From the NCBI GenBank assembly GCA_900473685.1, contig UCNE01000010.1, positions 62,001 to 126,000 on the forward strand: DNA of 64,000 nt, given 5' to 3'. The position numbers and the translations under genes were made by a program. Below the pieces are notes generated by a model, which searched no databases, was not told the DNA's origin, and worked only from the letters and a program-made list of their open reading frames with translations. The DNA is from Hyphomicrobiales bacterium. GTDB lineage: Bacteria > Pseudomonadota > Alphaproteobacteria > Rhizobiales > Rhizobiaceae. Below are positions 1 to 64,000 of this stretch, piece after piece (the first letter of the stretch is position 1; each line of letters opens with the position of its first letter).

Positions 1-1
1 A

Positions 2-625
2 CCGGCCGACAAGACGCCCATGTTCGGTGGCTTTCCGCGCGCCGCGGCACCCGCGGCAGACCTTGTCTCGGCCATCGTCCGGCGCATTCGCGGGGCGGCC
101 GGCAAACCCGCACCGGAAAAAGTGCCCGACATCTTCTGCGACGTCACGGTCTCGATCGAGGATATCTTCCGCCGTGAAAAGGCAACGGCAACGCTGCCCG
201 ACGGCCAGACATTGAAGGTAACCCTGCCCGCCGGCACCACGGACGGCAGCATCATCCGCCTCAAGGAAATGGGCTACCGGCTGAACGGCATGCTGCGCGG
301 TGATGTCGTCGTTACGGTGCGCGTTCTCCAAGACGGCCGTTTCCGCACCGACGGTGCCGACCTGCGCACCACCCTGCCCGTCAACATCCAGGATGCGATC
401 CTCGGATGCGACATGACAGTCGAGACGCTCACCGGCCGGGTGAGCGTTACCATTCCGCCCTGGTCCGGATCCGACCAGGTACTCCGGCTCGACGGCCACG
501 GCCTGCCGACGGCCGAGGGCAAACGCGGCGATCTTCTGGTCGAGCTGCGGCTGATGCTGTGGGAAAAACCCGACGAGAAGGTCACCGACCTGATGCGCAG
601 CCTGCGCAACGGCTTGTTCCTGTAA
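2..625 (+). CDS. DnaJ-family chaperone, C-terminal part (5' end outside window)
   Basis: The frame is open from base 2 to a TAA at 623-625, so the J domain and true start lie upstream of the window. The visible 207 codons are the substrate-binding region of a J-protein: two beta-domain repeats, the first beginning near VPDIFCDVTVSIEDIF, followed by a short dimerisation tail. There is no CXXCXGXG zinc-finger cluster, so this resembles CbpA/class II J-proteins rather than the canonical dnaK-linked DnaJ. It would deliver clients to Hsp70 in the cytoplasm. About 250 bases without a convincing gene separate it from fabI. The family assignment is firm; the exact subclass needs the missing N-terminus. 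Confidence 0.85.
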   Translation, partial: PADKTPMFGGFPRAAAPAADLVSAIVRRIRGAAGKPAPEKVPDIFCDVTVSIEDIFRREKATATLPDGQTLKVTLPAGTTDGSIIRLKEMGYRLNGMLRGDVVVTVRVLQDGRFRTDGADLRTTLPVNIQDAILGCDMTVETLTGRVSVTIPPWSGSDQVLRLDGHGLPTAEGKRGDLLVELRLMLWEKPDEKVTDLMRSLRNGLFL

Positions 626-877
626 AGGTTTTGCGACAAAGCCCGTGGACGGCCAAGGGCGCTTTGGCCGCTGACCCATTATTACGGGGACTAACAGTTC
701 CTGATCTCACCCGCGCTTGAACCACCGGGACGGCTATGTCATAGCCAAGGCTCGAAAAATTCAGAGCCGACGCGACCGCAAGGGGCGCGAAGGTTCCGGC
801 AGGTTCAACATATGCGGGTTTCCAGTCGGCCAATGCCTGACTGACGAAAGCATAGGCTTTATTGGGGGCATAACATC

Positions 878-1696
878 ATGTCGCAAACATCCGGTCTGAT
901 GAAGGGCAAACGCGGCCTTATCATGGGTGTCGCAAACAACCGGTCGATCGCATGGGGTATTGCCAAGGCAATTCACGCGCAGGGCGGCGAACTGGCATTC
1001 ACCTATCAAGGCGACGCCCTGAAGAAGCGGGTCGAACCGCTGGCCGAAGAACTCGGTGCCGTCATGGCCGGCCATTGCGATGTCAGTGACGAATCCACCA
1101 TCGACGCCGTTTTCGAAAACCTGGAAAAAACCTGGGGCAAGATCGACTTCCTCGTTCATGCCATCGGCTTTTCCGACAAGGACGAACTGACCGGCCGCTA
1201 CGTCGATACGTCGGCTGCCAACTTTGCACTGACGATGAACATCTCGGTCTACTCCTTCACCGCTGTCGCACGGCGCGCGGAAAAGCTGATGACCGATGGC
1301 GGCTCGATGCTGACCATGACCTATTACGGCGCCGAGAAGGTGATGCCGAACTACAACGTCATGGGCGTTGCCAAGGCCGCGCTCGAAGCCAGCGTCAAGT
1401 ACTTGGCCGTCGATCTCGGTCCGAAGAACATTCGCGTCAACGCGATCTCGGCCGGCCCGATCAAGACGCTTGCTGCGTCCGGCATCGGCGACTTCCGCTA
1501 TATCCTCAAGTGGAACGAATACAACGCGCCGCTGCGCCGCACCGTCACCATCGAGGAAGTCGGCGATGTCGGCCTCTACATGCTGTCGGACCTGTCGCGC
1601 TCGGTCACCGGCGAGATCCACCATGCCGACAGCGGCTATCATGTCATCGGCATGAAGGCTGTCGATGCGCCGGATATCGCCGTCGTCAAGGACTGA
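878..1696 (+). CDS. fabI: Enoyl-[acyl-carrier-protein] reductase (NADH)
   Basis: FabI catalyses the last reduction of each type II fatty-acid elongation cycle, trans-2-enoyl-ACP to acyl-ACP, in the cytosol. The 272-residue protein has the usual family length. It carries the FabI-type dinucleotide-binding N-terminus (GLIMGVANNRSIAWGIA) and the Y-x6-K catalytic pair (Tyr159 and Lys166 within NYNVMGVAKAALEAS), which separates FabI from ordinary SDRs. ATG at 878 follows a purine-rich GGGGGC stretch. It appears to be a single gene; a strong GC hairpin follows at 1715-1743. Rhizobia often carry two FabI paralogues, so this may be one of two. Confidence 0.95.
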   Translation: MSQTSGLMKGKRGLIMGVANNRSIAWGIAKAIHAQGGELAFTYQGDALKKRVEPLAEELGAVMAGHCDVSDESTIDAVFENLEKTWGKIDFLVHAIGFSDKDELTGRYVDTSAANFALTMNISVYSFTAVARRAEKLMTDGGSMLTMTYYGAEKVMPNYNVMGVAKAALEASVKYLAVDLGPKNIRVNAISAGPIKTLAASGIGDFRYILKWNEYNAPLRRTVTIEEVGDVGLYMLSDLSRSVTGEIHHADSGYHVIGMKAVDAPDIAVVKD

Positions 1697-1714
1697 TACG
1701 CCTCCGAAAGAATT

Positions 1715-1743
1715 CCGGGGCTCCCGCGTGACGGGCGCCCCGG
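1715..1743 (+). terminator. GC-rich hairpin after fabI
   Basis: A 12-bp stem (CCGGGGCTCCCG with CGGGCGCCCCGG, one mismatch) closes a 5-base loop between fabI and the phosphatase gene. No clear T-run follows, so it may be a weak or Rho-assisted terminator or an mRNA-stabilising structure. Confidence 0.4.
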
Positions 1744-1784
1744 CTCCTGCCTTGGGGCCGAGCCCCCTGCCCCGGAGTTTCTCC

Positions 1785-2369
1785 GTGACCATCTACATGA
1801 TCCGCCACGGCCAGACCGACTGGAATGCGCAAATCCGCATGCAGGGCCAGAAGGATATTCCGCTCAACGATACCGGCCGGCGGCAGGCAAGCGGCAATGG
1901 CCGCGCACTTCTCGCCATCCTCGGAAGCGATGCGGAAAAATTCGATTTCGTCGCAAGCCCGCTTCACCGTACCCGCGAGACCATGGAACTGATCCGCGAA
2001 GCCATGGGGCTTGCCCGCTCCGGCTATCGCATGGACGACCGCCTGAAGGAAGTTTCCTTCGGTGATTGGGAAGGCTACACGATGGCCGAACTCGAGCAGG
2101 AAATGCCCGAGCGGGTGGCCGAACGCGAATTGTCGAAATGGGACTTCATCCCGCCGGGGGCGGATGCAGAGAGCTACGAAATTCTCTCCTGGCGCGCCGG
2201 CGCCTGGCTTTCAAGCGTTTCCAAACCAACCGTCTGCGTCAGCCATGGTGGCGTCATCCGCACGCTGTTCAAGCTATGCGGCGCCATGGATGCGGAGGAA
2301 GCAGCGCTCGGCGCCATTCCGCAGGATCGAATCTTGAAGATTGAGAACGGCACAATCGGCTGGCTCTAG
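1785..2369 (+). CDS. Histidine phosphatase (phosphoglycerate mutase-like) family protein
   Basis: A 194-residue protein of the branch-1 histidine phosphatase superfamily. The phosphate-accepting histidine sits in the N-terminal IRHGQTDWN motif. A conserved arginine follows in SPLHRTRETM, the acid/base residue lies in EVSFGDWEG, and the second histidine is in VSHGGVIRTL. Members include cofactor-dependent phosphoglycerate mutases, alpha-ribazole phosphatases and small-molecule phosphatases; the substrate cannot be read from the sequence. I chose GTG at 1785 because it starts directly at VTIYMIRHG and has GGAG 7 bases upstream. An upstream ATG at 1665 would overlap fabI and add unrelated sequence. 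Confidence 0.85.
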   Translation: MTIYMIRHGQTDWNAQIRMQGQKDIPLNDTGRRQASGNGRALLAILGSDAEKFDFVASPLHRTRETMELIREAMGLARSGYRMDDRLKEVSFGDWEGYTMAELEQEMPERVAERELSKWDFIPPGADAESYEILSWRAGAWLSSVSKPTVCVSHGGVIRTLFKLCGAMDAEEAALGAIPQDRILKIENGTIGWL

Positions 2370-2462
2370 GCTGCCATTTACCGAAGGTGGGAAAAGCGGC
2401 GGATGTTCAATCAGTCCGCCCCCCGAATGACGCGGCACCGTGCCAGTGCCGCGACTGCAGTG

Positions 2463-2723
2463 TTACTGCACGATTTCCAGATCATTGATGACGCGCTTGC
2501 CATCGACCTCGGTGTAGAAAACCAGAACCTTGACGCCCTGCTTCAGGCCATCAAAGTTGAATTCTTCGGGAGCCTGGTAGTTCTTGCCGTCGTCCAGCGA
2601 CAGGCTCAGCTTGTCGGTATCGACGCCGGTGATCACGGCTTCGACATCGGCACTTTCGGCGAACGCGGCAAGCGGCGAAAAGAAACCGGCTGCGGCCATC
2701 AACGTAGCAACGATGAAACGCAT
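2463..2723 (-). CDS. Small secreted DUF1344-like protein
   Basis: An 86-residue protein. Residues 1-22 form a signal peptide (MRFIVATLMAAAGFFSPLAAFA with an AFA-E cleavage site). The rest is a small beta-rich domain (ADVEAVITGVDTDKLSLSLDDG... then VLVFYTEVDGKRVINDLEIV) typical of rhizobial DUF1344 periplasmic proteins of unknown function. ATG at 2723 is preceded by AGAGGG 8 bases upstream. An ATG at 2813 would place a cytosolic tail in front of the signal peptide and is unlikely. The gene is convergent with the phosphatase and divergent from the c-di-GMP protein. Confidence 0.75.
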   Translation of the reverse strand: MRFIVATLMAAAGFFSPLAAFAESADVEAVITGVDTDKLSLSLDDGKNYQAPEEFNFDGLKQGVKVLVFYTEVDGKRVINDLEIVQ

Positions 2724-2841
2724 CTGTCTTGCCCTCTTCAGTGATTCATTCAATTTTATTGTGCCCACTGTTTGACCTCCGATTGTGGCAAAAATCGCCC
2801 GTTGCCGTGTCATTTAAAATTTTACCGGATTTGGAGCCCAC

Positions 2842-5800
2842 ATGGTTAACCAAATCCTCCTCGACGGTCTCCCTCTCCGCCGAAGCGCGGATTCCTTAGC
2901 AGGAACAGCCTCTAAAGCCAATCTTAAGACTCCATCTCTACCGTGCGGCCGGGGAATATGGGGTGCATGGCCGTTGACTAAAAGCGCTACAATCCGTCAT
3001 CGCGCCTGGGCGCTCGCCAGGCTGGCGAAACCGTCGCTTTTTCCGGCCGTCATCGCCGTCGCCGTCGTCTTTACCGGCGGCTATTTCTTCGAGCGGCAGA
3101 ACCGCGAAAATTTCCACAACGAGCTGAAGAGCAACGTTCAAAACGAGCTCAACCTCATCTCCCTGCGCCTGCAAAGCGAGATCAACAACAACATCACGGC
3201 GCTGCGCGGCTTTGCCAACAATGTCTCCGTCGATCCGACCATAACCCAACCGCTTTTCGACCAGCTGGCCACCAAGCTGCTCATTCAGAACCCCCAGATG
3301 GTGCGCGTCAGCGCTGCACCCGACGCCGTCATCCGCATGACATTTCCGCTCGAGGGCAACGAGCGGATGATCGGCACCGACTTCAAGAAATTCGGCTCCT
3401 CACGGGTGGCCATGGATCGCGCCGCATCGAAAGCCAAGCCAATTCTGGCCGGACCGGTCAGGCTTCCAAGCGGCCGGACCGGCTTCAACCTGTTTTCCCC
3501 TGTGTTCACCCGGACCGGCGATAGCCTGGCCTTCTGGGGCTTCATGGAGGCGATCATCGATGAGCAGGATGTTTACAGCAAGGCGGGTCTTCTCGATGCA
3601 GGCAAGCCCCACGACGAAGCCGACAGCGGCCACCGGCACGCCAGCATCCAGCTGGCAATCCGCGATGTCTCGGTGAAAACCAGTGCTCAGGACGCCTTCT
3701 TCGGCGACACCGATCTGTTCGAAAAATCCCCTGTTCTCCACCAGTTGCAACTGCCTGGCGGCACCTGGGAACTGGCGGCGATCCCGGCAGACGGCTGGGC
3801 GCAGGAACCCGCCAACAGCACATGGCTCGAAACCGCGATCATCATCGCTGCCGCGATCATCATCATTCCGATTTTCCTGACCGGCGGGTTCGTCAACGAA
3901 CGTCAGCGCAATATCGCCAAGCTTCGCGCACGCGAGCGGGAACTATTGACCGTTTCGCACCGACTCAACCTGGCGCTCGAATCGTCCAAGATCGGCATCT
4001 GGGAAATTGACCTCGATACCCAGGAACGGTCATGGGACGAGCGGATGTACCACCTGCACGGCTTGCTGCCGGGCAACGGAGCCCCGAGCTATGGGGAATG
4101 GCGCAGCACGGTGCATCAGGGCGACATTGCCGCCGCATCGCTGACATTGTTCAGGGCGCTGGACGAGAATCTGGAATACCGTTCGCAATATCGCATCGTC
4201 ATGCCCGACGACAGCGTCCGCCACGTTCGCAATGCCGGATCGACCCACGCGGGCGCCGACGGCAAGGCCAAGATCACCGGCATCAGCTGGGACGTCACCG
4301 ACGACGTCATGATGACGGAGCAATTGCGAACGGCCAAGTTTGTTGCCGACCAGAAGAACGCAGAGCTGGAAGAGGCTCTTACCGGTCTGTCCGAACGCGA
4401 ACAGCAGCTGGAGGCGATGACCAGACGGCTCGACCTCGCGCTTGATTCCTACCAGTGCGGCCTCTGGGAGGCCGACCTCGCCGCTGGCGTCACCTATTGG
4501 GACGAACGCATGCATCAGCTCTACGGGCTGACCTATGTCGATGGGGTGACGTCCCACGAGACCTGGATCAACACCATCCATCCGGATGATCGCGAAGAAA
4601 CTCTTGCAAGCGTTGGCCGCACCATGTCGAGTGGCGTGCCCTATGTTCAGGCCTCCCGTGTCGTGCTGACGGACGGAACGATCCGGCATATCCGCTCGGT
4701 CGGCAAGATCCACGAGGCGCCGGGCGGCAGCCGGAAACTGATCGGCATTGCCTTTGATATCAGCGACGACGTGCTGTTGACGGAACAGCTGCGCACGGCA
4801 AAGGCGATGGCCGAGGCCAAGAACGGCGAGTTGGCCGATGCCAAAGACCGCATAGAACACAATGCGCTGCACGACCCGCTGACGGGCCTTGGCAATCGCC
4901 GCATGCTCGACATGGAGCTTGAGGCGCTATCGAACGCCCGCAAGGACGGTCTGCAGAACATCGCCATCCTGCATATCGACCTTGATCGCTTCAAGCAGAT
5001 CAACGATACGCTCGGCCATGCCGCCGGCGACGCGATGCTGGTGCACGCATCGAAAATCCTGCGCGCAAACGTGCGGGCCGGCGACATGGTCGCGCGCATC
5101 GGCGGCGACGAATTCGTGGTGCTGGTCGCCAATCCGCCGGGCAAGGCTTTCCTTTCCGGCCTTTCCGAACGCATCATCGTCCAGATGCGCCAACCCGTCG
5201 ATTACAACGGCTTTCCTTGCCGCTTCGGGGTCAGCATCGGCATTGCCTGTGCCGGCGACATGGCGATCGACGAACGCCAGCTGCTGGTCAATGCCGATAT
5301 CGCGCTCTACCGGGCCAAGGAAAGCGGCCGCAACCGGCACGAATTCTTCACCGAGGCGCTGCAGGCCGAGATCATCACGACCAAGCGCATCGCCGATGAA
5401 ATTCTCGAAGGCATCGAGCAGAACCAGTTCGTTGCCTGGTACCAGCCGCAGTTCGACGCGGGCACGCTGCGCCTCTCCGGCGTCGAGGCGCTGGTGCGCT
5501 GGAACCATCCGCGCGACGGCATTCTGACACCAGACAAGTTCCTGCATATCGCCGAGGAGCTGAACGTCGTCGCAACGATCGACCGTATCGTGCTCGACCG
5601 GTCGCTGATCGACGCGATGCGCTGGGCGGCGCTGGGCATCGACGTTCCGAAAATCTCCGTCAACGTCTCCGCCAAGCGTCTCAGCGACGACCTGCTGCTG
5701 AACTCGCTGCAGGGGCTGTCGTTCAAGCCGGGCCAGCTGTCATTCGAGCTGGTGGAATCGATTTTCCTCGACGAAAGCGACGATATCGTCACTGCCAATA

Positions 5801-6153
5801 TCGAGGGCATCAAGAAGCTCGGTATCGATATCGAAATCGACGATTTCGGCACCGGCCATACTTCGATCGTCAGCCTGTTGAAGATCAAGCCGAAGCGGCT
5901 GAAGATCGACCGTCAGCTCGTCGCGCCTATCCTCAGTTCCCGCAATGAACAGGCGCTGATCCGCTCGATCATCGAAATCGGCCGCTCGCTCGGCATCGAA
6001 ACGGTGGCCGAAGGCGTGGAAACCATGGCGCATGCGGAAATGCTCGGCCTGCTCGGCTGCGACCTGCTGCAGGGCTATGCCTTCGCCAGACCGCTGAGTT
6101 TTGACAAGTTCGTAGCTTTCGCCAACAAGGAAGCCTTGCAACTGGCGTCCTGA
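2842..6153 (+). CDS. Membrane c-di-GMP enzyme: CHASE-PAS-PAS-GGDEF-EAL
   Basis: An 1103-residue inner-membrane sensor with both c-di-GMP output domains. Order: hydrophobic segment at 65-83, periplasmic CHASE-like sensor at about 90-325, second membrane segment at 330-350, two PAS/PAC repeats (from about 373 and 528, each with a W-E-x-D-L core), GGDEF at about 680-840 and EAL at about 855-1090. The cyclase signature is intact (IGGDEF, GGDEF at 754-758). An inhibitory RxxD I-site (RAGD, 745-748) sits exactly five residues before it. The phosphodiesterase motifs are also intact (EALVRW at 882, DDFGTG, AEGVET). ATG at 2842 has GGAG 5 bases upstream. The protein probably switches between synthesis and breakdown of c-di-GMP according to a periplasmic ligand, possibly a small adenine-like molecule as for other CHASE domains (inference). 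Confidence 0.92.
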   Translation: MVNQILLDGLPLRRSADSLAGTASKANLKTPSLPCGRGIWGAWPLTKSATIRHRAWALARLAKPSLFPAVIAVAVVFTGGYFFERQNRENFHNELKSNVQNELNLISLRLQSEINNNITALRGFANNVSVDPTITQPLFDQLATKLLIQNPQMVRVSAAPDAVIRMTFPLEGNERMIGTDFKKFGSSRVAMDRAASKAKPILAGPVRLPSGRTGFNLFSPVFTRTGDSLAFWGFMEAIIDEQDVYSKAGLLDAGKPHDEADSGHRHASIQLAIRDVSVKTSAQDAFFGDTDLFEKSPVLHQLQLPGGTWELAAIPADGWAQEPANSTWLETAIIIAAAIIIIPIFLTGGFVNERQRNIAKLRARERELLTVSHRLNLALESSKIGIWEIDLDTQERSWDERMYHLHGLLPGNGAPSYGEWRSTVHQGDIAAASLTLFRALDENLEYRSQYRIVMPDDSVRHVRNAGSTHAGADGKAKITGISWDVTDDVMMTEQLRTAKFVADQKNAELEEALTGLSEREQQLEAMTRRLDLALDSYQCGLWEADLAAGVTYWDERMHQLYGLTYVDGVTSHETWINTIHPDDREETLASVGRTMSSGVPYVQASRVVLTDGTIRHIRSVGKIHEAPGGSRKLIGIAFDISDDVLLTEQLRTAKAMAEAKNGELADAKDRIEHNALHDPLTGLGNRRMLDMELEALSNARKDGLQNIAILHIDLDRFKQINDTLGHAAGDAMLVHASKILRANVRAGDMVARIGGDEFVVLVANPPGKAFLSGLSERIIVQMRQPVDYNGFPCRFGVSIGIACAGDMAIDERQLLVNADIALYRAKESGRNRHEFFTEALQAEIITTKRIADEILEGIEQNQFVAWYQPQFDAGTLRLSGVEALVRWNHPRDGILTPDKFLHIAEELNVVATIDRIVLDRSLIDAMRWAALGIDVPKISVNVSAKRLSDDLLLNSLQGLSFKPGQLSFELVESIFLDESDDIVTANIEGIKKLGIDIEIDDFGTGHTSIVSLLKIKPKRLKIDRQLVAPILSSRNEQALIRSIIEIGRSLGIETVAEGVETMAHAEMLGLLGCDLLQGYAFARPLSFDKFVAFANKEALQLAS

Positions 6154-6307
6154 TTGGCGTTTGCCGCGAGACAGACTGTTCACGCGGCAATCGTCATATT
6201 TCGCCAGAAAGGTTTTCCCTTTCCGGCGTTTTCCACTATGAGTGCGCTACTGAATGGCGCAGCGGCTCGTCCGGATGCGCCTGGCCTCGTATCCGGTTGC
6301 CTGATCC

Positions 6308-7405
6308 ATGTCGCACAATACTTTCGGTCATCTTTTCCGCGTTACCACCTGGGGCGAAAGCCACGGTCCGGCGCTCGGTTGCGTCATCGACGGCTGCCCT
6401 CCCGGCATCCGTTTCACCCTGCCCGAGCTGCAGGCCTGGCTCGACAAGCGCAAGCCCGGCCAGTCGCGCTTCGTCACCCAGCGCCGCGAGGACGATCTGG
6501 TGAAGATCCTCTCCGGCGTCATGCTGGATGCCGATGGCGAGACGATGATCACCACCGGCACGCCGGTATCGATGATGATCGAAAACACCGACCAGCGTTC
6601 CAAGGATTACTCTGAAATTTCCAAGAGCTACCGGCCGGGGCACGCCGACTATACCTATGACGTCAAATACGGCATCCGCGACTATCGCGGCGGCGGCCGT
6701 TCGTCGGCGCGCGAAACCGCAGCCCGTGTCGCAGCCGGCGGCCTTGCCCGCAAGGTCGTGCCCGGACTTCTGGTGCGCGGCGCGCTGGTGCAGATCGGCA
6801 AGCAAAAGATCAACCGCGACAACTGGGATTGGAACGAAGTCGGCAACAACCCGTTCTTCGCGCCCGATCCGGCCATCGTGCCGGTCTGGGAAGAATATCT
6901 CGACAGCATCCGCAAGTCAGGTTCTTCCGTCGGCGCCGTCGTCGAGGTGATCGCCGAGGGTGTACCGGCCGGCATCGGCGCACCGATCTATGCCAAGCTC
7001 GATCAGGATATCGCCTCCAACCTGATGTCGATCAACGCCGTCAAGGGCGTGGAGATAGGCAACGGCTTTGGCGCTGCCGAAATCACCGGCGAGGAAAATG
7101 CCGACGAGATGCGCATGGGCAATGACGGTAAGCCGATCTTCCTGTCGAACCATGCCGGCGGCATCTTGGGCGGCATCTCGACCGGCCAGCCGGTGATCGC
7201 GCGCTTCGCCATCAAGCCGACCTCCTCGATCCTGACCGAGCGTCAGTCGATCGATTCGGACGGCAACAATGTCGATATCCGCACCAAGGGCCGCCATGAT
7301 CCCTGCGTCGGCATCCGCGCCGTGCCGATCGGCGAAGCGATGCTTGCCTGCACCATTGCCGATCACTACCTGCGTGACCGTGGCCAGACCGGCCGGTTGA
7401 AGTAA
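6308..7405 (+). CDS. aroC: Chorismate synthase
   Basis: AroC converts 5-enolpyruvylshikimate-3-phosphate to chorismate with reduced FMN, the last shikimate-pathway step. The 365-residue protein has the family signatures: [12 protein letters not shown] near the N-terminus, the [19 protein letters not shown] loop that binds flavin and substrate, a [18 protein letters not shown] region, and a C-terminal [18 protein letters not shown] at 6308 opens directly on the conserved [15 protein letters not shown] start. ribB follows after 17 bases, so the two are probably co-transcribed. Confidence 0.97.
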
Positions 7406-7422
7406 ATTCAAGGAAGAACCCC

Positions 7423-8523
7423 ATGCCCTTTGACCAGAAGCGCGTTGCCGATGCCATCCGGGCCTTCGAGGCCGGCGAAATCGTTGTCGTCACCGATGAC
7501 GACGGCCGCGAGAACGAAGGCGATCTGATCGTCGCAGCCGTGCATTGCACGCCGGAAAAGATGGCCTTCATCGTGCGCCACACATCCGGCATCGTCTGCA
7601 CGCCGATGCCGAAGGAAGAGGCCAAGCGTCTCAACCTCAACGCCATGGTGGCGGAAAACGATTCGGCCCACACAACGGCCTTTACCGTCACCGTCGATTT
7701 CAAGCACGGTACGACGACGGGCATTTCGGCCGAAGACCGGACATTAACGGTCCGCAACCTTGCCAACCCGAATGTCGGTGCAGCCGACTTCACCCGCCCC
7801 GGCCACATCTTCCCGCTGGTTTCGCGCGAAGGCGGCGTGTTGATGCGGTCCGGCCATACGGAAGCTGCCGTCGATCTCTGCCGTCTGGCCAGCCTGCCGC
7901 CGATCGGCGTCATCTGCGAACTGGTCAATGATGACGGCACGGTCACCCGTGGCCCGCAGGTCACCGAGTTTGCCGAGAAACACGGCCTGAAGCAGGTCTC
8001 GGTCGCCGATCTCATCGCCTACCGCCAGCGCAAGGAAACCTTGATCAATCTTGAGGCGACCTTCGATGTCGACACCGCCTATGGCAAGGCCAAGGCGCAT
8101 GCCTATTCCCTGCCCTGGGACCCGATGCAGCATCTCGCGGTCGTTTTCGGCGATATCCGCGATGGCATCGATATTCCGGTGCGCCTGCATCTGGAAAACG
8201 TCGCCGCCGACGTCTTTGGCAAGGCGTGCCAGCTCGATCCGATCATGAAGCGCATGTCTGAACAGGGCCGCGGCGTCATCGTTTACCTGCGCGAAGGCTC
8301 AGTCGGCGTCGGCGTCTCCACGACAGCGCGCACTGGTAAGCACGAGCGCGAGGAGCACAGCGAGGCGCAAGCCCGCGAAAGCGAATGGCTGGAAATCGGC
8401 CTCGGCGCGCAGATCCTCAAAGACCTCGGGATCACCTCGATCCGCCTGCTCTCCTCACGCGAACGCCACTATGTCGGTCTTGAAGGTTTCGGCATCGAGA
8501 TCGCGGCGACCGAGATTATCTGA
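7423..8523 (+). CDS. ribB: 3,4-dihydroxy-2-butanone-4-phosphate synthase (RibB with RibA-like tail)
   Basis: Residues 1-205 are a complete DHBP synthase, which turns ribulose-5-phosphate into the four-carbon unit of riboflavin. Landmarks are DDDGRENEGDL, RHTSGIVCTPM, GISAEDRTLT and GHTEAAVDLCRLA. Residues 210-366 have the fold position of GTP cyclohydrolase II but lack its zinc site: the usual HSEC...RCDCG cysteines are replaced (LHLENVAADVFGKACQLD). That half is therefore unlikely to hydrolyse GTP, and a separate ribA is expected elsewhere. A strong AAGGAAG ribosome site lies upstream of ATG 7423, and an intrinsic terminator follows at 8549. Confidence 0.92.
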   Translation: MPFDQKRVADAIRAFEAGEIVVVTDDDGRENEGDLIVAAVHCTPEKMAFIVRHTSGIVCTPMPKEEAKRLNLNAMVAENDSAHTTAFTVTVDFKHGTTTGISAEDRTLTVRNLANPNVGAADFTRPGHIFPLVSREGGVLMRSGHTEAAVDLCRLASLPPIGVICELVNDDGTVTRGPQVTEFAEKHGLKQVSVADLIAYRQRKETLINLEATFDVDTAYGKAKAHAYSLPWDPMQHLAVVFGDIRDGIDIPVRLHLENVAADVFGKACQLDPIMKRMSEQGRGVIVYLREGSVGVGVSTTARTGKHEREEHSEAQARESEWLEIGLGAQILKDLGITSIRLLSSRERHYVGLEGFGIEIAATEII

Positions 8524-8548
8524 GCGTCAGGCGCCCATCTGAATATTT

Positions 8549-8587
8549 AAAGGCCACCGCTGCTCATGCAGCTGGTGGCCTTTTGCG
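8549..8587 (+). terminator. Intrinsic terminator of aroC-ribB
   Basis: A stem of about 15 bp (AAAGGCCACC-GCTGC pairing with GCAGCTGGTGGCCTTT, one bulged base) with a TCAT loop, followed by TTTTGCGTTTT. It lies 26 bases after the ribB stop. Confidence 0.85.
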
Positions 8588-8679
8588 TTTTACCGATAGA
8601 ATACGCGGCATTGACTTTGGGTATAAGACCACCGGCAAAACCGGGCATGTTTGCCTCAGCGATGGATGGATATTCGAAA

Positions 8680-9213
8680 ATGACGGTTCTGCAGACGATG
8701 CGGCTGACGCTCAGTCCGTGCACCCCAAGGGACCGCGCCGATTTCATCGACCTTGAGCGCGACCCGGAGGTCATGCGTTTTCTGAACGGCGGACACGCTG
8801 TCAATCGTGAGACGACGAGTCCGGATGCGACATTCCTCATGCCGACAGGGACGGAGCCCGACATCTGGACGGCGCGCCGCACTGCAAACGGTGCGTTCGT
8901 CGGGTGGTTCTGTCTCTGGCCGGAAGGTGAGAGGCTGGCCGAACTCGGCTATCGCCTGCGCCGGATGGATTGGGGTCAGGGGCTCGCCTCGGAAGGGGCG
9001 CTGGCCCTCGTCAATTGGGGCTTTGAAAGCGGTCAATACGACAAGATCGTGGCGACGACGATGGCGGTCAACCTCGGATCGCGCCGTGTCATGGAAAAGA
9101 TCGGCCTGAGCTACGCACGCACAGTCATGTACGACGGCCCGGACCCTATCGCGGGCAGCGAGCATGGCGAGGTCTGGTACGAGCTGACATGCTCGGAATG
9201 GAGCGGTGGCTAA
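8680..9213 (+). CDS. GNAT-family N-acetyltransferase
   Basis: A 177-residue protein of the RimJ/RimL-like GNAT branch, which moves acetyl from acetyl-CoA to an amine. Features include the N-terminal RLTLSPCTPRDRADF strand-helix. The acetyl-CoA pyrophosphate-binding region follows (AELGYRLRRMDWGQGLASEGA), and the C-terminal core reads NLGSRRVMEKIGLSYART. The substrate is unknown. ATG at 8680 starts next to the domain; in-frame ATGs at 8647 and 8662 are possible, and no candidate has a strong ribosome site. The 3' end overlaps the convergent glycosylase gene by 4 bases. Confidence 0.8.
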   Translation: MTVLQTMRLTLSPCTPRDRADFIDLERDPEVMRFLNGGHAVNRETTSPDATFLMPTGTEPDIWTARRTANGAFVGWFCLWPEGERLAELGYRLRRMDWGQGLASEGALALVNWGFESGQYDKIVATTMAVNLGSRRVMEKIGLSYARTVMYDGPDPIAGSEHGEVWYELTCSEWSGG

Positions 9214-10400
9214 CCATCCCACCCCTCCAGAAACAATACCCGCTCGACGCCGGCAAATTTCGCCACGCGTGCCAGTTCCGCCTCCAGCCGCTCCATGCGT
9301 CCCGCGGAGGCCCGCACGCCCTTTTCCCACCAGAGCCGCTTGACGGCGAGCGTCCCTGCCTTGCGCTCCGCCTTCATGTCGATGCGGCCGACGATGCGGT
9401 CGCCTTCGAGCAGCGGGAAGACGTAATAGCCGTATTCGCGCTTCGGTTCGGGAACGAAAACCTCGATGCGATAATAGAAGCCGAACAGGCGCTCGGTGCG
9501 GTTGCGGTTGCGGATCAGCGGGTCAAAGGGGCTGAGCACGCGGATGCGGGCGGGCGCATCTGCGAGGTCACCGAGATTGTCGGGGAATCCGGTGAAGGCA
9601 TAGGAAAGGCGCGGCTTGTCGCCATCGGCAGGCTCGATCATCACTTCGGTCAGTTCGTCGCGATGCTGCATAACCCAGGCCTTTGCCTCGTCTGGCGAGA
9701 CCAGATCGAAGAAGGCGGCGATTTCGCCGTGGGTGGCAAAGCCCAGCCGGTCGAGCGCTGCGCGGCAGGCCCAGTCGAGGAAGGCCTCATGGCTGACCTC
9801 CGGCTCATAGTGGTGGCCGGGAATGACGCGCTCGGTGAGATCGTAGATCTTCTGAAAATTCTGACGGCCGGCGATGGCGAGCTTGCCGGTATGCCAGTAG
9901 TATTCGAGCGCCGTCTTGTTGGGATGCCAGTTCCACCAGCCGCCCGATTTGTGGTCGGCGACCTTCAGGTCGCGCGACATTGCAGCGCCACCTTCGGCAA
10001 TGCGCTGGTAGGTTTCTTCAAACGTGCTGTCATACCCCTCGCCATGCCATTTCAGCCAGCGCTCGCGCATGACCGGCTCGCGGCGGGCAAAGCGATGCTT
10101 CCAGTAGCGAAAGAATTCCGTCGGCAGGATCGACGCATCGTGCGTCCAGTGCTCGAACAGCGCCCCGTCCTTTTCCAGAAGCTCGGTCAGGTGCTCGCGC
10201 CTATAGGTCTGGTTGCGTGAAAACAGAATCTGGTGATGGGCGCGCTCGACGGTCGAGATGCTGTCGACCTGGACGAAGCCGATCTCGTGAATGAGATCGA
10301 GCAGCCCCTGTTTGCCAAGCGCCCGGTTCGGGGCTGCGGCCAGGCCTTGCTTGTTGAGAAAGATGCGCCGGGCATCGCGGTTGGAAACGGGAATCGCCAT
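9210..10400 (-). CDS. AlkX/YcaQ-type DNA glycosylase (winged-helix, HTH_42)
   Basis: A 396-residue protein of the HTH_42 family that includes E. coli YcaQ (AlkX) and Streptomyces AlkZ, monofunctional glycosylases that remove bulky N-alkylpurines and unhook interstrand crosslinks. Near residue 40 the protein reads GFVQVDSIS. This is the Q-hydrophobic-D catalytic motif of the YcaQ branch, unlike the Q-hydrophobic-Q of AlkZ. The conserved hairpin region HWTHDASILP follows, and the tail reads LRASAGRMERLEAELARVAKFAGV in two parts. ATG at 10400 begins at MAIPVSNRDARRIFL; a longer reading to 10466 adds an unrelated cysteine-rich leader. There is no obvious operon partner. Confidence 0.88.
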   Translation of the reverse strand: MAIPVSNRDARRIFLNKQGLAAAPNRALGKQGLLDLIHEIGFVQVDSISTVERAHHQILFSRNQTYRREHLTELLEKDGALFEHWTHDASILPTEFFRYWKHRFARREPVMRERWLKWHGEGYDSTFEETYQRIAEGGAAMSRDLKVADHKSGGWWNWHPNKTALEYYWHTGKLAIAGRQNFQKIYDLTERVIPGHHYEPEVSHEAFLDWACRAALDRLGFATHGEIAAFFDLVSPDEAKAWVMQHRDELTEVMIEPADGDKPRLSYAFTGFPDNLGDLADAPARIRVLSPFDPLIRNRNRTERLFGFYYRIEVFVPEPKREYGYYVFPLLEGDRIVGRIDMKAERKAGTLAVKRLWWEKGVRASAGRMERLEAELARVAKFAGVERVLFLEGWDG

Positions 10401-10512
10401 GCAACAATCTAGGCAAATGTTCACACTTTGTTCAAGCCCAAACCGAAGCCTATTTCCATCCGCCAAGAAATCGTCCTATAGAGCCTCGACATTCGAACGC
10501 GGGGGACGCGGA

Positions 10513-11193
10513 TTGGACATACGCTTCACCAGTGTGTCCGTCAGTTTTGGCGGGCGCACGGTTCTTCAGCCGCTGACGCTGTCGCTGACCGAACGGCGCA
10601 TCGGCATTATCGGGCTGAACGGCTCGGGCAAGACCACGTTTGCGCGGCTGATCAACGGCTTGGTCAAGCCGGCCAGCGGCACCGTGACCGTCAACGGTCT
10701 CGATACCGTCAAGGATACAAGCGCAGCGCTGGCTGAGGCTGGTTTCATCTTCCAGAACCCGCAGCATCAGATCATCATGCCGATCGTGCACGAGGATATC
10801 GCTTTCGGCCTGAAGAACCGCGGATTGAAGGCAGACGAGATCGAGCGGCGCACAGCGGCCGTGCTCGCACGCTTCGGCATCGCGCATCTGGCCAAAAGGC
10901 GCGTGCACGAGCTTTCGGGCGGTGAAACGCAGCTGGTGGCCATCGCCAGCGTGCTGGTCACCGGCCCCGGCATCCTCATCCTCGACGAGCCGACCAATCA
11001 GCTGGACCTGAAGAACCGGCGTCTGGTGGAAAACACCATTGCCGGGCTTGACGAGCATACGATCGTCATCAGCCACGACCTGCCGCTGATCGCGAAATTC
11101 GACCGCGTGCTTGTGTTCCATGAAAGCAGGCTCATCGCCGATGGCCCAGCAGAAGACAGCATCCGCGCCTATCATGCGGTGGCCGGATGCTGA
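10513..11193 (+). CDS. bioM: Biotin ECF transporter ATPase (A component)
   Basis: An ABC ATPase of 226 residues energising biotin uptake. The Walker A motif is GLNGSGKTT, the Q-loop region is IFQNPQHQI, the signature is LSGGETQLVAIA, and Walker B is ILILDEPTNQLD with the switch histidine in VISHDLP. The chosen start is TTG at 10513, which directly precedes DIRFTSVSVSFGG and has GGGGGA about 7 bases upstream; upstream ATGs would overlap the divergent glycosylase gene. The last 7 bases overlap bioN (ATGCTGA), indicating translational coupling. With bioN and bioY it forms the tripartite transporter known from Rhizobium etli and other rhizobia. Confidence 0.92.
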   Translation: MDIRFTSVSVSFGGRTVLQPLTLSLTERRIGIIGLNGSGKTTFARLINGLVKPASGTVTVNGLDTVKDTSAALAEAGFIFQNPQHQIIMPIVHEDIAFGLKNRGLKADEIERRTAAVLARFGIAHLAKRRVHELSGGETQLVAIASVLVTGPGILILDEPTNQLDLKNRRLVENTIAGLDEHTIVISHDLPLIAKFDRVLVFHESRLIADGPAEDSIRAYHAVAGC

Positions 11194-11807
11194 ACGGGCT
11201 GAATATCGAGGGCACGACGCTGCTGCACCGGATGACGGTGCGGATGAAGCTCGCCATCCTGCTCGTCTGCGGGCTTGCGCTTTATGCCGTGTCCTCGTTC
11301 TTCGTCCTTGTCCCAGCCTTCATCATTGCTGCCGTCATCTACTTCACCACCGGCCTCGCCTTCCGCGAGGCCGTGTCGCGGCTGAAGCCCATCCTCTTCA
11401 CCATCCTGATCCTGTTGATCGCCACCGCCTATCTCACGTCGATACATACGGCGGCCGAAAGCTTTTTCCGGCTGATGGCGATCGTGCTGTTTGCCGGTGC
11501 GGTGACGGCGACGACGGCGACCGGCGCCTTTATCGACGAAATCACCCGGCTGTTGCAGCCGCTCGACCGGCTCGGCCTGGTGCGGGCCGCCGATGTCGGG
11601 CTCGCCTTCGGGCTGGTGCTGCGCTTCGTTCCGGATATTTTTAACCACTACCAGTCGATCCGCGAAGCACACCGGGCGCGCGGGCTGAAGGTCCGGCCGT
11701 TGACGATCCTTGCGCCGTTGATCATCCTGACGCTGAAGGACGCCGACACGATCGCCATGGCGATTGACGCCCGCGGCTTCCGGCGGCCACGCGAAAGGCT
11801 TCGTTGA
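11187..11807 (+). CDS. bioN: Biotin ECF transporter transmembrane T component
   Basis: A 206-residue integral membrane protein of the CbiQ/EcfT family with about five hydrophobic segments. It carries the cytoplasmic coupling-helix signatures that dock the ATPases (the IREAHRARGLKV region and the C-terminal IDARGFRRPRERLR). It couples ATP hydrolysis by BioM to movement of the biotin-binding BioY. The start overlaps the end of bioM. bioY follows after an 81-base gap. T components are shorter in BioN than in group II EcfT proteins, matching this length. Confidence 0.9.
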   Translation: MLNGLNIEGTTLLHRMTVRMKLAILLVCGLALYAVSSFFVLVPAFIIAAVIYFTTGLAFREAVSRLKPILFTILILLIATAYLTSIHTAAESFFRLMAIVLFAGAVTATTATGAFIDEITRLLQPLDRLGLVRAADVGLAFGLVLRFVPDIFNHYQSIREAHRARGLKVRPLTILAPLIILTLKDADTIAMAIDARGFRRPRERLR

Positions 11808-11888
11808 TGGAGAACGCATTCTTCCGTCTCTGTCCCGTTTAGGCTCCGGCCGCACGCATGCACAAACACTGATGACAAAGGACCTGCC

Positions 11889-12449
11889 ATGACCACCAGA
11901 GACCTCGTTCTCATTGCCCTGTTCACCGCCATCATCGTCGTTCTCGGCCTCATTCCGCCGGTGACGCTGGGCGCGGTCCCGATTACTGCCCAGTCAATGG
12001 GTGTCATGCTCGCCGGCTGCATCATCGGCGCCAAGCGCGGCGCACTAGCCTACGTGTTGGTTATCCTGATGGTGGCGATCGGCCTACCGGTTCTGTCCGG
12101 CGGCCGCGGCGGCCTTGCGATCCTTGCCGGCCCAACCGGCGGCTATATCATCGGCTGGGTTGTGGGTGCCTATGTGACCGGTATCCTTGCCGAACGTCTA
12201 GTCAGTGAACGCCAGACTGGTGGGCGCCAGATAGCGGGATTTCTACTGGCATCAGTTATCGGGGGTATCGGTATCGTTCATCTGTTCGGCGTCGCATGGC
12301 TCGCTTTCCATACAAAAAGCAACCTTGGCGTGGCGTTCATGGTGGGATCGGCACCTTTCATTCCATTCGATCTCCTGAAAGCCTGCATAGCAACGCTCGC
12401 CGCCCGCGCGGTTCTTGCCGGTTATCCGCTGCTGCACGCGCGCGCCTGA
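11889..12449 (+). CDS. bioY: Biotin transporter substrate-binding subunit
   Basis: A 186-residue BioY-family S component with six predicted membrane helices. It shows the family pattern VTLGAVPITAQSMGVMLAGCIIGAKRG (two segments) and AGPTGGYIIGW. BioY alone binds biotin; BioMN supplies energy. Its stop is only 5 bases before the proposed start of the next gene. I looked for a BioR-type TTATCTATAA box upstream of bioM and did not find a convincing one. Confidence 0.93.
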   Translation: MTTRDLVLIALFTAIIVVLGLIPPVTLGAVPITAQSMGVMLAGCIIGAKRGALAYVLVILMVAIGLPVLSGGRGGLAILAGPTGGYIIGWVVGAYVTGILAERLVSERQTGGRQIAGFLLASVIGGIGIVHLFGVAWLAFHTKSNLGVAFMVGSAPFIPFDLLKACIATLAARAVLAGYPLLHARA

Positions 12450-12454
12450 GCGCC

Positions 12455-13447
12455 GTGGCGGATCATCTTGCAGCCCTGGTGGCAGAATATGGCAATCCGG
12501 AGGATGTGATCCGGCTTGCCAGACTGCCGCGCCCGGACCTTGAACCGGGCATGGTGGAAATCGCCGTCGAACGTGCGGCGATCAATCCTTCCGATCTGAT
12601 CCCCGTGACCGGCGCCTATAGCAATCGCACCGTTCTGCCCTTTGTGCCGGGCTTCGAGGGCGTCGGCACCGTCAGCCGCGTCGGCGCCGGTGTCACCGGC
12701 CTGAAATCCGGCGACCGCGTGCTGCCGCTCGGGGCAAGCGGCCTGTGGCAAAGCTATCTCCAACGCCCGGCAGAGTGGTGTTTTGCTGTTCCGGATGACC
12801 TTTCGGCCGACCAGGCCACAACCGCCTATATCAATCCGATGACCACGTTGCGGCTGATCGCGGAATTGAAGGCTCATTTTGGTGGTTCTTCCGGGCTTAC
12901 AGGCCGCCGGATCGCTGTCACCGCGGCCGGGTCTGCGATCGGCCGGATGTTGCTCTCGACGTTTTCGGCCGAAGGCGCCGACGTCACGGCAATCGTGCGC
13001 AACAAAACAACGCTGGCTCGCCTGCTCGTCCTGCCGAGCCTTCAAACTTGTCTGGCCCGGGAAAACTCTAGCGGCAGCGATAGAGTTTTCGATGCGGTGG
13101 TCGATGCCGTCGGTGGTGATCCCGGCGGAAGCCTTTTGCGGCAAAACCTGGCGCCCGGCGGCGTGTTTCTGCAATACGGTGCGCTGAGCGGCGCACCGAT
13201 TGCCCAGGCGGCGATTTCGGCGCGGCCGGATGTCCGCTTTGCCTTTCTCTGGCTGCGCACCTTCATTCACTCGGCTGGAAGACAGGCAATTTCCAATGCG
13301 CTTGCCCAGTGTCTTGACGGAATCCGTGACGGCTCGATGGTGAGCCACATCGCCGCGACCTACCCGCTGTCGCGGCTTGACGAGGCACTTGCCCACCAGA
13401 ACGCCCCGGACCGCTACGGCAAGATCCTTCTTGACCCGCGCTGTTGA
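12455..13447 (+). CDS. Zinc-less alcohol dehydrogenase / quinone-reductase-like MDR protein
   Basis: A 330-residue medium-chain dehydrogenase/reductase. The N-terminal GroES-like domain contains INPSDLIPVTGAYSNR and the family motif FVPGFEGVGTVSRVGAGV. A Rossmann domain with TAAGSAIGRM binds NADPH. It lacks the cysteine/histidine zinc ligands of classical alcohol dehydrogenases, and resembles 2-enoyl thioester reductases (MECR/ETR) and quinone oxidoreductases; the substrate is undetermined. GTG at 12455 is the first start after the bioY stop that leads straight into the domain; no clear ribosome site is visible, so translation may be coupled to bioY. Confidence 0.8.
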   Translation: MADHLAALVAEYGNPEDVIRLARLPRPDLEPGMVEIAVERAAINPSDLIPVTGAYSNRTVLPFVPGFEGVGTVSRVGAGVTGLKSGDRVLPLGASGLWQSYLQRPAEWCFAVPDDLSADQATTAYINPMTTLRLIAELKAHFGGSSGLTGRRIAVTAAGSAIGRMLLSTFSAEGADVTAIVRNKTTLARLLVLPSLQTCLARENSSGSDRVFDAVVDAVGGDPGGSLLRQNLAPGGVFLQYGALSGAPIAQAAISARPDVRFAFLWLRTFIHSAGRQAISNALAQCLDGIRDGSMVSHIAATYPLSRLDEALAHQNAPDRYGKILLDPRC

Positions 13448-13510
13448 AAACACCGCGAACGCCCTACCTAAAGCATGGACCTCGAACCCCTGAAGCCATA
13501 GGTTCCCGCC

Positions 13511-14437
13511 ATGACCACGATCCTGTTCGAAAACCCGATCTTTCTGGAACACAAGGTTCCGGAAGGCCATCCGGAACGGCCCGACCGGCTGAAGGCGCTC
13601 AATCTGGCGCTGGAGCATGAGCGGTTTTCGCCGCTGTCGCGGCTTGAGGCGCCGCAGGGCAACGAGGATCTGGTGCTGCTTGCCCATCCGGAACAGCATC
13701 TGCGCACCGTCATGTCCGCGATCCCCGAGGAAGGCATCAATGCCGTAGAGGCCGACACCTATGCCAGCCCCGCCAGCCTGCAGGCTGCGCTCACCGGTAT
13801 CGGTGGCGCGGTCGCGGCCGTCGACGCGGTATTCTCCGGCAAGGCCGACAATGTTTTCGTCGCCTCGCGCCCGCCCGGCCACCATGCCGAGAAGAACAAG
13901 GCGATGGGCTTCTGTTTCTTCAACAACATCGCCATCGCCGCCCGCCATGCCCAGCAGAGACACGGTGTTGAACGCGTCGCGATCGTCGACTGGGACGTGC
14001 ATCACGGCAACGGCACGCAGGACATCTTCTGGGATGATCCCTCGGTGCTATTCTGTTCGACGCACCAGATGCCGCTTTATCCCGGCAGCGGCGCCAAGAC
14101 CGAGACGGGGGCCGGCAATATCGTCAACGCACCGCTGTCCCCCGACACCGGCAGCGAGCATTTTCGCGAGGCGTTCAAGTCTCGCGTCCTGACGGCGCTG
14201 GATGATTTCCGGCCGGATTTCATCCTGATCTCCGCCGGGTTCGATGCCCATCACCGCGATCCCTTGGCGCAGATCAATCTCACCGCCGAGGATTTCGACT
14301 GGGCGACCGGGCGGCTGCTCGACGTCGCCGGAAAAACCGCAAACAACCGCATCGTCAGCCTGCTCGAAGGCGGCTACGATCTCCAGGGGCTGGCCGAATC
14401 GGCCGCGACCCATATCTACCGCCTGATGAGAGGATGA
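13511..14437 (+). CDS. Histone deacetylase superfamily amidohydrolase
   Basis: A 308-residue zinc amidohydrolase of the HDAC/acetylpolyamine-amidohydrolase/AcuC family. The active-site parts are all present: [20 protein letters not shown] (tandem histidines), [15 protein letters not shown] (zinc Asp and His) and [14 protein letters not shown] (second zinc Asp). Bacterial members deacetylate acetylpolyamines, acetylated proteins or other N-acetyl substrates; which applies here cannot be told. The gene is closely followed by xseB, an arrangement common in rhizobia, so the two probably share a transcript. Confidence 0.9.
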
Positions 14438-14439
14438 CC

Positions 14440-14691
14440 ATGACCACCGCTGCACAAACCGACGTATCCACCCTCTCCTTCGAAAAGGCCGTCGAAGAAC
14501 TCGAAGCCATCGTCTCGGCACTGGAGCGCGGCGATGTGGCGCTCGACAAGTCGATCGAGATTTATGAGCGCGGAGAAGCGCTGAAGAAACATTGTGAAGC
14601 GCTGCTCGGTGCCGCCGAAAACCGCATCGAAAAGATCAGACTGGACCGGGCCGGAAAACCGCAGGGCGTCGAGCCGCTCGACGGGGAGTGA
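14440..14691 (+). CDS. xseB: Exodeoxyribonuclease VII small subunit
   Basis: An 83-residue helical protein with the XseB signature [18 protein letters not shown] and [19 protein letters not shown]. It assembles in several copies with one XseA to form ExoVII, which degrades single-stranded DNA. Two ATGs are possible. The one at 14434 overlaps the preceding stop but lies directly against the GAGAGG sequence at 14428-14433. The one at 14440 has the proper 6-base spacing and is preferred. In related genomes dxs usually lies close downstream; here a toxin-antitoxin pair and pirin intervene. Confidence 0.93.
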
Positions 14692-14703
14692 GCGGCTCCC
14701 AAG

Positions 14704-15054
14704 CTATAGGGCGATGGTCGTTCTGATTTCATCATAGCCTGCATGCAGGCCTTTGGCGTCATGTTCGATCAGGCCGGCTTTCGACAAAATCTCCACATCC
14801 TCGTGAACACGCCGATAGTCCCGGCCCAGGCTGCGCGCCAGTGCGGCAATGCTGGCCTGTGGATGGCGGCGCAGATGACGCAGCAGCTCAAGACGTTTTG
14901 TCGTCATTGTCTGTGACAACGCATCCCAATTCACAAAGGTCAGGTGATCTTCCGAAACGGCCTCGCCCTTTTCCGCGCGATGCCATGCGTCCGCGACCCT
15001 CTTCTGAAGGTCATCAAAAGAGCCGCCAATATGAAGCTGTACGTCCTTGCTCAT
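14704..15054 (-). CDS. tumA: TumA-like antitoxin (winged-helix DNA-binding)
   Basis: A 116-residue protein ending in a winged-helix/MarR-like domain (KRLELLRHLRRHPQASIAAL then LGRDYRRVHEDVEIL). This is the pattern of HVO_A0114-family regulators that pair with TumE toxins. The N-terminal 50 residues (GSFDDLQKRVADAWHRAEKG) are the likely toxin-binding part. Its ATG overlaps the toxin stop by 4 bases, so the order is toxin first, antitoxin second, on the minus strand. As in other type II systems it probably represses its own promoter, where an 18-base palindrome lies (15360-15377). The symbol follows family similarity, not experiment. Confidence 0.78.
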   Translation of the reverse strand: MSKDVQLHIGGSFDDLQKRVADAWHRAEKGEAVSEDHLTFVNWDALSQTMTTKRLELLRHLRRHPQASIAALARSLGRDYRRVHEDVEILSKAGLIEHDAKGLHAGYDEIRTTIAL

Positions 15055-15341
15055 ATCCGTTCTCCTCTTACTTTTTCGACATCCAGCCGGAAATCGGCCA
15101 GTAGCTGTTCAATGGAAACAAACGCATAACCCTCTTCGCGGTCATCATAGTGGCGATGATCGCCCTTGCCGCGCTCGTTGTCATATCCAACAATTCTCTC
15201 GCCTGGGCGGCCGTAAAACAGAGAATATTTGAGAAAGTGCGACGCTGGCGGAACGGATACCGGCACGTGCCAAACCTTGATCTCAAGGATCGCACCATCC
15301 CGAAAAATCAGCCGATCACGGATGATCAATGTCGCTTTCAT
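15051..15341 (-). CDS. tumE: TumE-family toxin
   Basis: A 96-residue protein of the TumE/DUF6516 toxin family. Hallmarks are the N-terminal strand pair (KATLIIRDRLIFRDGAILE), the FLKYSLFYGRPGERIVGYDN core and the GKGDHRHYDDRE motif, thought to be part of the active site. It is partnered with the downstream antitoxin through a 4-base overlap. The biochemical target of this family is not settled, so I give none. The start codon lies very close to the predicted -10 box, suggesting a very short leader. The segment is richer in A+T than adjoining xseB and dxs, consistent with lateral gain. Confidence 0.8.
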   Translation of the reverse strand: MKATLIIRDRLIFRDGAILEIKVWHVPVSVPPASHFLKYSLFYGRPGERIVGYDNERGKGDHRHYDDREEGYAFVSIEQLLADFRLDVEKVRGERI

Positions 15342-15348
15342 TCTTCAA

Positions 15349-15385
15349 AATATGTCATGTGACGCCATATGGCGTCAAGCGCCAT
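15349..15385 (-). promoter_or_regulatory. Promoter and palindromic operator of the tumE-tumA pair
   Basis: On the minus strand a TTGACG -35 box (plus 15373-15378) and a CATATT -10 box (plus 15349-15354) are separated by 18 bases. A perfect 18-base palindrome, TGACGCCATATGGCGTCA (15360-15377), fills the spacer and overlaps the -35. A third half-site, CGCCAT at 15380-15385, pairs with ATGGCG to form a second overlapping dyad. A repressor bound here would block RNA polymerase, fitting autoregulation by the antitoxin. The -10 ends 7 bases before the toxin ATG at 15341. Confidence 0.6.
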
Positions 15386-15463
15386 AAATACGTGAGAGGA
15401 CACTGGTAGTTTTCCTGCTGCGGGCCTACCTTAGGGTCAATATGAACCGACGAGGACCAGCCC

Positions 15464-16387
15464 ATGAGCTTCTTTCCCGGACCAGACCCCGAAGCCGGCG
15501 ATGCGCCTGCGTGTGATGCGATCGAACATCTCATCATTCCGCGCACCAGCGATATCGGCAATCTGCAGGTACGCCGGGCGCTGCCGACGGCAAAGCGGCG
15601 GCTGGTCGGGCCGTTCATCTTCTTTGACCGGATGGGGCCGGCACTTCTCAAGGCTGGCCAGGCACTCGACGTGCGGCCGCATCCGCATATCGGGCTTTCG
15701 ACCGTCACCTACCTGTTCGACGGCGAGATCAAGCATCGCGACAGCCTGGGAACCGAAATGGTCATCTCGCCGGGCGACCTCAACCTGATGACGGCGGGGC
15801 GCGGTATCGTGCATTCGGAGCGCTCGCCGGAAAACCTGCGCGGCAAACCGCAATCGATCTCCGGCCTGCAGACCTGGCTTGCCCTGCCCGACCAATACGA
15901 GGAAATCGATCCGATCTTTGCCCATACGGAAAAGCGCGACCTGCCCGCTTTCAACATGGATGGCTTGCAGGGCCGCGTCGTCATCGGCCAGTTCGAAGGC
16001 ATGAAGTCGCCGGTTTCGGTGTTTTCCGATACGATCTATGTCGACCTGCGGATCGAACCCGGCAAGAGCGCGCCCTTTGCCGCTGAATGGGAAGAGCGGG
16101 CCCTCTATATCCTCGAGGGTGAAGCGATCATTGCCGGTGATCATTTTGCCGACAATCAACTGCTGGTTTTGCGGGCAGGCGATGCGATTACCATCACGGC
16201 CGGTCAGGCGGGCTGTCATATCATGCTGTTCGGGGGTGCCGCCCTTGGCTCTGCCCGGCATATCTGGTGGAATTTCGTTTCCTCGTCCAAGGAGCGGATC
16301 GAACAGGCCAAGGAGGAATGGCGAACGGGCCGTTTTGACATCGTCCCGGGCGATGAAGAAGAGTTTATCCCTTTGCCGGAGCGGTAA
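15464..16387 (+). CDS. Pirin-family bicupin protein
   Basis: A 307-residue pirin. The N-terminal cupin has the metal-binding histidines in RPHPHIGLSTVTYLFDG and the later HSE (GIVHSERSPE), as in quercetinase-type pirins such as YhhW. The second cupin spans about 190-290, ending in a conserved WWNFVSSSKERIEQAKEEW tail. Bacterial pirins act as metal-dependent dioxygenases or as redox-sensing regulators of metabolic enzymes; no specific role can be given here. GAGGA precedes ATG 15464 at good spacing. It is divergent from the toxin gene and 140 bases upstream of dxs. Confidence 0.88.
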   Translation: MSFFPGPDPEAGDAPACDAIEHLIIPRTSDIGNLQVRRALPTAKRRLVGPFIFFDRMGPALLKAGQALDVRPHPHIGLSTVTYLFDGEIKHRDSLGTEMVISPGDLNLMTAGRGIVHSERSPENLRGKPQSISGLQTWLALPDQYEEIDPIFAHTEKRDLPAFNMDGLQGRVVIGQFEGMKSPVSVFSDTIYVDLRIEPGKSAPFAAEWEERALYILEGEAIIAGDHFADNQLLVLRAGDAITITAGQAGCHIMLFGGAALGSARHIWWNFVSSSKERIEQAKEEWRTGRFDIVPGDEEEFIPLPER

Positions 16388-16527
16388 TTTTCGATAAACT
16401 CCCTGTTTGCGCCGCAAGAAAACCGGTTTTTGCAATCCATAACGAAACTGTTTAAAGACGCGGTTCCCTGCGGACACCCACACTTGAAATCGCGGCTTCC
16501 AAAGACGCGGGAACGAAGGCCTCCAGA

Positions 16528-18465
16528 GTGACACAACTGCCAGTCAACCCCATGCCGGCGACCCCTCTTCTCGATCAGGTGACCTATCCCGAGGATCTGA
16601 AGAAGATTGACGACAAGGATCTGCCACAACTGGCAGCCGAGCTGCGCACCGAGATGATCGATGCGGTATCGCGCACCGGTGGCCATCTGGGGGCCGGGCT
16701 TGGCGTGGTGGAGTTGACGATCGCCATCCACAAGGTCTTCAACACTCCGCATGACCGGTTGATCTTCGATGTCGGCCATCAATGTTATCCGCACAAGATT
16801 CTGACCGGCCGCCGCGGCCGCATCCGCACCCTGCGCCAGGAAGACGGCCTGTCCGGCTTTACCCGCCGCGCCGAGAGCGAATACGATCCCTTTGGTGCTG
16901 CTCATTCCTCGACATCGATCTCCGCCGGTCTCGGCATGGCGGTGGCGGCCGATCTCTCCGGCGAGCATCGCAATGTCATTTCCGTTATCGGCGACGGCGC
17001 CATGTCGGCCGGCATGGCCTATGAGGCGCTGAACAATGCCGGTGCGCTCGATGCGCGGCTGATCGTCATTCTCAACGACAACGATATGTCGATTGCGCCG
17101 CCAACCGGCGCCATGAGCGCCTATCTGGCGCGCCTTGCCTCCGGCCGCACCTATATGGGCTTCCGCGATCTCGGCAAGAAGCTGACGGCCTATCTCGGCA
17201 AGTCTGTCGACCGGGCAATCACCCGCGCCGTCGAGCATGCGCGCGGCTATGTCACTGGCGGCACGCTGTTCGAGGAAATGGGTTTTTACCATATCGGCCC
17301 GATCGACGGCCATTCCTTCGAGCATCTGCTGCCGATCCTGCGCAATGTGCGCGACAATTCGAAAGGCCCGGTGCTGATCCATGTGGTGACGCAGAAGGGC
17401 AAAGGCTATCCGCCGGCGGAAGCTGCCGCCGACAAATATCACGGCGTCAATACGTTCGACGTCATCACCGGCGCACAGGCGAAAGCCAAGCCGAATGCAC
17501 CGGCCTACACCTCCGTTTTTGCCGAGGCTTTGACGCAGGAAGCAGGCTATGACGACAAGGTCGTTGCCGTCACCGCCGCCATGCCGTCCGGCACCGGCCT
17601 CGACAAGTTTGCGCTCGCCTATCCTTCCCGCTGTTTCGATGTCGGCATTGCCGAGCAGCATGCGGTGACGTTTGCCGCCGGTCTCGCGTCGGAAGGTTTT
17701 AAGCCGTTCTGCGCGCTCTATTCGACCTTCCTGCAGCGCGGCTATGACCAGGTTGTGCATGACGTGGCGATCCAGGGCCTGCCGGTGCGTTTCCCGATCG
17801 ACCGCGCTGGGTTTGTCGGTGCCGATGGCCCGACCCATGCCGGTTCATTCGACACGACCTATCTTGCCACCCTGCCCGGTTTCGTCGTCATGGCGGCGGC
17901 CGACGAGGCGGAACTCAAGCATATGGTGCGCACTGCGGCGGCCTATGACCAAGGCCCGATTTCGTTCCGTTATCCGCGCGGCGAAGGTGTGGGCGTCGAG
18001 ATGCCGGAGCGCGGCCAGATTCTTGAAATCGGCAAGGGGCGGGTGATGAAGCAGGGCTCGAAGGTGGCGCTGCTCTCGTTCGGCACGCGTCTCGCCGATT
18101 GCCTGCTTGCCGCAGAAGACCTCGATGCCGCCGGGCTTTCGACGACGGTCGTCGATGCCCGCTTTGCCAAGCCGCTCGATCACGACCTGATCCGCCAGCT
18201 GGCCAAACATCACGAGGTACTGATTACCATCGAGGAAGGCGCCGTCGGCGGCTTCGGCAGCCATGTGCTGCAGTTCCTCGCCCATGAAGGCCTGCTCGAC
18301 AACGGCCTGAAAATCCGGCCGCTGGTTCTTCCGGATGTGTGGATGGAACAGGCCAAGCCCGAGGCGATGTATGCCAGATCGGGCCTCGACCGCGCCGGCA
18401 TCGTTTCGACCGTGTTCAAGACACTCGGCCAGAAACAGCAGATCGGCTCCAGCGTCGCTGGCTGA
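16528..18465 (+). CDS. dxs: 1-deoxy-D-xylulose-5-phosphate synthase
   Basis: Dxs condenses pyruvate and glyceraldehyde-3-phosphate with thiamine diphosphate, the entry step of the MEP isoprenoid pathway. The 645-residue length is typical. Motifs include the catalytic-histidine region [15 protein letters not shown], the cofactor site [34 protein letters not shown], and the transketolase-type [17 protein letters not shown] in the second half. GTG at 16528 is used, with GAAGG about 9 bases upstream; ATG at 16552 is an alternative. A strong terminator follows at 18511. Confidence 0.96.
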
Positions 18466-18510
18466 TTGCTGGGCATTGGCCCACACGACCGGCTTTACCG
18501 ATATAACGAT

Positions 18511-18550
18511 ACCAGCCCTGTGCGACCTCCGCAGGGCTGGTATTTTTTTT
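18511..18550 (+). terminator. Intrinsic terminator of dxs
   Basis: ACCAGCCCTG (18511-18520) pairs with CAGGGCTGGT (18532-18541), immediately followed by a run of eight T. It lies 45 bases after the dxs stop and does not suit the converging SDR gene, which lacks a T-run in its direction. Confidence 0.92.
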
Positions 18551-18574
18551 GCTCAGAACAAAGGGCTGCACCGG

Positions 18575-19315
18575 TCAGATATTGGCACCGCCATCGATGG
18601 TGATGCTTGAGCCGGTGATGAAACGGCTCTCCTCCCCGGCCAGAAATGCCACCAGCGAGGCAATGTCCTGTGCCTTGCCGAAACGCGGGATGGCCATCAG
18701 GGCAAGTTGCGGTTCGGCGTGATCGCCGTTGGCGGGGTTCATGTCTGTGTCGGTCGAGCCAGGCTGAACAATGTTGACGGTGATTTCCCGCGGCCCGAGA
18801 TCGCGGGCCAATGCCTTGGTCAGCCCGACCAAGGCGAACTTGCTGGTGGAATAGATACTAAGGCCGGAGAATGGCACCTGTTCGCCGAGATTGCTGCCGA
18901 TGAAGATGATGCGGCCGCCGTTGCCCATCAGTGCCGCAGCAGCCTTTGAGGCGACGAAGCTGGCGCGGACGTGGATCGCCATCACCCGGTCAAACTCCTC
19001 AAGCGTGGCGGTATCGATGGTATCGACCGAGAAGACGCCGGCGCTGTTGACCAGGATGTCGAGGCTGCCGAGCTTCGCGTGCGCTTCAACCACTGCCGCT
19101 TCGACGGCACCTGCATCAAGATTGTCCGCCTTGATGGCAACGGCATTGCGGCCGAGTTTCAAGATGGTCTCGACAACCTCCTCGGCCTTGTCCGGGGCGT
19201 TGGCATAGGTGATGGCGACATCGGCTCCGTCCTTGGCAAGTGCCAGGGCAATGGCCGCACCGATACCCCGGCTGCCGCCGGTGATGAAAGCAACTTTGTT
19301 CTTCAAGCGGGACAC
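18575..19315 (-). CDS. Short-chain dehydrogenase/reductase
   Basis: A 246-residue classical SDR. The cofactor motif is TGGSRGIGAAIA. NSAG stands at the NNAG position, and the active-site pair is YSTSK (Ser-Tyr-Lys triad with SNLGEQ upstream). The C-terminus reads FITGSSITIDGGANI, close to 3-oxoacyl-ACP reductase-like SDRs. The substrate is unknown. GTG at 19315 (VSRLKNKVAFITGG) has AAAGGAAA about 6 bases upstream and is preferred over an ATG 159 bases further out, which would run through the regulatory region. It is divergent from a TetR gene, with two matching operators between them, so it is the likely target of that repressor. Confidence 0.88.
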   Translation of the reverse strand: MSRLKNKVAFITGGSRGIGAAIALALAKDGADVAITYANAPDKAEEVVETILKLGRNAVAIKADNLDAGAVEAAVVEAHAKLGSLDILVNSAGVFSVDTIDTATLEEFDRVMAIHVRASFVASKAAAALMGNGGRIIFIGSNLGEQVPFSGLSIYSTSKFALVGLTKALARDLGPREITVNIVQPGSTDTDMNPANGDHAEPQLALMAIPRFGKAQDIASLVAFLAGEESRFITGSSITIDGGANI

Positions 19316-19330
19316 GGTATTTCCTTTTTT

Positions 19331-19346
19331 TGTAACGATCGATACA
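19331..19346. promoter_or_regulatory. TetR-type operator, SDR-proximal copy
   Basis: TGTAACGATCGATACA, a dyad with one mismatch between half-sites TGTAACG and CGATACA around a 2-base centre. It sits 16 bases upstream of the SDR start. It matches the second copy at 19387 at 14 of 16 bases. Confidence 0.65.
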
Positions 19347-19386
19347 TATATGTAGTCAGCATTGTCTCCGATCGTCAATTGGTTTA

Positions 19387-19402
19387 TGTATCGAACGATA
19401 CA
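19387..19402. promoter_or_regulatory. TetR-type operator, regulator-proximal copy
   Basis: TGTATCGAACGATACA is a dyad with perfectly complementary 7-base half-sites (TGTATCG, CGATACA) around a 2-base centre, ending 13 bases before the TetR start codon and directly before its ribosome site. Its placement suits autorepression. Confidence 0.7.
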
Positions 19403-19415
19403 AAAAGGAATTTCA

Positions 19416-20024
19416 ATGTCTCCAAGAGGCCGCCCCCGCACCTTCGACAGCACCGCCGCACTGCGGCGGGCCATGCTGGTTTTCTGGGAAAAAGGCTATG
19501 AAGCGACATCGATGGCCGATCTGACGGCAGCGATGCAGATCGGCGCGCCGAGCCTTTATGCGGCCTACGGCAATAAGGCGGACCTGTTCGCGGCCGCTGT
19601 CGATACCTACAAGGCCGAGATTGGCCTGGAAATATGGGGCGCCCTGTCGCGAGCCGCGACGGCACGGCAGGCTTTTGCCGATTTCTTAAGGGAGACGGCG
19701 GCAGCGTATGCGAAACCCGATCAGCCGCGCGGCTGCATGATTGCACTTGGCGTCCTGAATGGCGCCGGCGAAGCCACCTCCATCTGCGAGATGCTGCGGC
19801 ATAGCCGGCTGGAAAATGCCAGCCTGCTGCGCCAAAGGCTGGAGCAAGGCGTACGCGACGGCGAGATTGCGCCCACGGCAGACACCCAGAAAATCGCCGA
19901 ATTTTACGCGACGGTCCAGCATGGCATGTCGATCACCGCACGCGATGGCGCAAGCTTTTCCTCCCTGCAGAATACCGCCGACGCCGCGATGGCCGCCTGG
20001 GATGCGCTGATATCGCCGCGATAG
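19416..20024 (+). CDS. TetR/AcrR-family transcriptional regulator
   Basis: A 202-residue repressor. The N-terminal helix-turn-helix (residues about 8-55) reads RPRTFDSTAALRRAMLVFWE, then GYEATSMADLTAAMQIGAPSL and YAAYGNKADLFAAAVD, as in AcrR/NemR/ComR-like proteins. The C-terminal ligand domain carries a conserved cysteine in RGCMIALGVLN, a position used for thiol or electrophile sensing in some relatives (inference only). ATG at 19416 has AAAAAGGAA at good spacing; the ATG at 19362 lies upstream of the operator and is rejected. It faces the SDR gene and probably controls both. Confidence 0.9.
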   Translation: MSPRGRPRTFDSTAALRRAMLVFWEKGYEATSMADLTAAMQIGAPSLYAAYGNKADLFAAAVDTYKAEIGLEIWGALSRAATARQAFADFLRETAAAYAKPDQPRGCMIALGVLNGAGEATSICEMLRHSRLENASLLRQRLEQGVRDGEIAPTADTQKIAEFYATVQHGMSITARDGASFSSLQNTADAAMAAWDALISPR

Positions 20025-20078
20025 AATTGCAAGCACGGGCTTGCCCTGCAGACGGTATGTACCCGCGGCAGCCCGGCC

Positions 20079-21182
20079 TCAAGCAGCGCGGCGCAGACCG
20101 TAGGATCCAACCATGTCACGGGCCGTCTTTCTGACCTCGAGCCTCCAGCCCAGTGCCAGTTGTAACGCACAGCCTGCGGCGAGCAGCAGCAGTTGAAGGA
20201 CAATGGGCATGTCCGGATTGAGCGTCATCAACACCACGGCAGTGAACGACAAAAGGATCCCGGCCGAAAAGACCGGCAGGCTATGGCGTCCAGTAAAGCA
20301 GAGCAATCGCAAGGCCGGGTGATCGGCGGCGGCTTTCACGGCGGGTATGTTCCAGGCAAGATAGAGGATAGCCAGAACATTAACGATCCGCAGCGGGCCG
20401 CCATTGGTCTTGGAGACGAGTTGGTGATGCAAATCGCCGAAGGGCGAATCCAGCACCCCGAGATGGATCGCCAGATTAAGCGGAATGGCGGCGACGGCAA
20501 AAAGCGCGGCAACGGCAAAGACAGCCCTGTTGTAAGGCAAGACGGACTGGCCACGCTTCATGCGCAGGCCGAGATATAACCCGATCACGAAAATGAATTG
20601 CCACGACAGCGGATCGAAGTACCAGGCATGACCTTCCAGGGCTTCGTTCGGGAAGTTGATGTGCCCAAGACCGGCACCGAACCAGACCAGGCACGAGAGG
20701 GCCATCAATGCGCTCTTGGACCAGTCGTGCAACAGGAAGGCAAAGGGGGCGAACAGCAACAGCACGACGTACATTGGCAGGATGTCGAGATTGCCGGGCA
20801 TGTAGCTGAGGGTCAGGGCCTGAAAACCCTGGTAGAGCGGATCCTGCCAGAAATCCGTCATCTCCGTCGCCAGCGCCGCCTGACCGAACGTGCCGATAAC
20901 GATGGCGCAGACGATTGCCATGATCGCGAAAAGGAGGAGGTGCACCAGGTAAAGGCGCCAGGCCCGCTTCCACGGCCGCTCGAGCTGCAGGCCGGCATCC
21001 GGGCGATAATAGGCGAGCGCACAGGACATGCCGGCCAGAAGCACGAACATTTCGGATGCGTCGCAAAAGCCGCGCGACTGCTGGAATGTCAGCGAAAACG
21101 TGAACTGGGCGTGACCGATGAAGATCAGCAGAAGCGACAGCCCACGCAGAAGGTCTATTCTGTTCTCCCGCTGGCCGCGCAT
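20079..21182 (-). CDS. OpgC-like membrane acyltransferase
   Basis: A 367-residue polytopic protein (about ten hydrophobic segments) of the OpgC group within the acyltransferase-3-related family. It opens with RIDLLRGLSLLLIFIGH, the arginine/histidine signature of these enzymes, and continues with SRGFCDASEMFVLLAGMSCA. OpgC adds succinyl groups to periplasmic glucans, and rhizobia make cyclic beta-glucans that are substituted in this way; the actual acceptor here is unproven. ATG at 21182 has GGGGAG 4 bases upstream; an ATG at 21203 and a TTG at 21242 are longer alternatives. The last residues (SYGLRRAA) nearly duplicate those of the next chemoreceptor gene (see findings). Confidence 0.8.
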   Translation of the reverse strand: MRGQRENRIDLLRGLSLLLIFIGHAQFTFSLTFQQSRGFCDASEMFVLLAGMSCALAYYRPDAGLQLERPWKRAWRLYLVHLLLFAIMAIVCAIVIGTFGQAALATEMTDFWQDPLYQGFQALTLSYMPGNLDILPMYVVLLLFAPFAFLLHDWSKSALMALSCLVWFGAGLGHINFPNEALEGHAWYFDPLSWQFIFVIGLYLGLRMKRGQSVLPYNRAVFAVAALFAVAAIPLNLAIHLGVLDSPFGDLHHQLVSKTNGGPLRIVNVLAILYLAWNIPAVKAAADHPALRLLCFTGRHSLPVFSAGILLSFTAVVLMTLNPDMPIVLQLLLLAAGCALQLALGWRLEVRKTARDMVGSYGLRRAA

Positions 21183-21443
21183 TCTGCTCCCCAAGATTGC
21201 CATCGCCGCATCAGGCGCAATCAGGCCTCTTCTGTAGGGCAAAATCGTTACTCTCCAACCCGATGCGGCTGATACAATTTTAGCGATCCGTCATTTTAAA
21301 TTCGCACACCAGCTTTCACTCGCTTCCGGGCTGCCGGTAATGTCAGGCATGGGAAAGGCGGCGATACCGGAAACCGGCTTGCCGGCGGTGCCATCGCTGA
21401 GCCCGAAGCGGCATCGGACCGAAAATGGCCCGGCCGAAACGAC

Positions 21444-21468
21444 GAACCCCGGCCTTGAGCCGGGGTTC
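21444..21468 (-). terminator. Hairpin downstream of chemoreceptor gene
   Basis: A perfect 10-bp stem (GAACCCCGGC with GCCGGGGTTC) and a CTTGA loop, 27 bases beyond the stop of the minus-strand receptor. Only a short T stretch follows on the minus strand, so it is a modest terminator candidate. Confidence 0.5.
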
Positions 21469-21494
21469 TCTGGATGGGTTTCCTTATGCCGGTC

Positions 21495-23600
21495 CTAGGC
21501 AGCGCGGCTCAGACCGTAGGACGCCGCCGCTGGCGCTCTCCTGCCGCTGTCGAGCTGGAACTGGGCGATCAGTTCGCGCAGGCGGCTGGCCTCGTTTGCC
21601 AATGTTGCGCTGGCCGCGTTGGTTTCCTCGACCATGGCAGCGTTCTGCTGGGTCACCTGGTCCATCTGGTTGACCGCGGTGTTGACCTCGGCCAGTCCGA
21701 CCGACTGTTCGCGGGCGGAGGTGGCGATCGCGTCCATATGCTGGTTGATGGTCACGACATGGGTCTCGATGGTCTTCAAGGCGTCGCCGGTTTCACGCAC
21801 CAGCTTGACGCCGCCTTCGACCTCGACGCTGGAATTGCGGATCAGTTCCTTGATCTCCTTGGCAGCCCGTGCCGAGCGCTGCGCCAGTTCACGCACTTCC
21901 TGGGCAACGACGGCAAAGCCCTTGCCAGCATCACCGGCGCGGGCAGCCTCGACGCCGGCATTCAACGCCAGCAGATTGGTCTGGAAGGCGATTTCATCGA
22001 TGACGCCGATAATGCTGGAAATCTGGTTTGCCGATTCCTCGATCCGGCGCATCGCCTCGACCGCGTTGGCAACGACGGCACCGGACTGGGCAGCACTGGC
22101 ATTGGCCTGCACCGCGACAGTGCGTGCCTCGTCGGCGCGTTTGGAGGAGTTGGAGACGTTGACGGTGATCTCATCGAGCGCCGCTGCGGTCTGTTCGAGC
22201 GACGCTGCCTGCTGTTCGGTCCGGCGGGACAGGTCATCCGAGCTCTGGCTGATCTCGCGTGTACCATCATCGATCGAACCGGCCGACTGGGTTACGGCAG
22301 CGAGCGTGTTACCCAGCTGCTTGACCGCAGCGTTCAGGTCGTGACGCAGGGCTTCGAAATCCGGGGCAAAGGCATCGTTGAGCTGGAAGGACAAATCGCC
22401 GGCGGCCAGACGGCGCAGGCCAGCGGCGAGGCCTGACGTTGCCTGTTGCAGGCGCGCCTGAGCTGCGGCCTCCGCTTCCTCCGTCAGGCGAATACGGTCG
22501 GCCTCGGAACGAACCCGGGCTTCCCGCGCCTCGGCTTCAAGGCGGCGATTGGAGATGGCGGCCTGGCGGAAGATTTCGACGGCAGCGGCCATTTCCCCGA
22601 TTTCGTCCTTGCGGCCGGTGAACGGAATGGCTGTGGCGGTATCGCCACCGGCAAGGCCGGTCATGGCGCGGGTGGTGGCAACAACCGGCTTGGAAATGCC
22701 GCGCCCAACCAGATAGACGGTCAGCGCAAGCAGCAGGATTGCGACGATCACGGCAGCAATTCCGAGATTCTGTACCCAAGCGATCATCCGCGTATTTTCG
22801 GCTTCTGCAGACTTGTGCAGTTCGGCAAAGTCCTGCGTCAAGCCTGCCAGTATCGGTTCGATCTCCGAAAATGCCCTGGAAACACTCTGCCGTGCATCGC
22901 TTTCAACCGTTGCTGTCACGGCATAGGCGTCGAATGCTGCCTGATAGACCTCCAGCGCCTTCATGATGGATTCATAAGCCTCCTTCGACCCGAAACGGTC
23001 CGGCTTGAACGCCGCAAACGCTTTGGCTTCGGCTGCATGGCTCGCGACATATTTGGCGTCGCGGCGCATGATGAAATCCTTCTCATGCCGTCGCATCGTC
23101 AGCATGCTGGCCTTCAACTCGTTGTCCTGGATATCGTTGAGCAGCTGCTCGATGGAATGCACGGCCGCGCGCATTTCCCCCTCCCGTCCCTTCGACGGAT
23201 CGAGACCCAGCTCGGTGTTGGCTTCAACCAGCGCATTGAATTCCGTGAGATAGAGATTGAGCCCGACGGAAATCGCCTGCAGTTTCTGCTGCACCTCAGG
23301 ATTGGTCACCGTGTTTTTCAACACGTCCAGCTGCTCGCGGGTTTCGACGGAGAATTCCTCATGATGCCGGACGGCTTCATCGCTCTTTTGCAGCAGGAAG
23401 TCCTTTTCAGCCCCGCGCTCTTCCACCATCTTGTTTTGGAGTACCAGCAGCGCCTTGTCCGATGCCTCAATCGCACGCTCCTTTTTCTGGAAGGATTGCT
23501 CGATTGCCTTTTCAACAATGAAAATGGCGACGATCGACAAAATGCCGGCGACGGCGATCGGGACGAGCAGACCAATCTTGTGGGACAGCCTAAGGTGCAT
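21495..23600 (-). CDS. Methyl-accepting chemotaxis protein with HBM-like sensor
   Basis: A 701-residue chemoreceptor. Membrane helices lie at about 9-29 and 278-299, around a roughly 240-residue all-helical periplasmic domain. That domain carries two EKDF repeats (GAEKDFLLQK at 63-72 and RHEKDFIMRRD at 171-181), typical of helical bimodular (HBM) sensors that bind small organic acids in Pseudomonas relatives. HAMP segments follow, then the signalling hairpin with the tip [20 protein letters not shown] at 23600 has GGAG 6 bases upstream; the 43-residue longer reading is not credible. The C-terminus has no WxxF CheR-tether pentapeptide and ends SYGLSRAA. Confidence 0.92.
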   Translation of the reverse strand: MHLRLSHKIGLLVPIAVAGILSIVAIFIVEKAIEQSFQKKERAIEASDKALLVLQNKMVEERGAEKDFLLQKSDEAVRHHEEFSVETREQLDVLKNTVTNPEVQQKLQAISVGLNLYLTEFNALVEANTELGLDPSKGREGEMRAAVHSIEQLLNDIQDNELKASMLTMRRHEKDFIMRRDAKYVASHAAEAKAFAAFKPDRFGSKEAYESIMKALEVYQAAFDAYAVTATVESDARQSVSRAFSEIEPILAGLTQDFAELHKSAEAENTRMIAWVQNLGIAAVIVAILLLALTVYLVGRGISKPVVATTRAMTGLAGGDTATAIPFTGRKDEIGEMAAAVEIFRQAAISNRRLEAEAREARVRSEADRIRLTEEAEAAAQARLQQATSGLAAGLRRLAAGDLSFQLNDAFAPDFEALRHDLNAAVKQLGNTLAAVTQSAGSIDDGTREISQSSDDLSRRTEQQAASLEQTAAALDEITVNVSNSSKRADEARTVAVQANASAAQSGAVVANAVEAMRRIEESANQISSIIGVIDEIAFQTNLLALNAGVEAARAGDAGKGFAVVAQEVRELAQRSARAAKEIKELIRNSSVEVEGGVKLVRETGDALKTIETHVVTINQHMDAIATSAREQSVGLAEVNTAVNQMDQVTQQNAAMVEETNAASATLANEASRLRELIAQFQLDSGRRAPAAASYGLSRAA

Positions 23601-23975
23601 GGAGACTCCATATCGCCCGGCCAGGATGGCCGATGCGCAAACAGTATGAGGACATTGGGGTAACTGCCGGATCCCACGACATGGGATGGCCCTTGGAACG
23701 TGCCGCCGAAGCGAACTCTTCGAGCACATTCACCGGTGCTGCATGCCCGGTATCACACATCTGGAAACGGTGATGTCAGTCATTTCGGATTAGGGCTTCC
23801 GGCTTAAATATCGGTAAAAAGCTCCTGCAATTTTACTGATGAATACCGGGTGGCGGAACCTGGCGCGCTGTCCGGAACGGTTTGCAGCCCGGTGAAGCAG
23901 CCTCTTTCGGCACTATTTGAACACGGCTTGCCGCATGGCCCTTGCCATCCCGGCCCCGACGCGCCATGAGAACCC
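23601..23975. other. Intergenic region between chemoreceptor and tlyA
   Basis: 375 bases between divergent genes. No credible reading frame, RNA gene or repeat is visible. It must hold the promoters of both genes, but I could not pick out confident -35/-10 pairs. Confidence 0.5.
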
Positions 23976-24752
23976 ATGTCAAACGAACCAAAAACCTCCG
24001 TCCGCCTCGACCAGCTGCTTTTGAACCTGGGGCTTGTCGCCAGCCGTTCGCGTGCGCGCGATGCGATCCAGCGCGGCACCGTCACCGTCAATGGCCGCGT
24101 CGTCACCAAGGCGAGCTCGACCTTTCCCGAGGATGTGACGATCGCCATCGACGATCCGGTCCAGCCTTATGTCTCGCGCGCGGCGCTGAAGCTGAAGGCT
24201 GGCCTCGAGCATTTCAAACTTTCGCCCGAAGGGCTGGACTGTCTGGATATCGGCGCCTCGACCGGCGGCTTTACCGAAGTCCTGTTGCACGCGGGGGCCG
24301 AGCACGTCATCTCCATCGATGTCGGCCATGGCCAGTTTCATCCGCGCTTGGATGCCGATCCGCGTGTTACCAATATCGAGGGCCTGAATGCCCGCGTGCT
24401 CGACGAGGATCATCTCGAAGACCGCGCGATTTCCTTCATCGTATCCGATGTGTCGTTCATCTCGCTGAAGCTGGCATTGCCGCCAGCACTCGATCTCGCC
24501 GAGCCCGGCGCCCATTGCATCTTGCTCGTCAAGCCGCAGTTCGAAGCCGGCCGCGAAGCGATCAGCAAGGCGGGTCTTCTCAAGGACCCTTCCAGCGCGC
24601 CTGCAGTCGCTGCCGAACTGGAACGCTGGCTTGTCGAAGACATGGGCTGGACGAGCCTCGGCATGATCCCCTCGCCAATCTCGGGCGGTGACGGCAACGA
24701 GGAATATCTGTTGGCCGGTCACAAGCCGCTGGACGCGGACGAAGACGCATGA
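23976..24752 (+). CDS. tlyA: TlyA-family rRNA cytidine-2'-O-methyltransferase
   Basis: A 258-residue protein with an N-terminal S4 RNA-binding domain (VRLDQLLLNLGLVASRSRAR, about 8-65) and an FtsJ-like methyltransferase (from about 80). The latter contains the SAM motif CLDIGASTGGFTEVLL and the KPQFEAGRE region. Mycobacterial TlyA methylates 16S C1409 and 23S C1920; short-type family members act on 23S only, and the rhizobial specificity is not known to me. The ATG lies downstream of GAGAA. The last 4 bases overlap the next methyltransferase gene, so this is a two-gene RNA-modification operon. Confidence 0.92.
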   Translation: MSNEPKTSVRLDQLLLNLGLVASRSRARDAIQRGTVTVNGRVVTKASSTFPEDVTIAIDDPVQPYVSRAALKLKAGLEHFKLSPEGLDCLDIGASTGGFTEVLLHAGAEHVISIDVGHGQFHPRLDADPRVTNIEGLNARVLDEDHLEDRAISFIVSDVSFISLKLALPPALDLAEPGAHCILLVKPQFEAGREAISKAGLLKDPSSAPAVAAELERWLVEDMGWTSLGMIPSPISGGDGNEEYLLAGHKPLDADEDA

Positions 24753-25999
24753 GCACGGAAACGCTGACCATCGAGAAGATCGGCCAATCGGGCGACGGCA
24801 TTACCCGTGGTCCGTTCGGCCCGGTCTATGTGCCGTTCACCCTGCCCGGCGAAACCGTGGCCCTGGCCGTCAACAAGGACAAGGGCACGGTCATGTCGAT
24901 GACCGACGTCTCGCCCGAGCGGGTCGAGCCGAAATGCCGGCATTTCGGACCGGACGGCGAAAATGGCACCTGCGGCGGCTGCAGCCTGCAGCATGCCAGC
25001 GACAGCCTCTATCAGAGCTTCAAGCGGCAGCTGGTTGTCGATGCGTTGAAATCAAAGGCGTTGCAGGCCGAGGTCGGCCCGCTGGTGCTTGCCCATCCCG
25101 GCGAGCGGCGGCGCACGGTATTCACCGCCCGGCGCACCGAAAAAGAACTGCTGCTCGGCTATAACCAGCCCGAGACCCATCACATCGTCGCGATCTCGGA
25201 ATGTCCCATCGCAAGCCCCGGCATCGTGTCGCGGCTTGCCATCATCCGGACGATTGCCAACGCCATGGCCGTCAATGCCGAGCCGTTCCGCATCACCGTG
25301 CTGGAAACGCTTTCCGGCCTTGATCTGGCCTTCGACGGTATCAAGGCGATGGACGACCGGCAGCGGCGGATGGCGGTCGAGACCGTTCTGGGGCTGAAAA
25401 GCATTGCCCGCCTCAGCCTCAACGGTGAGATCCTGGTCGAACCGGTCAAACCCGTGATCGATTTCGGGGGTGTTTCCGTCTCCCCGCCGCCCGGCAGCTT
25501 CACCCAGGCAACCAAGCCCGCCGAAGAGGCGATGGCGGAGCTGGTGATGGCGCATCTCGGCAAGTCAAAACGCGTCATTGACCTCTTTGCAGGCTCCGGC
25601 ACCTTCTCGCTGCGCATCGCCCGCAAGGCGCGTGTGCATGCCGTCGAGAGCGAAGACAAGCCGCTGAAGGCGTTGGATTTTGCCGCTCGCAACACGCAAG
25701 GCCTGAAGCCCGTCACCGTCGAGAAACGCGATCTCTTCCGCCGACCGATGATGGCTTCGGAACTGAAAGTCTATGACGCCATCGTCTTTGATCCGCCGCG
25801 CGCCGGCGCCGAAGTCCAGACCAAGGAAATGGCCCGTTCCGGTGCGAAAAAGATCGTCGCCGTGTCCTGCAATCCGGTGACGCTGGTACGCGACCTGCGC
25901 ATCCTCGTCGATGCCGGCTACCGGATCACTTCGGTGACGCCGATCGACCAGTTCCTATGGTCGTCGCATGTGGAAGTCGTGGCGACGCTGGAAAAATAA
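24749..25999 (+). CDS. 23S rRNA (uracil-5-)-methyltransferase, RlmD/RumA-like
   Basis: A 416-residue SAM-dependent m5U methyltransferase of the TrmA/RumA family. Order: N-terminal TRAM domain (TIEKIGQSGDGITRGPFGPV), a cysteine cluster for a 4Fe-4S centre (CRHFG...CGGCSLQH), SAM motif VIDLFAGSGTFSLRIA, and the catalytic-loop sequence FDPPRAGAEVQ and VAVSCNPVTLVRD, whose cysteine attacks C6 of the target uracil. The ATG overlaps the tlyA stop by 4 bases. Whether it modifies U1939, U747 or a tRNA uracil cannot be read from sequence alone. Confidence 0.9.
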   Translation: MSTETLTIEKIGQSGDGITRGPFGPVYVPFTLPGETVALAVNKDKGTVMSMTDVSPERVEPKCRHFGPDGENGTCGGCSLQHASDSLYQSFKRQLVVDALKSKALQAEVGPLVLAHPGERRRTVFTARRTEKELLLGYNQPETHHIVAISECPIASPGIVSRLAIIRTIANAMAVNAEPFRITVLETLSGLDLAFDGIKAMDDRQRRMAVETVLGLKSIARLSLNGEILVEPVKPVIDFGGVSVSPPPGSFTQATKPAEEAMAELVMAHLGKSKRVIDLFAGSGTFSLRIARKARVHAVESEDKPLKALDFAARNTQGLKPVTVEKRDLFRRPMMASELKVYDAIVFDPPRAGAEVQTKEMARSGAKKIVAVSCNPVTLVRDLRILVDAGYRITSVTPIDQFLWSSHVEVVATLEK

Positions 26000-26033
26000 G
26001 TTCGCTTCGCGCTGCACGGATACCTTTCAAGCA

Positions 26034-26064
26034 AACGGCCCGGCTTCAATGAAGCCGGGCCGTT
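26034..26064. terminator. Shared terminator between converging genes
   Basis: A perfect 14-bp stem (AACGGCCCGGCTTC with GAAGCCGGGCCGTT) and a 3-base loop, lying between the converging methyltransferase and chemoreceptor genes. The T/A flanks are short on both sides; it may serve both directions. Confidence 0.65.
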
Positions 26065-26090
26065 CTCAATTGGCCGATCTGTTGCGCCTG

Positions 26091-28196
26091 TCAGGCAGCG
26101 CGGCGGGTGTAATTTGCCGGCCGTGCAGCCGGAGCCGACGACTGCGTGTCACCGATGTTGAACTGGGCGAGCAGATCGTTGAGCGCTGCTGCTTCCGAGG
26201 CAAGGCCGTGGCTGGCTGCTGTCTGTTCCTCGACCATGGCGGCATTCTGCTGGGTGCCCTGGTCCATGGTGTTGACCGCCGTGTTGATCTCCTGCAGCCC
26301 GGTCGATTGTTCGCGGGTGGAGGTGACGATGGCGCTGATATGCGTGTTGATTTCCTGAACCTCGGAGACAATGGCCTCCAGCGACTGGCCGGTCTCGCCA
26401 ACCAGCGTCACACCGGCACGGACCTGATCGCCCGACGCGGTGATCAGCGCCTTGATTTCCTTGGCCGCATTGGCCGAGCGCTGGGCAAGCTCGCGCACTT
26501 CCTGGGCAACGACGGCAAACCCCTTGCCGGCGTCGCCGGCACGGGCGGCCTCGACGCCAGCATTCAGCGCCAACAGGTTGGTCTGGAAGGCGATATCGTC
26601 GATGACGCCGATGATGTTGGAAATCTCGCCGGAGGACTTTTCGATGCCCTGCATGGCATTGACGGCATTGCGGACCACTTCACCGGACTTTTCGGCACCG
26701 GCACGGGTGCGGGCAACCAGCTGGCCAACCTCTTCGGCGCGGCGGGCGCTGTCCTTGACCGTCGTGGTGATCTGCTCGAGAGCTGCGGCTGTCTCTTCCA
26801 CGGAAGCTGCCTGCTGCTCGGTGCGGCGGGCAAGGTCGTCGGCGGCAGTGCGGATTTCCATGGCACCGGCATCGATGGCGCGGGCATTGGCGCCAACGGC
26901 CTGCAGCGTCTGATGCAGCTTGGTCACCGAATTGTTGAAGTCGGCGCGCAGGCGGTCCAGATGCATGACGAACGGAACCGAGATGCGATAGCCGAGATCG
27001 CCATCGGCAAGACGGCCAAGACCGGTTGCCAAGGCTTCAACAGCGTGCTGGATATCGGCGGTTTCCCTGGCCTTCAAAGCTTCGCGCTCGCGGCGCTCCT
27101 GCTCGGACAGCGACCGTCCGCTCTCGGCTTCGCCTTCGAGGCGGGCCCGCTCGATGGCATTGGCGCGGAACACGGCGACGGCGGCGGCCATCGAGCCAAT
27201 CTGGTCGCGGCGTTCCTGACCGGGGATTTCGGCTTTCAGATCACCGGCAGCCAGGCGTTCCATGGCACCGGTCATATCGGTGACCGGACGGATGACGAGA
27301 CGGCTGAGCAGGGTGGCGAGGAAGGCGATCATCACGCCGACCGCCAGAAGCGTGGCAATGGTGGCGGCAATCCGGAACTGGCCAATGGCGGAATAGGCGG
27401 CGTCGGCGTCGACGACGAAACCGACATACCATTCAACCGTTGGCAGACCGGCGACCGGCACGAAGCTGACGAGCTTCGGCTTGCCGTCCAGTTCGGTCTG
27501 CATGATCGTCGAAGCGATCGAAGGCGTCTCTGACGGGAAGGCATCCACGAGCGTCTTGGTGACCAGCTTGGCATCCGGATGAACGAGGATCTGGCCGGAC
27601 TTGTTGACGAGGAAGGCAAAGCCTTCGCCACCCACATCGATGTCCTTGACCATCGAGACCAGCGTCTTCAGCGAGAAATCGCTGCCGGCAACGCCAATCA
27701 GCTTGCCGTCCTTCTTGACCGGCGCAGCAGCGCTGATGATCAGGTCACCGCTCGATGCATCGATATAGGGATCAGTCAGCACACTGCCACCAGCCTTGAC
27801 CGCATCCTGATACCATGGGCGCTTGCGCGGATCGTAGCCTTCCGGCATCGGGTTGATCGGCCACGTGGTGAATTTTCCGGTTTCGTCGCCGACATAGGTG
27901 CTGATGAACTCCTTGACGAGCACATCGTTGTTAAGCGTGGCTTCGAGCGTCGCCTGATCGGCGGCCGCTCCTGCAGCATCGGCCACCATCGCCGTGAGCG
28001 TGACGCGGCCATTCAGCCAGTTGGCAACACTCTGGGAGGCCTGCTTGCCGGAGGAGGAAATGTTCTCCTCGACGGCGCGCGTTGTCGTGTCATGCTGGAG
28101 GCTGTCGATATAGACGGAAAAGCCGGCAAAGGCGGCGACAACGACGAGGGACGCGGCGACGAGAATGCGCGTCATCAGGTTCGATTTTTGGGACAA
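26091..28196 (-). CDS. Methyl-accepting chemotaxis protein with dCache sensor
   Basis: A 701-residue chemoreceptor. The first membrane helix is at about 9-30. It is followed by a double-Cache (dCache_1) periplasmic domain with the diagnostic [14 protein letters not shown] and [19 protein letters not shown], then [13 protein letters not shown] second helix near 281-304 leads to HAMP and the signalling hairpin [17 protein letters not shown]. The RxxWY...Y-D layout resembles dCache domains that bind amino acids, though I cannot confirm all ligand residues. I prefer TTG at 28196 (AGGGAA 8 bases upstream) to ATG 28175, which lacks a ribosome site. It also lacks a CheR pentapeptide, ending NYTRRAA. 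Confidence 0.9.
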
Positions 28197-28494
28197 GTCA
28201 GGTTTCCCTATTGCGGCCCGGCTTGCGCCGGTGCGGAGGCTCGATCTGGTCCGCATGCGGAAGCGCGGCCAGCGCCTGAACGCAGGTCAGTTCCAGATGC
28301 GAAAATGGGATGACATGCCACAGCGGGCGAAGACGGCGCGCATCATGCGGCCCGTCAGGAACCGGGCATTCCGGCCTGCGATGTCCGGAACCATACCGGC
28401 ACGTACTTAAGGCACAGTTAAAATTTCATGACTCGAAAAGTGAGGTTTTTAAGGACTTTCCGGCGGCCCGCCTCCGGTTCCGAGGCAGAAGCGC

Positions 28495-29547
28495 CTACTG
28501 TTTCTTCAATCCCCAGGCGGTCGCCAGATGCATCGACGACGAAATCCCAGCATCGAGCATATAGGGGCCGGGCGTATCCGCCCTGACCCGTGATGCTGGC
28601 CTCGGCTTCAGTGGTGTCCCGTGGCCCATGCCGTCAATCAGGTAGAGTTCGACGGCAACCTTGCCGGAGGCATCCTTCCAGACGCGGTGAAGGTGGTCAT
28701 CGACTTCGTTTTGCGCATAGGCGCCGCTGTCAAGGCCATGCACATCCAGCCATTGCTGCACGAGCGCATCCGCATTGTTGAGGGATACCGTATGATCCTT
28801 GGTGCCATGCCAGATCGATACGGTGGGAAAATTACCTGTCACCGGCGATGCGGCCCGCACGAGATCTCCCCATTCCTGCCCTGTCCGTTCCGGCGCGGAT
28901 TTCATCGCAGCCAGCGCCCGGTGCACGTCACGCGCTGCGCCATAGGGCAACCCGGCAATGACGCCGCCGCCGCAAAACACATCGGGATAGGTTGCCAACA
29001 TCGCGGCCGCCATCGCGCCGCCTGCCGACAGGCCGGTGACGAACACGCGCTTGCGGTCGATGCCGTGTGCCGACGTCATCTTCGCGACCATCTGGCGGAT
29101 CGACATGACCTCGCCGCGGTCCCGCGTGACATTGCTGGGGCGGAACCAATTGAAACAGAGATTGGCGTTGTTGGATCGCTTCTGCTCGGCATAGACGACG
29201 GCGAAGCCGCGCTCGCGTGCCAGCGTCGACCAGCCGCTACCCTTGTCATAGGCTTCGGCAGTCTGCTGGCAGCCATGCAGCACAACGACGAGGGGCGACT
29301 TTTTTGGCAGGTCCGGCGGCGCATAGCGGAACATGCGCAGATGGCCGGGATTGCTGCCGAAAGCCTTGACCTCTTCCAACCGGGTGGTTGAGCGCGGCTT
29401 TGCAGGTGGCTGTACTGATGGCAACTTTATAGAAGCTGGGGAAGCGAGCGCCTTGCGCGTCACCTTGACGGCCTTGGCAATGGTCTTTTCCCAACGCCGA
29501 TGCTGCTTGAACATATCGGACAGGGAAAACATGAAACGAGACCGCAT
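28495..29547 (-). CDS. PHB depolymerase-type alpha/beta-hydrolase esterase
   Basis: A 350-residue hydrolase of the LpqC/esterase-PHB-depolymerase family. The oxyanion region is VVVLHGCQQTAEAY, the nucleophile elbow VTGLSAGGAMAAAM carries Ser, the acid is in WHGTKDHTVSLNN, and the base histidine is in DGMGHGTPL. Rhizobia store polyhydroxybutyrate, but this family also includes feruloyl and other carboxyl esterases, so the substrate is open. There is no clear signal peptide, only a basic N-terminus (MRSRFMFSLSDMFKQHRRWE). ATG at 29547 has AAGGA 7 bases upstream; the longer frame is unsupported. Confidence 0.85.
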   Translation of the reverse strand: MRSRFMFSLSDMFKQHRRWEKTIAKAVKVTRKALASPASIKLPSVQPPAKPRSTTRLEEVKAFGSNPGHLRMFRYAPPDLPKKSPLVVVLHGCQQTAEAYDKGSGWSTLARERGFAVVYAEQKRSNNANLCFNWFRPSNVTRDRGEVMSIRQMVAKMTSAHGIDRKRVFVTGLSAGGAMAAAMLATYPDVFCGGGVIAGLPYGAARDVHRALAAMKSAPERTGQEWGDLVRAASPVTGNFPTVSIWHGTKDHTVSLNNADALVQQWLDVHGLDSGAYAQNEVDDHLHRVWKDASGKVAVELYLIDGMGHGTPLKPRPASRVRADTPGPYMLDAGISSSMHLATAWGLKKQ

Positions 29548-29682
29548 GGACGAATCCTTGATTGCCGGCATGCCTCCGATGCCGAAATTCCTCCACGCAA
29601 CAGGTCTCAATATGGAGCACACCCCGCGGTCCGGCAAGGTTGTGAGGGATTATTCCTACGGTCGGATTCCGGCGCGGAGTAC

Positions 29683-29807
29683 CCCCCTCTGTCACTTCGT
29701 GACATCTCCCCCACAAGGGGGGAGATCATTCTTTTCCCAAAAGGCCTAAAGCCTGCGGCTAATCTCCCCCCTTGTGGGGGAGATGTCGGCGTCGCCGACA
29801 GAGGGGG
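29683..29807. repeat. Nested palindromic intergenic element
   Basis: A roughly 125-base element whose ends CCCCCTCTGTC and GACAGAGGGGG are exact inverse complements. Inside each arm are smaller hairpins: GTCAC-TTC-GTGAC, ATCTCCCCC with GGGGGAGAT (twice), and GTCGGC-GTC-GCCGAC. The layout is that of the palindromic intergenic repeats known in rhizobial genomes (RIME-type). It lies between the crotonase and esterase genes, and contains no gene. Confidence 0.75.
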
Positions 29808-29842
29808 ATGCGGAAAGCACTAAACTTAATTTTGCCGCCTGA

Positions 29843-30595
29843 TCAACGCCGCATGAAGGCCTCGAAGGCGGCGCGGGCTTCGGCGCTTTTCAACTGCGCG
29901 GCAAAGTGCTTTGCCTCTTCGTCGATCCGCGCCAAAACGTCGGAGCGGTCGCCACGGATGAGGTCGCGGGCGATGCGCAGGGCTTCCGGTGGCTTTTTCG
30001 CCAGGCTTGCGGCCAGCGCCAGCACCTCCTCCTCGATGGCATCGGCACCGGCGATCTTCCAGATCAGCCCGGCCTCCTGCGCCTCTGCGGCGGTGAAGGG
30101 TTCACCGGCGGCGAGAAGCGCAAAGGCGCGCTGATGACCGGCGATGCGCGGCACGATCAGGCTGGAGGCTGCCTCCGGCACCAGGGCCAGATCGACAAAA
30201 GGTGTCTTGAAGGTCGAGCGCGCAGAGGCGATCGTCAGATCACAATGGAGATGAATGGTCGTGCCGATGCCGATCGCCAGGCCATCGACGCCGGAAACAA
30301 CGGGTTTCGCCGCGCTCGCCAGCGCCTTCAGGAACTCGATGACTTCCTGCCCCATCGATCCGCCCATGGCAAAGGCCATGAAATCGGCCATGTCGTTTCC
30401 GGCCGAAAAGCAGCCTTCGGTGCCGAGAAAGGCCGTGACGCGGATGGCCTCGTCGGTTCCAGCGACCGTGAGCGCATTGGCCATCTTGGCGTACATCGCC
30501 CGCGTGATGGCGTTTTTCTTGGCCGGCCTGTTGAAGCGGATGACCTGAACGCCCGGATAGGCCTCGGGCCGCTCGATCAGCACATCATCGGTCAT
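29843..30595 (-). CDS. Enoyl-CoA hydratase/isomerase (crotonase) family protein
   Basis: A 250-residue crotonase. The CoA and oxyanion segments are visible: FNRPAKKNAITRAMY, CFSAGNDMADF (first oxyanion loop) and VDGLAIGIGTTIHLHCDL (second). A glutamate occurs in VPEAASSLIVPRI, the region of the catalytic acid. It likely acts in fatty-acid or related acyl-CoA breakdown; hydratase versus isomerase cannot be separated here. It lies 31 bases downstream of the acyl-CoA dehydrogenase gene on the same strand, so the two form an operon. Confidence 0.88.
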   Translation of the reverse strand: MTDDVLIERPEAYPGVQVIRFNRPAKKNAITRAMYAKMANALTVAGTDEAIRVTAFLGTEGCFSAGNDMADFMAFAMGGSMGQEVIEFLKALASAAKPVVSGVDGLAIGIGTTIHLHCDLTIASARSTFKTPFVDLALVPEAASSLIVPRIAGHQRAFALLAAGEPFTAAEAQEAGLIWKIAGADAIEEEVLALAASLAKKPPEALRIARDLIRGDRSDVLARIDEEAKHFAAQLKSAEARAAFEAFMRR

Positions 30596-30626
30596 GGTCT
30601 TCTCCTTTGATCAAGCCAGTGTTCAA

Positions 30627-32408
30627 TTAGGCAAGAGCGATACGGGCGCTGGCGAGGCTTGCGGCACCGTTGAGAATGCCGTTTTTCAGCGCACCCGTTT
30701 CGGACAGAAGGTTTTCTGCGGCAAACCGGCAGAGCGCGATGCGGACATCGCGGCCACCGTCGTCTGCCTCTGCCAATCCGCCCTTGGCGAGATAGACACC
30801 GGTCAACGTCAGACCGAACAGCCGCTGATAGGCGGTGGCGCCGGAAAGCGCTTCTGCGGACTTGCCTTCGGCAAGGCGCGTCAAAAGCCATTCCGTCGTC
30901 TCTTCCAGATCGGCGATCGCATCATCGAGACGGCTGCCGGTTTCGCCGAAATCGGCAAGATTGGATGACCCCACCTCTTGCGCCACCGCCTTCAACTCGG
31001 CGATGAAGCCGCGCACATGGCCGCCTTCCGACAGGGGCAGCTTGCGGGTGACGAGATCGATCGCCTGAATGCCGTTGGTGCCTTCATAGATCGGCGCGAT
31101 CCGGGCGTCACGCAGGTAGCGCGCAGCACCGGTCTCCTCGATGAAGCCCATGCCGCCATGCACCTGGATGCCCATGGAGGCGGCATCGACGCCGACATCG
31201 GTGCCGAAGGACTTGGCGATCGGGGTCAGGAGGCTGGAGCGTTCCTGCCAGTGACGGGCGTCTGCCCCTTCCGACACATGCGCCCGGTCGACCGCATGGG
31301 CGCAGGTCAGAGCGATGGCGCGGGCGCCCTGCGTCAGCGCCTTCATGGTCAAAAGCGTGCGGGCGATATCCGGATGCTCGATGATCGGGCTCATGCCAGT
31401 GCCCTTCCAGCCGGGCGCCTTGCCCTGCGTCCGCTCGCGGGCATAGTTGAGCGCATGCTGGGTGGCGGCATCGGCCATCGCCACGCCCTGGATACCAACG
31501 GCAAGGCGGGCATTGTTCATCATCGTGAACATGCAGTTAAGGCCCTTGTTCTCTTCGCCAATGAGATAACCAATAGCGCCCTTTTCATCGCCGAAGCGGC
31601 CGTCGCCATAGACCATGGTGCAGGTCGGCGAGGCATGAATACCGAGCTTGTGCTCCAGCGAATGGCAGAACAGATCGTTGCGGGCGCCGAGCGAACCATC
31701 CGCGTTGACGAGAAACTTCGGCACGAGGAACAACGAGATGCCGCGCGTCCCTTCGGGAGCCCCGGCAATCCGCGCCAGAACCAGGTGAACGATGTTATCC
31801 GTGACCTCATGGTCGCCCCAGGTGATGAAGATCTTCTGGCCGAAAATCCGGTAGGTGCCATCATCCCGGCGCTCGGCACGGGTCTTGAGCACGCCGAGGT
31901 CGGAACCGGCATGCGGCTCGGTCAGATTCATCGTGCCGGTCCATTCACCGGAAATCATCTTGGCAAGGAAGGTCGATTTCAGTGCCGATGACCCATGTTT
32001 TTCGAGTGCATCGACGGCACCCATGGTCAGCATCGGCGCCAGCGCAAAGGCCATCGAACCGGCGTTCCAGAATTCCATGGCGGCAATATGCAGCATATGC
32101 GGCAGCGCCTGGCCGCCGAATTCTTCCGGGGCCGTCAGGCTGTTCCAGCCGCCGGCCGCCCAGTTGCGATAGAGATCGGTCCAGCCGTCCGGCACCTGCA
32201 CCTTGCCATCGACAAGCTTCGAGCCCTGCCTGTCGCCGATATCGGCCAGCGGTGCCACCTCCTCGGTGGCAAAGCGGCCGGCCTCGCCGACGATCGCATC
32301 GACAAGATCCTCATCGAGATCACCGAAAATGCCTGCGGCCAGATCCTCGCCAAGCCCGGCCACGTGCTTCAGCGTGAACAGAATTTCCTCAACCGGTGCC
32401 TTGTACAT
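30627..32408 (-). CDS. Acyl-CoA dehydrogenase (long, with C-terminal extension)
   Basis: A 593-residue FAD enzyme, about 200 residues longer than short/medium-chain dehydrogenases. It belongs to the class with an extra N-terminal helix (YKAPVEEILFTLKHVAGLGE) and a C-terminal domain. Signatures are WTGTMNLTEPHAGSDLG (substrate/FAD contact), FITWGDHEVT and GGMGFIEETGAARYLRDARI with IYEGTNGIQAIDLVTRK. The base expected in the catalytic region is within the last segment (YEGTNGIQ). It performs the first oxidation of beta-oxidation, passing electrons to ETF. It is the first gene of a pair with the crotonase. Confidence 0.92.
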   Translation of the reverse strand: MYKAPVEEILFTLKHVAGLGEDLAAGIFGDLDEDLVDAIVGEAGRFATEEVAPLADIGDRQGSKLVDGKVQVPDGWTDLYRNWAAGGWNSLTAPEEFGGQALPHMLHIAAMEFWNAGSMAFALAPMLTMGAVDALEKHGSSALKSTFLAKMISGEWTGTMNLTEPHAGSDLGVLKTRAERRDDGTYRIFGQKIFITWGDHEVTDNIVHLVLARIAGAPEGTRGISLFLVPKFLVNADGSLGARNDLFCHSLEHKLGIHASPTCTMVYGDGRFGDEKGAIGYLIGEENKGLNCMFTMMNNARLAVGIQGVAMADAATQHALNYARERTQGKAPGWKGTGMSPIIEHPDIARTLLTMKALTQGARAIALTCAHAVDRAHVSEGADARHWQERSSLLTPIAKSFGTDVGVDAASMGIQVHGGMGFIEETGAARYLRDARIAPIYEGTNGIQAIDLVTRKLPLSEGGHVRGFIAELKAVAQEVGSSNLADFGETGSRLDDAIADLEETTEWLLTRLAEGKSAEALSGATAYQRLFGLTLTGVYLAKGGLAEADDGGRDVRIALCRFAAENLLSETGALKNGILNGAASLASARIALA

Positions 32409-32613
32409 CGCCGTCTCCTCCTGCAGTCACCTGACAACATTGCCGGGCATCCGTCCAGCAATGGCGTGTTTGTTGACCGCGAAATTATTGATTTTTACGT
32501 AAACGTCAATATTCGATCTGGCCTGCGCCCTCCGGCTTGCGCGCCAGCCTGTAACAAAACTGTCATGAAACCCGCATACAGCGAAGTCTGGCCCTTTGCC
32601 GGAACAATGCAGC

Positions 32614-33606
32614 ATGAATCTGATCTCGTCCGAAATACCGGGGCTCGTCTGGGCCTACCGCTTCTTGCCTGGCGACAGCCGCTGCGTGCGGATCGCCGCC
32701 GATTCGTCCATCGACGCTCTGATGGAAGGCGATGGCTGGGTGTGGCTTCATCTGGCGCTGAGCGATGCGCGCACCCCCGGCCTGATCGAACGCATCACCA
32801 CCCTGCCCGCAAACGCGCTTTCAACACTGACCAGCCATGACACGCAGGCGGCGGTGACGATATCCGACGATATCGTCTATGGCACACTGGTCGATTTCGA
32901 ACGCACCTTCGATGCCGAGACCAAAACCATCGGCTGGCTGCATTTCGCCGTCACCGAAAAGATCATCATCACCACACGGCTGCATCCGCTGCGCAGTATC
33001 GACCGGGTCAAGGCCGCCGTCGAGAAAAACGCCCGCTGCGCCCGGCCGATCGATCTGTTCGAGATGATGGTGGTCGAATTCCAACGCACGCTGATCAGCC
33101 TGGTGCTGGAACTGACCGAGGACCTCAACGTCATCGAGGACGATGTCTATGGCGAGGCGGGACATAATCACCAGCCGCGGCTGGCGCCACTCAGGCGGAC
33201 CGCGGTTCGTCTGCACCGGCATTTGCGCACCTTGCTGGCGCTGCTGCGGCGCGCCGCAACATCGGAGGAAGACGAAGTGCCGGATGGCTTTATCGATGTG
33301 GCCGAACGCCTGTCGGACAGGCTGGAAGCCGTCGACCGCGATGTCTTTGCTCTACAGGAACGCGCTCGTCTTCTGCATGAAGAGATCGATAGCAAGCTCT
33401 CCTCGGAGACAAACCGCCATCTCTACATCCTGTCGCTGATGACGGCCTTCCTGCTGCCGCCGACACTCGTCACCGGTTTTTTCGGCATGAACACCAGCGG
33501 CCTGCCTTTTGCGGAGGGCATTCATGGCACCCTGCTTGCGGGCTTCCTCATCATGTTTTCCATGGGCGTAGCCTGGACCATCCTGAAGCGGATCGGCATC
33601 CTCTGA
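32614..33606 (+). CDS. CorA/ZntB-like divalent cation transporter
   Basis: A 330-residue CorA-superfamily protein. It has a long cytoplasmic N-terminal funnel domain and a coiled stalk, then two C-terminal helices (from about 272: LYILSLMTAFLLPPTLVTGF and LLAGFLIMFSMGVAWTIL). The pore signature GFFGMNTSGLPF sits between them; the GMN triad is intact. The overall sequence resembles ZntB, which moves Zn2+, more than classic Mg2+ CorA, so the ion is uncertain. ATG at 32614 is chosen; a TTG 18 bases upstream is possible. Confidence 0.87.
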   Translation: MNLISSEIPGLVWAYRFLPGDSRCVRIAADSSIDALMEGDGWVWLHLALSDARTPGLIERITTLPANALSTLTSHDTQAAVTISDDIVYGTLVDFERTFDAETKTIGWLHFAVTEKIIITTRLHPLRSIDRVKAAVEKNARCARPIDLFEMMVVEFQRTLISLVLELTEDLNVIEDDVYGEAGHNHQPRLAPLRRTAVRLHRHLRTLLALLRRAATSEEDEVPDGFIDVAERLSDRLEAVDRDVFALQERARLLHEEIDSKLSSETNRHLYILSLMTAFLLPPTLVTGFFGMNTSGLPFAEGIHGTLLAGFLIMFSMGVAWTILKRIGIL

Positions 33607-33607
33607 C

Positions 33608-33636
33608 AAAAAAGGCCGGAGACGAGGTCTCCGGCC
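33608..33636 (-). terminator. Intrinsic terminator of the BA14K gene
   Basis: Read on the minus strand: GGCCGGAGAC, CTC loop, GTCTCCGGCC, then six T. It lies 28 bases past the BA14K stop and just after the convergent transporter stop. Confidence 0.88.
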
Positions 33637-33664
33637 AAGAGGTTGTGCTGATCAGTCGGTCCCA

Positions 33665-34153
33665 TCAATAGGGCGAATTGCACTGCCTGCGCGGACCGTT
33701 GTTCGGCTGATAGGTATTGTCGTAGGCGCGGTAGCTGCGATAGCGGTTGGCGCACCATTCGACATGGCTTCCGCCATAACGTACCGGAGGCTGGGCAATG
33801 GCGCCGCCGATGATAGCGCCGGCGGCAAAGGCACCGAGCGGGAACCAGAAGCCATTATATTCGCGGTATCCCGGGCGATAATAATTATAGCCGCGATGAC
33901 CGTTGTAATAGGAATTGCCGCCACGGCGGTAATAGCCGTGCCTGTTGTTATTGTAGTGGCGCCTGTTGTTGTAGCGCGGCCGGTTGTTGTAATGGCGGTC
34001 GCCATGGCGATTATATTGCACGGTTTCCACGTCGGCGCGGTCAGCCTTGACCGGTACAGGCATCTGGGTGAACGCCTGCGAAGGTGCAAATGACGTCGCC
34101 AGCAGCACGGCGGACAGTGCCAGCGATGCTATCCTCAGTTTGAAAACCCCCAT
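33665..34153 (-). CDS. BA14K-family secreted protein
   Basis: A 162-residue exported protein. A signal peptide (about 1-28, [18 protein letters not shown]) leads to a low-complexity middle very rich in Tyr, Asn, Arg and His (repeats of the type [14 protein letters not shown]). A short hydrophobic glycine-alanine stretch ([17 protein letters not shown]) follows, and the tail ends with the BA14K signature ([19 protein letters not shown]... ending RRQC). The Brucella namesake is an immunoreactive lectin-like protein; function in rhizobia is unknown. ATG at 34153 has a GGAGGA site. Its own terminator lies at 33608. Confidence 0.82.
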
Positions 34154-34310
34154 CTGGGCTCCTCCATTCAATGGCTATCGGACAATATTGTCTTGGCGGT
34201 AGAACGCTTTGCGGCCGTTTTTGTTCCACGGCATCGCAACTAAGCATGTTCGAACGATACGCGCCAGACGTGTTAATGCTCGGTTAACCAACTTTGCGCA
34301 CCTTCTTCTG

Positions 34311-35318
34311 ATGGAAAAGCGCCGGAACGCAGGCTTGGGCAAGTTTTTCCGCCTCGCCGCAATTTTCGGCGCCGGGCTGATTTGCGGCGGCACCCTGCCC
34401 CTTGATGCAACATCGGCCCGCGATCTGCTGCCGTGGAAATCACCGGATAACGCGCTGGTCATCGATGCCTACGAGCTGAACATCATCGACTGGGACGCGA
34501 TGCTGAAGGACAAGCGCATCGCCGGTTTCATCTCCAAGGCATCCGACGGGCTGCCGGAAAGCTTTGCCTGTACCGGCGATCACGCCGGCGATACCGTGGC
34601 ACACTGCAAGACGATGTGGCGCAAATACGCCGTCAGCCGCGAACTCTACCAGACGCGACGTCTCATTGCCCGGGCGAGCGGTCTCCTGTGGGGCGCCTAT
34701 CACCTTGCCCGTCCCGGCAACCCGGTCGACCAGGCCAATCACTTCCTCGATTATGCCCAGCCGCGTGATGACGAGCTGATGGTGATCGACATCGAGGGCA
34801 TCGACCCCGAGAAATACATGACGCTGGAAGATGCGGCGGTGTTTGTCGGCCATATCAAGACCCGCACCGGCCGCTACCCGACGCTTTACACCAATCACGT
34901 CACCGCCAGCTACATCGCCGCCAATCGTGACCGCTTCCCGGTCCTGTCGCGCCTGCCGCTCTGGTATGCCCGCTACAAGCCGGGCATCCGCAACGTCTTT
35001 CCGATGGGAAACTGGGACAGCTATGCGCTCTGGCAATTCTCGGCAGCGGTCAATTGCGGCAAGCGGCGCTGCCCCTACCGTGTCGCCGGCACGCTGACCG
35101 ATATCGATGTCAATGTCGCCGGGATGAATGCAAAGGCATTGAAGGCCGTGTGGGCCAAGGGCGAACTGCTACCGGAAAAGCCCTTTGAAAGACCGCTACT
35201 GATCGCCTCGGGCAAGGCGCAACCGTTTTCAGGGGCAGGCGCCGGCATAGGCGTGGGCATCGACATGACCGTCACCGGATCGATCGCCAAAATGTCGATC
35301 CCTCTGGGCCTTCGCTAG
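34311..35318 (+). CDS. Glycoside hydrolase family 25 (lysozyme-like) protein
   Basis: A 335-residue exported protein with a GH25 muramidase fold. A signal peptide or anchor lies at about 8-34 (FFRLAAIFGAGLICGGTLPL). The domain then reads VIDAYELNIIDWDAM (first acidic residue), GFISKASDG and LMVIDIEGIDPEKY, the DxE catalytic pair, ending at LTDIDVNVAG. Two cysteine pairs (SFACTG/AHCKTM and VNCGKRRCPY) suggest periplasmic folding. It would cut the glycan backbone of peptidoglycan in cell-wall remodelling. The start is uncertain: ATG 34311 fits the signal peptide but lacks a good ribosome site. Confidence 0.82.
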   Translation: MEKRRNAGLGKFFRLAAIFGAGLICGGTLPLDATSARDLLPWKSPDNALVIDAYELNIIDWDAMLKDKRIAGFISKASDGLPESFACTGDHAGDTVAHCKTMWRKYAVSRELYQTRRLIARASGLLWGAYHLARPGNPVDQANHFLDYAQPRDDELMVIDIEGIDPEKYMTLEDAAVFVGHIKTRTGRYPTLYTNHVTASYIAANRDRFPVLSRLPLWYARYKPGIRNVFPMGNWDSYALWQFSAAVNCGKRRCPYRVAGTLTDIDVNVAGMNAKALKAVWAKGELLPEKPFERPLLIASGKAQPFSGAGAGIGVGIDMTVTGSIAKMSIPLGLR

Positions 35319-35448
35319 AAATCGCCATTGCGATGTCACCGCGAATTTACCATAAGGGCGGAAATGCCGTGTCCTGGGGGTCATCCTGTTTACCCTTTTT
35401 GCCGTATGAGCGTGAGATCAAGGCAATGACACTGCACATGATGGGCAG

Positions 35449-37119
35449 ATGACCAAAAAGATCGTAATCAGCAGCAACCGCTCCACGCCGGTATCGGTAT
35501 TGGAAACCGACAGCGTGTTCGTCCTGAACAAAGGGATCACGCTGAGCACTGCCGCGACCGCCATCCTGGCCACCGGTGCGGCAACGGCGCGCGATTTCTA
35601 TATCAACGGCACGGTTGTCTCGAAGTCTGGTTACGCTTTCCAATTCGGCACGACCGCAGTGGCCGACAGCAAGAGCGAATTCGTCGTCAGCAAATCCGGA
35701 AAAGTCTCAGGCAAAGACTACGGCCTGAAGATCGACAGCGGTAGCCTGGAACTGGTCAATGACGGCACGATCGACGCGCGCCTGACCGCGATCAGCGCGG
35801 TCGGGAAGGCAACCCATCTCGTCAATACCGGCCTGATCGAATCCTCGGCCGGGATAGGCATTGCCGTCTCCGGCAGCAACGCCGTCGTTACCAACCACGG
35901 CACCACGCATACGGCATCGCATGCCGTGCACTTGAGCGGCGTGTCGGCGCTTTTGACCAACAATGGCGAACTGCGCTCCGACAAGGCCTCGGCGATCGTT
36001 TCCAGCGGCAAGGCTGCGATACTGACCAATCACGGTACCGCCGCCGCCTATGGAACAACCATCGTCTCCTCCGGTGCCAATGCGACGATCACCAATGACG
36101 GGGCGCTCATCTCGGCCAAGGCGGGTGCCATCCTGGCATCGGGCAGCGTGGCAATCATCACCAATAGCGGCACGATCACGGCGATCAAGAACGCCATCAC
36201 GCTCACCGGCGATGATGGCAAGATCACCAATAACGGCCTGATCAAGGCTTCCGGCTACGCGATTGCCGTATCCGCCGACGATACGATCATCACCAACAAC
36301 AAGACGATCACGGCATCAGGCGGCATCAAGGTGGCCGGGACAGGCGAGACCGTCACCAATTACGGCACCATCACCGGCACGCTTGCATCGCTGGCGACGA
36401 TCGATTTTTCAGGCGCGAGCAAGGCCACCCTGCACAATGGCGGCCTGATCAAATCGGCCGGAACCGCACTCCTGGGCGGTAACGGTACTGATACCCTCCT
36501 CAACAGGGGCACGATCACCGGCGCGATCAAGCTTGGAAATGGCAACGACTATTTCGACGGCACGGGCGGCAAGGTCAACGGTACGATCTATGGCGGCACC
36601 GGCGACGACGTCTATGTGATCAGTGATGCGACGATCAAGCTTTCTGAGGCTGCAGGCGGCGGCACGGACCTCGTCAAGACGACGGTGTCCTTCACGCTCG
36701 GCAACTATTTCGAAAACCTGACGCTGAACGGCACGGCGGCAATCAACGGCACCGGCAATGCGCTGGCCAACCGGTTGCACGGCAACAGCGGCAACAACAT
36801 CATCGACGGCAAGGCCGGCAACGATATCATCTGGGGTCATGGCGGTGCCGATATCCTGACCGGTGGCGCAGGTGCCGACCAGTTCGTGTTTGCCACCAAG
36901 GACGGCAAGGAGACGATAACGGACTTTGCCGCCACGGGTTCAAGCCACGATATTCTCGATCTCGCCGGACTTGCAAGCATCACCGACTACAAGGATCTGG
37001 TCCAGCACCATATGAAACAGGCCGGCAACGACGTCCTCATCGACGGGCTGAACGGTGACAGCATCCTGCTGAAGAACGTGAAGATGGCGGCACTGGATGC
37101 CGGTGATTTTCTGTTCTGA
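35449..37119 (+). CDS. RTX-type calcium-binding beta-helix surface protein
   Basis: A 556-residue protein in two parts. Residues about 90-330 hold roughly nine imperfect repeats of about 22 residues centred on TN-x-G-x-I (such as TNNGELRSDKASAIVSSG), the signature of a right-handed beta-helix. Residues about 360-490 hold RTX glycine/aspartate nonapeptides (IYGGTGDDVYVIS, GKAGNDIIWGHGGADILTGG), which bind calcium. There is no N-terminal signal peptide, as expected for type I secretion through a C-terminal signal. No type I secretion genes are in the window. A role in adhesion, biofilm or host attachment is plausible but unproven. Confidence 0.82.
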   Translation: MTKKIVISSNRSTPVSVLETDSVFVLNKGITLSTAATAILATGAATARDFYINGTVVSKSGYAFQFGTTAVADSKSEFVVSKSGKVSGKDYGLKIDSGSLELVNDGTIDARLTAISAVGKATHLVNTGLIESSAGIGIAVSGSNAVVTNHGTTHTASHAVHLSGVSALLTNNGELRSDKASAIVSSGKAAILTNHGTAAAYGTTIVSSGANATITNDGALISAKAGAILASGSVAIITNSGTITAIKNAITLTGDDGKITNNGLIKASGYAIAVSADDTIITNNKTITASGGIKVAGTGETVTNYGTITGTLASLATIDFSGASKATLHNGGLIKSAGTALLGGNGTDTLLNRGTITGAIKLGNGNDYFDGTGGKVNGTIYGGTGDDVYVISDATIKLSEAAGGGTDLVKTTVSFTLGNYFENLTLNGTAAINGTGNALANRLHGNSGNNIIDGKAGNDIIWGHGGADILTGGAGADQFVFATKDGKETITDFAATGSSHDILDLAGLASITDYKDLVQHHMKQAGNDVLIDGLNGDSILLKNVKMAALDAGDFLF

Positions 37120-37306
37120 CCGGTGATGGCGGCGCGCCGCTCCGGCTTATGCAACACCTATAAATTGCCGGCTTGGGTTTTTATCTTTACTTTTAAGAGC
37201 ATTTCCAGCTGGAATGCCGCGCAGCGAACGTTCAGCCTGCTGTCAGCCGGCGAGCGCAAGAGAGGAAAATTGTCGCCATTCCCTGCCTTGATTGCCGGAG
37301 CATGCC

Positions 37307-38959
37307 TTGAATTTTCGTTCCATAAAACGGCCCACGATGGGAAGCATCCCGCTTAGCCTTCTGGTCGCCACCTACATCCTGTGCCTCCTGAACCTCACGT
37401 TCTGGAATGAAGCATTCTATGTGTTCGGTGGCTTTCACCTGAGCTTTTACACGTTTGTCGCGGCGATCACCCTGCTGGTCTTTGCTGGCATGATCATGTT
37501 CTCGGTCAAATACCTGATCAAGCCGTTTCTGGTCTTCCTGCTCATCGCCGGGGCGATGTCCTCCTACTACACGGATTTCTTCGGTGTGGTGATCGACAAG
37601 GACATGATCCGCAACGCCGTGGTGACGACACCGCAGGAAGCAGGTCCCCTGATTACTGCCGCGTTTATCCGGCACATCCTCCTCTACGGCATCCTACCCT
37701 CGGTGCTGGTCTGCCTCACCCGGATCAGGCACCGGCCGTTCATCAGCAAGTTCTTTGTCAATCTGGCGGTCATTTCGCTGTGCCTGTCGCTGTGCATCGG
37801 GCTGATCGTCTCGAACTATTCAGGGATATCGTCCAATATCCGCGAGCATCGCGACATGATGGCCAAGCTGACGCCGTTTGCGGCCATCACCTCGGCCATC
37901 GGGCTCGGGGTCAGCGCTTATCGCGATATCGGCATCGTGCGGGCTCCACTCGGCACGGACGCCAAGCTCGGCCCGATGTACGCGCAAGCGAAAAAACCCG
38001 TAGTCACCATCGTCGTCGCCGGCGAAACCGCCCGCGCCATGAATTTTTCCCTCAATGGCTACGACAGGGAGACCAATCCGGAACTGAAAGCGCTGGGCGT
38101 CACGAACTTTACCCAGACGACCAGCTGCGGCACCGCGACCGCCGTCTCCTTGCCCTGCATGTTTTCGGTCTATGGCAGACAAAACTATTCCGACCGCAAG
38201 GCCCGCTCCACCGACACGCTGATGGACGTTCTGCGCCGCGCCGGCATTGACGGTTACTGGTGGGACAACAATACCGGCAGCAAGGGCATCGCCGACCTCA
38301 TCAGCTTTGCCAGCCTGACCAAGCAGAAGAACAGCCCGCTCTGCAAGGACGACGGATGCCTGGACGATATTTTCCTCGGCAAACTCGATGAAAAACTTGC
38401 CGGCATCACCAAGAATACCGTCATCGTGCTGCATCAGCTCGGCAGCCATGGCCCGGCCTACTACCAGCGCTATCCGGAAGAATTCCGCCGTTTCAAGCCC
38501 GATTGCCGCACACCGCAGCTTTCCGATTGTTCACGCGAGGAGATCGTCAACGCCTATGACAACTCGATCCTCTACACGGACCATAACCTCTCCGAAGTGA
38601 TCAAGCTTCTGAAGAAGCATCAGGACACCGTCGATGGCGCGATGATCTACATGTCGGATCATGGCGAGTCGCTCGGCGAAAACGGATTGTTCCTGCACGG
38701 CGCACCCTACATGATCGCACCTGTCGAGCAGACCCGCGTTCCCTTCATCGCCTGGTTCTCCGACCCGTATGCGCAATTGACGGGGCTGGACCGCAGCTGC
38801 CTTCAGACCAAGGCCGACGCGCCGACCTCGCACGACAACCTGTTCCACACCGTGCTGGGGATGATGAACGTCGTCACCAAGGTCTACAATCCGGCGCTCG
38901 ACACGTTTGCCGCCTGCCGCCCGGCAGGTACGGAAAACCCGGCCACGCCGGAATCCTAG
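37307..38959 (+). CDS. Phosphoethanolamine transferase (EptA-like)
   Basis: A 550-residue inner-membrane enzyme. Five N-terminal helices (about 12-195) precede a periplasmic alkaline-phosphatase-like domain. The nucleophile Thr276 lies in TSCGTATAVSLPCMFS, with a metal-binding glutamate in VVAGETARAMNFS and the DHGESLGENGLFLHG motif later on. Cysteines for stabilising disulphides are present (SPLCKDDGCLDD, KPDCRT...DCSRE). It transfers phosphoethanolamine to lipid A, core sugar or another acceptor. TTG at 37307 has GGAG 6 bases upstream. Acceptor identity is open, since some rhizobial lipid A lacks phosphate. Confidence 0.88.
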   Translation: MNFRSIKRPTMGSIPLSLLVATYILCLLNLTFWNEAFYVFGGFHLSFYTFVAAITLLVFAGMIMFSVKYLIKPFLVFLLIAGAMSSYYTDFFGVVIDKDMIRNAVVTTPQEAGPLITAAFIRHILLYGILPSVLVCLTRIRHRPFISKFFVNLAVISLCLSLCIGLIVSNYSGISSNIREHRDMMAKLTPFAAITSAIGLGVSAYRDIGIVRAPLGTDAKLGPMYAQAKKPVVTIVVAGETARAMNFSLNGYDRETNPELKALGVTNFTQTTSCGTATAVSLPCMFSVYGRQNYSDRKARSTDTLMDVLRRAGIDGYWWDNNTGSKGIADLISFASLTKQKNSPLCKDDGCLDDIFLGKLDEKLAGITKNTVIVLHQLGSHGPAYYQRYPEEFRRFKPDCRTPQLSDCSREEIVNAYDNSILYTDHNLSEVIKLLKKHQDTVDGAMIYMSDHGESLGENGLFLHGAPYMIAPVEQTRVPFIAWFSDPYAQLTGLDRSCLQTKADAPTSHDNLFHTVLGMMNVVTKVYNPALDTFAACRPAGTENPATPES

Positions 38960-38993
38960 AGCGGCGCGTGCGGCGATCCGGGATGGCCCGCTG

Positions 38994-39209
38994 TCATGCA
39001 GGGCCGAGGTCGGTACGCGCGCGTTCCGGCCGAGGTATCTGCGGAATGTGCATCGGATGGGAGCGCTTGATATCCAGGGCCGGTGGCATGGACAGCTCCG
39101 CCTCCAAAAGCGCCATCTCGATGAGGAACACAAGCATCTTCCTGTCGCTGCGTTCGGCGCTCATCTTCGAGGCCTGGAGAAGCTCATAGGTCAGATCTTT
39201 GGTTCGCAT
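38994..39209 (-). CDS. Small hypothetical protein
   Basis: A 71-residue acidic-to-basic helical protein (TKDLTYELLQASKMSAERSD, then MLVFLIEMALLEAEL) with no recognised domain. It occupies an otherwise empty gap between eptA and gbcB. Its start is preceded by a GGGACG stretch about 9 bases upstream. The helical N-terminal half looks protein-like while the proline-rich tail does not, so the real gene could be shorter. No function can be offered. Confidence 0.45.
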   Translation of the reverse strand: MRTKDLTYELLQASKMSAERSDRKMLVFLIEMALLEAELSMPPALDIKRSHPMHIPQIPRPERARTDLGPA

Positions 39210-39304
39210 AAGTCACGTCCCGTATCGATTGCCCTTCGACACTAGGCCGCGCAACTTACGCGAAGCTTGTTACCCGTGAACACCCCATGATAGCGGTCAT
39301 CTTC

Positions 39305-39333
39305 TGCCGGGCGGGGCTGTCAATCGCCCGGCA
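39305..39333 (-). terminator. Hairpin downstream of gbcAB
   Basis: A 9-bp GC stem (TGCCGGGCG with CGCCCGGCA) and 11-base loop, 12 bases beyond the gbcB stop. No T-run is visible, so the terminator call is tentative. Confidence 0.42.
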
Positions 39334-39344
39334 CTTGCGCAACG

Positions 39345-40442
39345 CTACGCCTCTATCTGAACGTCGCCGATCGGGCGCGAACAGCAGGCGAGGATGTAGC
39401 CCTCGTCGATTTCGTCATCGAGGATGCCGCCATTGTGGTTCATCTCGACTTCTCCCGAAATCTTCATCACCCGGCAGGTGCCGCACAGCCCGCCCTCGCA
39501 GGCAGCCCCGATGCGCACGCCTGCGGCGCGCGCCGTCTGCAGAATGGTCTGGCCGGGCTGGCACTTGGCGTCCTTGCCCGCCATCGTAAACGTGATGGTG
39601 GAGACAGCGGAAGCATCCGCCTCGCCTGCCCCGGCACGAATGGCAAGCTCGGCCGGATCTGGTGCACTGGCCGGCTGAAAGCTCTCCTCGTGATAGCGGT
39701 TCATGTCGAAGCCGACGCTTTCCAGCATCGATTTGACGCCACGCATGAACGGCTCGGGACCACAGCAGAACACGGTGCGCTCGCGGAAATCCGGTGCCAG
39801 CAGTGCCAGCTTCGACGTCTCGATGCGGCCGCGCAGCCCGTGCCAGCTGTGGCGCGGCGCATGGGTCTCGACGATGAAGCCGAGATTGAGGTTCGGCATG
39901 TTGCGGGAGATGTTTTCCAGCTCGTCACGGAACAAGAGATCATCCGGCTGGCGGGCGCAGGACAGGAAGGACACATCGCTCTGCGGCGCGCAATCGGCCA
40001 TCCAGCGGGTCATCGACATCATCGGCGTGATGCCGGAACCGGCGGAGATGAACAGATATTTTTCACCCGGATGACGCACGAAGGAAAAATCGCCGAGCGG
40101 GCCGAATGCCTTCAGCTTCATGCCTGGCTTGAGGTTGTCGAACATCCAGCGCGTACCGATGCTGGAAGCCTGGGCCTTGACGGTCACCGCAACGGAAAAC
40201 GGCCGCGACGGCGTCGATGACAGGGTGTAGGTGCGCATCACCGGATCGTCTGCCGTCACCGGCAGCTCGAGCGTAACGAACTGGCCCGGCAGATAGCGGA
40301 ACCAGCTGTCCTTGTCGGCCTTGAAACCGAACGTCATCACGTCCGGCCCCTCCGCGGTAACGGAAATGCACTCCAGCAATTGCTGGCGGTCGTTGAACGG
40401 CTGCAGCTCGTCGAAGTGCCGGAAGGAGGAAGCAATGGTCAT
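39345..40442 (-). CDS. gbcB: Glycine betaine monooxygenase reductase component
   Basis: A 365-residue flavoprotein reductase. The FAD-binding domain has RTYTLSSTPSRPFSVAVTVK. The NAD(P)H domain has FISAGSGITPMMSM and FCCGPEPFMRGV. A C-terminal plant-type 2Fe-2S domain has cysteines at about 315, 320, 323 and 353 (CEGGLCGTC...C). It feeds electrons from NAD(P)H to the Rieske oxygenase GbcA, which demethylates glycine betaine to dimethylglycine. The start codon is one base beyond the gbcA stop (TGACATG), so the two are translated together. The architecture also fits vanillate- or carnitine-type reductases, but the GbcA neighbour decides it. Confidence 0.87.
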   Translation of the reverse strand: MTIASSFRHFDELQPFNDRQQLLECISVTAEGPDVMTFGFKADKDSWFRYLPGQFVTLELPVTADDPVMRTYTLSSTPSRPFSVAVTVKAQASSIGTRWMFDNLKPGMKLKAFGPLGDFSFVRHPGEKYLFISAGSGITPMMSMTRWMADCAPQSDVSFLSCARQPDDLLFRDELENISRNMPNLNLGFIVETHAPRHSWHGLRGRIETSKLALLAPDFRERTVFCCGPEPFMRGVKSMLESVGFDMNRYHEESFQPASAPDPAELAIRAGAGEADASAVSTITFTMAGKDAKCQPGQTILQTARAAGVRIGAACEGGLCGTCRVMKISGEVEMNHNGGILDDEIDEGYILACCSRPIGDVQIEA

Positions 40443-40443
40443 G

Positions 40444-41694
40444 TCAGGCAACCCGAACCAGAGATGGCGATGCCGTACGGCCCTGCAGCCGGTCCTGCAT
40501 GAAGTTGGTGTACCATTCGACGAACTGCATCACGCCGCCTTCATGTTCGGGCGAATAGGGGCCGGGCTGATAGGCGGGCGAGCGGATGCCGAAGGCGTTT
40601 TCCTCGACGATCTGGCGGTCCTGGTCGTTGGTTTCCGTCCAGACATGGGTCAGTTCTTCAAGATTGTAATCGACGCCTTCGACGGCATCCTTGTGCACCA
40701 GCCACTTGGTGGTGACCTGGGTCAGTTCTGGACCGAGCGGCAGGACGCGGAAGGTGATGGCGTGATCGGCCAGCACATGGTTCCAGGTGCTCGGGTAATG
40801 GAACAGCAGCAGCGTGCCGATATCGCTCTGGCTGACATCGTCCGAGAGCTGGCGCTTGACGGCGCGCCTGCCCGACATGGTGTAGCTTTCCGCACCCTCG
40901 ATCAGCGGCATGCGGGCAACGCGGAACTGGCCGCTCTGATCGATCTTGAACTCGCTCGGCAGGCCAGTCGCCTCGCAATGCGCCCAATGCGCGGCAATGA
41001 CCGGATCGTCCTTAGCGCCTTGGACGCCGGTTGCGGTCGGCGCTTCCGGATAGGTGCGGCAAAGTTCCGGGTGGTTTGCCGCGCAATGATAGCATTCGCG
41101 GTTGTTTTCCCAGACGAGCTTCCAGTTGCCTTTCTCGATGATCGTGCTTTCAAACGCGACCTTGGTGTCCTTCAGATTGTGCGGCGTCAGATAGGACGAG
41201 ACCATGTCGCGCATCGGCTGGAAGTCCATCGCCTCGTCGGCGAGGCAGATGAAGATGTAACCGCCGATGGTTTCGCAATGGATCGGTTTCAGGCCATGCT
41301 GGTTCTTGTCGAAATCCTCGCCCATCTGACGGGCAAACAAGAGCTTGCCGTCCAGCTCGTAGGTCCACTGGTGATAGGGACAGACAAGCTTGGCCGAAGA
41401 CCCCTTGGCGCCGGCGCAGACGCGCGAGCCGCGATGGCGGCAGGAATTGTGCAGCGCCCGGACCGTGCCGGTGCGATCACGCACAATGACGACCGGATAT
41501 TCGCCGACCTGGGCCGTGAAATAATTGCCCGACTTCGGGATTTCACAATCATGGCCGATGAACAGCCAGTCCTTGTACCAGATCTGCTCCATATCGAGCT
41601 TGTACAGGTCGGGATCGGTATAGAAGGCCTGCTCCAGGCTGTGTGTATCGCGCCGGGCCTGCAATTTACGGAGGACTTCACTGCGGAGATCCAT
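40444..41694 (-). CDS. gbcA: Glycine betaine monooxygenase, Rieske oxygenase component
   Basis: A 416-residue Rieske non-haem iron oxygenase closely resembling Pseudomonas GbcA, which oxidatively removes one methyl group from glycine betaine, releasing formaldehyde. The Rieske centre is C85-R-H87 and C105-PY-H108. The mononuclear iron site is in ENNRECYHCAANHPEL (H203, H208), and the C-terminal half contains TTKWLVHKDAVEGVDY and NDQDRQIVEEN as in GbcA. ATG at 41694 has AAGGAA 6 bases upstream; ATG 41700 abuts that site. The leader upstream carries a cobalamin riboswitch, an unusual control for this enzyme. Confidence 0.88.
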   Translation of the reverse strand: MDLRSEVLRKLQARRDTHSLEQAFYTDPDLYKLDMEQIWYKDWLFIGHDCEIPKSGNYFTAQVGEYPVVIVRDRTGTVRALHNSCRHRGSRVCAGAKGSSAKLVCPYHQWTYELDGKLLFARQMGEDFDKNQHGLKPIHCETIGGYIFICLADEAMDFQPMRDMVSSYLTPHNLKDTKVAFESTIIEKGNWKLVWENNRECYHCAANHPELCRTYPEAPTATGVQGAKDDPVIAAHWAHCEATGLPSEFKIDQSGQFRVARMPLIEGAESYTMSGRRAVKRQLSDDVSQSDIGTLLLFHYPSTWNHVLADHAITFRVLPLGPELTQVTTKWLVHKDAVEGVDYNLEELTHVWTETNDQDRQIVEENAFGIRSPAYQPGPYSPEHEGGVMQFVEWYTNFMQDRLQGRTASPSLVRVA

Positions 41695-41827
41695 GGTCAT
41701 TTCCTTGTGCTCGCCAACTTTTTCGGTGGCAGCAGGCAGGAAAGGAACCACCGCCGCGCCGGGAAAGCGCGTGGTTATCGTGGTTCTCCTTCCGGCTGCC
41801 CGCCGCAACCCAGACATCAATTTCATC

Positions 41828-41996
41828 ACAAGGCTGGTTTCCGGGCTCTGGAGCTGTCCCTACGGACTGTCCCGGCGCCTTCCCGGATTTCTCCAGTGGC
41901 CTTTTGCCGAGGTTTCGCTCCACCACCGTTGCGGGGGCAGCGCCGGATTTCGACCGGCTTCCCAATTCTCCGCCTTTACCTATAAAGGCGGCACCT
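41828..41996 (-). ncRNA. Cobalamin (B12) riboswitch upstream of gbcAB
   Basis: Read on the minus strand, the segment has the conserved cobalamin-aptamer blocks in order. It begins with AAGGTGCC, then a hairpin (CGCCTTTA/TAAAGGCG), GGGAAGCCGGT, AAATCCGGCGC, the core GCTGCCCCCGCAACGGT, GCCACTG, GGGAAGGCGCCGGG, and the B12 box AGCCCGGAAACCAGCC near the 3' end. This is a complete aptamer, not a fragment. The next gene on that strand is gbcA, 133 bases on; no other start lies between. A hairpin at 41746-41776 (AACCAC with GTGGTT plus GCGC pairs) could be part of the expression platform. B12 riboswitches normally switch genes off when cobalamin is plentiful. Confidence 0.93.
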
Positions 41997-42366
41997 TGAG
42001 TGTCTTCATCTAATCCTCAGTCCTCGAAAAACAGCCGCCAGTTAACGACATCGGATTCCAGAAAGACGACACGGCGAATATTGCATAGCGCCGCCGGCAG
42101 TCTGGTTATTTTATAAGCAGAAACAATGCGATCGGCTGATTTTCAAGCAAAAGTCCGGTTTTCAGCACGTCGCTTCGGCAAACGGCACGGATGCGGCCTC
42201 TTTGCGACATTTCGCGGCAACAATGCCGCCAGCGCCATCGCACAAGGTCGAGGCAAAAGGTTTAAGCCCAGAAAGACTGCATTAACCATAACGCAGTAGC
42301 ATTAGCTGATAAGCGATTCCGTCCCGGTGTGTTTTGTCCACACACCCCGCATTCTGGTACAGGCCG
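41997..42366. other. Intergenic region upstream of riboswitch and hypothetical gene
   Basis: 370 bases, clearly richer in A+T than the coding DNA, between the divergent riboswitch-gbcAB unit and the next gene. It should hold both promoters. A TTAACCAT sequence at 42282-42289 matches a CtrA half-site, but no second half is properly spaced. No gene is seen. Confidence 0.45.
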
Positions 42367-42972
42367 ATGTCAAACTTGAGATATTTCGATGCCGCTGTGG
42401 TCAAGAAGCCGGCACCATCGCCGAAGGCCGCGATCTATACCGAGTTCCTGCGCACAGGACGGATCAACCGGAACCAGCAGCAGTGGAGCGCGGCCGAGAA
42501 GCGCTATCTGACCCATCAGGAAGTCGCTGCCCGCACGGGCAAGAAGCTGGAAGCGGCCGGCTCCGTCACGCATGATCGGATCAACAGCTTCCATCGCTCG
42601 ATCCGTTTTCCAAAGCTGCTCTTTCACCGGACGCTCGCCGATAGCCCGCACCTCGGCTATTGTCATGTCACCGCCGCGCGGACGAAATTTGCCAAGTTCG
42701 AAGACGTCCGCTGGTCGTTCTATATTGCCAATTTCTTCTCCGATATCGGCGACGACCAGCATTTCTTCGAGAAGATCAAGCTCGGCTACTCGCGGATGTA
42801 TTTCGCCGTCGCCACGGAGATGGACGCCGAGGCAGGTAAGCTGACCGTCAACCGTGCGGTGCATGACAACGGGCTGCTGTTTCGCACCCGCGACCCCAAG
42901 GAAGCGCTGAAGAACGTGCTCCTGCTCGGCGCCCGTAACGAAGCGCTTCGCAAGATCATCGGCAGCTTCTGA
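42367..42972 (+). CDS. Conserved hypothetical protein (DUF6656-like)
   Basis: A 201-residue soluble protein with no catalytic motif that I recognise. It begins MSNLRYFDAAVVKKP and contains FLRTGRINRNQQQWSAAEKR, RTLADSPHLGYCHVTAARTKF and FFEKIKLGYSRMYFAVATEM. It resembles a rhizobia-restricted family (possibly DUF6656), an attribution made from memory of similar proteins. ATG at 42367 is preferred to the one at 42334 because it leads directly into the conserved part. It ends exactly where the convergent GGDEF gene ends, with no space for a terminator. Confidence 0.6.
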   Translation: MSNLRYFDAAVVKKPAPSPKAAIYTEFLRTGRINRNQQQWSAAEKRYLTHQEVAARTGKKLEAAGSVTHDRINSFHRSIRFPKLLFHRTLADSPHLGYCHVTAARTKFAKFEDVRWSFYIANFFSDIGDDQHFFEKIKLGYSRMYFAVATEMDAEAGKLTVNRAVHDNGLLFRTRDPKEALKNVLLLGARNEALRKIIGSF

Positions 42973-44034
42973 TCACTGCTTGTAGATCAGCCAGTCCCGC
43001 CCGGGCTGCTGTTCGTGTTCGGCCCCGTGCACGACCGTCTGGTCGCCACCCTTGCCCTGCGCCCTGGCAAGCGCTTTTTCCGCCGTACCGACAAGATCGA
43101 AGGCATTGCCGGCGTCATCCGACATGCATATGCCGACCGAAAGCGTCACGCAGCCGAGATCACGCCCGGTTTTCGGGTGTTTGAAATGCGTGCTGCGCAA
43201 GGCCGAACGCAGCAGCGCCACGAGCCGCACCACTTCCCGCTCCTCGCCCGCGCCGACCAGAAACCCGAACCGGGTGCCGTCGAAACGGGCGACCAGTTCG
43301 CTTGCGGGAAACGCCTGCTGGATGATGCCGCCGATATGGCGGGCGAGCGGCTCGGCCAGGGCGGCGGCCTGCTCTCCCGACAGGCGGCGGCTGGTATCGG
43401 GTTCGGCAATGGCAATGCCGCAGGCAAGCGGCATGTCGGGATCGGCATAGACCTTGGCCAGAGCCTTGTTGAAGGCCCGGCGATTGGCGAGCCCGGTGAC
43501 CGCATCGGAAAATTTCCGCGCCTCGAAGTCGGCAAGGTCTTTCTGCACTCCGGCAATCACGGTGGATTGCGCGGTAACGCTCTGTTCCATTTCGGCATTG
43601 TGCGACACCTGCCGCTCGGTGGCCCGCTTCAGAGCCTGAATGGAGTTCTGCAGCGCCGTCTGGCTTTCGCCGCCGGAAACCACCAGCGCCTTGGTTGCCT
43701 CGCTGATCAGCCGCCCGTAATCATCGAGCTGGTCCTTTTCACGCGACAACAGGTTCATGAAGTTGCTCATCTCGTCGCGCACGATCGTCGTCGATCGCGC
43801 CAGCACGCTTGCCTCGTGATGATGCGGCAGATATTTGCGGCCAAGCTCGTCGAGCGCCGATTGCGACTTGTATTTGCCGAGCGCAATGAAGTCGCGCACC
43901 AGATCCGGATTGGCGCCACCATAGGCTTCGTAAACCAGCTCGTAATTCCGGGGAATGGCATCGATGCCCATCTGATGCATGGCGGTGGCGATGCGCAGGG
44001 CAAGGTCGGTCGGCATGGATTTCTTGTTGGCCAT
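42973..44034 (-). CDS. Degenerate GGDEF-domain protein (probably not a cyclase)
   Basis: A 353-residue cytoplasmic protein. A helical N-terminal region (about 1-185, with IATAMHQMGIDAIPRNYELVYEAY as two parts) leads into a GGDEF-fold domain that keeps DAVTGLANRRAFNKAL. The catalytic signature is lost: where active enzymes read ARIGGDEF this one reads ARFDGTRF, and the metal-binding DxD-type strand is replaced by GIAIAEPDTSRR. It should therefore be a c-di-GMP or GTP-binding regulator, or a scaffold, rather than a synthase. ATG at 44034 has GGAG 6 bases upstream; the longer frame to 44241 runs across the tsaC promoter region. Confidence 0.85.
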   Translation of the reverse strand: MANKKSMPTDLALRIATAMHQMGIDAIPRNYELVYEAYGGANPDLVRDFIALGKYKSQSALDELGRKYLPHHHEASVLARSTTIVRDEMSNFMNLLSREKDQLDDYGRLISEATKALVVSGGESQTALQNSIQALKRATERQVSHNAEMEQSVTAQSTVIAGVQKDLADFEARKFSDAVTGLANRRAFNKALAKVYADPDMPLACGIAIAEPDTSRRLSGEQAAALAEPLARHIGGIIQQAFPASELVARFDGTRFGFLVGAGEEREVVRLVALLRSALRSTHFKHPKTGRDLGCVTLSVGICMSDDAGNAFDLVGTAEKALARAQGKGGDQTVVHGAEHEQQPGRDWLIYKQ

Positions 44035-44258
44035 AAGGGCTCCGGCTGAGTGCAGGATCAGAGAGCTAGCATGCGCAACTTTCTCCGCCGCTAACCGGAC
44101 CTGTCGCATTTTAAGAAAGCTTAATTTCGCCTGTTGCGAAGCGGTACAGTTGGCACCTGCTTTCAAATGCGCTTGGCAATGTCCAGCTTCCCCCTGTAAA
44201 GGAAACGCCGGAGCGCCCGCCGGGTTTTCGAGGCGGCGCATTGACGTTTGGAAGCTTG

Positions 44259-45233
44259 ATGGCGCTGATCATAGACACACGGACCGAGCCGGAGCATGCC
44301 CTGGCGATGGCCTGCGAAACGCTCGGCGAAGGTTTGCCGGTGGCGATCCCGACCGAGACGGTCTACGGCCTGGCGGCCGACGCCACCAATCCCGATGCGA
44401 TCAGCCGCATCTATGAAATGAAGGGCCGCCCCCGCTTCAATCCGCTGATCTGCCATGTCGCCGATTTTGCCATGGCGGAAGCGCATGTGACCTTCGATCC
44501 CCTGTCGCGAAAGTTGGCCGAAGCCTTCTGGCCGGGACCGCTGACATTGATCCTGCCGCTAAAGCCGGACAGTGACGTGCACCCGCTTGCCTCGGCCGGT
44601 CTCGACACGCTCGGCATCCGCATGCCGGAAGGGTTTTCTCGCCAGGTGATCGCCCGTTTCGGCAGGCCGCTGGCAGCACCGAGCGCCAATACCTCAGGCA
44701 AGATCAGCCCGACCAGCGCAGCCCATGTCGAAGCCGATCTTGGCGGCAAGCTGGCGCTTATCCTTGACGCTGGCCCAGCCGAAATCGGGCTGGAATCAAC
44801 CATTATCAAGGTCGATGGCGGAGAAATCCGGCTGTTGCGTCCAGGCGGTCTGGATGTCGCCGATATCGAGGCGCTGACCGGCAAAACGGTATTGCGGCCG
44901 GAAACGGCGGGCGCTGCGATCGAAGCGCCGGGCATGCTGGCGTCGCATTATGCGCCGGGTGCTGCGGTGCGGCTGAATGCGACGGATGTCAGGGCCGGCG
45001 AGGCGCTGATCCGCTTCGGCGGCAAACCCTTGGTCGGCGAGGAAAACGCGGTTGTTATTCTCGATCTCAGCCCATCCGCCAATCTACGCGAAGCGGCTGC
45101 CAATCTGTTTGCCTTCATGAAACAGGCCGATGCGTCCGGCGCCAAAACCATTGCCTTTGGTGCAATCCCCAACGAGGGTCTTGGCGAGGCAATCCTCGAC
45201 CGGATCGAACGCGCTGCGGCCCCACGGGAATGA
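44259..45233 (+). CDS. tsaC: Threonylcarbamoyl-AMP synthase (Sua5/YwlC type)
   Basis: A 324-residue long-form enzyme making threonylcarbamoyl-AMP for the t6A37 modification of ANN-decoding tRNAs. The YrdC domain (about 1-200) has IPTETVYGLAADATN, KGRPRFNPLICHV, FWPGPLTLIL, GIRMP and APSANTSGKISPT, which form the nucleotide and threonine pocket. The C-terminal Sua5 domain (from about 230, beginning PGMLASHYAPGAAV) marks the Sua5 rather than short TsaC type. ATG at 44259 has GGAAG just upstream. It is followed 4 bases later by the oxidoreductase gene, so they are co-transcribed. Confidence 0.92.
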   Translation: MALIIDTRTEPEHALAMACETLGEGLPVAIPTETVYGLAADATNPDAISRIYEMKGRPRFNPLICHVADFAMAEAHVTFDPLSRKLAEAFWPGPLTLILPLKPDSDVHPLASAGLDTLGIRMPEGFSRQVIARFGRPLAAPSANTSGKISPTSAAHVEADLGGKLALILDAGPAEIGLESTIIKVDGGEIRLLRPGGLDVADIEALTGKTVLRPETAGAAIEAPGMLASHYAPGAAVRLNATDVRAGEALIRFGGKPLVGEENAVVILDLSPSANLREAAANLFAFMKQADASGAKTIAFGAIPNEGLGEAILDRIERAAAPRE

Positions 45234-45237
45234 CCCT

Positions 45238-46668
45238 ATGACCAACACCCTGCCCTCCACCGACCTGATCGCCCGTTTTACCGCCATCGTCGGCGCCGCC
45301 AATGCGCTGACGGATCAGGCTGACATTGCGCCTTATCTCGTCGAATCCCGCGGCCTCTACAAGGGCAATGCGCCGCTGGTGCTGCGGCCTGGCAGCGTCG
45401 AAGAGGTCTCGCAGATCCTCAAGCTTGCCAGCGAAACCGGCGTCGCGATCGTGCCGCAAGGCGGCAATACCGGCCATGTGGCGGGCCAGATCCCGCGCAC
45501 CGGCGCTGCCGATATCGTCCTGTCGTTGCAGCGGCTGAACCGCATTCGCGATATCGATCCCGTCGGCAATGTCATCGTTGCCGATGCCGGCTGCATTCTG
45601 GCCGATATCCAGAAGGCGGCGGAAGCGCATGACCGGCTGTTCCCGCTGTCTCTCGGCTCGGAAGGCTCCTGCCGGGTCGGCGGCAATCTCTCCACCAATG
45701 CCGGCGGCACCGCTGTGCTTGCCTACGGCAATATGCGGCAACTCTGCCTCGGCCTCGAAGTAGTTTTGCCGACCGGCGAGATCTGGGACGGTTTGCGGCG
45801 GCTGAAGAAGGACAATACCGGCTACGACCTGCGCGATCTGTTCATCGGTGCCGAAGGCACACTCGGGATCATCACCGGCGCGGTACTGAAGCTGTTTCCG
45901 CAACCGCGCGGCCATCAGGTCGCCTTTGCCGGTTTGAAAAGCGTTGGCGATGCGCTGGCCTTGTTCGACAAGGCCTCGAGCCTCTGCGGTCCGGCACTGA
46001 CCGGTTTTGAACTGATGCCGCGCCTCGGCGTCGAATTCACCGCAAAGCATATTCCCGGCGTCCGCGATCCGATGGAAACGGTTCATGCGTGGTACGCGCT
46101 GATCGATATCTCGACCTCGGATTCGGCTGAAAGCGCCGAGCGGATGATGCAGTCACTGCTCGAAGCGGAAATTTCCAGCGGCCTCATCGAGAATGCCGTG
46201 GTGGCGGCCAGCGAAGCCCAGCGCAAGAGCCTCTGGCATATGCGCGAAAGCATGTCGCCGGCGCAGAAGCCGGAGGGCGGGTCGATCAAGCACGACGTAT
46301 CGGTCCCGGTCTCCAGCATTCCGGCCTTCATGGCGGAGGCCGATGCGGCAGTGATGAAAGCCATTCCGGGCGCCCGTATCTGCTCGTTCGGCCACATGGG
46401 CGACGGCAATATCCACTACAACATCTCGCAGCCGGTCGGTGCCGACAAGGATCAGTTCATCGGCCGCTGGCGCGAGATGAACGCCATCGTTCACGGCATC
46501 GTCCTGAAATACAACGGTTCGATCTCGGCCGAGCACGGCATCGGCCAGCTGAAGCGTGATGAACTGGCAGAAGTTCGCTCGCCGATCGAGATCGACCTGA
46601 TGCAGCGGATCAAGCATGCTTTCGACCCCGCCGGGATCATGAACCCCGGCAAGGTTCTCAAAGCCTGA
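45238..46668 (+). CDS. FAD-linked 2-hydroxyacid dehydrogenase (D-2-hydroxyglutarate/D-lactate type)
   Basis: A 476-residue VAO/PCMH-family flavoenzyme. FAD-binding segments include VPQGGNTGHVAGQIP, SLGSEGSCRVGGNLSTNAGG and LFIGAEGTLGIITGAVLKL. The C-terminal cap contains the metal-site histidines (SFGHMGDGNIHYN) and the terminal signature SAEHGIGQLKRDEL and DPAGIMNPGKVL. The whole protein matches D-2-hydroxyglutarate dehydrogenase, D-lactate dehydrogenase and GlcD relatives; the exact hydroxyacid is not determined. ATG at 45238 follows ACGGGAA and lies 4 bases after tsaC. Confidence 0.88.
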   Translation: MTNTLPSTDLIARFTAIVGAANALTDQADIAPYLVESRGLYKGNAPLVLRPGSVEEVSQILKLASETGVAIVPQGGNTGHVAGQIPRTGAADIVLSLQRLNRIRDIDPVGNVIVADAGCILADIQKAAEAHDRLFPLSLGSEGSCRVGGNLSTNAGGTAVLAYGNMRQLCLGLEVVLPTGEIWDGLRRLKKDNTGYDLRDLFIGAEGTLGIITGAVLKLFPQPRGHQVAFAGLKSVGDALALFDKASSLCGPALTGFELMPRLGVEFTAKHIPGVRDPMETVHAWYALIDISTSDSAESAERMMQSLLEAEISSGLIENAVVAASEAQRKSLWHMRESMSPAQKPEGGSIKHDVSVPVSSIPAFMAEADAAVMKAIPGARICSFGHMGDGNIHYNISQPVGADKDQFIGRWREMNAIVHGIVLKYNGSISAEHGIGQLKRDELAEVRSPIEIDLMQRIKHAFDPAGIMNPGKVLKA

Positions 46669-46677
46669 GACCTGGGC

Positions 46678-49281
46678 CTAGAAGCCGCCGAGGCGCAGCT
46701 GTGACAGGCTGAACAGCGTGTCGGCACTGATGCCGCCACCGCCGCCCGACAGGATAATCTGCGCGCCGGAGACATCGACATTGTTCTCGACATCATAGAG
46801 AGCGGTGAAGCGCATAAGCAGCTTTTCCAGTTTCTCCGGATCCTGCAGATCCTTCACCTCGAGCACGCGATTGATATAGGCGTATTGGATGTCGACATTG
46901 GCGCTCGACATGGCTTCCGGGATGCTGAATGCCGTCCGGACGACCTGCATCAGCGCGCTGTCGGCCAGGAGATCGTAGGCGGTGTTGACGCCTGTTGCCT
47001 GGCGGCGGAAATAGAGTGCCAGGCGAACGCCTGCATTGTCCTCGCCCTTTTGTTGCTCAAGGGTCTGGTTGAGGTAAAGGTCCTCGGTTTCCAGCAGACC
47101 GCGTTTGGTCTGGATGCCAATATCCGGCCGTGCCACATTACCGTTCTTGTCAAAACTGTATGAAGAGACGAGCTCCTTGTAGACCGTCGTATTCGGCTCC
47201 TTGTTGATGAAACTGTTCGGGTCGCTGAAATCGGATTCGAACATCTTGCGGACATAGTCCGTCGTCACCGTTTCAGGATCGATCCCGGCGGACGCAAGGG
47301 CAAAGTCGACCAGGCGCCGGTTGGACAGGAAACTGTCGAGCGATTTGACCTTTGTGATTTCGGTGCTGTAATATTTCGCTTCCGCGGTCGCCTTGGTCTT
47401 TTCATCCTCCGTGGCGAAACGGCTCTTTTCGATGACATAGGATTTGGCGGTGTTAAGGATCTCGGATTCGGCCTGTGCCAGCATCGGAATGCCGGCCGAT
47501 CCGTCCGCATTGAAATTGAACGCCTTTGCCAGCTGAACATAACGGTCATCCTTGAGCGTGTAGACATAGCTCTTCGGATCGTTGAGATCGCTGGTCAGCA
47601 CCTTCTTGATCTTGCGCGCCGTATCGCCCTCGTTTTCGAGGCCGACCGCAGTGAGCGCCAGTTTCATGATCTTGTTGTCGGAGATCAGATCGTCGACATT
47701 GGAGACGACCTTCATCAGGCTCTTGAAGGAATTGATCAGGGTCTGGTCGGCAGCGTCGTCGGCGTCGTTGTAACGCACCATGTAATAATCGGACGTCAGC
47801 TTGGTCTGCGCCGCTGTCTGGGGCGTATCGCCGGCCGCCAGCGTACCATCCGTCTTGAAATTGAAAGCCGCTCTCAACTCCTTATAGTTGGCGTTGTACT
47901 CGCCTCCCTTGGTGTTGACGAAACTCGTCGGGTCGTTCGGATCGCTGGTCAGGATGCTTTCGAGCGTCGACACCGTCGCGCTGGACGGCAGGCCAAAGGC
48001 AGTGAGGATGTAGGAATAGAGCCGGCTGTCGCCCTTGATCTGCGCAACCGTGGTAATGGTTCCGATCGTGCTTTCATAATGGGACTTGTGAAGCATCGCG
48101 ACCGCTGTCGTCGCGCGCGGCGCCTTGTAGGCGTAAACCTCCATGGTCGCCTTGCGGCTGTCTGCGGCCTGCGCCGTTCCACCTGAAGGCACCGAGCCAT
48201 CCGCCGCGAAATCGTACATCAAGGCCAGATCCTTGAAGACGGCGAGCCGCGCAACCGTAGCCGTACTCTCCGACTGTTTCGCCTTCAAGTCGTTGGAATA
48301 GAAGTTTACGCCTTTCATGGTCGCAAGCGTTGCCTGGCGCTGGTCGATCTGCGCCTGGAACGCGGCCCGCTCCGCCTCGGTGAGACCGGGCTGCGCCATC
48401 TGCGTCTTCAGGCCGGCGATTTCGGCCGCGACGCCCGCATAGGCGTCGATATCGGCCGTCATTTGCGGGAACGCGTTGTTGATCGTGGTAATATTGTTCT
48501 GCAGGGTGGTTTTTTCCGCCTGCAGCGTCACCTTGTCTTCATCCGACGTCTCGGGCAGAGCCAACAGAGCATCGATCGCGGTTATGCGTGTCTGCGACAG
48601 GCCCCGGCTCGTCAGAGCCGAAAGCGCCTGAGTGGATGAAGTCCTGGTTGCCTCCGCGGCCGCCAAGCTGGGTGCAAAATTGGTATTGTAGTAGCTGTTC
48701 GGATCGTCGAGGTCGCTGACCAGCGCGCCGCGCACCTGTTCATAGTTGAAATATTTCTCGTCGATGCCGAACACCCGGAACGCATAGGATCGTAACCTGT
48801 CGTTCTGCAGGAACTGATCCACGTTGGTGATCGTGTCCATCATTGTGCCGTAGTAGCGCGTCTCCTCGGCCATCTTTGAATCGATGTTCGAGACGGACTG
48901 GTTATACAGACCGATCAGTGCGTCTTCCTGTGCATCACTTTGGATCACCTCGGTCGATTGGGAAAAGCTGAACGCCCGCGCAAAATTCTGATAGCGCTCG
49001 TCCGTCAGCATATTGGCGTAGCTTTTCTCGTCGCTGAGGTCGCTCTCCAGCACCTTTCGCATGAAGGCCTTGGCATAAGTCATATCTTCAAGACCATGCG
49101 CCTTCATGGCATAGGAATAGAGCCGGTAGTCTCCGAGGAACTCGTCGATCGAGGTGACGTTGCCGATATTCGCCTTGTAATACTCGGTTTCACGGGCGAC
49201 CAGCGTCTGTTGCGACGTGCGCTGGAGGCTCGTCTTCATATCGCGTACGAGGAGATTGTAGTCGATATATGTGGAAACCAT
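46678..49281 (-). CDS. DUF1217 repeat protein
   Basis: An 867-residue protein built from five full copies and one diverged C-terminal copy of a roughly 100-residue unit. The pattern is YY...I..V.S.D.FL...RL..YA..A.G(L/I)......V...L.SD..DP.SY, ending with AF.F...G. Examples are VTSIDEFLGDYRLYSYAMKA and VKSLDSFLSNRRLVDFALAS. DUF1217 proteins are common in Rhizobiales and one is encoded in flagellar clusters, but no flagellar gene is nearby here. There is no signal peptide or membrane helix. ATG at 49281 begins MVSTYIDYNLLVRDM; the 30 codons further out look non-coding. Function unknown. Confidence 0.82.
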   Translation of the reverse strand: MVSTYIDYNLLVRDMKTSLQRTSQQTLVARETEYYKANIGNVTSIDEFLGDYRLYSYAMKAHGLEDMTYAKAFMRKVLESDLSDEKSYANMLTDERYQNFARAFSFSQSTEVIQSDAQEDALIGLYNQSVSNIDSKMAEETRYYGTMMDTITNVDQFLQNDRLRSYAFRVFGIDEKYFNYEQVRGALVSDLDDPNSYYNTNFAPSLAAAEATRTSSTQALSALTSRGLSQTRITAIDALLALPETSDEDKVTLQAEKTTLQNNITTINNAFPQMTADIDAYAGVAAEIAGLKTQMAQPGLTEAERAAFQAQIDQRQATLATMKGVNFYSNDLKAKQSESTATVARLAVFKDLALMYDFAADGSVPSGGTAQAADSRKATMEVYAYKAPRATTAVAMLHKSHYESTIGTITTVAQIKGDSRLYSYILTAFGLPSSATVSTLESILTSDPNDPTSFVNTKGGEYNANYKELRAAFNFKTDGTLAAGDTPQTAAQTKLTSDYYMVRYNDADDAADQTLINSFKSLMKVVSNVDDLISDNKIMKLALTAVGLENEGDTARKIKKVLTSDLNDPKSYVYTLKDDRYVQLAKAFNFNADGSAGIPMLAQAESEILNTAKSYVIEKSRFATEDEKTKATAEAKYYSTEITKVKSLDSFLSNRRLVDFALASAGIDPETVTTDYVRKMFESDFSDPNSFINKEPNTTVYKELVSSYSFDKNGNVARPDIGIQTKRGLLETEDLYLNQTLEQQKGEDNAGVRLALYFRRQATGVNTAYDLLADSALMQVVRTAFSIPEAMSSANVDIQYAYINRVLEVKDLQDPEKLEKLLMRFTALYDVENNVDVSGAQIILSGGGGGISADTLFSLSQLRLGGF

Positions 49282-49630
49282 TGCCGCTCTGCCGATCGCC
49301 TGAAATTGCCCGGCGCTAGAGTGCCCGGAGGGACGCAATGCCGCGCAGTGCGGCCATAATCCGCACCACAATCGCTGGTCTGCCTTGTGCGTGGCTTTTC
49401 CTCAACCCGGCAGCTTGAGAACGAACAGCCGGCAAAATACCGCCGACTTTATTCAGATTTGAGAAACCCTACTGCGTTGGCCTTTGCTAACCATCAGGAA
49501 ATGCAAAGTTTTTTAACTGCGATTTTTAAGTGGTCTCAAACTCGCCCCACCTATCCTTGGCTTACAGAGGACGAAAAGTCCCGACGAGAAGACCGGGAAC
49601 CGGCTCTCAAGGAAAACAAGGGCGATTGAA

Positions 49631-50197
49631 ATGCTGAAGACACTTTCACAACCGGCTTGGGTTGAAACGACACTGCGAATGGACCCGAAACGCTTTCCCC
49701 AGCAGGCAAGCTACACCTTGCACGGACAGTCCAGCAATGTCACCATAAGCCTGGATGAGCGTGGAGCGGTGCTGCGCAAGGTGTTGCCGTCCAGCGGCTT
49801 GCCACTGTCGATCGCCCTGCCGGCTCGCGCCTTCAAAGGTGTTGCCGCCCGCGCCATAGACCACGGAGACGGAGAAGTGACCGTGACCCTAGAATTGCAT
49901 CATGACGACCCGGATCTCTGCATCCCGCTGCTGGTCGCCCACGATCTGGCCGACATTGCTGCCGATTGGCGCACATGGTCGGAAGCCTACCGGATCCCTA
50001 TGCTGATGGTTGAAGCCGACGGCGTCGCCCGCCCGCTGGAAGATCATCTCGGCGAAGTCCGCACCCGCGATATCAAGCCGCGCCGCCGCCACTCACTCTT
50101 TAACGACCGCCGCCCGCGCTTCCTGATGCGCCGCGCCACCGGTAGCCTGGGTGTCAACATGAAGATCGACGGCCGCGAGATCATCGCCCGCAACTGA
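49631..50197 (+). CDS. Conserved hypothetical protein (DUF6101-like)
   Basis: A 188-residue protein of a Rhizobiales-restricted type. The N-terminal half is beta-rich (ASYTLHGQSSNVTISLDERG then SIALPARAFKGVAARAI), and the C-terminal tail is strongly basic (RDIKPRRRHSLFNDRRPRFL). The basic tail could bind nucleic acid or anionic lipid, but this is a guess. ATG 49631 lies behind an AAGGGCGA stretch. A strong terminator follows the stop by 34 bases, so the gene is the end of its transcript. Confidence 0.65.
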   Translation: MLKTLSQPAWVETTLRMDPKRFPQQASYTLHGQSSNVTISLDERGAVLRKVLPSSGLPLSIALPARAFKGVAARAIDHGDGEVTVTLELHHDDPDLCIPLLVAHDLADIAADWRTWSEAYRIPMLMVEADGVARPLEDHLGEVRTRDIKPRRRHSLFNDRRPRFLMRRATGSLGVNMKIDGREIIARN

Positions 50198-50231
50198 TTT
50201 TCGACACAATCTCCACGCCTTCCTCCAGTGC

Positions 50232-50274
50232 AAAAGACCGGCTGTCCCTGCGGCCGGTCTTTTGTTTGTTTTTT
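50232..50274 (+). terminator. Intrinsic terminator of the DUF6101-like gene
   Basis: AAAAGACCGGC (50232-50242) pairs with GCCGGTCTTTT (50253-50263) over a 10-base loop, followed by GTTTGTTTTTT. Confidence 0.9.
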
Positions 50275-50366
50275 CAAAGCCTTACCGAGCCTTTGGAAAA
50301 CCTTGGAAACGCCTTTTTGATGCCACAGGCAGACAGCACATTGCCGGCACGAGAAGGAGACCAATC

Positions 50367-50459
50367 ATGCGTACATTCATCCTTGCGGCGATTGCCGCCT
50401 TTTCCGCCCGTTTTGCCAGAATGAAGAAGAACCGCGACAAGGAATTGAGCTGGGCCTGA
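50367..50459 (+). CDS. Putative 30-residue small protein
   Basis: ATG 50367 follows an excellent ribosome site (AAGGAGA, 6 bases upstream) and encodes 30 residues. A hydrophobic, alanine-rich segment (FILAAIAAFSARFA) is followed by a charged tail (MKKNRDKELSWA). It is flanked by a terminator before (50232-50274) and another after (50539-50566), so it would be its own small transcript. It could be a membrane-associated microprotein; its small size leaves open that the ribosome-site match is fortuitous. Confidence 0.5.
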   Translation: MRTFILAAIAAFSARFARMKKNRDKELSWA

Positions 50460-50538
50460 CCCGTCGATAGCCTGCCCCGCGCTGCAAAAGTGCGGCCCAG
50501 TGTCGGTTTATTGCGACGGTTTACTGCGGTTGACCTCT

Positions 50539-50566
50539 GCCCTCCGGCCATCCGGAGGGCTTTTTT
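50539..50566 (+). terminator. Intrinsic terminator after small gene
   Basis: A 9-bp stem (GCCCTCCGG with CCGGAGGGC), CCAT loop and six T, overlapping the last bases of the convergent ubiA gene. Confidence 0.88.
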
Positions 50567-51524
50567 ATGCCAACCGGACCAGCAGCGCCGCGCACAAGCC
50601 GGCAAACAGAATCAGGCCAACGATATTGTTGAACTTGAACAAAGCCAGGCACTGGGCGGCATCGTGGATATCGAGCACGAGAATCTGGTAAAACAGCAGA
50701 ACGGCTGCGATCAGCAGGCCGGCATAGGCCAGCAGCCCGGCACCTGCCAGCGCGAACGAAAAAAGCAAGAGCACGATCGTCAGCCCATAGAGGCCGAACA
50801 GCCACGGGCGCGGACGCTCGCCGAACCGCCGTGCGGTCGAGCGCACGCCGATCAACGCGTCATCCTCCCTGTCCTGATAGGCGTAGATCGTGTCGTAACC
50901 GATCGTCCAGGCGATGGCTGCGGCATACAGCACAATCGATGCCGGTCCGACCGTGCCGAACTCCGCCGACCAGCCCATGATCGCCCCCCAGGAAAAGGCA
51001 AGACCGAGAAAGAACTGCGGCCAGTCGGTAAACCGCTTGGCAAAGGGATAGACGGCGACGAAGATCAGCGAGAAGACGCCGAGGAAAATGGAAAAGCCGT
51101 TGAACTGCAACAGCACGATCAGACCGGCGAGTGCCTGCAGCACCATGAAGATCTTGGCCTGCAGCCGTGTCACACGGCCGGACGGCAATGGCCGCGAGCG
51201 GGTGCGCGCCACTTCCATGTCGATGTCGTGGTCGACAATATCGTTATAGGTGCAGCCGGCGCCGCGCATGGCAACAGCGCCGATGAAAAACAGAATCAGG
51301 TGCAGGACGAAGCGGCCGGGCGAGAAGGTACCGAGCACCGCCGCCGCATTGGCCGCCAGCGCTGCCGACCAGAAGCACGGCCACATCAGCAATTGCCAGC
51401 CGATCGGCCTGTCCCAGCGGGCAAGCTGCGCATAGGGCCAGAGCGGCCTTGGCAGCACGCGATAAACCCAGTTGTTGGACGGCGCATCGTGGACGCGCCC
51501 GGAATCGGCAGGACGAGTGTTCAT
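50565..51524 (-). CDS. ubiA: 4-hydroxybenzoate polyprenyltransferase
   Basis: UbiA joins the polyprenyl chain to 4-hydroxybenzoate in the inner membrane, the first committed step of ubiquinone synthesis. The 319-residue protein has about eight membrane helices and both Asp-rich motifs that bind Mg-diphosphate: AGCTYNDIVDHDID and the second, YAYQDREDD. The N-terminal YAQLARWDRPIGWQLLMWPC is typical for proteobacterial UbiA. ATG at 51524 is well placed. It is apparently monocistronic, converging on the small gene described above. Confidence 0.94.
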   Translation of the reverse strand: MNTRPADSGRVHDAPSNNWVYRVLPRPLWPYAQLARWDRPIGWQLLMWPCFWSAALAANAAAVLGTFSPGRFVLHLILFFIGAVAMRGAGCTYNDIVDHDIDMEVARTRSRPLPSGRVTRLQAKIFMVLQALAGLIVLLQFNGFSIFLGVFSLIFVAVYPFAKRFTDWPQFFLGLAFSWGAIMGWSAEFGTVGPASIVLYAAAIAWTIGYDTIYAYQDREDDALIGVRSTARRFGERPRPWLFGLYGLTIVLLLFSFALAGAGLLAYAGLLIAAVLLFYQILVLDIHDAAQCLALFKFNNIVGLILFAGLCAALLVRLA

Positions 51525-51590
51525 GCCGATTGTTTGCAGCGCAAGCGGTCCGCGGTCAAGCCGACAGACCGCCGCATGGCAGGCGGACGG

Positions 51591-52400
51591 CTATTCCAGC
51601 GTAAAATCGAAACGGTAGGTGGCGGACATACCGACCATGAACTGATTGCGGCTGCCGCCTTCGTTGACGATGCTCGAATCCGCCGCCGGCCCCATCAGCC
51701 GCTTGTATTCGGCAAAAGCGCTGGTTTCGAGTTTTTCGGTAGCCTGCCAGGTGATGGCGGCGCCCGCTCCAATCGAATTCAGGCCACCGGATGGCGTGTA
51801 TTTCGAATAGCCGGACTTGGCCGCTTCCGATGAACTGACGCCGTAATAGGCATCGAAATAATCGCTGGTGGCCGCCGACAGACGCGGGCCGGCCGAGACG
51901 CGGACATTATCGCTGACATCGACGAACCCATCGGCCGCAACATCTGCGACCAGACCGTGATGGCTGCGGATACCCTGGCGCAATTCGGCGCGGATGCGCA
52001 GCCAGTCGGTTGGATAGACCTCGGCAAAGCCGCCGAGTTCACCGCCGAAGCGAACCGGATCGAGCCCCTTGAGATCGGAGGAGGTATCCTCGTCGCGATC
52101 AAAGATCAGCTTGCCGACGACACCGGCGCGAAACGCGCCCTTGTCGACGAAGGCGAAGGCCGGGTTATCATTGCGGGACGAAAACCGCACCGTGCTGCCG
52201 GCCCGGCCGAGCGAAATCAGCGGCGCTGCCTGAAACAGCCGGTCGGATGAGCCGTCATATTTCGGGCCGATGAAGCCGGTGGCGCCAACTTTCAGGTACC
52301 AGTCCCCGGACCAGAAATGCTGACGCTCCTGCGCCTGGGCGGAAACGGAAGCAGCGAGAAAAAGCCCGGCGGAAAGGGCAAACAAGGATCGGTTGAACAC
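51591..52400 (-). CDS. MipA/OmpV-family outer membrane protein
   Basis: A 269-residue protein. A signal peptide (FALSAGLFLAASVSAQAQ) precedes a beta-barrel with alternating hydrophobic strands. Family features are DWYLKVGATGFIGPKYDGSSD near the N-terminus in two pieces, FGGELGGFAEVYPTDWLRIR, and a final strand ending in aromatic residues (MSATYRFDFTLE). MipA/OmpV proteins are outer-membrane barrels; some act as scaffolds for peptidoglycan enzymes, others as porins or osmo-regulated proteins. No clear partner gene lies beside it. Confidence 0.85.
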   Translation of the reverse strand: MFNRSLFALSAGLFLAASVSAQAQERQHFWSGDWYLKVGATGFIGPKYDGSSDRLFQAAPLISLGRAGSTVRFSSRNDNPAFAFVDKGAFRAGVVGKLIFDRDEDTSSDLKGLDPVRFGGELGGFAEVYPTDWLRIRAELRQGIRSHHGLVADVAADGFVDVSDNVRVSAGPRLSAATSDYFDAYYGVSSSEAAKSGYSKYTPSGGLNSIGAGAAITWQATEKLETSAFAEYKRLMGPAADSSIVNEGGSRNQFMVGMSATYRFDFTLE

Positions 52401-52645
52401 GTCGGAACTCCAGACACAAAAACGGTTCGTTCCGGGCCTTATAGGCGCCGCTTCGCTACCATCTCGTTAACCAGGAGATTTCAGGCTTTGTTTTCCATGC
52501 GGGACAGTCATTTCAAGGTGACGGCTATATTTTACAACGACTTAGATAAGCTCACGCTGCGCACTCGCCGGACGCGTCCGGTGTTTGATTGCAGATGACG
52601 GCGGGCGGGAAACGTATTTTCACTCAGAATGCAGCAGGCCGGACG

Positions 52646-53461
52646 TCACGCCATCCGTGACTTCAGATAGGTACTGGGTGAACTTCCCAGCATGCGCCGG
52701 AACATGGTGGTAAAGGCGGCGATGTTTTCATAACCGGCATCGAGTGCGACATTGGTCACCGGGTCGCCCTCGGCCAGGCGCGGCAGCGAGGCGAAGATGC
52801 AGGCCTGCTGACGCCAGGTGACGAAGCTGACGCCGGTTTCGGCACGAAACAGCCGGGTGAAGGAGCGGCGGCTCATTCCCAGACCGCTTGCCCATTCGTC
52901 AATACCGGCATTGGCGTCCGGTGATTTCAGAAAATGCCGGCAGAGGCGGCCAAGCCGCGCGTCGCTCGGAAACGGCAGGCCAAGCGGCCGCTCCGGCAGG
53001 AAACTGATTTCGTCCAGTAGAAGCTCGATGATCAGCCGCTTTCGGCGTGGTGTCAGCGGCTTTTCTTCCGACAGGACCAACTCTTCCATCAGACTGGCCG
53101 CAAGCGGCGTCACCTCGAGAACGCGCGGCTGATCGGCCGAGATCACCAGAGGATCGGCGTAGATGGAATGCATTTCGACATCGCTGATCATCTCGCTGAA
53201 ATGCTCGAGACCGGCGGGAATGAGCAAACCGTGACCGGGCGGGATCATCCAGCGGCCGCCTGCGGTATTGACCAGAACCACGCCCCGGCGGGCGCACCAA
53301 AGCTGGGTCTTGGTGTGGCTGTGCGGCAGTCCGCGGGAACCGGCCGGGTAAAGCCGGCCAAGCGCCGTGATGGGATCGTCGTTGAGATCGATCCACAAAA
53401 GGTTCTCGCGGTGGGTATCATCGCGGGCCGGATTGCCCGATTTCGCATCATATCTCTGCAT
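52646..53461 (-). CDS. AraC-family transcriptional regulator (cupin-HTH)
   Basis: A 271-residue regulator with an N-terminal cupin-type sensor domain (PHSHTKTQLWCARRGVVLV, PPGHGLLIPAGLEH). Two C-terminal helix-turn-helix motifs follow: IDEWASGLGMSRRSFTRLFR and VTNVALDAGYENIAAFTTMF then LGSSPSTYL. It faces the Fsr-type pump across a gap of about 110 bases and probably controls it in response to a small molecule. ATG at 53461 starts MQRYDAKSG; the 12 residues further upstream are optional. Confidence 0.87.
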   Translation of the reverse strand: MQRYDAKSGNPARDDTHRENLLWIDLNDDPITALGRLYPAGSRGLPHSHTKTQLWCARRGVVLVNTAGGRWMIPPGHGLLIPAGLEHFSEMISDVEMHSIYADPLVISADQPRVLEVTPLAASLMEELVLSEEKPLTPRRKRLIIELLLDEISFLPERPLGLPFPSDARLGRLCRHFLKSPDANAGIDEWASGLGMSRRSFTRLFRAETGVSFVTWRQQACIFASLPRLAEGDPVTNVALDAGYENIAAFTTMFRRMLGSSPSTYLKSRMA

Positions 53462-53572
53462 TTGGCCCACTCTCGAAAGAATGCGACCAAAGCACAAAAG
53501 CAGGCCACACTCAAGCGATGTAGAGACAGCGCATATTCGTATTTACCCTATCCGTCCGGCGAGGAAGACAGC

Positions 53573-54772
53573 ATGGCGAGCATCACATCACCCACAGGCA
53601 TCAGCCCGGAAAAGACGGCGGTTTCCGTTATCGTGGCCGTCAGCTTCTGCCACATGCTGAACGATATCATGCAGTCGCTGCTGACATCGCTCTATCCGCT
53701 GCTGAAGGAGAATTATGCGCTCGACTTCGTGCAGATCGGTCTTCTGACCTTCGCTTTCCAGGTCACCGCCTCGCTGCTGCAGCCTGCCGTCGGTGTCGTG
53801 ACCGACCGCTGGCCGATGCCGTTTTCGCTGCCTGCGGCGATGCTGTCGACCTGCGCCGGCCTGATCACCCTTGCCAATGCCCATCATTTCTATGTGCTGG
53901 TTATCGGCGCATGCCTAATCGGCATCGGCTCGGCGATCTTCCATCCCGAAGCATCGCGCGTGGCGCGGCTTGCCTCGGGCGGCCGCCACGGTCTTGCCCA
54001 ATCGCTGTTTCAGGTCGGCGGCAATACCGGCACCGCCATCGGGCCGCTTCTGGCCGCCTTCATCGTCATTCCGCAGGGACAGGGCAGCCTGAGCTGGTTC
54101 TCGGTCATTGCATTGACCGGTTTCATGGTGCTGTCCTGGGTGAGTGTCTGGTATACCCGTCATCGCCGCAGCTCGGCCGGCCGCAAGCCGGTCAGCCGGA
54201 CGCTGCCATTGCCGCGCAACCAGGTGATCTGGACACTGATCGTTCTCGTCATCCTGACCGCGACGAAGAATGCCTATCTCTCCAGCTTGTCGAGCTATTT
54301 CACGTTCTTCACCATCGAGAAATTCGGTGTCGGCGTCCAGGAAGCCCAGATGCTCCTGTTCCTGTTCCTCGGTGCCTCGGCTGCAGGCGTGATCTTCGGC
54401 GGGCCGATCGGCGACCGTTTTGGCGCGCGCTTCGTCATCTGGTTCTCGATCCTCGGCGTCATCCCCTTCGCGCTGCTCCTGCCCTATGCCAACCTGTTCT
54501 GGACGGCGGCGCTGGTGATCATCATCGGCTTCATCTTCTCCTCGGCGTTCTCGGCCATCGTGGTCTTTGCCCAGGAGCTGGTGCCGGGCCGCGTCGGCCT
54601 GATCGCCGGCATGTTCTTCGGCTTTGCCTTCGGCTTCGGCGGCATCGGCGCTGCGGTGCTCGGTATCTTTGCCGATCGCAACGGCATCGAGTTCGTCTAT
54701 ACGCTCTGCTCCTACATGCCGTTGCTCGGCCTTCTGACGGTCTTCCTGCCGAAGCTTCCAAGCCACCGCTAA
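53573..54772 (+). CDS. MFS efflux transporter, fosmidomycin-resistance (Fsr) type
   Basis: A 399-residue 12-helix major facilitator. It opens with VIVAVSFCHMLNDIMQSLLT, the Fsr signature in helix 1, followed by LLKENYALDFVQIGLL and the family's acidic FHPEASRVARLASGGRHG loop. The A-like motif GGPIGDRFGARFV lies between helices 8 and 9. Fsr pumps expel fosmidomycin and other compounds; the true substrate in rhizobia is unknown. ATG at 53573 has GAGGAAG upstream. It is divergent from an AraC regulator. Confidence 0.87.
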   Translation: MASITSPTGISPEKTAVSVIVAVSFCHMLNDIMQSLLTSLYPLLKENYALDFVQIGLLTFAFQVTASLLQPAVGVVTDRWPMPFSLPAAMLSTCAGLITLANAHHFYVLVIGACLIGIGSAIFHPEASRVARLASGGRHGLAQSLFQVGGNTGTAIGPLLAAFIVIPQGQGSLSWFSVIALTGFMVLSWVSVWYTRHRRSSAGRKPVSRTLPLPRNQVIWTLIVLVILTATKNAYLSSLSSYFTFFTIEKFGVGVQEAQMLLFLFLGASAAGVIFGGPIGDRFGARFVIWFSILGVIPFALLLPYANLFWTAALVIIIGFIFSSAFSAIVVFAQELVPGRVGLIAGMFFGFAFGFGGIGAAVLGIFADRNGIEFVYTLCSYMPLLGLLTVFLPKLPSHR

Positions 54773-54773
54773 A

Positions 54774-55202
54774 TCAGAACGGTTTGAGAACGACCAGGAA
54801 AACGATCCCGAATATGGCCGCGAGCGTCAAAACCCCGGAATACGTCAAGTAACCGGGCGGTTCGCGGCCAGGATCGGTCTGCAGACGGCGAAAGCTCGCC
54901 GACAGATTTCCGTGCAGCGCCGACAGGGCGATGACCAATGCCAGCTTGGCATGCAGCCAGGGCTGGCTGAACCAGTCGCCCTCCACCGCAATGACGATGC
55001 CGAATATCCAGGCAAACCCCATTGCCGGAGAGGTCACGCGGCTGTCCCACCGCTTGAGTGCTGCGACGATCTCCGTTTCATGCTCGACGCGGGGCCGACT
55101 GGCCGTCGCAAGCCAGAGCATGGCGGCCGACGACAGGACCATGCCGCCCATCCAGGTGATGACGGCAACAATATGCAGGGATTTGAACAGCAGATAACTC
55201 AT
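54774..55202 (-). CDS. HemJ/CopD-like membrane protein
   Basis: A 142-residue protein with four predicted membrane helices. Helix 1 contains LFKSLHIVAVITWMGGMV and helix 3 contains WLHAKLALVIALSALHG, the conserved histidines and tryptophans of the HemJ (protoporphyrinogen oxidase)/CopD-like group. It is shorter and more divergent than bona fide HemJ, so a role in haem synthesis is possible but not assured. It converges on the MFS gene with a single base between the stop codons. Confidence 0.68.
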   Translation of the reverse strand: MSYLLFKSLHIVAVITWMGGMVLSSAAMLWLATASRPRVEHETEIVAALKRWDSRVTSPAMGFAWIFGIVIAVEGDWFSQPWLHAKLALVIALSALHGNLSASFRRLQTDPGREPPGYLTYSGVLTLAAIFGIVFLVVLKPF

Positions 55203-55417
55203 CGATACTCCTCCTGAACCGCATCCATGAACGACATCAAACGCCGCATCTTTCGAGACGCAACAGGCTGCCGTGATGTCGCAGCGAAGTGCCGCACAAT
55301 CATTGCGAGACGCGCCGAAAAAACCTCAACCAAAGCACAACCCAGCGCACCCGAATGTAAGTATTCATCAAACATTGCGCGCTAAGGTTCGCCCCGGGGA
55401 CTATCGGGGTGAATTCG

Positions 55418-56461
55418 ATGCGCAACACGTTAATTGCCGCTTCCACTGCGCTTGGCGTATCGATCGCGCCGGTACTGGCGCATGCGGAAACGCTGAACCT
55501 GCTGATCTGGGAATCCTATATCGATCAGAAGATCCTTGACCGCTGGACCGAAAAGACCGGCATTGCCGTGCACCAGATCTATTATGACAGCGGCGATGCG
55601 CGCGATGAGGTGCTGTCCGACCCCAGCAGCAATATCGATCTTGCGGTGATCGGCGAAAACGGTGCGGGGCTGTTTGGCAAGCGCGGTGTGCTCGAACCCT
55701 TGTCGGTGCAGAATGTCGCATCGATGCAGGATTACAAACCCGAATGGACGTCCCGCTGCGCCGGTTATGGCATGCCTTATCTCTGGGGTACGATGGGCAT
55801 CGTCTACCGCTCTGACATGGTCAAGACCACGCCGTCTTCCTGGAACGACCTGATGTCGCCGGCGCCCGAGCTGACAAAGCATATCGCCATGTATGACGAT
55901 CACAACGAAGCCTTCGTTGCGCCGCTGGCCATGCTGGGAAAATCCATCAATGCCAATGACAGCGAGACGCTGAAGGCCGCATTTGAGGTCATGAAGAAGC
56001 AGGCGCCGTTCGTTCTGACCTACGACTATGTGATCACCTCGATCCAGAGCCCCGAAAACGGTAAGAATATCTACATGGCGCTTGCTTACAGCGGCGACCA
56101 GCACGTGCTCAACGACAAGGCCGGCACACCCGGCGTCTGGCGCTACGCCGTGCCGAAGGAAGGGACGCTCTCCTGGCTCGACTGCATGGCCGTTACCGCC
56201 GCCTCACCGCGCAAGGCTCTTGCACTGCAGTTGCTCGATTTCATCGGCTCGCCTGAAAGTGCGGCGGCCAATGCCGAGACCCTGACGATGCCCACGGCAA
56301 GCGAAAAAGCGTTAGACCTGATCCCCGCCGAAATGCGCGCCGACCAGGAAATATATCCGCCTGCCGACATTCTGGCCAAGAGCCAGTATCAGCAGGAATT
56401 GTCGATCCAGTCGATCCAGACCCGCCGGCGCATCATCAGCTCAATGGCAAACTTCCAGTGA
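55418..56461 (+). CDS. PotD-like periplasmic polyamine-binding protein
   Basis: A 347-residue exported protein. A signal peptide (LIAASTALGVSIAPVLAHA) is followed by a PotD/PotF-type bacterial solute-binding domain (TLNLLIWESYIDQKIL, GYGMPYLWGTMGIVYRSD, DHNEAFVAPLAMLGKS, WLDCMAVTAASP). No permease or ATPase gene is adjacent, which argues against a role as a transporter subunit. Its stop overlaps the start of a membrane GGDEF-EAL gene (GTGA), the same pairing as NspS with MbaA in Vibrio cholerae. ATG 55418 is chosen; GTG 55409 is three codons earlier. Confidence 0.85.
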   Translation: MRNTLIAASTALGVSIAPVLAHAETLNLLIWESYIDQKILDRWTEKTGIAVHQIYYDSGDARDEVLSDPSSNIDLAVIGENGAGLFGKRGVLEPLSVQNVASMQDYKPEWTSRCAGYGMPYLWGTMGIVYRSDMVKTTPSSWNDLMSPAPELTKHIAMYDDHNEAFVAPLAMLGKSINANDSETLKAAFEVMKKQAPFVLTYDYVITSIQSPENGKNIYMALAYSGDQHVLNDKAGTPGVWRYAVPKEGTLSWLDCMAVTAASPRKALALQLLDFIGSPESAAANAETLTMPTASEKALDLIPAEMRADQEIYPPADILAKSQYQQELSIQSIQTRRRIISSMANFQ

Positions 56462-58851
56462 CACTTGGCAAACGCGCGTTTTTCCTGATCTTTCCGGTCG
56501 TCCTGGCAGGTTATCTGCTGGCCGCGCTCTCGGTCTATTTCGTCCAGGGACGTTCCGTCCTGTCTCTGGAGCGGACACGGCTCTCGCAACAGCTCGACCA
56601 TATGGCCGCGCTGTTTCGCAACGAGGTCAGCCAGAGCCGGAGCTTTCTCTACTCGATCCTCGAGGGCAATGCCGTCCGGCTGTTCGTGTCGGAACCGGAT
56701 GAGGCCTATCGCAACAATGCGCTTGGACTGCGGCTGCAGCAGAACGTGCGCTCTCTGTCCGACGACCCGAAGAAATTCATCTCCTTCGCCATTCTCAATC
56801 CCGACCTGACACCGGGTTATTATTTTGAGAACAGCGACGATCCGTTCGCCGAGATCGGTGCGCCACAATTTGCGCTGGCCAGCCGGCTTGCCGGCGGCAG
56901 CCAACTGCGCGACTGGAGCTTCCTGCATGACGCCAATACCCGCCAGCTGATCGTCTATTCGGAATTCATCGACCCGGTCACGTTCAGCCGGCCGTTGCCG
57001 AGCGCCAAGGCAGACGCGCTGCTGGTGCAGGTGGCAATCGAGCCGACACAGTTCCTGACCATGCAGCGGACCCTGGAGAAGGAATACGAAATTCCCGTCA
57101 ATTTCGAGACCGCACCACAGCAACAGCTGTCCGGCGAACTTTCCGCGTCCGTCCGGATGGCGCCCTCGCTGTTTGCAACACTAACGGTCCCGGCATCGCA
57201 GCGATCCGGTAATATGGAGCAGTTGAAACTGCTGCTGATTTTTGGTGCGCTGGTGATGAGCTTCATCTCCGTCGGCCTGATGATCGCGCTGATCCGCCGG
57301 TTCATCACCAACCCGATCTCGGTTCTCGACCGGCAGGTGACGGCGGTGATGAGCGGTGAAAACGACGGCATCGCGGAAACCGGGGCGGAGGGAGAAATCG
57401 GCCGGTTGACCGGCAATATCAAGCAATTGCACGATCAATCGCAGCGCGCCTTGAACCTTGTGCAGCAGGCATCCTGGACCGATACGCTGACCGGCATCAG
57501 CAACCGCGCCCATTTCAACATGCTGGCCGCCGGTGTCATCGAAACGGTCACGGCACAGGGCGGCCATTGCAGCCTCCTGTTCATCGACATCGACCACTTC
57601 AAGTTCGTCAACGACAAGTATGGCCACGAGGTCGGCGACGACCTGCTCAAGACGCTGGCGCTACGGATCGATGCCACGATCAGCGTGATCGTGGCGCGGC
57701 GGCGGATGCCGCCGGCTGTGTTTGCCCGTCTGTCCGGTGATGAATTTGCGGTTCTCGTGCAATCAAAGCCGGGTGACGGCACGATCCGGGAAATGTGTGC
57801 CGCGATCCTCGCGCTGTTTTCCAACGGCCTCGAAGTACGCGGAAAATATTATCCGGTCACCGCCAGCATCGGCGTCGCCATCTGCCCGACGGATGCCACC
57901 AATCTTGCCGAACTGATCTCCAATGCCGACGCGGCAATGTACCAGGCCAAGACCAACGGCAAGAACCGCTCATCGCGCTTCTCACGGGCGCTGCAGGACA
58001 AACGCGATCGCATCCGCCAGATCGAGGAAGAGCTGCGGCTGGTCGATCCCGACGCGCAGTTTCACCTCGTCTACATGCCGATCGTCGACAACGGCGGCAA
58101 GGTGACCGGCTGCGAGGCCCTTCTGCGCTGGGTCTCGCCGGTACTGGGCAACATTACCCCCGACGAATTCGTGCCGATTGCCGAAAGCACCGGCCTGTTC
58201 ACCAAAATCGACTGGTGGGTGATCAACCGGGCGATGTCGGAACACCACCGCCTGAAGCAGCTGTTTGGGCAGGAAACCGTACTTGCGATCAACATCTCGT
58301 CGGCCGAATTGCACTCCAAATCAATCAGTGATTACTTTTCCGGCTGCGCGGCCCGGCACGGGCTCGATCCACGCACCATTGAGATCGAACTGACGGAAAC
58401 CTATGCCGTCAAGCTTGGCGACCAGGTGCACCAGAACATCAAGACCCTGCGTGAACGGGGCTTTCGTATCTCCATCGACGATTTCGGCGCCGGTTACACA
58501 TCCGTGCAGCAGATCATCGAATATACCGCCGACACCATCAAGCTTGACCGGGCGCTGGTGCAAAACCTTGCCAACGAGGAATCCCTGCCGGCTCTGAAGG
58601 CAATGATCGCGCTTTGCCACGCACAGAACATGGCCGTGGTTGGCGAAGGGGTGGATACACCCCAAAAGCTCGCCATGCTGACAGCGGCCGGCTGCGATCA
58701 TTTTCAGGGTTATCTGATCAGCAAGCCATTGGTACCCGCAGACCTTGCGATCTGGGCGCTGAAGCGGACGGTGAAAACCGCCGGCAGCGGCGGCGATCAC
58801 ACTTCGTTCACCGATGACAACTGCCTTGCCGAAGCGTCAAGCTCGCTCTGA
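56458..58851 (+). CDS. Membrane GGDEF-EAL protein coupled to PotD-like sensor
   Basis: A 797-residue inner-membrane protein. Its layout is a helix at about 5-24, a periplasmic region of about 230 residues, a second helix at about 256-278, HAMP, GGDEF (about 330-500) and EAL (about 515-775). The cyclase motif is SGDEF (426-430), with serine for the first glycine and no RxxD inhibitory site upstream. The phosphodiesterase motifs are complete (EALLRW at 553, ELTET, DDFGAGY, GEGVDT). This favours net c-di-GMP hydrolysis, though cyclase activity is not excluded. GTG start 56458 overlaps the upstream gene by 4 bases, so both products are made together. Confidence 0.9.
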   Translation: MTLGKRAFFLIFPVVLAGYLLAALSVYFVQGRSVLSLERTRLSQQLDHMAALFRNEVSQSRSFLYSILEGNAVRLFVSEPDEAYRNNALGLRLQQNVRSLSDDPKKFISFAILNPDLTPGYYFENSDDPFAEIGAPQFALASRLAGGSQLRDWSFLHDANTRQLIVYSEFIDPVTFSRPLPSAKADALLVQVAIEPTQFLTMQRTLEKEYEIPVNFETAPQQQLSGELSASVRMAPSLFATLTVPASQRSGNMEQLKLLLIFGALVMSFISVGLMIALIRRFITNPISVLDRQVTAVMSGENDGIAETGAEGEIGRLTGNIKQLHDQSQRALNLVQQASWTDTLTGISNRAHFNMLAAGVIETVTAQGGHCSLLFIDIDHFKFVNDKYGHEVGDDLLKTLALRIDATISVIVARRRMPPAVFARLSGDEFAVLVQSKPGDGTIREMCAAILALFSNGLEVRGKYYPVTASIGVAICPTDATNLAELISNADAAMYQAKTNGKNRSSRFSRALQDKRDRIRQIEEELRLVDPDAQFHLVYMPIVDNGGKVTGCEALLRWVSPVLGNITPDEFVPIAESTGLFTKIDWWVINRAMSEHHRLKQLFGQETVLAINISSAELHSKSISDYFSGCAARHGLDPRTIEIELTETYAVKLGDQVHQNIKTLRERGFRISIDDFGAGYTSVQQIIEYTADTIKLDRALVQNLANEESLPALKAMIALCHAQNMAVVGEGVDTPQKLAMLTAAGCDHFQGYLISKPLVPADLAIWALKRTVKTAGSGGDHTSFTDDNCLAEASSSL

Positions 58852-58947
58852 AACGCCTGTATCGCGGTCCTTGCGGCGATTTCGCCTTGACCTTGGGGCG
58901 CCCTCGCCTTAACCGCACCTCAACACTGCGGATTGCGGGAGTAGGCG

Positions 58948-60219
58948 ATGAAAGTTCTGTTGATCGGATCGGGCGGGCGTGAACATGCGCTGGCATGGAA
59001 ACTGGCACAATCGCCACGCCTGACGGCGCTCTATGCCGCTCCCGGCAATCCGGGCATCGCCGAAGAGGCAACGCTTGTCGATATCGATACCGCCGATAAC
59101 GCCGCCGTTCTGGCCTTCTGCCGCAAGGAAACAATCGATTTCGTCGTTGTCGGCCCGGAAGCACCGCTGGTCGCCGGTCTTGCCGATACATTGCGCGACG
59201 CCGGCATCGCGGTTTTCGGCCCGTCTGCGGCCGCTGCCCAGCTGGAAGGCTCCAAGGGTTTTACCAAAGACATCTGCGCCAAATACAACATCCCGACCGG
59301 CGCCTATCAGCGCTTCACGTCGGCCGAACCGGCCAAGGCCTATGTTCGCGAGCAGGGCGCGCCCATCGTCATCAAGGCTGATGGACTGGCAGCGGGCAAG
59401 GGCGTCACCGTTGCCATGACACTCGACGAGGCGCTTGACGCCGTCGACAGCTGCTTTTCCGGTATTTTTGGCGCCGCCGGTGCCGAGGTGGTCGTCGAGG
59501 CCTATCTCGATGGCGAGGAGGCGAGTTTCTTCTGCCTTTGCGACGGCAAGACCGCGCTGGCCCTGGCGTCGGCGCAGGATCACAAGCGCGTCGGCGATGG
59601 CGATACCGGCCCGAACACCGGCGGCATGGGTGCCTATTCACCGGCACCGGTGATGACGCCTGATATGGTCGAGCGCACCATGCGCGAGATCATCGAACCG
59701 ACAATCGCTGGCATGGCCGATAGCGGACACCCTTTCACCGGCGTGCTGTTTGCAGGCCTGATGATCACGCCAAAGGGTCCGGAACTGATCGAATACAATG
59801 TCCGCTTCGGCGACCCGGAATGCCAGGTACTGATGATGCGGCTGAAGAGCGATCTCTTGCCACTGCTCCATGCTGCCGCCACCGGCACGCTCGCCTCCGC
59901 CCGCGCCGAATGGCGCGATGAGGCGGCGCTCACCGTGGTGATGGCCTCGAAGGGATATCCGGGCGCCTACGAGAAGAACACCCCCATTGCGGCGATCCCG
60001 CGGGCGGACACTGAGACCAAGGTGTTTCATGCCGGAACAGCACTGAAGGACGGCCACCTGGTCGCCACCGGCGGCCGCGTGCTCAACGTGACGGCGATGG
60101 GCGGCAGCGTCAGCGCGGCAAAAGACAAGGCCTATGCGGCGCTTGACCGGGTGGAATGGGGCAACGGCTTTTGCCGCCGCGACATCGGCTGGCAGGCGGT
60201 CGAGCGCGAAAAGGCCTGA
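58948..60219 (+). CDS. purD: Phosphoribosylamine-glycine ligase (GAR synthetase)
   Basis: PurD joins glycine to 5-phosphoribosylamine with ATP in the second step of purine synthesis. The 423-residue length is standard. Features are the N-terminal [20 protein letters not shown]-grasp loop [30 protein letters not shown] and the Mg-binding [12 protein letters not shown]. The C-terminal domain ends near [19 protein letters not shown] at 58948 begins [15 protein letters not shown]. No other pur gene is nearby, as is common in rhizobia. Confidence 0.97.
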
Positions 60220-60383
60220 GCGGCCACGGCTCTCCAATCGCGGGAGTCATTCAATTTTTACCAATTCTCCTGACGGGAACGTAACGGAGAACGGATATTT
60301 TCCCTGACTGAATAAGTGCGACAGCGGCCTGTGCGCGTCATCGATGACGCGTGGCGCTGTAGCGATTTCACAGGAGAAAGCCG

Positions 60384-60911
60384 ATGCGCGCCCTTATGTT
60401 CACGCTCACCAGCCTGGTTGCAGCCAGCACGGCCAGCGCGTCGTCACTCGAAAACGTGATCTCCGGCGAACATGTCAACAACAGCATCTCGCAGCTTTCC
60501 TGTGGCCAATGCCCGCCGCTTATGGTCAAGAAGAAGACCAGCTACATCGTGCCGGACGTCGCGCCGGGAACCGCGCGGGTCGAGTTGAAGGAAATCAACG
60601 GCGAGATGAAACTGGTTCGCACCGAAGCCTGGCTCGGCGGCTCGCCGGTCGTCTTCGTCAGCAAGGCGACGGACCTCGACATCAAGCAGGCGCAGGCCGC
60701 GGAGGAAAGCGCAGGCGATCTGGCGAAGGCTGCAACGGCGGACGCACAGCCCGCCGAAGCCCAGGCAACCGCCACCCTGGCGATCATCGACACGGCTGCG
60801 AAAACCAGCGCTCTCGACATGGCATCCATGGCCGCACCAGCCGCGGTAACGCCGGAAGACAGCCATTCACAAGAAGTTGATCTCGAAAATTTCCAACTTC
60901 GGCTAAATTGA
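60384..60911 (+). CDS. Secreted hypothetical protein with CxxC motif
   Basis: A 175-residue protein preceded by a good ribosome site (AGGAGA). A signal peptide (MFTLTSLVAASTASA) precedes a short domain with a CGQC dicysteine motif (LSCGQCPPLMVKKKTSY) and a beta-rich stretch (RVELKEINGEMKLVRTEAWL). From about residue 105 it is alanine-rich low complexity. I do not recognise the family; the CGQC pair could bind metal or form a disulphide in the periplasm. A terminator follows at 60986-61021. Confidence 0.68.
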   Translation: MRALMFTLTSLVAASTASASSLENVISGEHVNNSISQLSCGQCPPLMVKKKTSYIVPDVAPGTARVELKEINGEMKLVRTEAWLGGSPVVFVSKATDLDIKQAQAAEESAGDLAKAATADAQPAEAQATATLAIIDTAAKTSALDMASMAAPAAVTPEDSHSQEVDLENFQLRLN

Positions 60912-60985
60912 CCACGAACTTCCTGTCCCTGCCCTAAGCAGCCGCCCATAGAAGGCTGACCGGGCACTCGCCCTCCAGGCGAAAG

Positions 60986-61021
60986 ATTGCGTCCCTGAGA
61001 GAAGCAGGGGCGCAATTTTTT
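60986..61021 (+). terminator. Intrinsic terminator
   Basis: A 12-bp stem (ATTGCGTCCCTG with CAGGGGCGCAAT, one G-T pair) over a 7-base loop, followed by six T. It closes the transcript of the secreted hypothetical protein. Confidence 0.9.
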
Positions 61022-61120
61022 GTGGGGTATTCCTCGATCCGCCGCACTTGACATTCCCGGGCTTGATCCGGTCTGCTGGCACTGGGGCCACGTCCTGCAA
61101 CGTGCGCCAGCGGGGATATC

Positions 61121-61792
61121 ATGGACGTCTTCAACATCGCTAAATCCATCGAGAAGTTCATCTTCGAGCTTCTGATGTGGCTGATCTTTTATCCCTATAC
61201 GCTGTTTCGGGTCATCTTTCAGCCCGGATACATGCTTGAATATGCGCGGCAGGAAACCGTCAGGGACGAAGACATTTCCTTCGATAGCGGCATGAAGCCG
61301 TCGATCTTCCTATTCCTGTCGATCGTCATTGCCGCCTTTTTCGCACCGCTTGCGCCGGCCGATCTCGCGACGATCAAGGGCAGCCAGACCGGACAATACG
61401 TCACCCAGTCCTGGATCAATCTCCTGTTCTTCCGGATGGCAGTCTTTTCGATCTTCCCGATCACCTTCGCCCTGATCTATGACCTGATCACACCCGGGCA
61501 GGTGACCCGCAACAGCCTGAAAATACCGTTCAACCAGCAATGCTATATCTGCGCGCCGTTCACGCTGGTCACATCGCTAAGCTTCATTCTCTACCCGCAT
61601 ACGGGCAACATCGCCTATCTGCTAGCACTGATTGCCGCCCAAATCTGGCTGCTCGTATCCAACTTCTTTTTCTTCAAGGGGGAGGTCGGGAAATCGAGCG
61701 GGACCTCAGCGGCGCTGACGGTCTTGGCCTTCGTGATCGCCTGGATTGCCTTCCTTGGCATCACCACTCTCTCCCTCAACTATAAGGGCTGA
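61121..61792 (+). CDS. Hypothetical inner-membrane protein
   Basis: A 223-residue protein with about five hydrophobic helices (for example IFLFLSIVIAAFFAPLAP and IAYLLALIAAQIWLLVSNFFF). The N-terminal IFELLMWLIFYPYTLFRVIFQPG could be amphipathic or re-entrant. The layout recalls Yip1-like permease-type domains but I cannot assign a family. ATG at 61121 follows a GGGGATATC stretch. The preceding terminator separates it from the upstream gene, and the next gene converges. Confidence 0.68.
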   Translation: MDVFNIAKSIEKFIFELLMWLIFYPYTLFRVIFQPGYMLEYARQETVRDEDISFDSGMKPSIFLFLSIVIAAFFAPLAPADLATIKGSQTGQYVTQSWINLLFFRMAVFSIFPITFALIYDLITPGQVTRNSLKIPFNQQCYICAPFTLVTSLSFILYPHTGNIAYLLALIAAQIWLLVSNFFFFKGEVGKSSGTSAALTVLAFVIAWIAFLGITTLSLNYKG

Positions 61793-61820
61793 GCAACCCA
61801 GGCAATTTTCGGGATGGCGT

Positions 61821-62309
61821 TCACGCGCCGGCGGCGGCCACCAGTTCATCGACCTGCCGGTCGGAAAACACCTGGATACCGTTCTGCCGCAGCAGCGCAG
61901 CCGTAACACCCTCGCCCTTCAGGCGGCGGCCGGTAAAGCTGCCGTCATAGATGAAACCGGAGCCGCAGGACGGACTGCCATCGATCAACAGCGCATAGGC
62001 GCAGCCGGTTTGGCGCGCCAGCGCCAGCGCATTTTCGGCGGCCAGGAGAAACCCATCCGTCACATCGCCACCCTGGCTTTCCAGTACGCGCGCAGCCCCG
62101 GACAGGACGTCGCGGCCTGCCTTTCCGGCCGCAATCTCCGCCGGCAGGCGCGGCACCGGCATGCCGGCTGACATTTCCGGACAGATCGTCACCAGCCGCC
62201 CCTCCTCGCGCCAACGGTCGAGCGCCGGATGCGCAAGCGGCTTGGCCTGCCCGTCATAACGGACGGCATGGCCCATGAGGCAGGCACTGACGAGGATCTT
62301 TGCCCTCAT
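61821..62309 (-). CDS. DUF523 family protein
   Basis: A 162-residue DUF523 protein. It has the conserved start KILVSACLMGHAVRYDG, then ICPEMSAGMPVPRLPAEI and LIDGSPSCGSGFIYDGSF. The paired SACL and SPSCG cysteines are the family's invariant residues and suggest metal or sulphur chemistry; no reaction is established for this family that I know of. ATG at 62309 has a GAGGGAG site; it lies 11 bases after the glyS stop on the same strand and may be the last gene of that transcript. Confidence 0.85.
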   Translation of the reverse strand: MRAKILVSACLMGHAVRYDGQAKPLAHPALDRWREEGRLVTICPEMSAGMPVPRLPAEIAAGKAGRDVLSGAARVLESQGGDVTDGFLLAAENALALARQTGCAYALLIDGSPSCGSGFIYDGSFTGRRLKGEGVTAALLRQNGIQVFSDRQVDELVAAAGA

Positions 62310-62319
62310 CGGCTCCCTC

Positions 62320-64000
62320 TCACCCCGAAATCTTCGAGAAGTCCGCAACCGTTCCGGTCGCAGCGCGGATCAGACCGAGCAAAGCGAGACGATTGGAACG
62401 GATGGCCGGGTCGTCGTCGTTGACGAGGACGTCGGCGAAGAATTGGTCGACCGGGCCGCGCAGCTTCGACAGGGCCTCCATGGCCGAGCGGAAGTCTTCG
62501 CTGGCAATGGCTGCACTTGCCTCGGTGGAGGCCTGCGTTACGGCGGCATAGAGCGCCTTTTCGGCATCAAGCTTCAAGAGTGCCGGATCGACGATTGCAG
62601 CGACCTGCGTGCCCTTCTTTTCTTCCGCCGCCAGAAGCTGCGTAGCGCGCTTGGTGCCGGCGAGCAGGTTCAAGCCCTCTTCCGAGGTGACGAAGGCGGT
62701 GAGCGCTTCGACGCGGCGGGCGACCATCAACAGATCGTCGGCATCCGGGGTCAAAACCGCATCGATCAGGTCATGGCGGGCACCGAGGTCGCGGAGGTAA
62801 ACTTTCAGGCGATCATGGAAGAAGGAGACGAGATCGGGCGACACACTTTTGAAACTTGGCTTGTTTAGGTGAGCCAGTGCAACAACCGAGGTTAAAGCAT
62901 CAGGATCTGCTCCACTTTGCTCTAAGCGAACTGCCGCCTCAAAATCTTTATTGTACTCTTTGTCAAGTATTGAATCTTCAACTTCGCGGTGAGCGAAATC
63001 CACAAAGCTCGTTAGCCGCAACCGCACCTTCCGCTCCAACAAAATCCGCACGACGCCCAAGGCCGCACGCCGCAGCGCATAGGGGTCCTTCGAGCCTGTC
63101 GGCTTCTCGTCGATGGCCCAGAAGCCGATCAGGGTGTCGAGCTTGTCCGCAAGCGCGACCGTCAGGCCAACGGCATCGGCGGGAAGACGATCGGACGGGC
63201 CTTGCGGCTTCCAGTGGTCTTCAATCGCGGCAGCGACGGAAGCGTCTTCGCCCTGCAGGACGGCATATTTGCGGCCCATGATGCCCTGAAGCTCGGGGAA
63301 CTCCCCGACGGCTTCGGTGCGCAGGTCGGCTTTCGCAAGCACCACGGCGCGATCAACCAGCTTCGAATCCGCACCAGTAACCTTGGCCAATTCGGCGGCC
63401 AGTGTGCGGATTCGAGCTACGCGTTCGCCCTGCGTGCCGAGCTTGGCGTGGAATGTGACGTTCAGTGCATCGAGCTTGGCCATGCGCTGGTCGAGCGGCT
63501 TCTTCAGGTCCAGATCGAATTTTGCCGCCGAGGCTTCCAGCGTTTCGAGATCCGGCAGGTTGCCCTGGTCGCGGGTCCAGAAGTGCTTCGCATCCGAGAG
63601 ACGGGCACGCACCACCTTGCCGTTGCCGTGGATAATTTCCTTGCCGCCGTCCTTTGCCTCGATATTGGCAACGAGGATGAACTTGTTCGACAGCGTTTCT
63701 TCGCCCGGCCGGCGGGTGACGAAACATTTCTGGTTGGTCTTGATGGTGAGCCGGATGATTTCCGACGGGATCGCCAGATAGTCCTCTTCGAAGGCGCCCA
63801 TCAGCACCTGCGGCCATTCGACGAGACCGGAGACTTCCTCCAGCAATGCCTCGTCCTCGACCAATTCAAGGCCGCTGGCAAAGGCGATATTGGCGGCATC
63901 GGCCGCGATGATCTGCTTGCGGCGCTCGGCATCGAGGATGACCTTGGCCTTTTTCAGCTTCTCGATGTAATCGGCAAAGCGGCGCACGGTGATGGCTTCC
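62320..64000 (-). CDS. glyS: Glycyl-tRNA synthetase beta subunit (N-terminus outside window)
   Basis: The C-terminal 560 codons of GlyS, the tRNA-binding partner of the alpha2beta2 bacterial enzyme. The frame is open to the right edge of the window, so the true start is beyond it. Recognisable GlyS segments include [68 protein letters not shown] as two parts, and RHDLIDAV, with the anticodon-binding DALR-like tail. A patch at about 62846-63020 (residues near [20 protein letters not shown]) is noticeably richer in A+T and uses different codons from the rest of the gene. Confidence 0.94.

Follow-up and report, generated by a model that had tools for sequence, protein, structure and literature searches.

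A cobalamin riboswitch ahead of a putative quaternary-amine demethylase gene pair in Rhizobiaceae, and its association with the corrinoid-protein gene mtgC

A complete cobalamin riboswitch lies directly upstream of a gene pair coding for a Rieske oxygenase, likely an oxidative N-demethylase of a quaternary amine, and a reductase; in related genomes, the riboswitch at this gene and mtgC, a member of the B12-dependent MtgBCD set, are largely present or absent together. The whole is best explained, with a probability that we put at roughly 0.6, by a B12-repressed oxygenase operon standing alongside MtgBCD. When cobalamin is sufficient, the leader riboswitch would repress the two-gene operon, most likely devoted to glycine betaine demethylation, and methyl groups would pass through the MtgB methyltransferase, the MtgC corrinoid protein, and the MtgD folate methyltransferase to folate; without B12, the leader would be relieved and the oxygen-dependent, B12-independent enzyme would take over. 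Transcription would probably depend on a substrate-responsive AraC-type activator, so that expression would require both the presence of the substrate and a low level of B12. As an osmolyte and a nutrient, glycine betaine is of major importance; the cobalamin-requiring MtgBCD and the oxygen-requiring GbcAB are among the routes known to carry out its first demethylation.

The features recognized in the window (the whole stretch of 64,000 nucleotides that was analysed) are the following, with the basis of each assignment in brackets:

42045..42071, minus strand: direct repeat TGTCGT-N15-TGTCGT upstream of the promoter, putative site of an AraC-family activator (inferred)
42008..42013, minus strand: TTAGAT, putative -10-like element directly before the aptamer (inferred)
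41815..42013, minus strand: complete cobalamin riboswitch aptamer (RF00174 covariance model)
41794..41810, minus strand: P13-like hairpin GGTTGC(GGCGG)GCAGCC directly 3' of the aptamer (pairing across leaders)
41739..41793, minus strand: predicted long hairpin GGAAGGAGAACC (41793-41782) / GGTTCCTTTCC (41749-41739) (folding)
41701..41706, minus strand: Shine-Dalgarno-like AAGGAA (sequence inspection)
40444..41694, minus strand: Rieske oxygenase gene, GbcA-like, putative quaternary-ammonium N-demethylase (NF058607, PF00355, PF00848)
39345..40451, minus strand: reductase gene, GbcB-like, with FAD, NAD, and 2Fe-2S domains (NF058606, PF00970, PF00175, PF00111)

The window was searched with cmscan, and a single match, to RF00174, exceeded the gathering threshold in the 64 kb. 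It spans positions 41815-42013 of the minus strand with a score of 108.6 bits (gathering threshold 31.5; E 2.9e-26) and covers model positions 1-189 of 189; the same aptamer was recovered when the whole genome of the organism was searched. The preliminary description of this DNA had claimed a complete B12 aptamer, and the Infernal result agrees with it over all 189 model positions. The three conserved blocks named there were likewise located, letter for letter, on the minus strand: the core GCTGCCCCCGCAACGGT at 41941-41925, GCCACTG at 41900-41894, and the B12 box AGCCCGGAAACCAGCC at 41847-41832. By its score and its conserved blocks, the region 41815-42013 is a full-length cobalamin riboswitch, with cobalamin as its predicted ligand. 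It lies about 130 bases ahead of the Rieske oxygenase gene, and the distance of 133 bases given earlier is correct within a few bases.

The oxygenase gene likely begins at ATG 41694, behind the AAGGAA at 41706-41701, and ATGGA occupies the corresponding place in 50 of 53 related leaders. A start at GTG 41829, giving a longer ORF, is unlikely, since that ORF overlaps the aptamer. The reductase ORF (40451-39345) overlaps the end of the oxygenase gene. In the oxygenase, the Rieske domain PF00355 and the catalytic domain PF00848 both score above gathering. The two genes had been named gbcA and gbcB from the sequence, and these names stand only in part: the best NCBIfam matches are indeed GbcA (NF058607, 542 bits, the next-best match having 118.5) and GbcB (NF058606, 377 bits), but the curated models do not call either protein because both miss the cut-offs, 670 and 500 bits, respectively. 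The ten relatives chosen for comparison, at 476-530 bits, are also all below 670. The name gbcAB is, hence, not secure for the pair, which shares with GbcAB of Pseudomonas and Chromohalobacter the two-gene layout of a Rieske oxygenase and an FAD/2Fe-2S reductase, but differs in scoring below both curated cut-offs.

The closest solved structures to the oxygenase are 3n0q, 3vca, and 4qup (548-566 bits); 3vca is presumably Stc2, the proline betaine (stachydrine) demethylase. The match to the Stc2-type 3vca/3vcp has 548 bits and is nearly full length, and the Rieske Cys/His and the two-His motif are identical by eye; we know of no riboswitch for the Stc2-type proline betaine demethylase. No substrate was assigned from the names of homologous proteins (120 of 5,996), and a PADLOC scan of the oxygenase, without matches, was uninformative. 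On these matches, the enzyme is likely an oxidative N-demethylase of a quaternary amine, for which glycine betaine is the likeliest candidate substrate. The next GbcA homologue in the same genome scores 267 bits, and there is no other clear GbcA. This distant Rieske protein (G000:C7:134001-153500; L013 4319-10712, minus strand) adjoins two 815-residue oxidases with GcvT-like C-termini and lies about 8 kb from the cobalamin riboswitch that heads cbtA. The Novosphingobium copy of the oxygenase gene (L084 51-2612) directly follows a long FAD-oxidase-like ORF, which by eye seems dimethylglycine-dehydrogenase-like and would fit a betaine pathway.

The genome also encodes three MttB-type methyltransferases. 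The gene of one of them is found within 16 kb of those for an MtgC-like corrinoid protein, a DUF1638 protein, and two methylene-tetrahydrofolate reductase pieces; the same 16 kb harbor an MtgD-like pterin-binding methyltransferase and a betaine-homocysteine-methyltransferase-type gene. This set resembles that of S. meliloti, whose MtgBCDE genes lie together according to the available part of PMC12478193. In the same text, betaine demethylation and methionine synthesis in Ruegeria need MtgC and MtgD, and MtgB homologues for different substrates in Eubacterium work with one MtgC. In that part of PMC12478193, GbcAB figures solely as an alternative route, with no report of a riboswitch ahead of it; the word "riboswitch" appears once in the paper, in a reference on glycine. 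The same work and the GbcA-like match together suggest that the oxygenase and MtgBCD would share one substrate.

The preliminary description had also pointed to the upstream regions of gbcA relatives in Rhizobiaceae, and the same aptamer does recur there. From a scan of named genomes, 170 loci encoding relatives of the oxygenase were obtained; in the best 80 of them, RF00174 lies directly upstream in 53 (by batch 20/20, 18/20, 10/20, and 5/20). These 53 are mostly from Rhizobiaceae, plus Mangrovicella (L087) and Sulfitobacter (L097), and their aptamer ends 93-173 bases ahead of the protein match. In genomes of the family of that Sulfitobacter, which we take to be Rhodobacteraceae, the oxygenase was matched in 61 of 295, and 11 of 30 loci (L103-L109, L112-L115), one of them shared with the 53, harbor the riboswitch directly upstream. 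At L088 (1505-2817), the riboswitch is 1.25 kb away from the oxygenase gene on its upstream side and heads an ORF of 357 residues immediately preceding that gene; the operon may, therefore, be longer there. In the L088 genome, mtgC was read in two pieces.

The loci without a switch directly upstream, 27 in number, were searched for remnants. A search for weak RF00174 matches (E up to 1) found none in nine of the 27, and a profile search for aptamer relics gave L070 (E 0.0057) and little else, the controls reaching E 0.37. In the leaders of L071, L072, and L076, a hairpin and box-like ends remain by eye, which is not a statistical result. Additional cobalamin riboswitches were also observed: one of 102 bits in Rhizobium tropici PTD1 (L040 791-992, minus), on the strand opposite to that of the riboswitch preceding the oxygenase gene; three within 4.2 kb around the oxygenase gene at L114, 798-990 (minus), 1182-1381, and 3837-4038 (plus); and a second one at 2846-3060 of L115. 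At L117-L120, L124, L129, and L132, which have no riboswitch, an ORF that is LysR-like by eye adjoins the oxygenase gene, which suggests that another control may act there.

The presence of mtgC was checked in 79 genomes with a MtgC query of 232 residues; the best matches showed 76-100% identity, and the next ones, at 33-41%, fell mostly in MetH-sized frames. Riboswitch and mtgC are both present in 48 genomes and both absent from 20; five have only the riboswitch and six only mtgC (Fisher 2.7e-9). For the riboswitch and MttB, the corresponding figures in 49 genomes are 25 with both, four with the riboswitch only, four with MttB only, and 16 with neither. The six genomes with mtgC and no riboswitch directly before the oxygenase gene are those of L066, L071, L072, L088, L090, and L095. 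RF00174 exceeded its cut-off in each of the 49 genomes searched, including 20 that lack it at this gene and carry one to six copies elsewhere; B12 control has, therefore, not been lost in general from these 20.

The five genomes with the riboswitch only (L036, L037, L038, L039, and L042) form one clade, and their aptamers score 56-62 bits vs. at least 79 in the other 48. None of the five copies retains any of the three core blocks exactly; among the 48 copies accompanied by mtgC, the exact form is kept by 47, 45, and 48, respectively. GGGAAGCCGGT is exact in all five damaged copies and has a one-base difference in six of the 48 undamaged ones. The B12 box of the damaged copies has three changes; with one of them, A to T, it matches the Rfam consensus at that position. 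Among the copies counted as undamaged, a single base is inserted in the core of L021 and, by eye, another near its gene start, and those of L046, L058, and L087 have one change each in GCCACTG. The split into intact and damaged copies was set after the five exceptions had been seen, and the resulting 48/0/6/25 table is post hoc, which the 48/5/6/20 table is not. Since the five copies are low-scoring and damaged, the aptamer appears to decay where its counterpart mtgC is missing.

The association was then considered on a gene tree of the 79 genomes and the window, which holds at least eight riboswitch changes and 11 mtgC changes. A likelihood test of correlated evolution gave a 2dL of 24.15 (four degrees, chi-square p 7e-5), reached in none of 100 null simulations (highest value 10.9); the fits used three starting points for the observed data and one for the simulations. 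Independent pairs on well supported branches are only two to five, none of them contrary, with a median p of 0.25-0.5; they are too few for significance. In the Sulfitobacter family, mtgC is found in all 11 loci with the riboswitch and in 17 of the 19 without; this sample adds no contrast, because 28 of the 30 have mtgC, and the 17 indicate, in turn, that mtgC does not require the riboswitch. In these distributions, the riboswitch tends toward loss or damage where the B12-dependent counterpart is absent. MetH was rejected as the driver of the pattern: it is found in 48 of 50 genomes regardless of the riboswitch state, and the two genomes lacking it both carry riboswitch and mtgC. As a separate observation, MetH seems split or interrupted in the genomes of L036, L037, L039, and L042 (G005, G006, G007, and G010, respectively), with two ORFs in G005 and one in-frame stop in each of the other three; two MetH pieces also occur in G042, the genome of L084.

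Upstream of the aptamer, a TGTCG-N14-18-TGTCG repeat precedes the gene in 67 of the 80 loci (47 of the 53 with the riboswitch and 20 of the 27 without), and the exact N16 spacing is found in 65 of the 80, vs. a background of 17 exact-spacing matches in the remaining 1,046,378 strand-bases of these loci. An element of the TTAGAT/CTAGAT/TATAGAT type lies 58-61 bases past the start of the repeat in 50 of the 67 repeat-bearing loci. A generic sigma-70 scan found no promoter at the TTAGAT of the window, from whose position the transcript would start near 42001. The repeat starts 121-323 bases ahead of the gene where the riboswitch is absent vs. 362-419 where it is present; being nearer in the former case, it makes the riboswitch look like a separate unit, placed between promoter and gene and lost with the promoter left intact. 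Among the 11 Sulfitobacter-family loci that carry the riboswitch, nothing beyond two loose matches to the repeat was seen.

The CdhR site is GGTCGC-N15-GGTCGC, which its authors, in the available part of PMC5806209, call very similar to the GbdR, SouR, and ArgR sites. The repeat of the window has the same N15 spacing and differs in the first and last base of the half-site. This CdhR-like spacing points to a substrate-sensing activator, and the repeat might be the site of a GbdR/CdhR-like member of the AraC family. A second TGTCG-N16-TGTCG repeat occurs at position 54925 of the window, minus strand, possibly for the same regulator family.

Past the aptamer, the leader sequence is variable. The P13-like hairpin, with at least six pairs and a GGYGG loop, occurs in 43 of the 48 leaders counted as undamaged, while all five damaged ones lack it, and its third and fourth pairs from the loop show two-sided changes (TA/CG/TG and TG/TA/CG/AT, respectively); neither the Sulfitobacter-family leaders nor the other riboswitches of the same genome show a hairpin of this form. 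The 3' arm of the long hairpin can alternatively pair with the ribosome site. When the window leader was folded with the aptamer and P13 forced, most of the AAGGAA was paired to the upstream TTCCTTTCC, and with the aptamer alone forced, half of it was free; in the unconstrained fold it was also largely paired, and the folding shows no clean switch. In a folding test of 47 leaders, in which the start and ribosome site were picked automatically and were six bases off in several cases, accessibility of the ribosome site went up in 10 and down in three, and the masking did not generalise. A terminator scan found no terminator-like site between aptamer and gene. Given these mixed folding results, translational control by masking of the ribosome site is a reasonable but unproved proposal.

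That a low B12 level would shift the cell to oxidative demethylation of betaine, as had been suggested for this locus, is supported by the MtgBCD-type genes and by the association of riboswitch and mtgC, which survived the tree test; the sequence does not settle the substrate. The same switch might instead serve a different quaternary amine, e.g., carnitine or proline betaine (stachydrine), with the oxygenase replacing another MttB-type enzyme that possibly shares MtgC. The missed GbcA and GbcB cut-offs, the first of which the ten relatives miss too, the 548-566 bits of 3n0q, 3vca, and 4qup, and the three MttB-type proteins of the genome are in line with such a substrate, as is the joint action of Eubacterium MtgB homologues for different substrates with one MtgC (PMC12478193, in the part available). 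Conversely, GbcA is by far the best NCBIfam model (542 bits, the next having 118.5), the operator spacing matches that of GbdR/CdhR-type regulators, and the next homologue in the genome has only 267 bits, with no other clear GbcA; we regard a substrate other than glycine betaine as possible, albeit rather unlikely.

The remaining explanations are weaker. Betaine oxidation might feed one-carbon units when B12-dependent methionine synthesis fails, and MtgC does couple betaine breakdown and methionine synthesis (PMC12478193, same part), with a betaine-homocysteine-methyltransferase-type gene near the mtg genes; but oxidative demethylation would spend, not spare, a methyl donor, and MetH (48 of 50 genomes) does not track the riboswitch, even the two genomes without it having riboswitch and mtgC, which makes this role quite improbable. 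A tuning of the methyl supply for cobalamin synthesis itself would accord with betaine being a methyl donor for methionine and SAM whose feeding raises B12 yield (PMC5282855, as far as available), with its being fed to Ensifer adhaerens (PMC9157374, likewise), and with the switch at the Ensifer adhaerens loci L043, L047, and L049; its sign is wrong, however, as low B12 would start the destruction of betaine just when methyl groups are needed, and we give it very little credit. For an aptamer that is a relic or a product of chance and does nothing at this gene, one might cite the degenerate copies in the five genomes without mtgC, but 47, 45, and 48 of the 48 copies from mtgC genomes have the respective core block in exact form while the rest of the leader varies, and this idea is hardly credible at all.

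A B12-repressed oxygenase operon alongside MtgBCD would have a parallel in the same genome, where a class Ib ribonucleotide reductase cluster with nrdE stands behind a cobalamin riboswitch, the B12-dependent NrdJ being encoded elsewhere. Other riboswitches precede bluB, the cobalt transporter gene cbtA (by about 420 bases), and an ABC-transporter ORF (by about 540 bases). The gene pair is thus added to a regulon in which the nrd cluster already represents one isozyme switch. The RF00174 elements at metE (with metH as the counterpart) and nrd (with nrdJ) share with it the aptamer class and the logic of a B12-independent enzyme repressed by B12; unlike them, the target here is a catabolic Rieske N-demethylase and the counterpart the multi-subunit MtgBCD. 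In the available text of PMC3766115, "isozymes of B12-dependent enzymes" are a category of B12-riboswitch targets, and that of PMC545781 describes nrdDG alongside NrdJ.

The most fitting reading places the gene pair among the already known isozyme operons repressed by B12, as a new member that carries this class into betaine catabolism. We hold it to be slightly more probable than its contrary that this is a third B12-dependent/B12-independent pair under a cobalamin riboswitch, with an AND-logic provided by the activator at the DNA and the aptamer in the leader, the latter decaying or being lost in lineages that have lost the B12-dependent system while promoter and operator are kept. With similarly narrow preference, this third pair, after those of methionine synthase and ribonucleotide reductase, would act in demethylating glycine betaine or a closely related quaternary amine. 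In open-literature titles and abstracts, no report was found of a cobalamin riboswitch before a betaine demethylase. Two surveys of B12 elements from 2003 (Rodionov, J Biol Chem; Vitreschak, RNA) reportedly named a B12-regulated dioxygenase/ferredoxin pair "ardX-frdX"; if this is the operon described here, only the interpretation of the arrangement is new, its observation being of earlier date.

If the proposed arrangement holds true, the supply of B12 would set how betaine is used in many alphaproteobacteria and the fate of its methyl groups, i.e., methyl-folate or formaldehyde. It would be a candidate for the conditional use of betaine in rhizobia, and it may bear on the feeding of betaine in B12 production by Ensifer adhaerens (PMC5282855 and PMC9157374, in their available parts). 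This, in turn, would place an enzyme pair arbitrated by a riboswitch in carbon and osmolyte catabolism.
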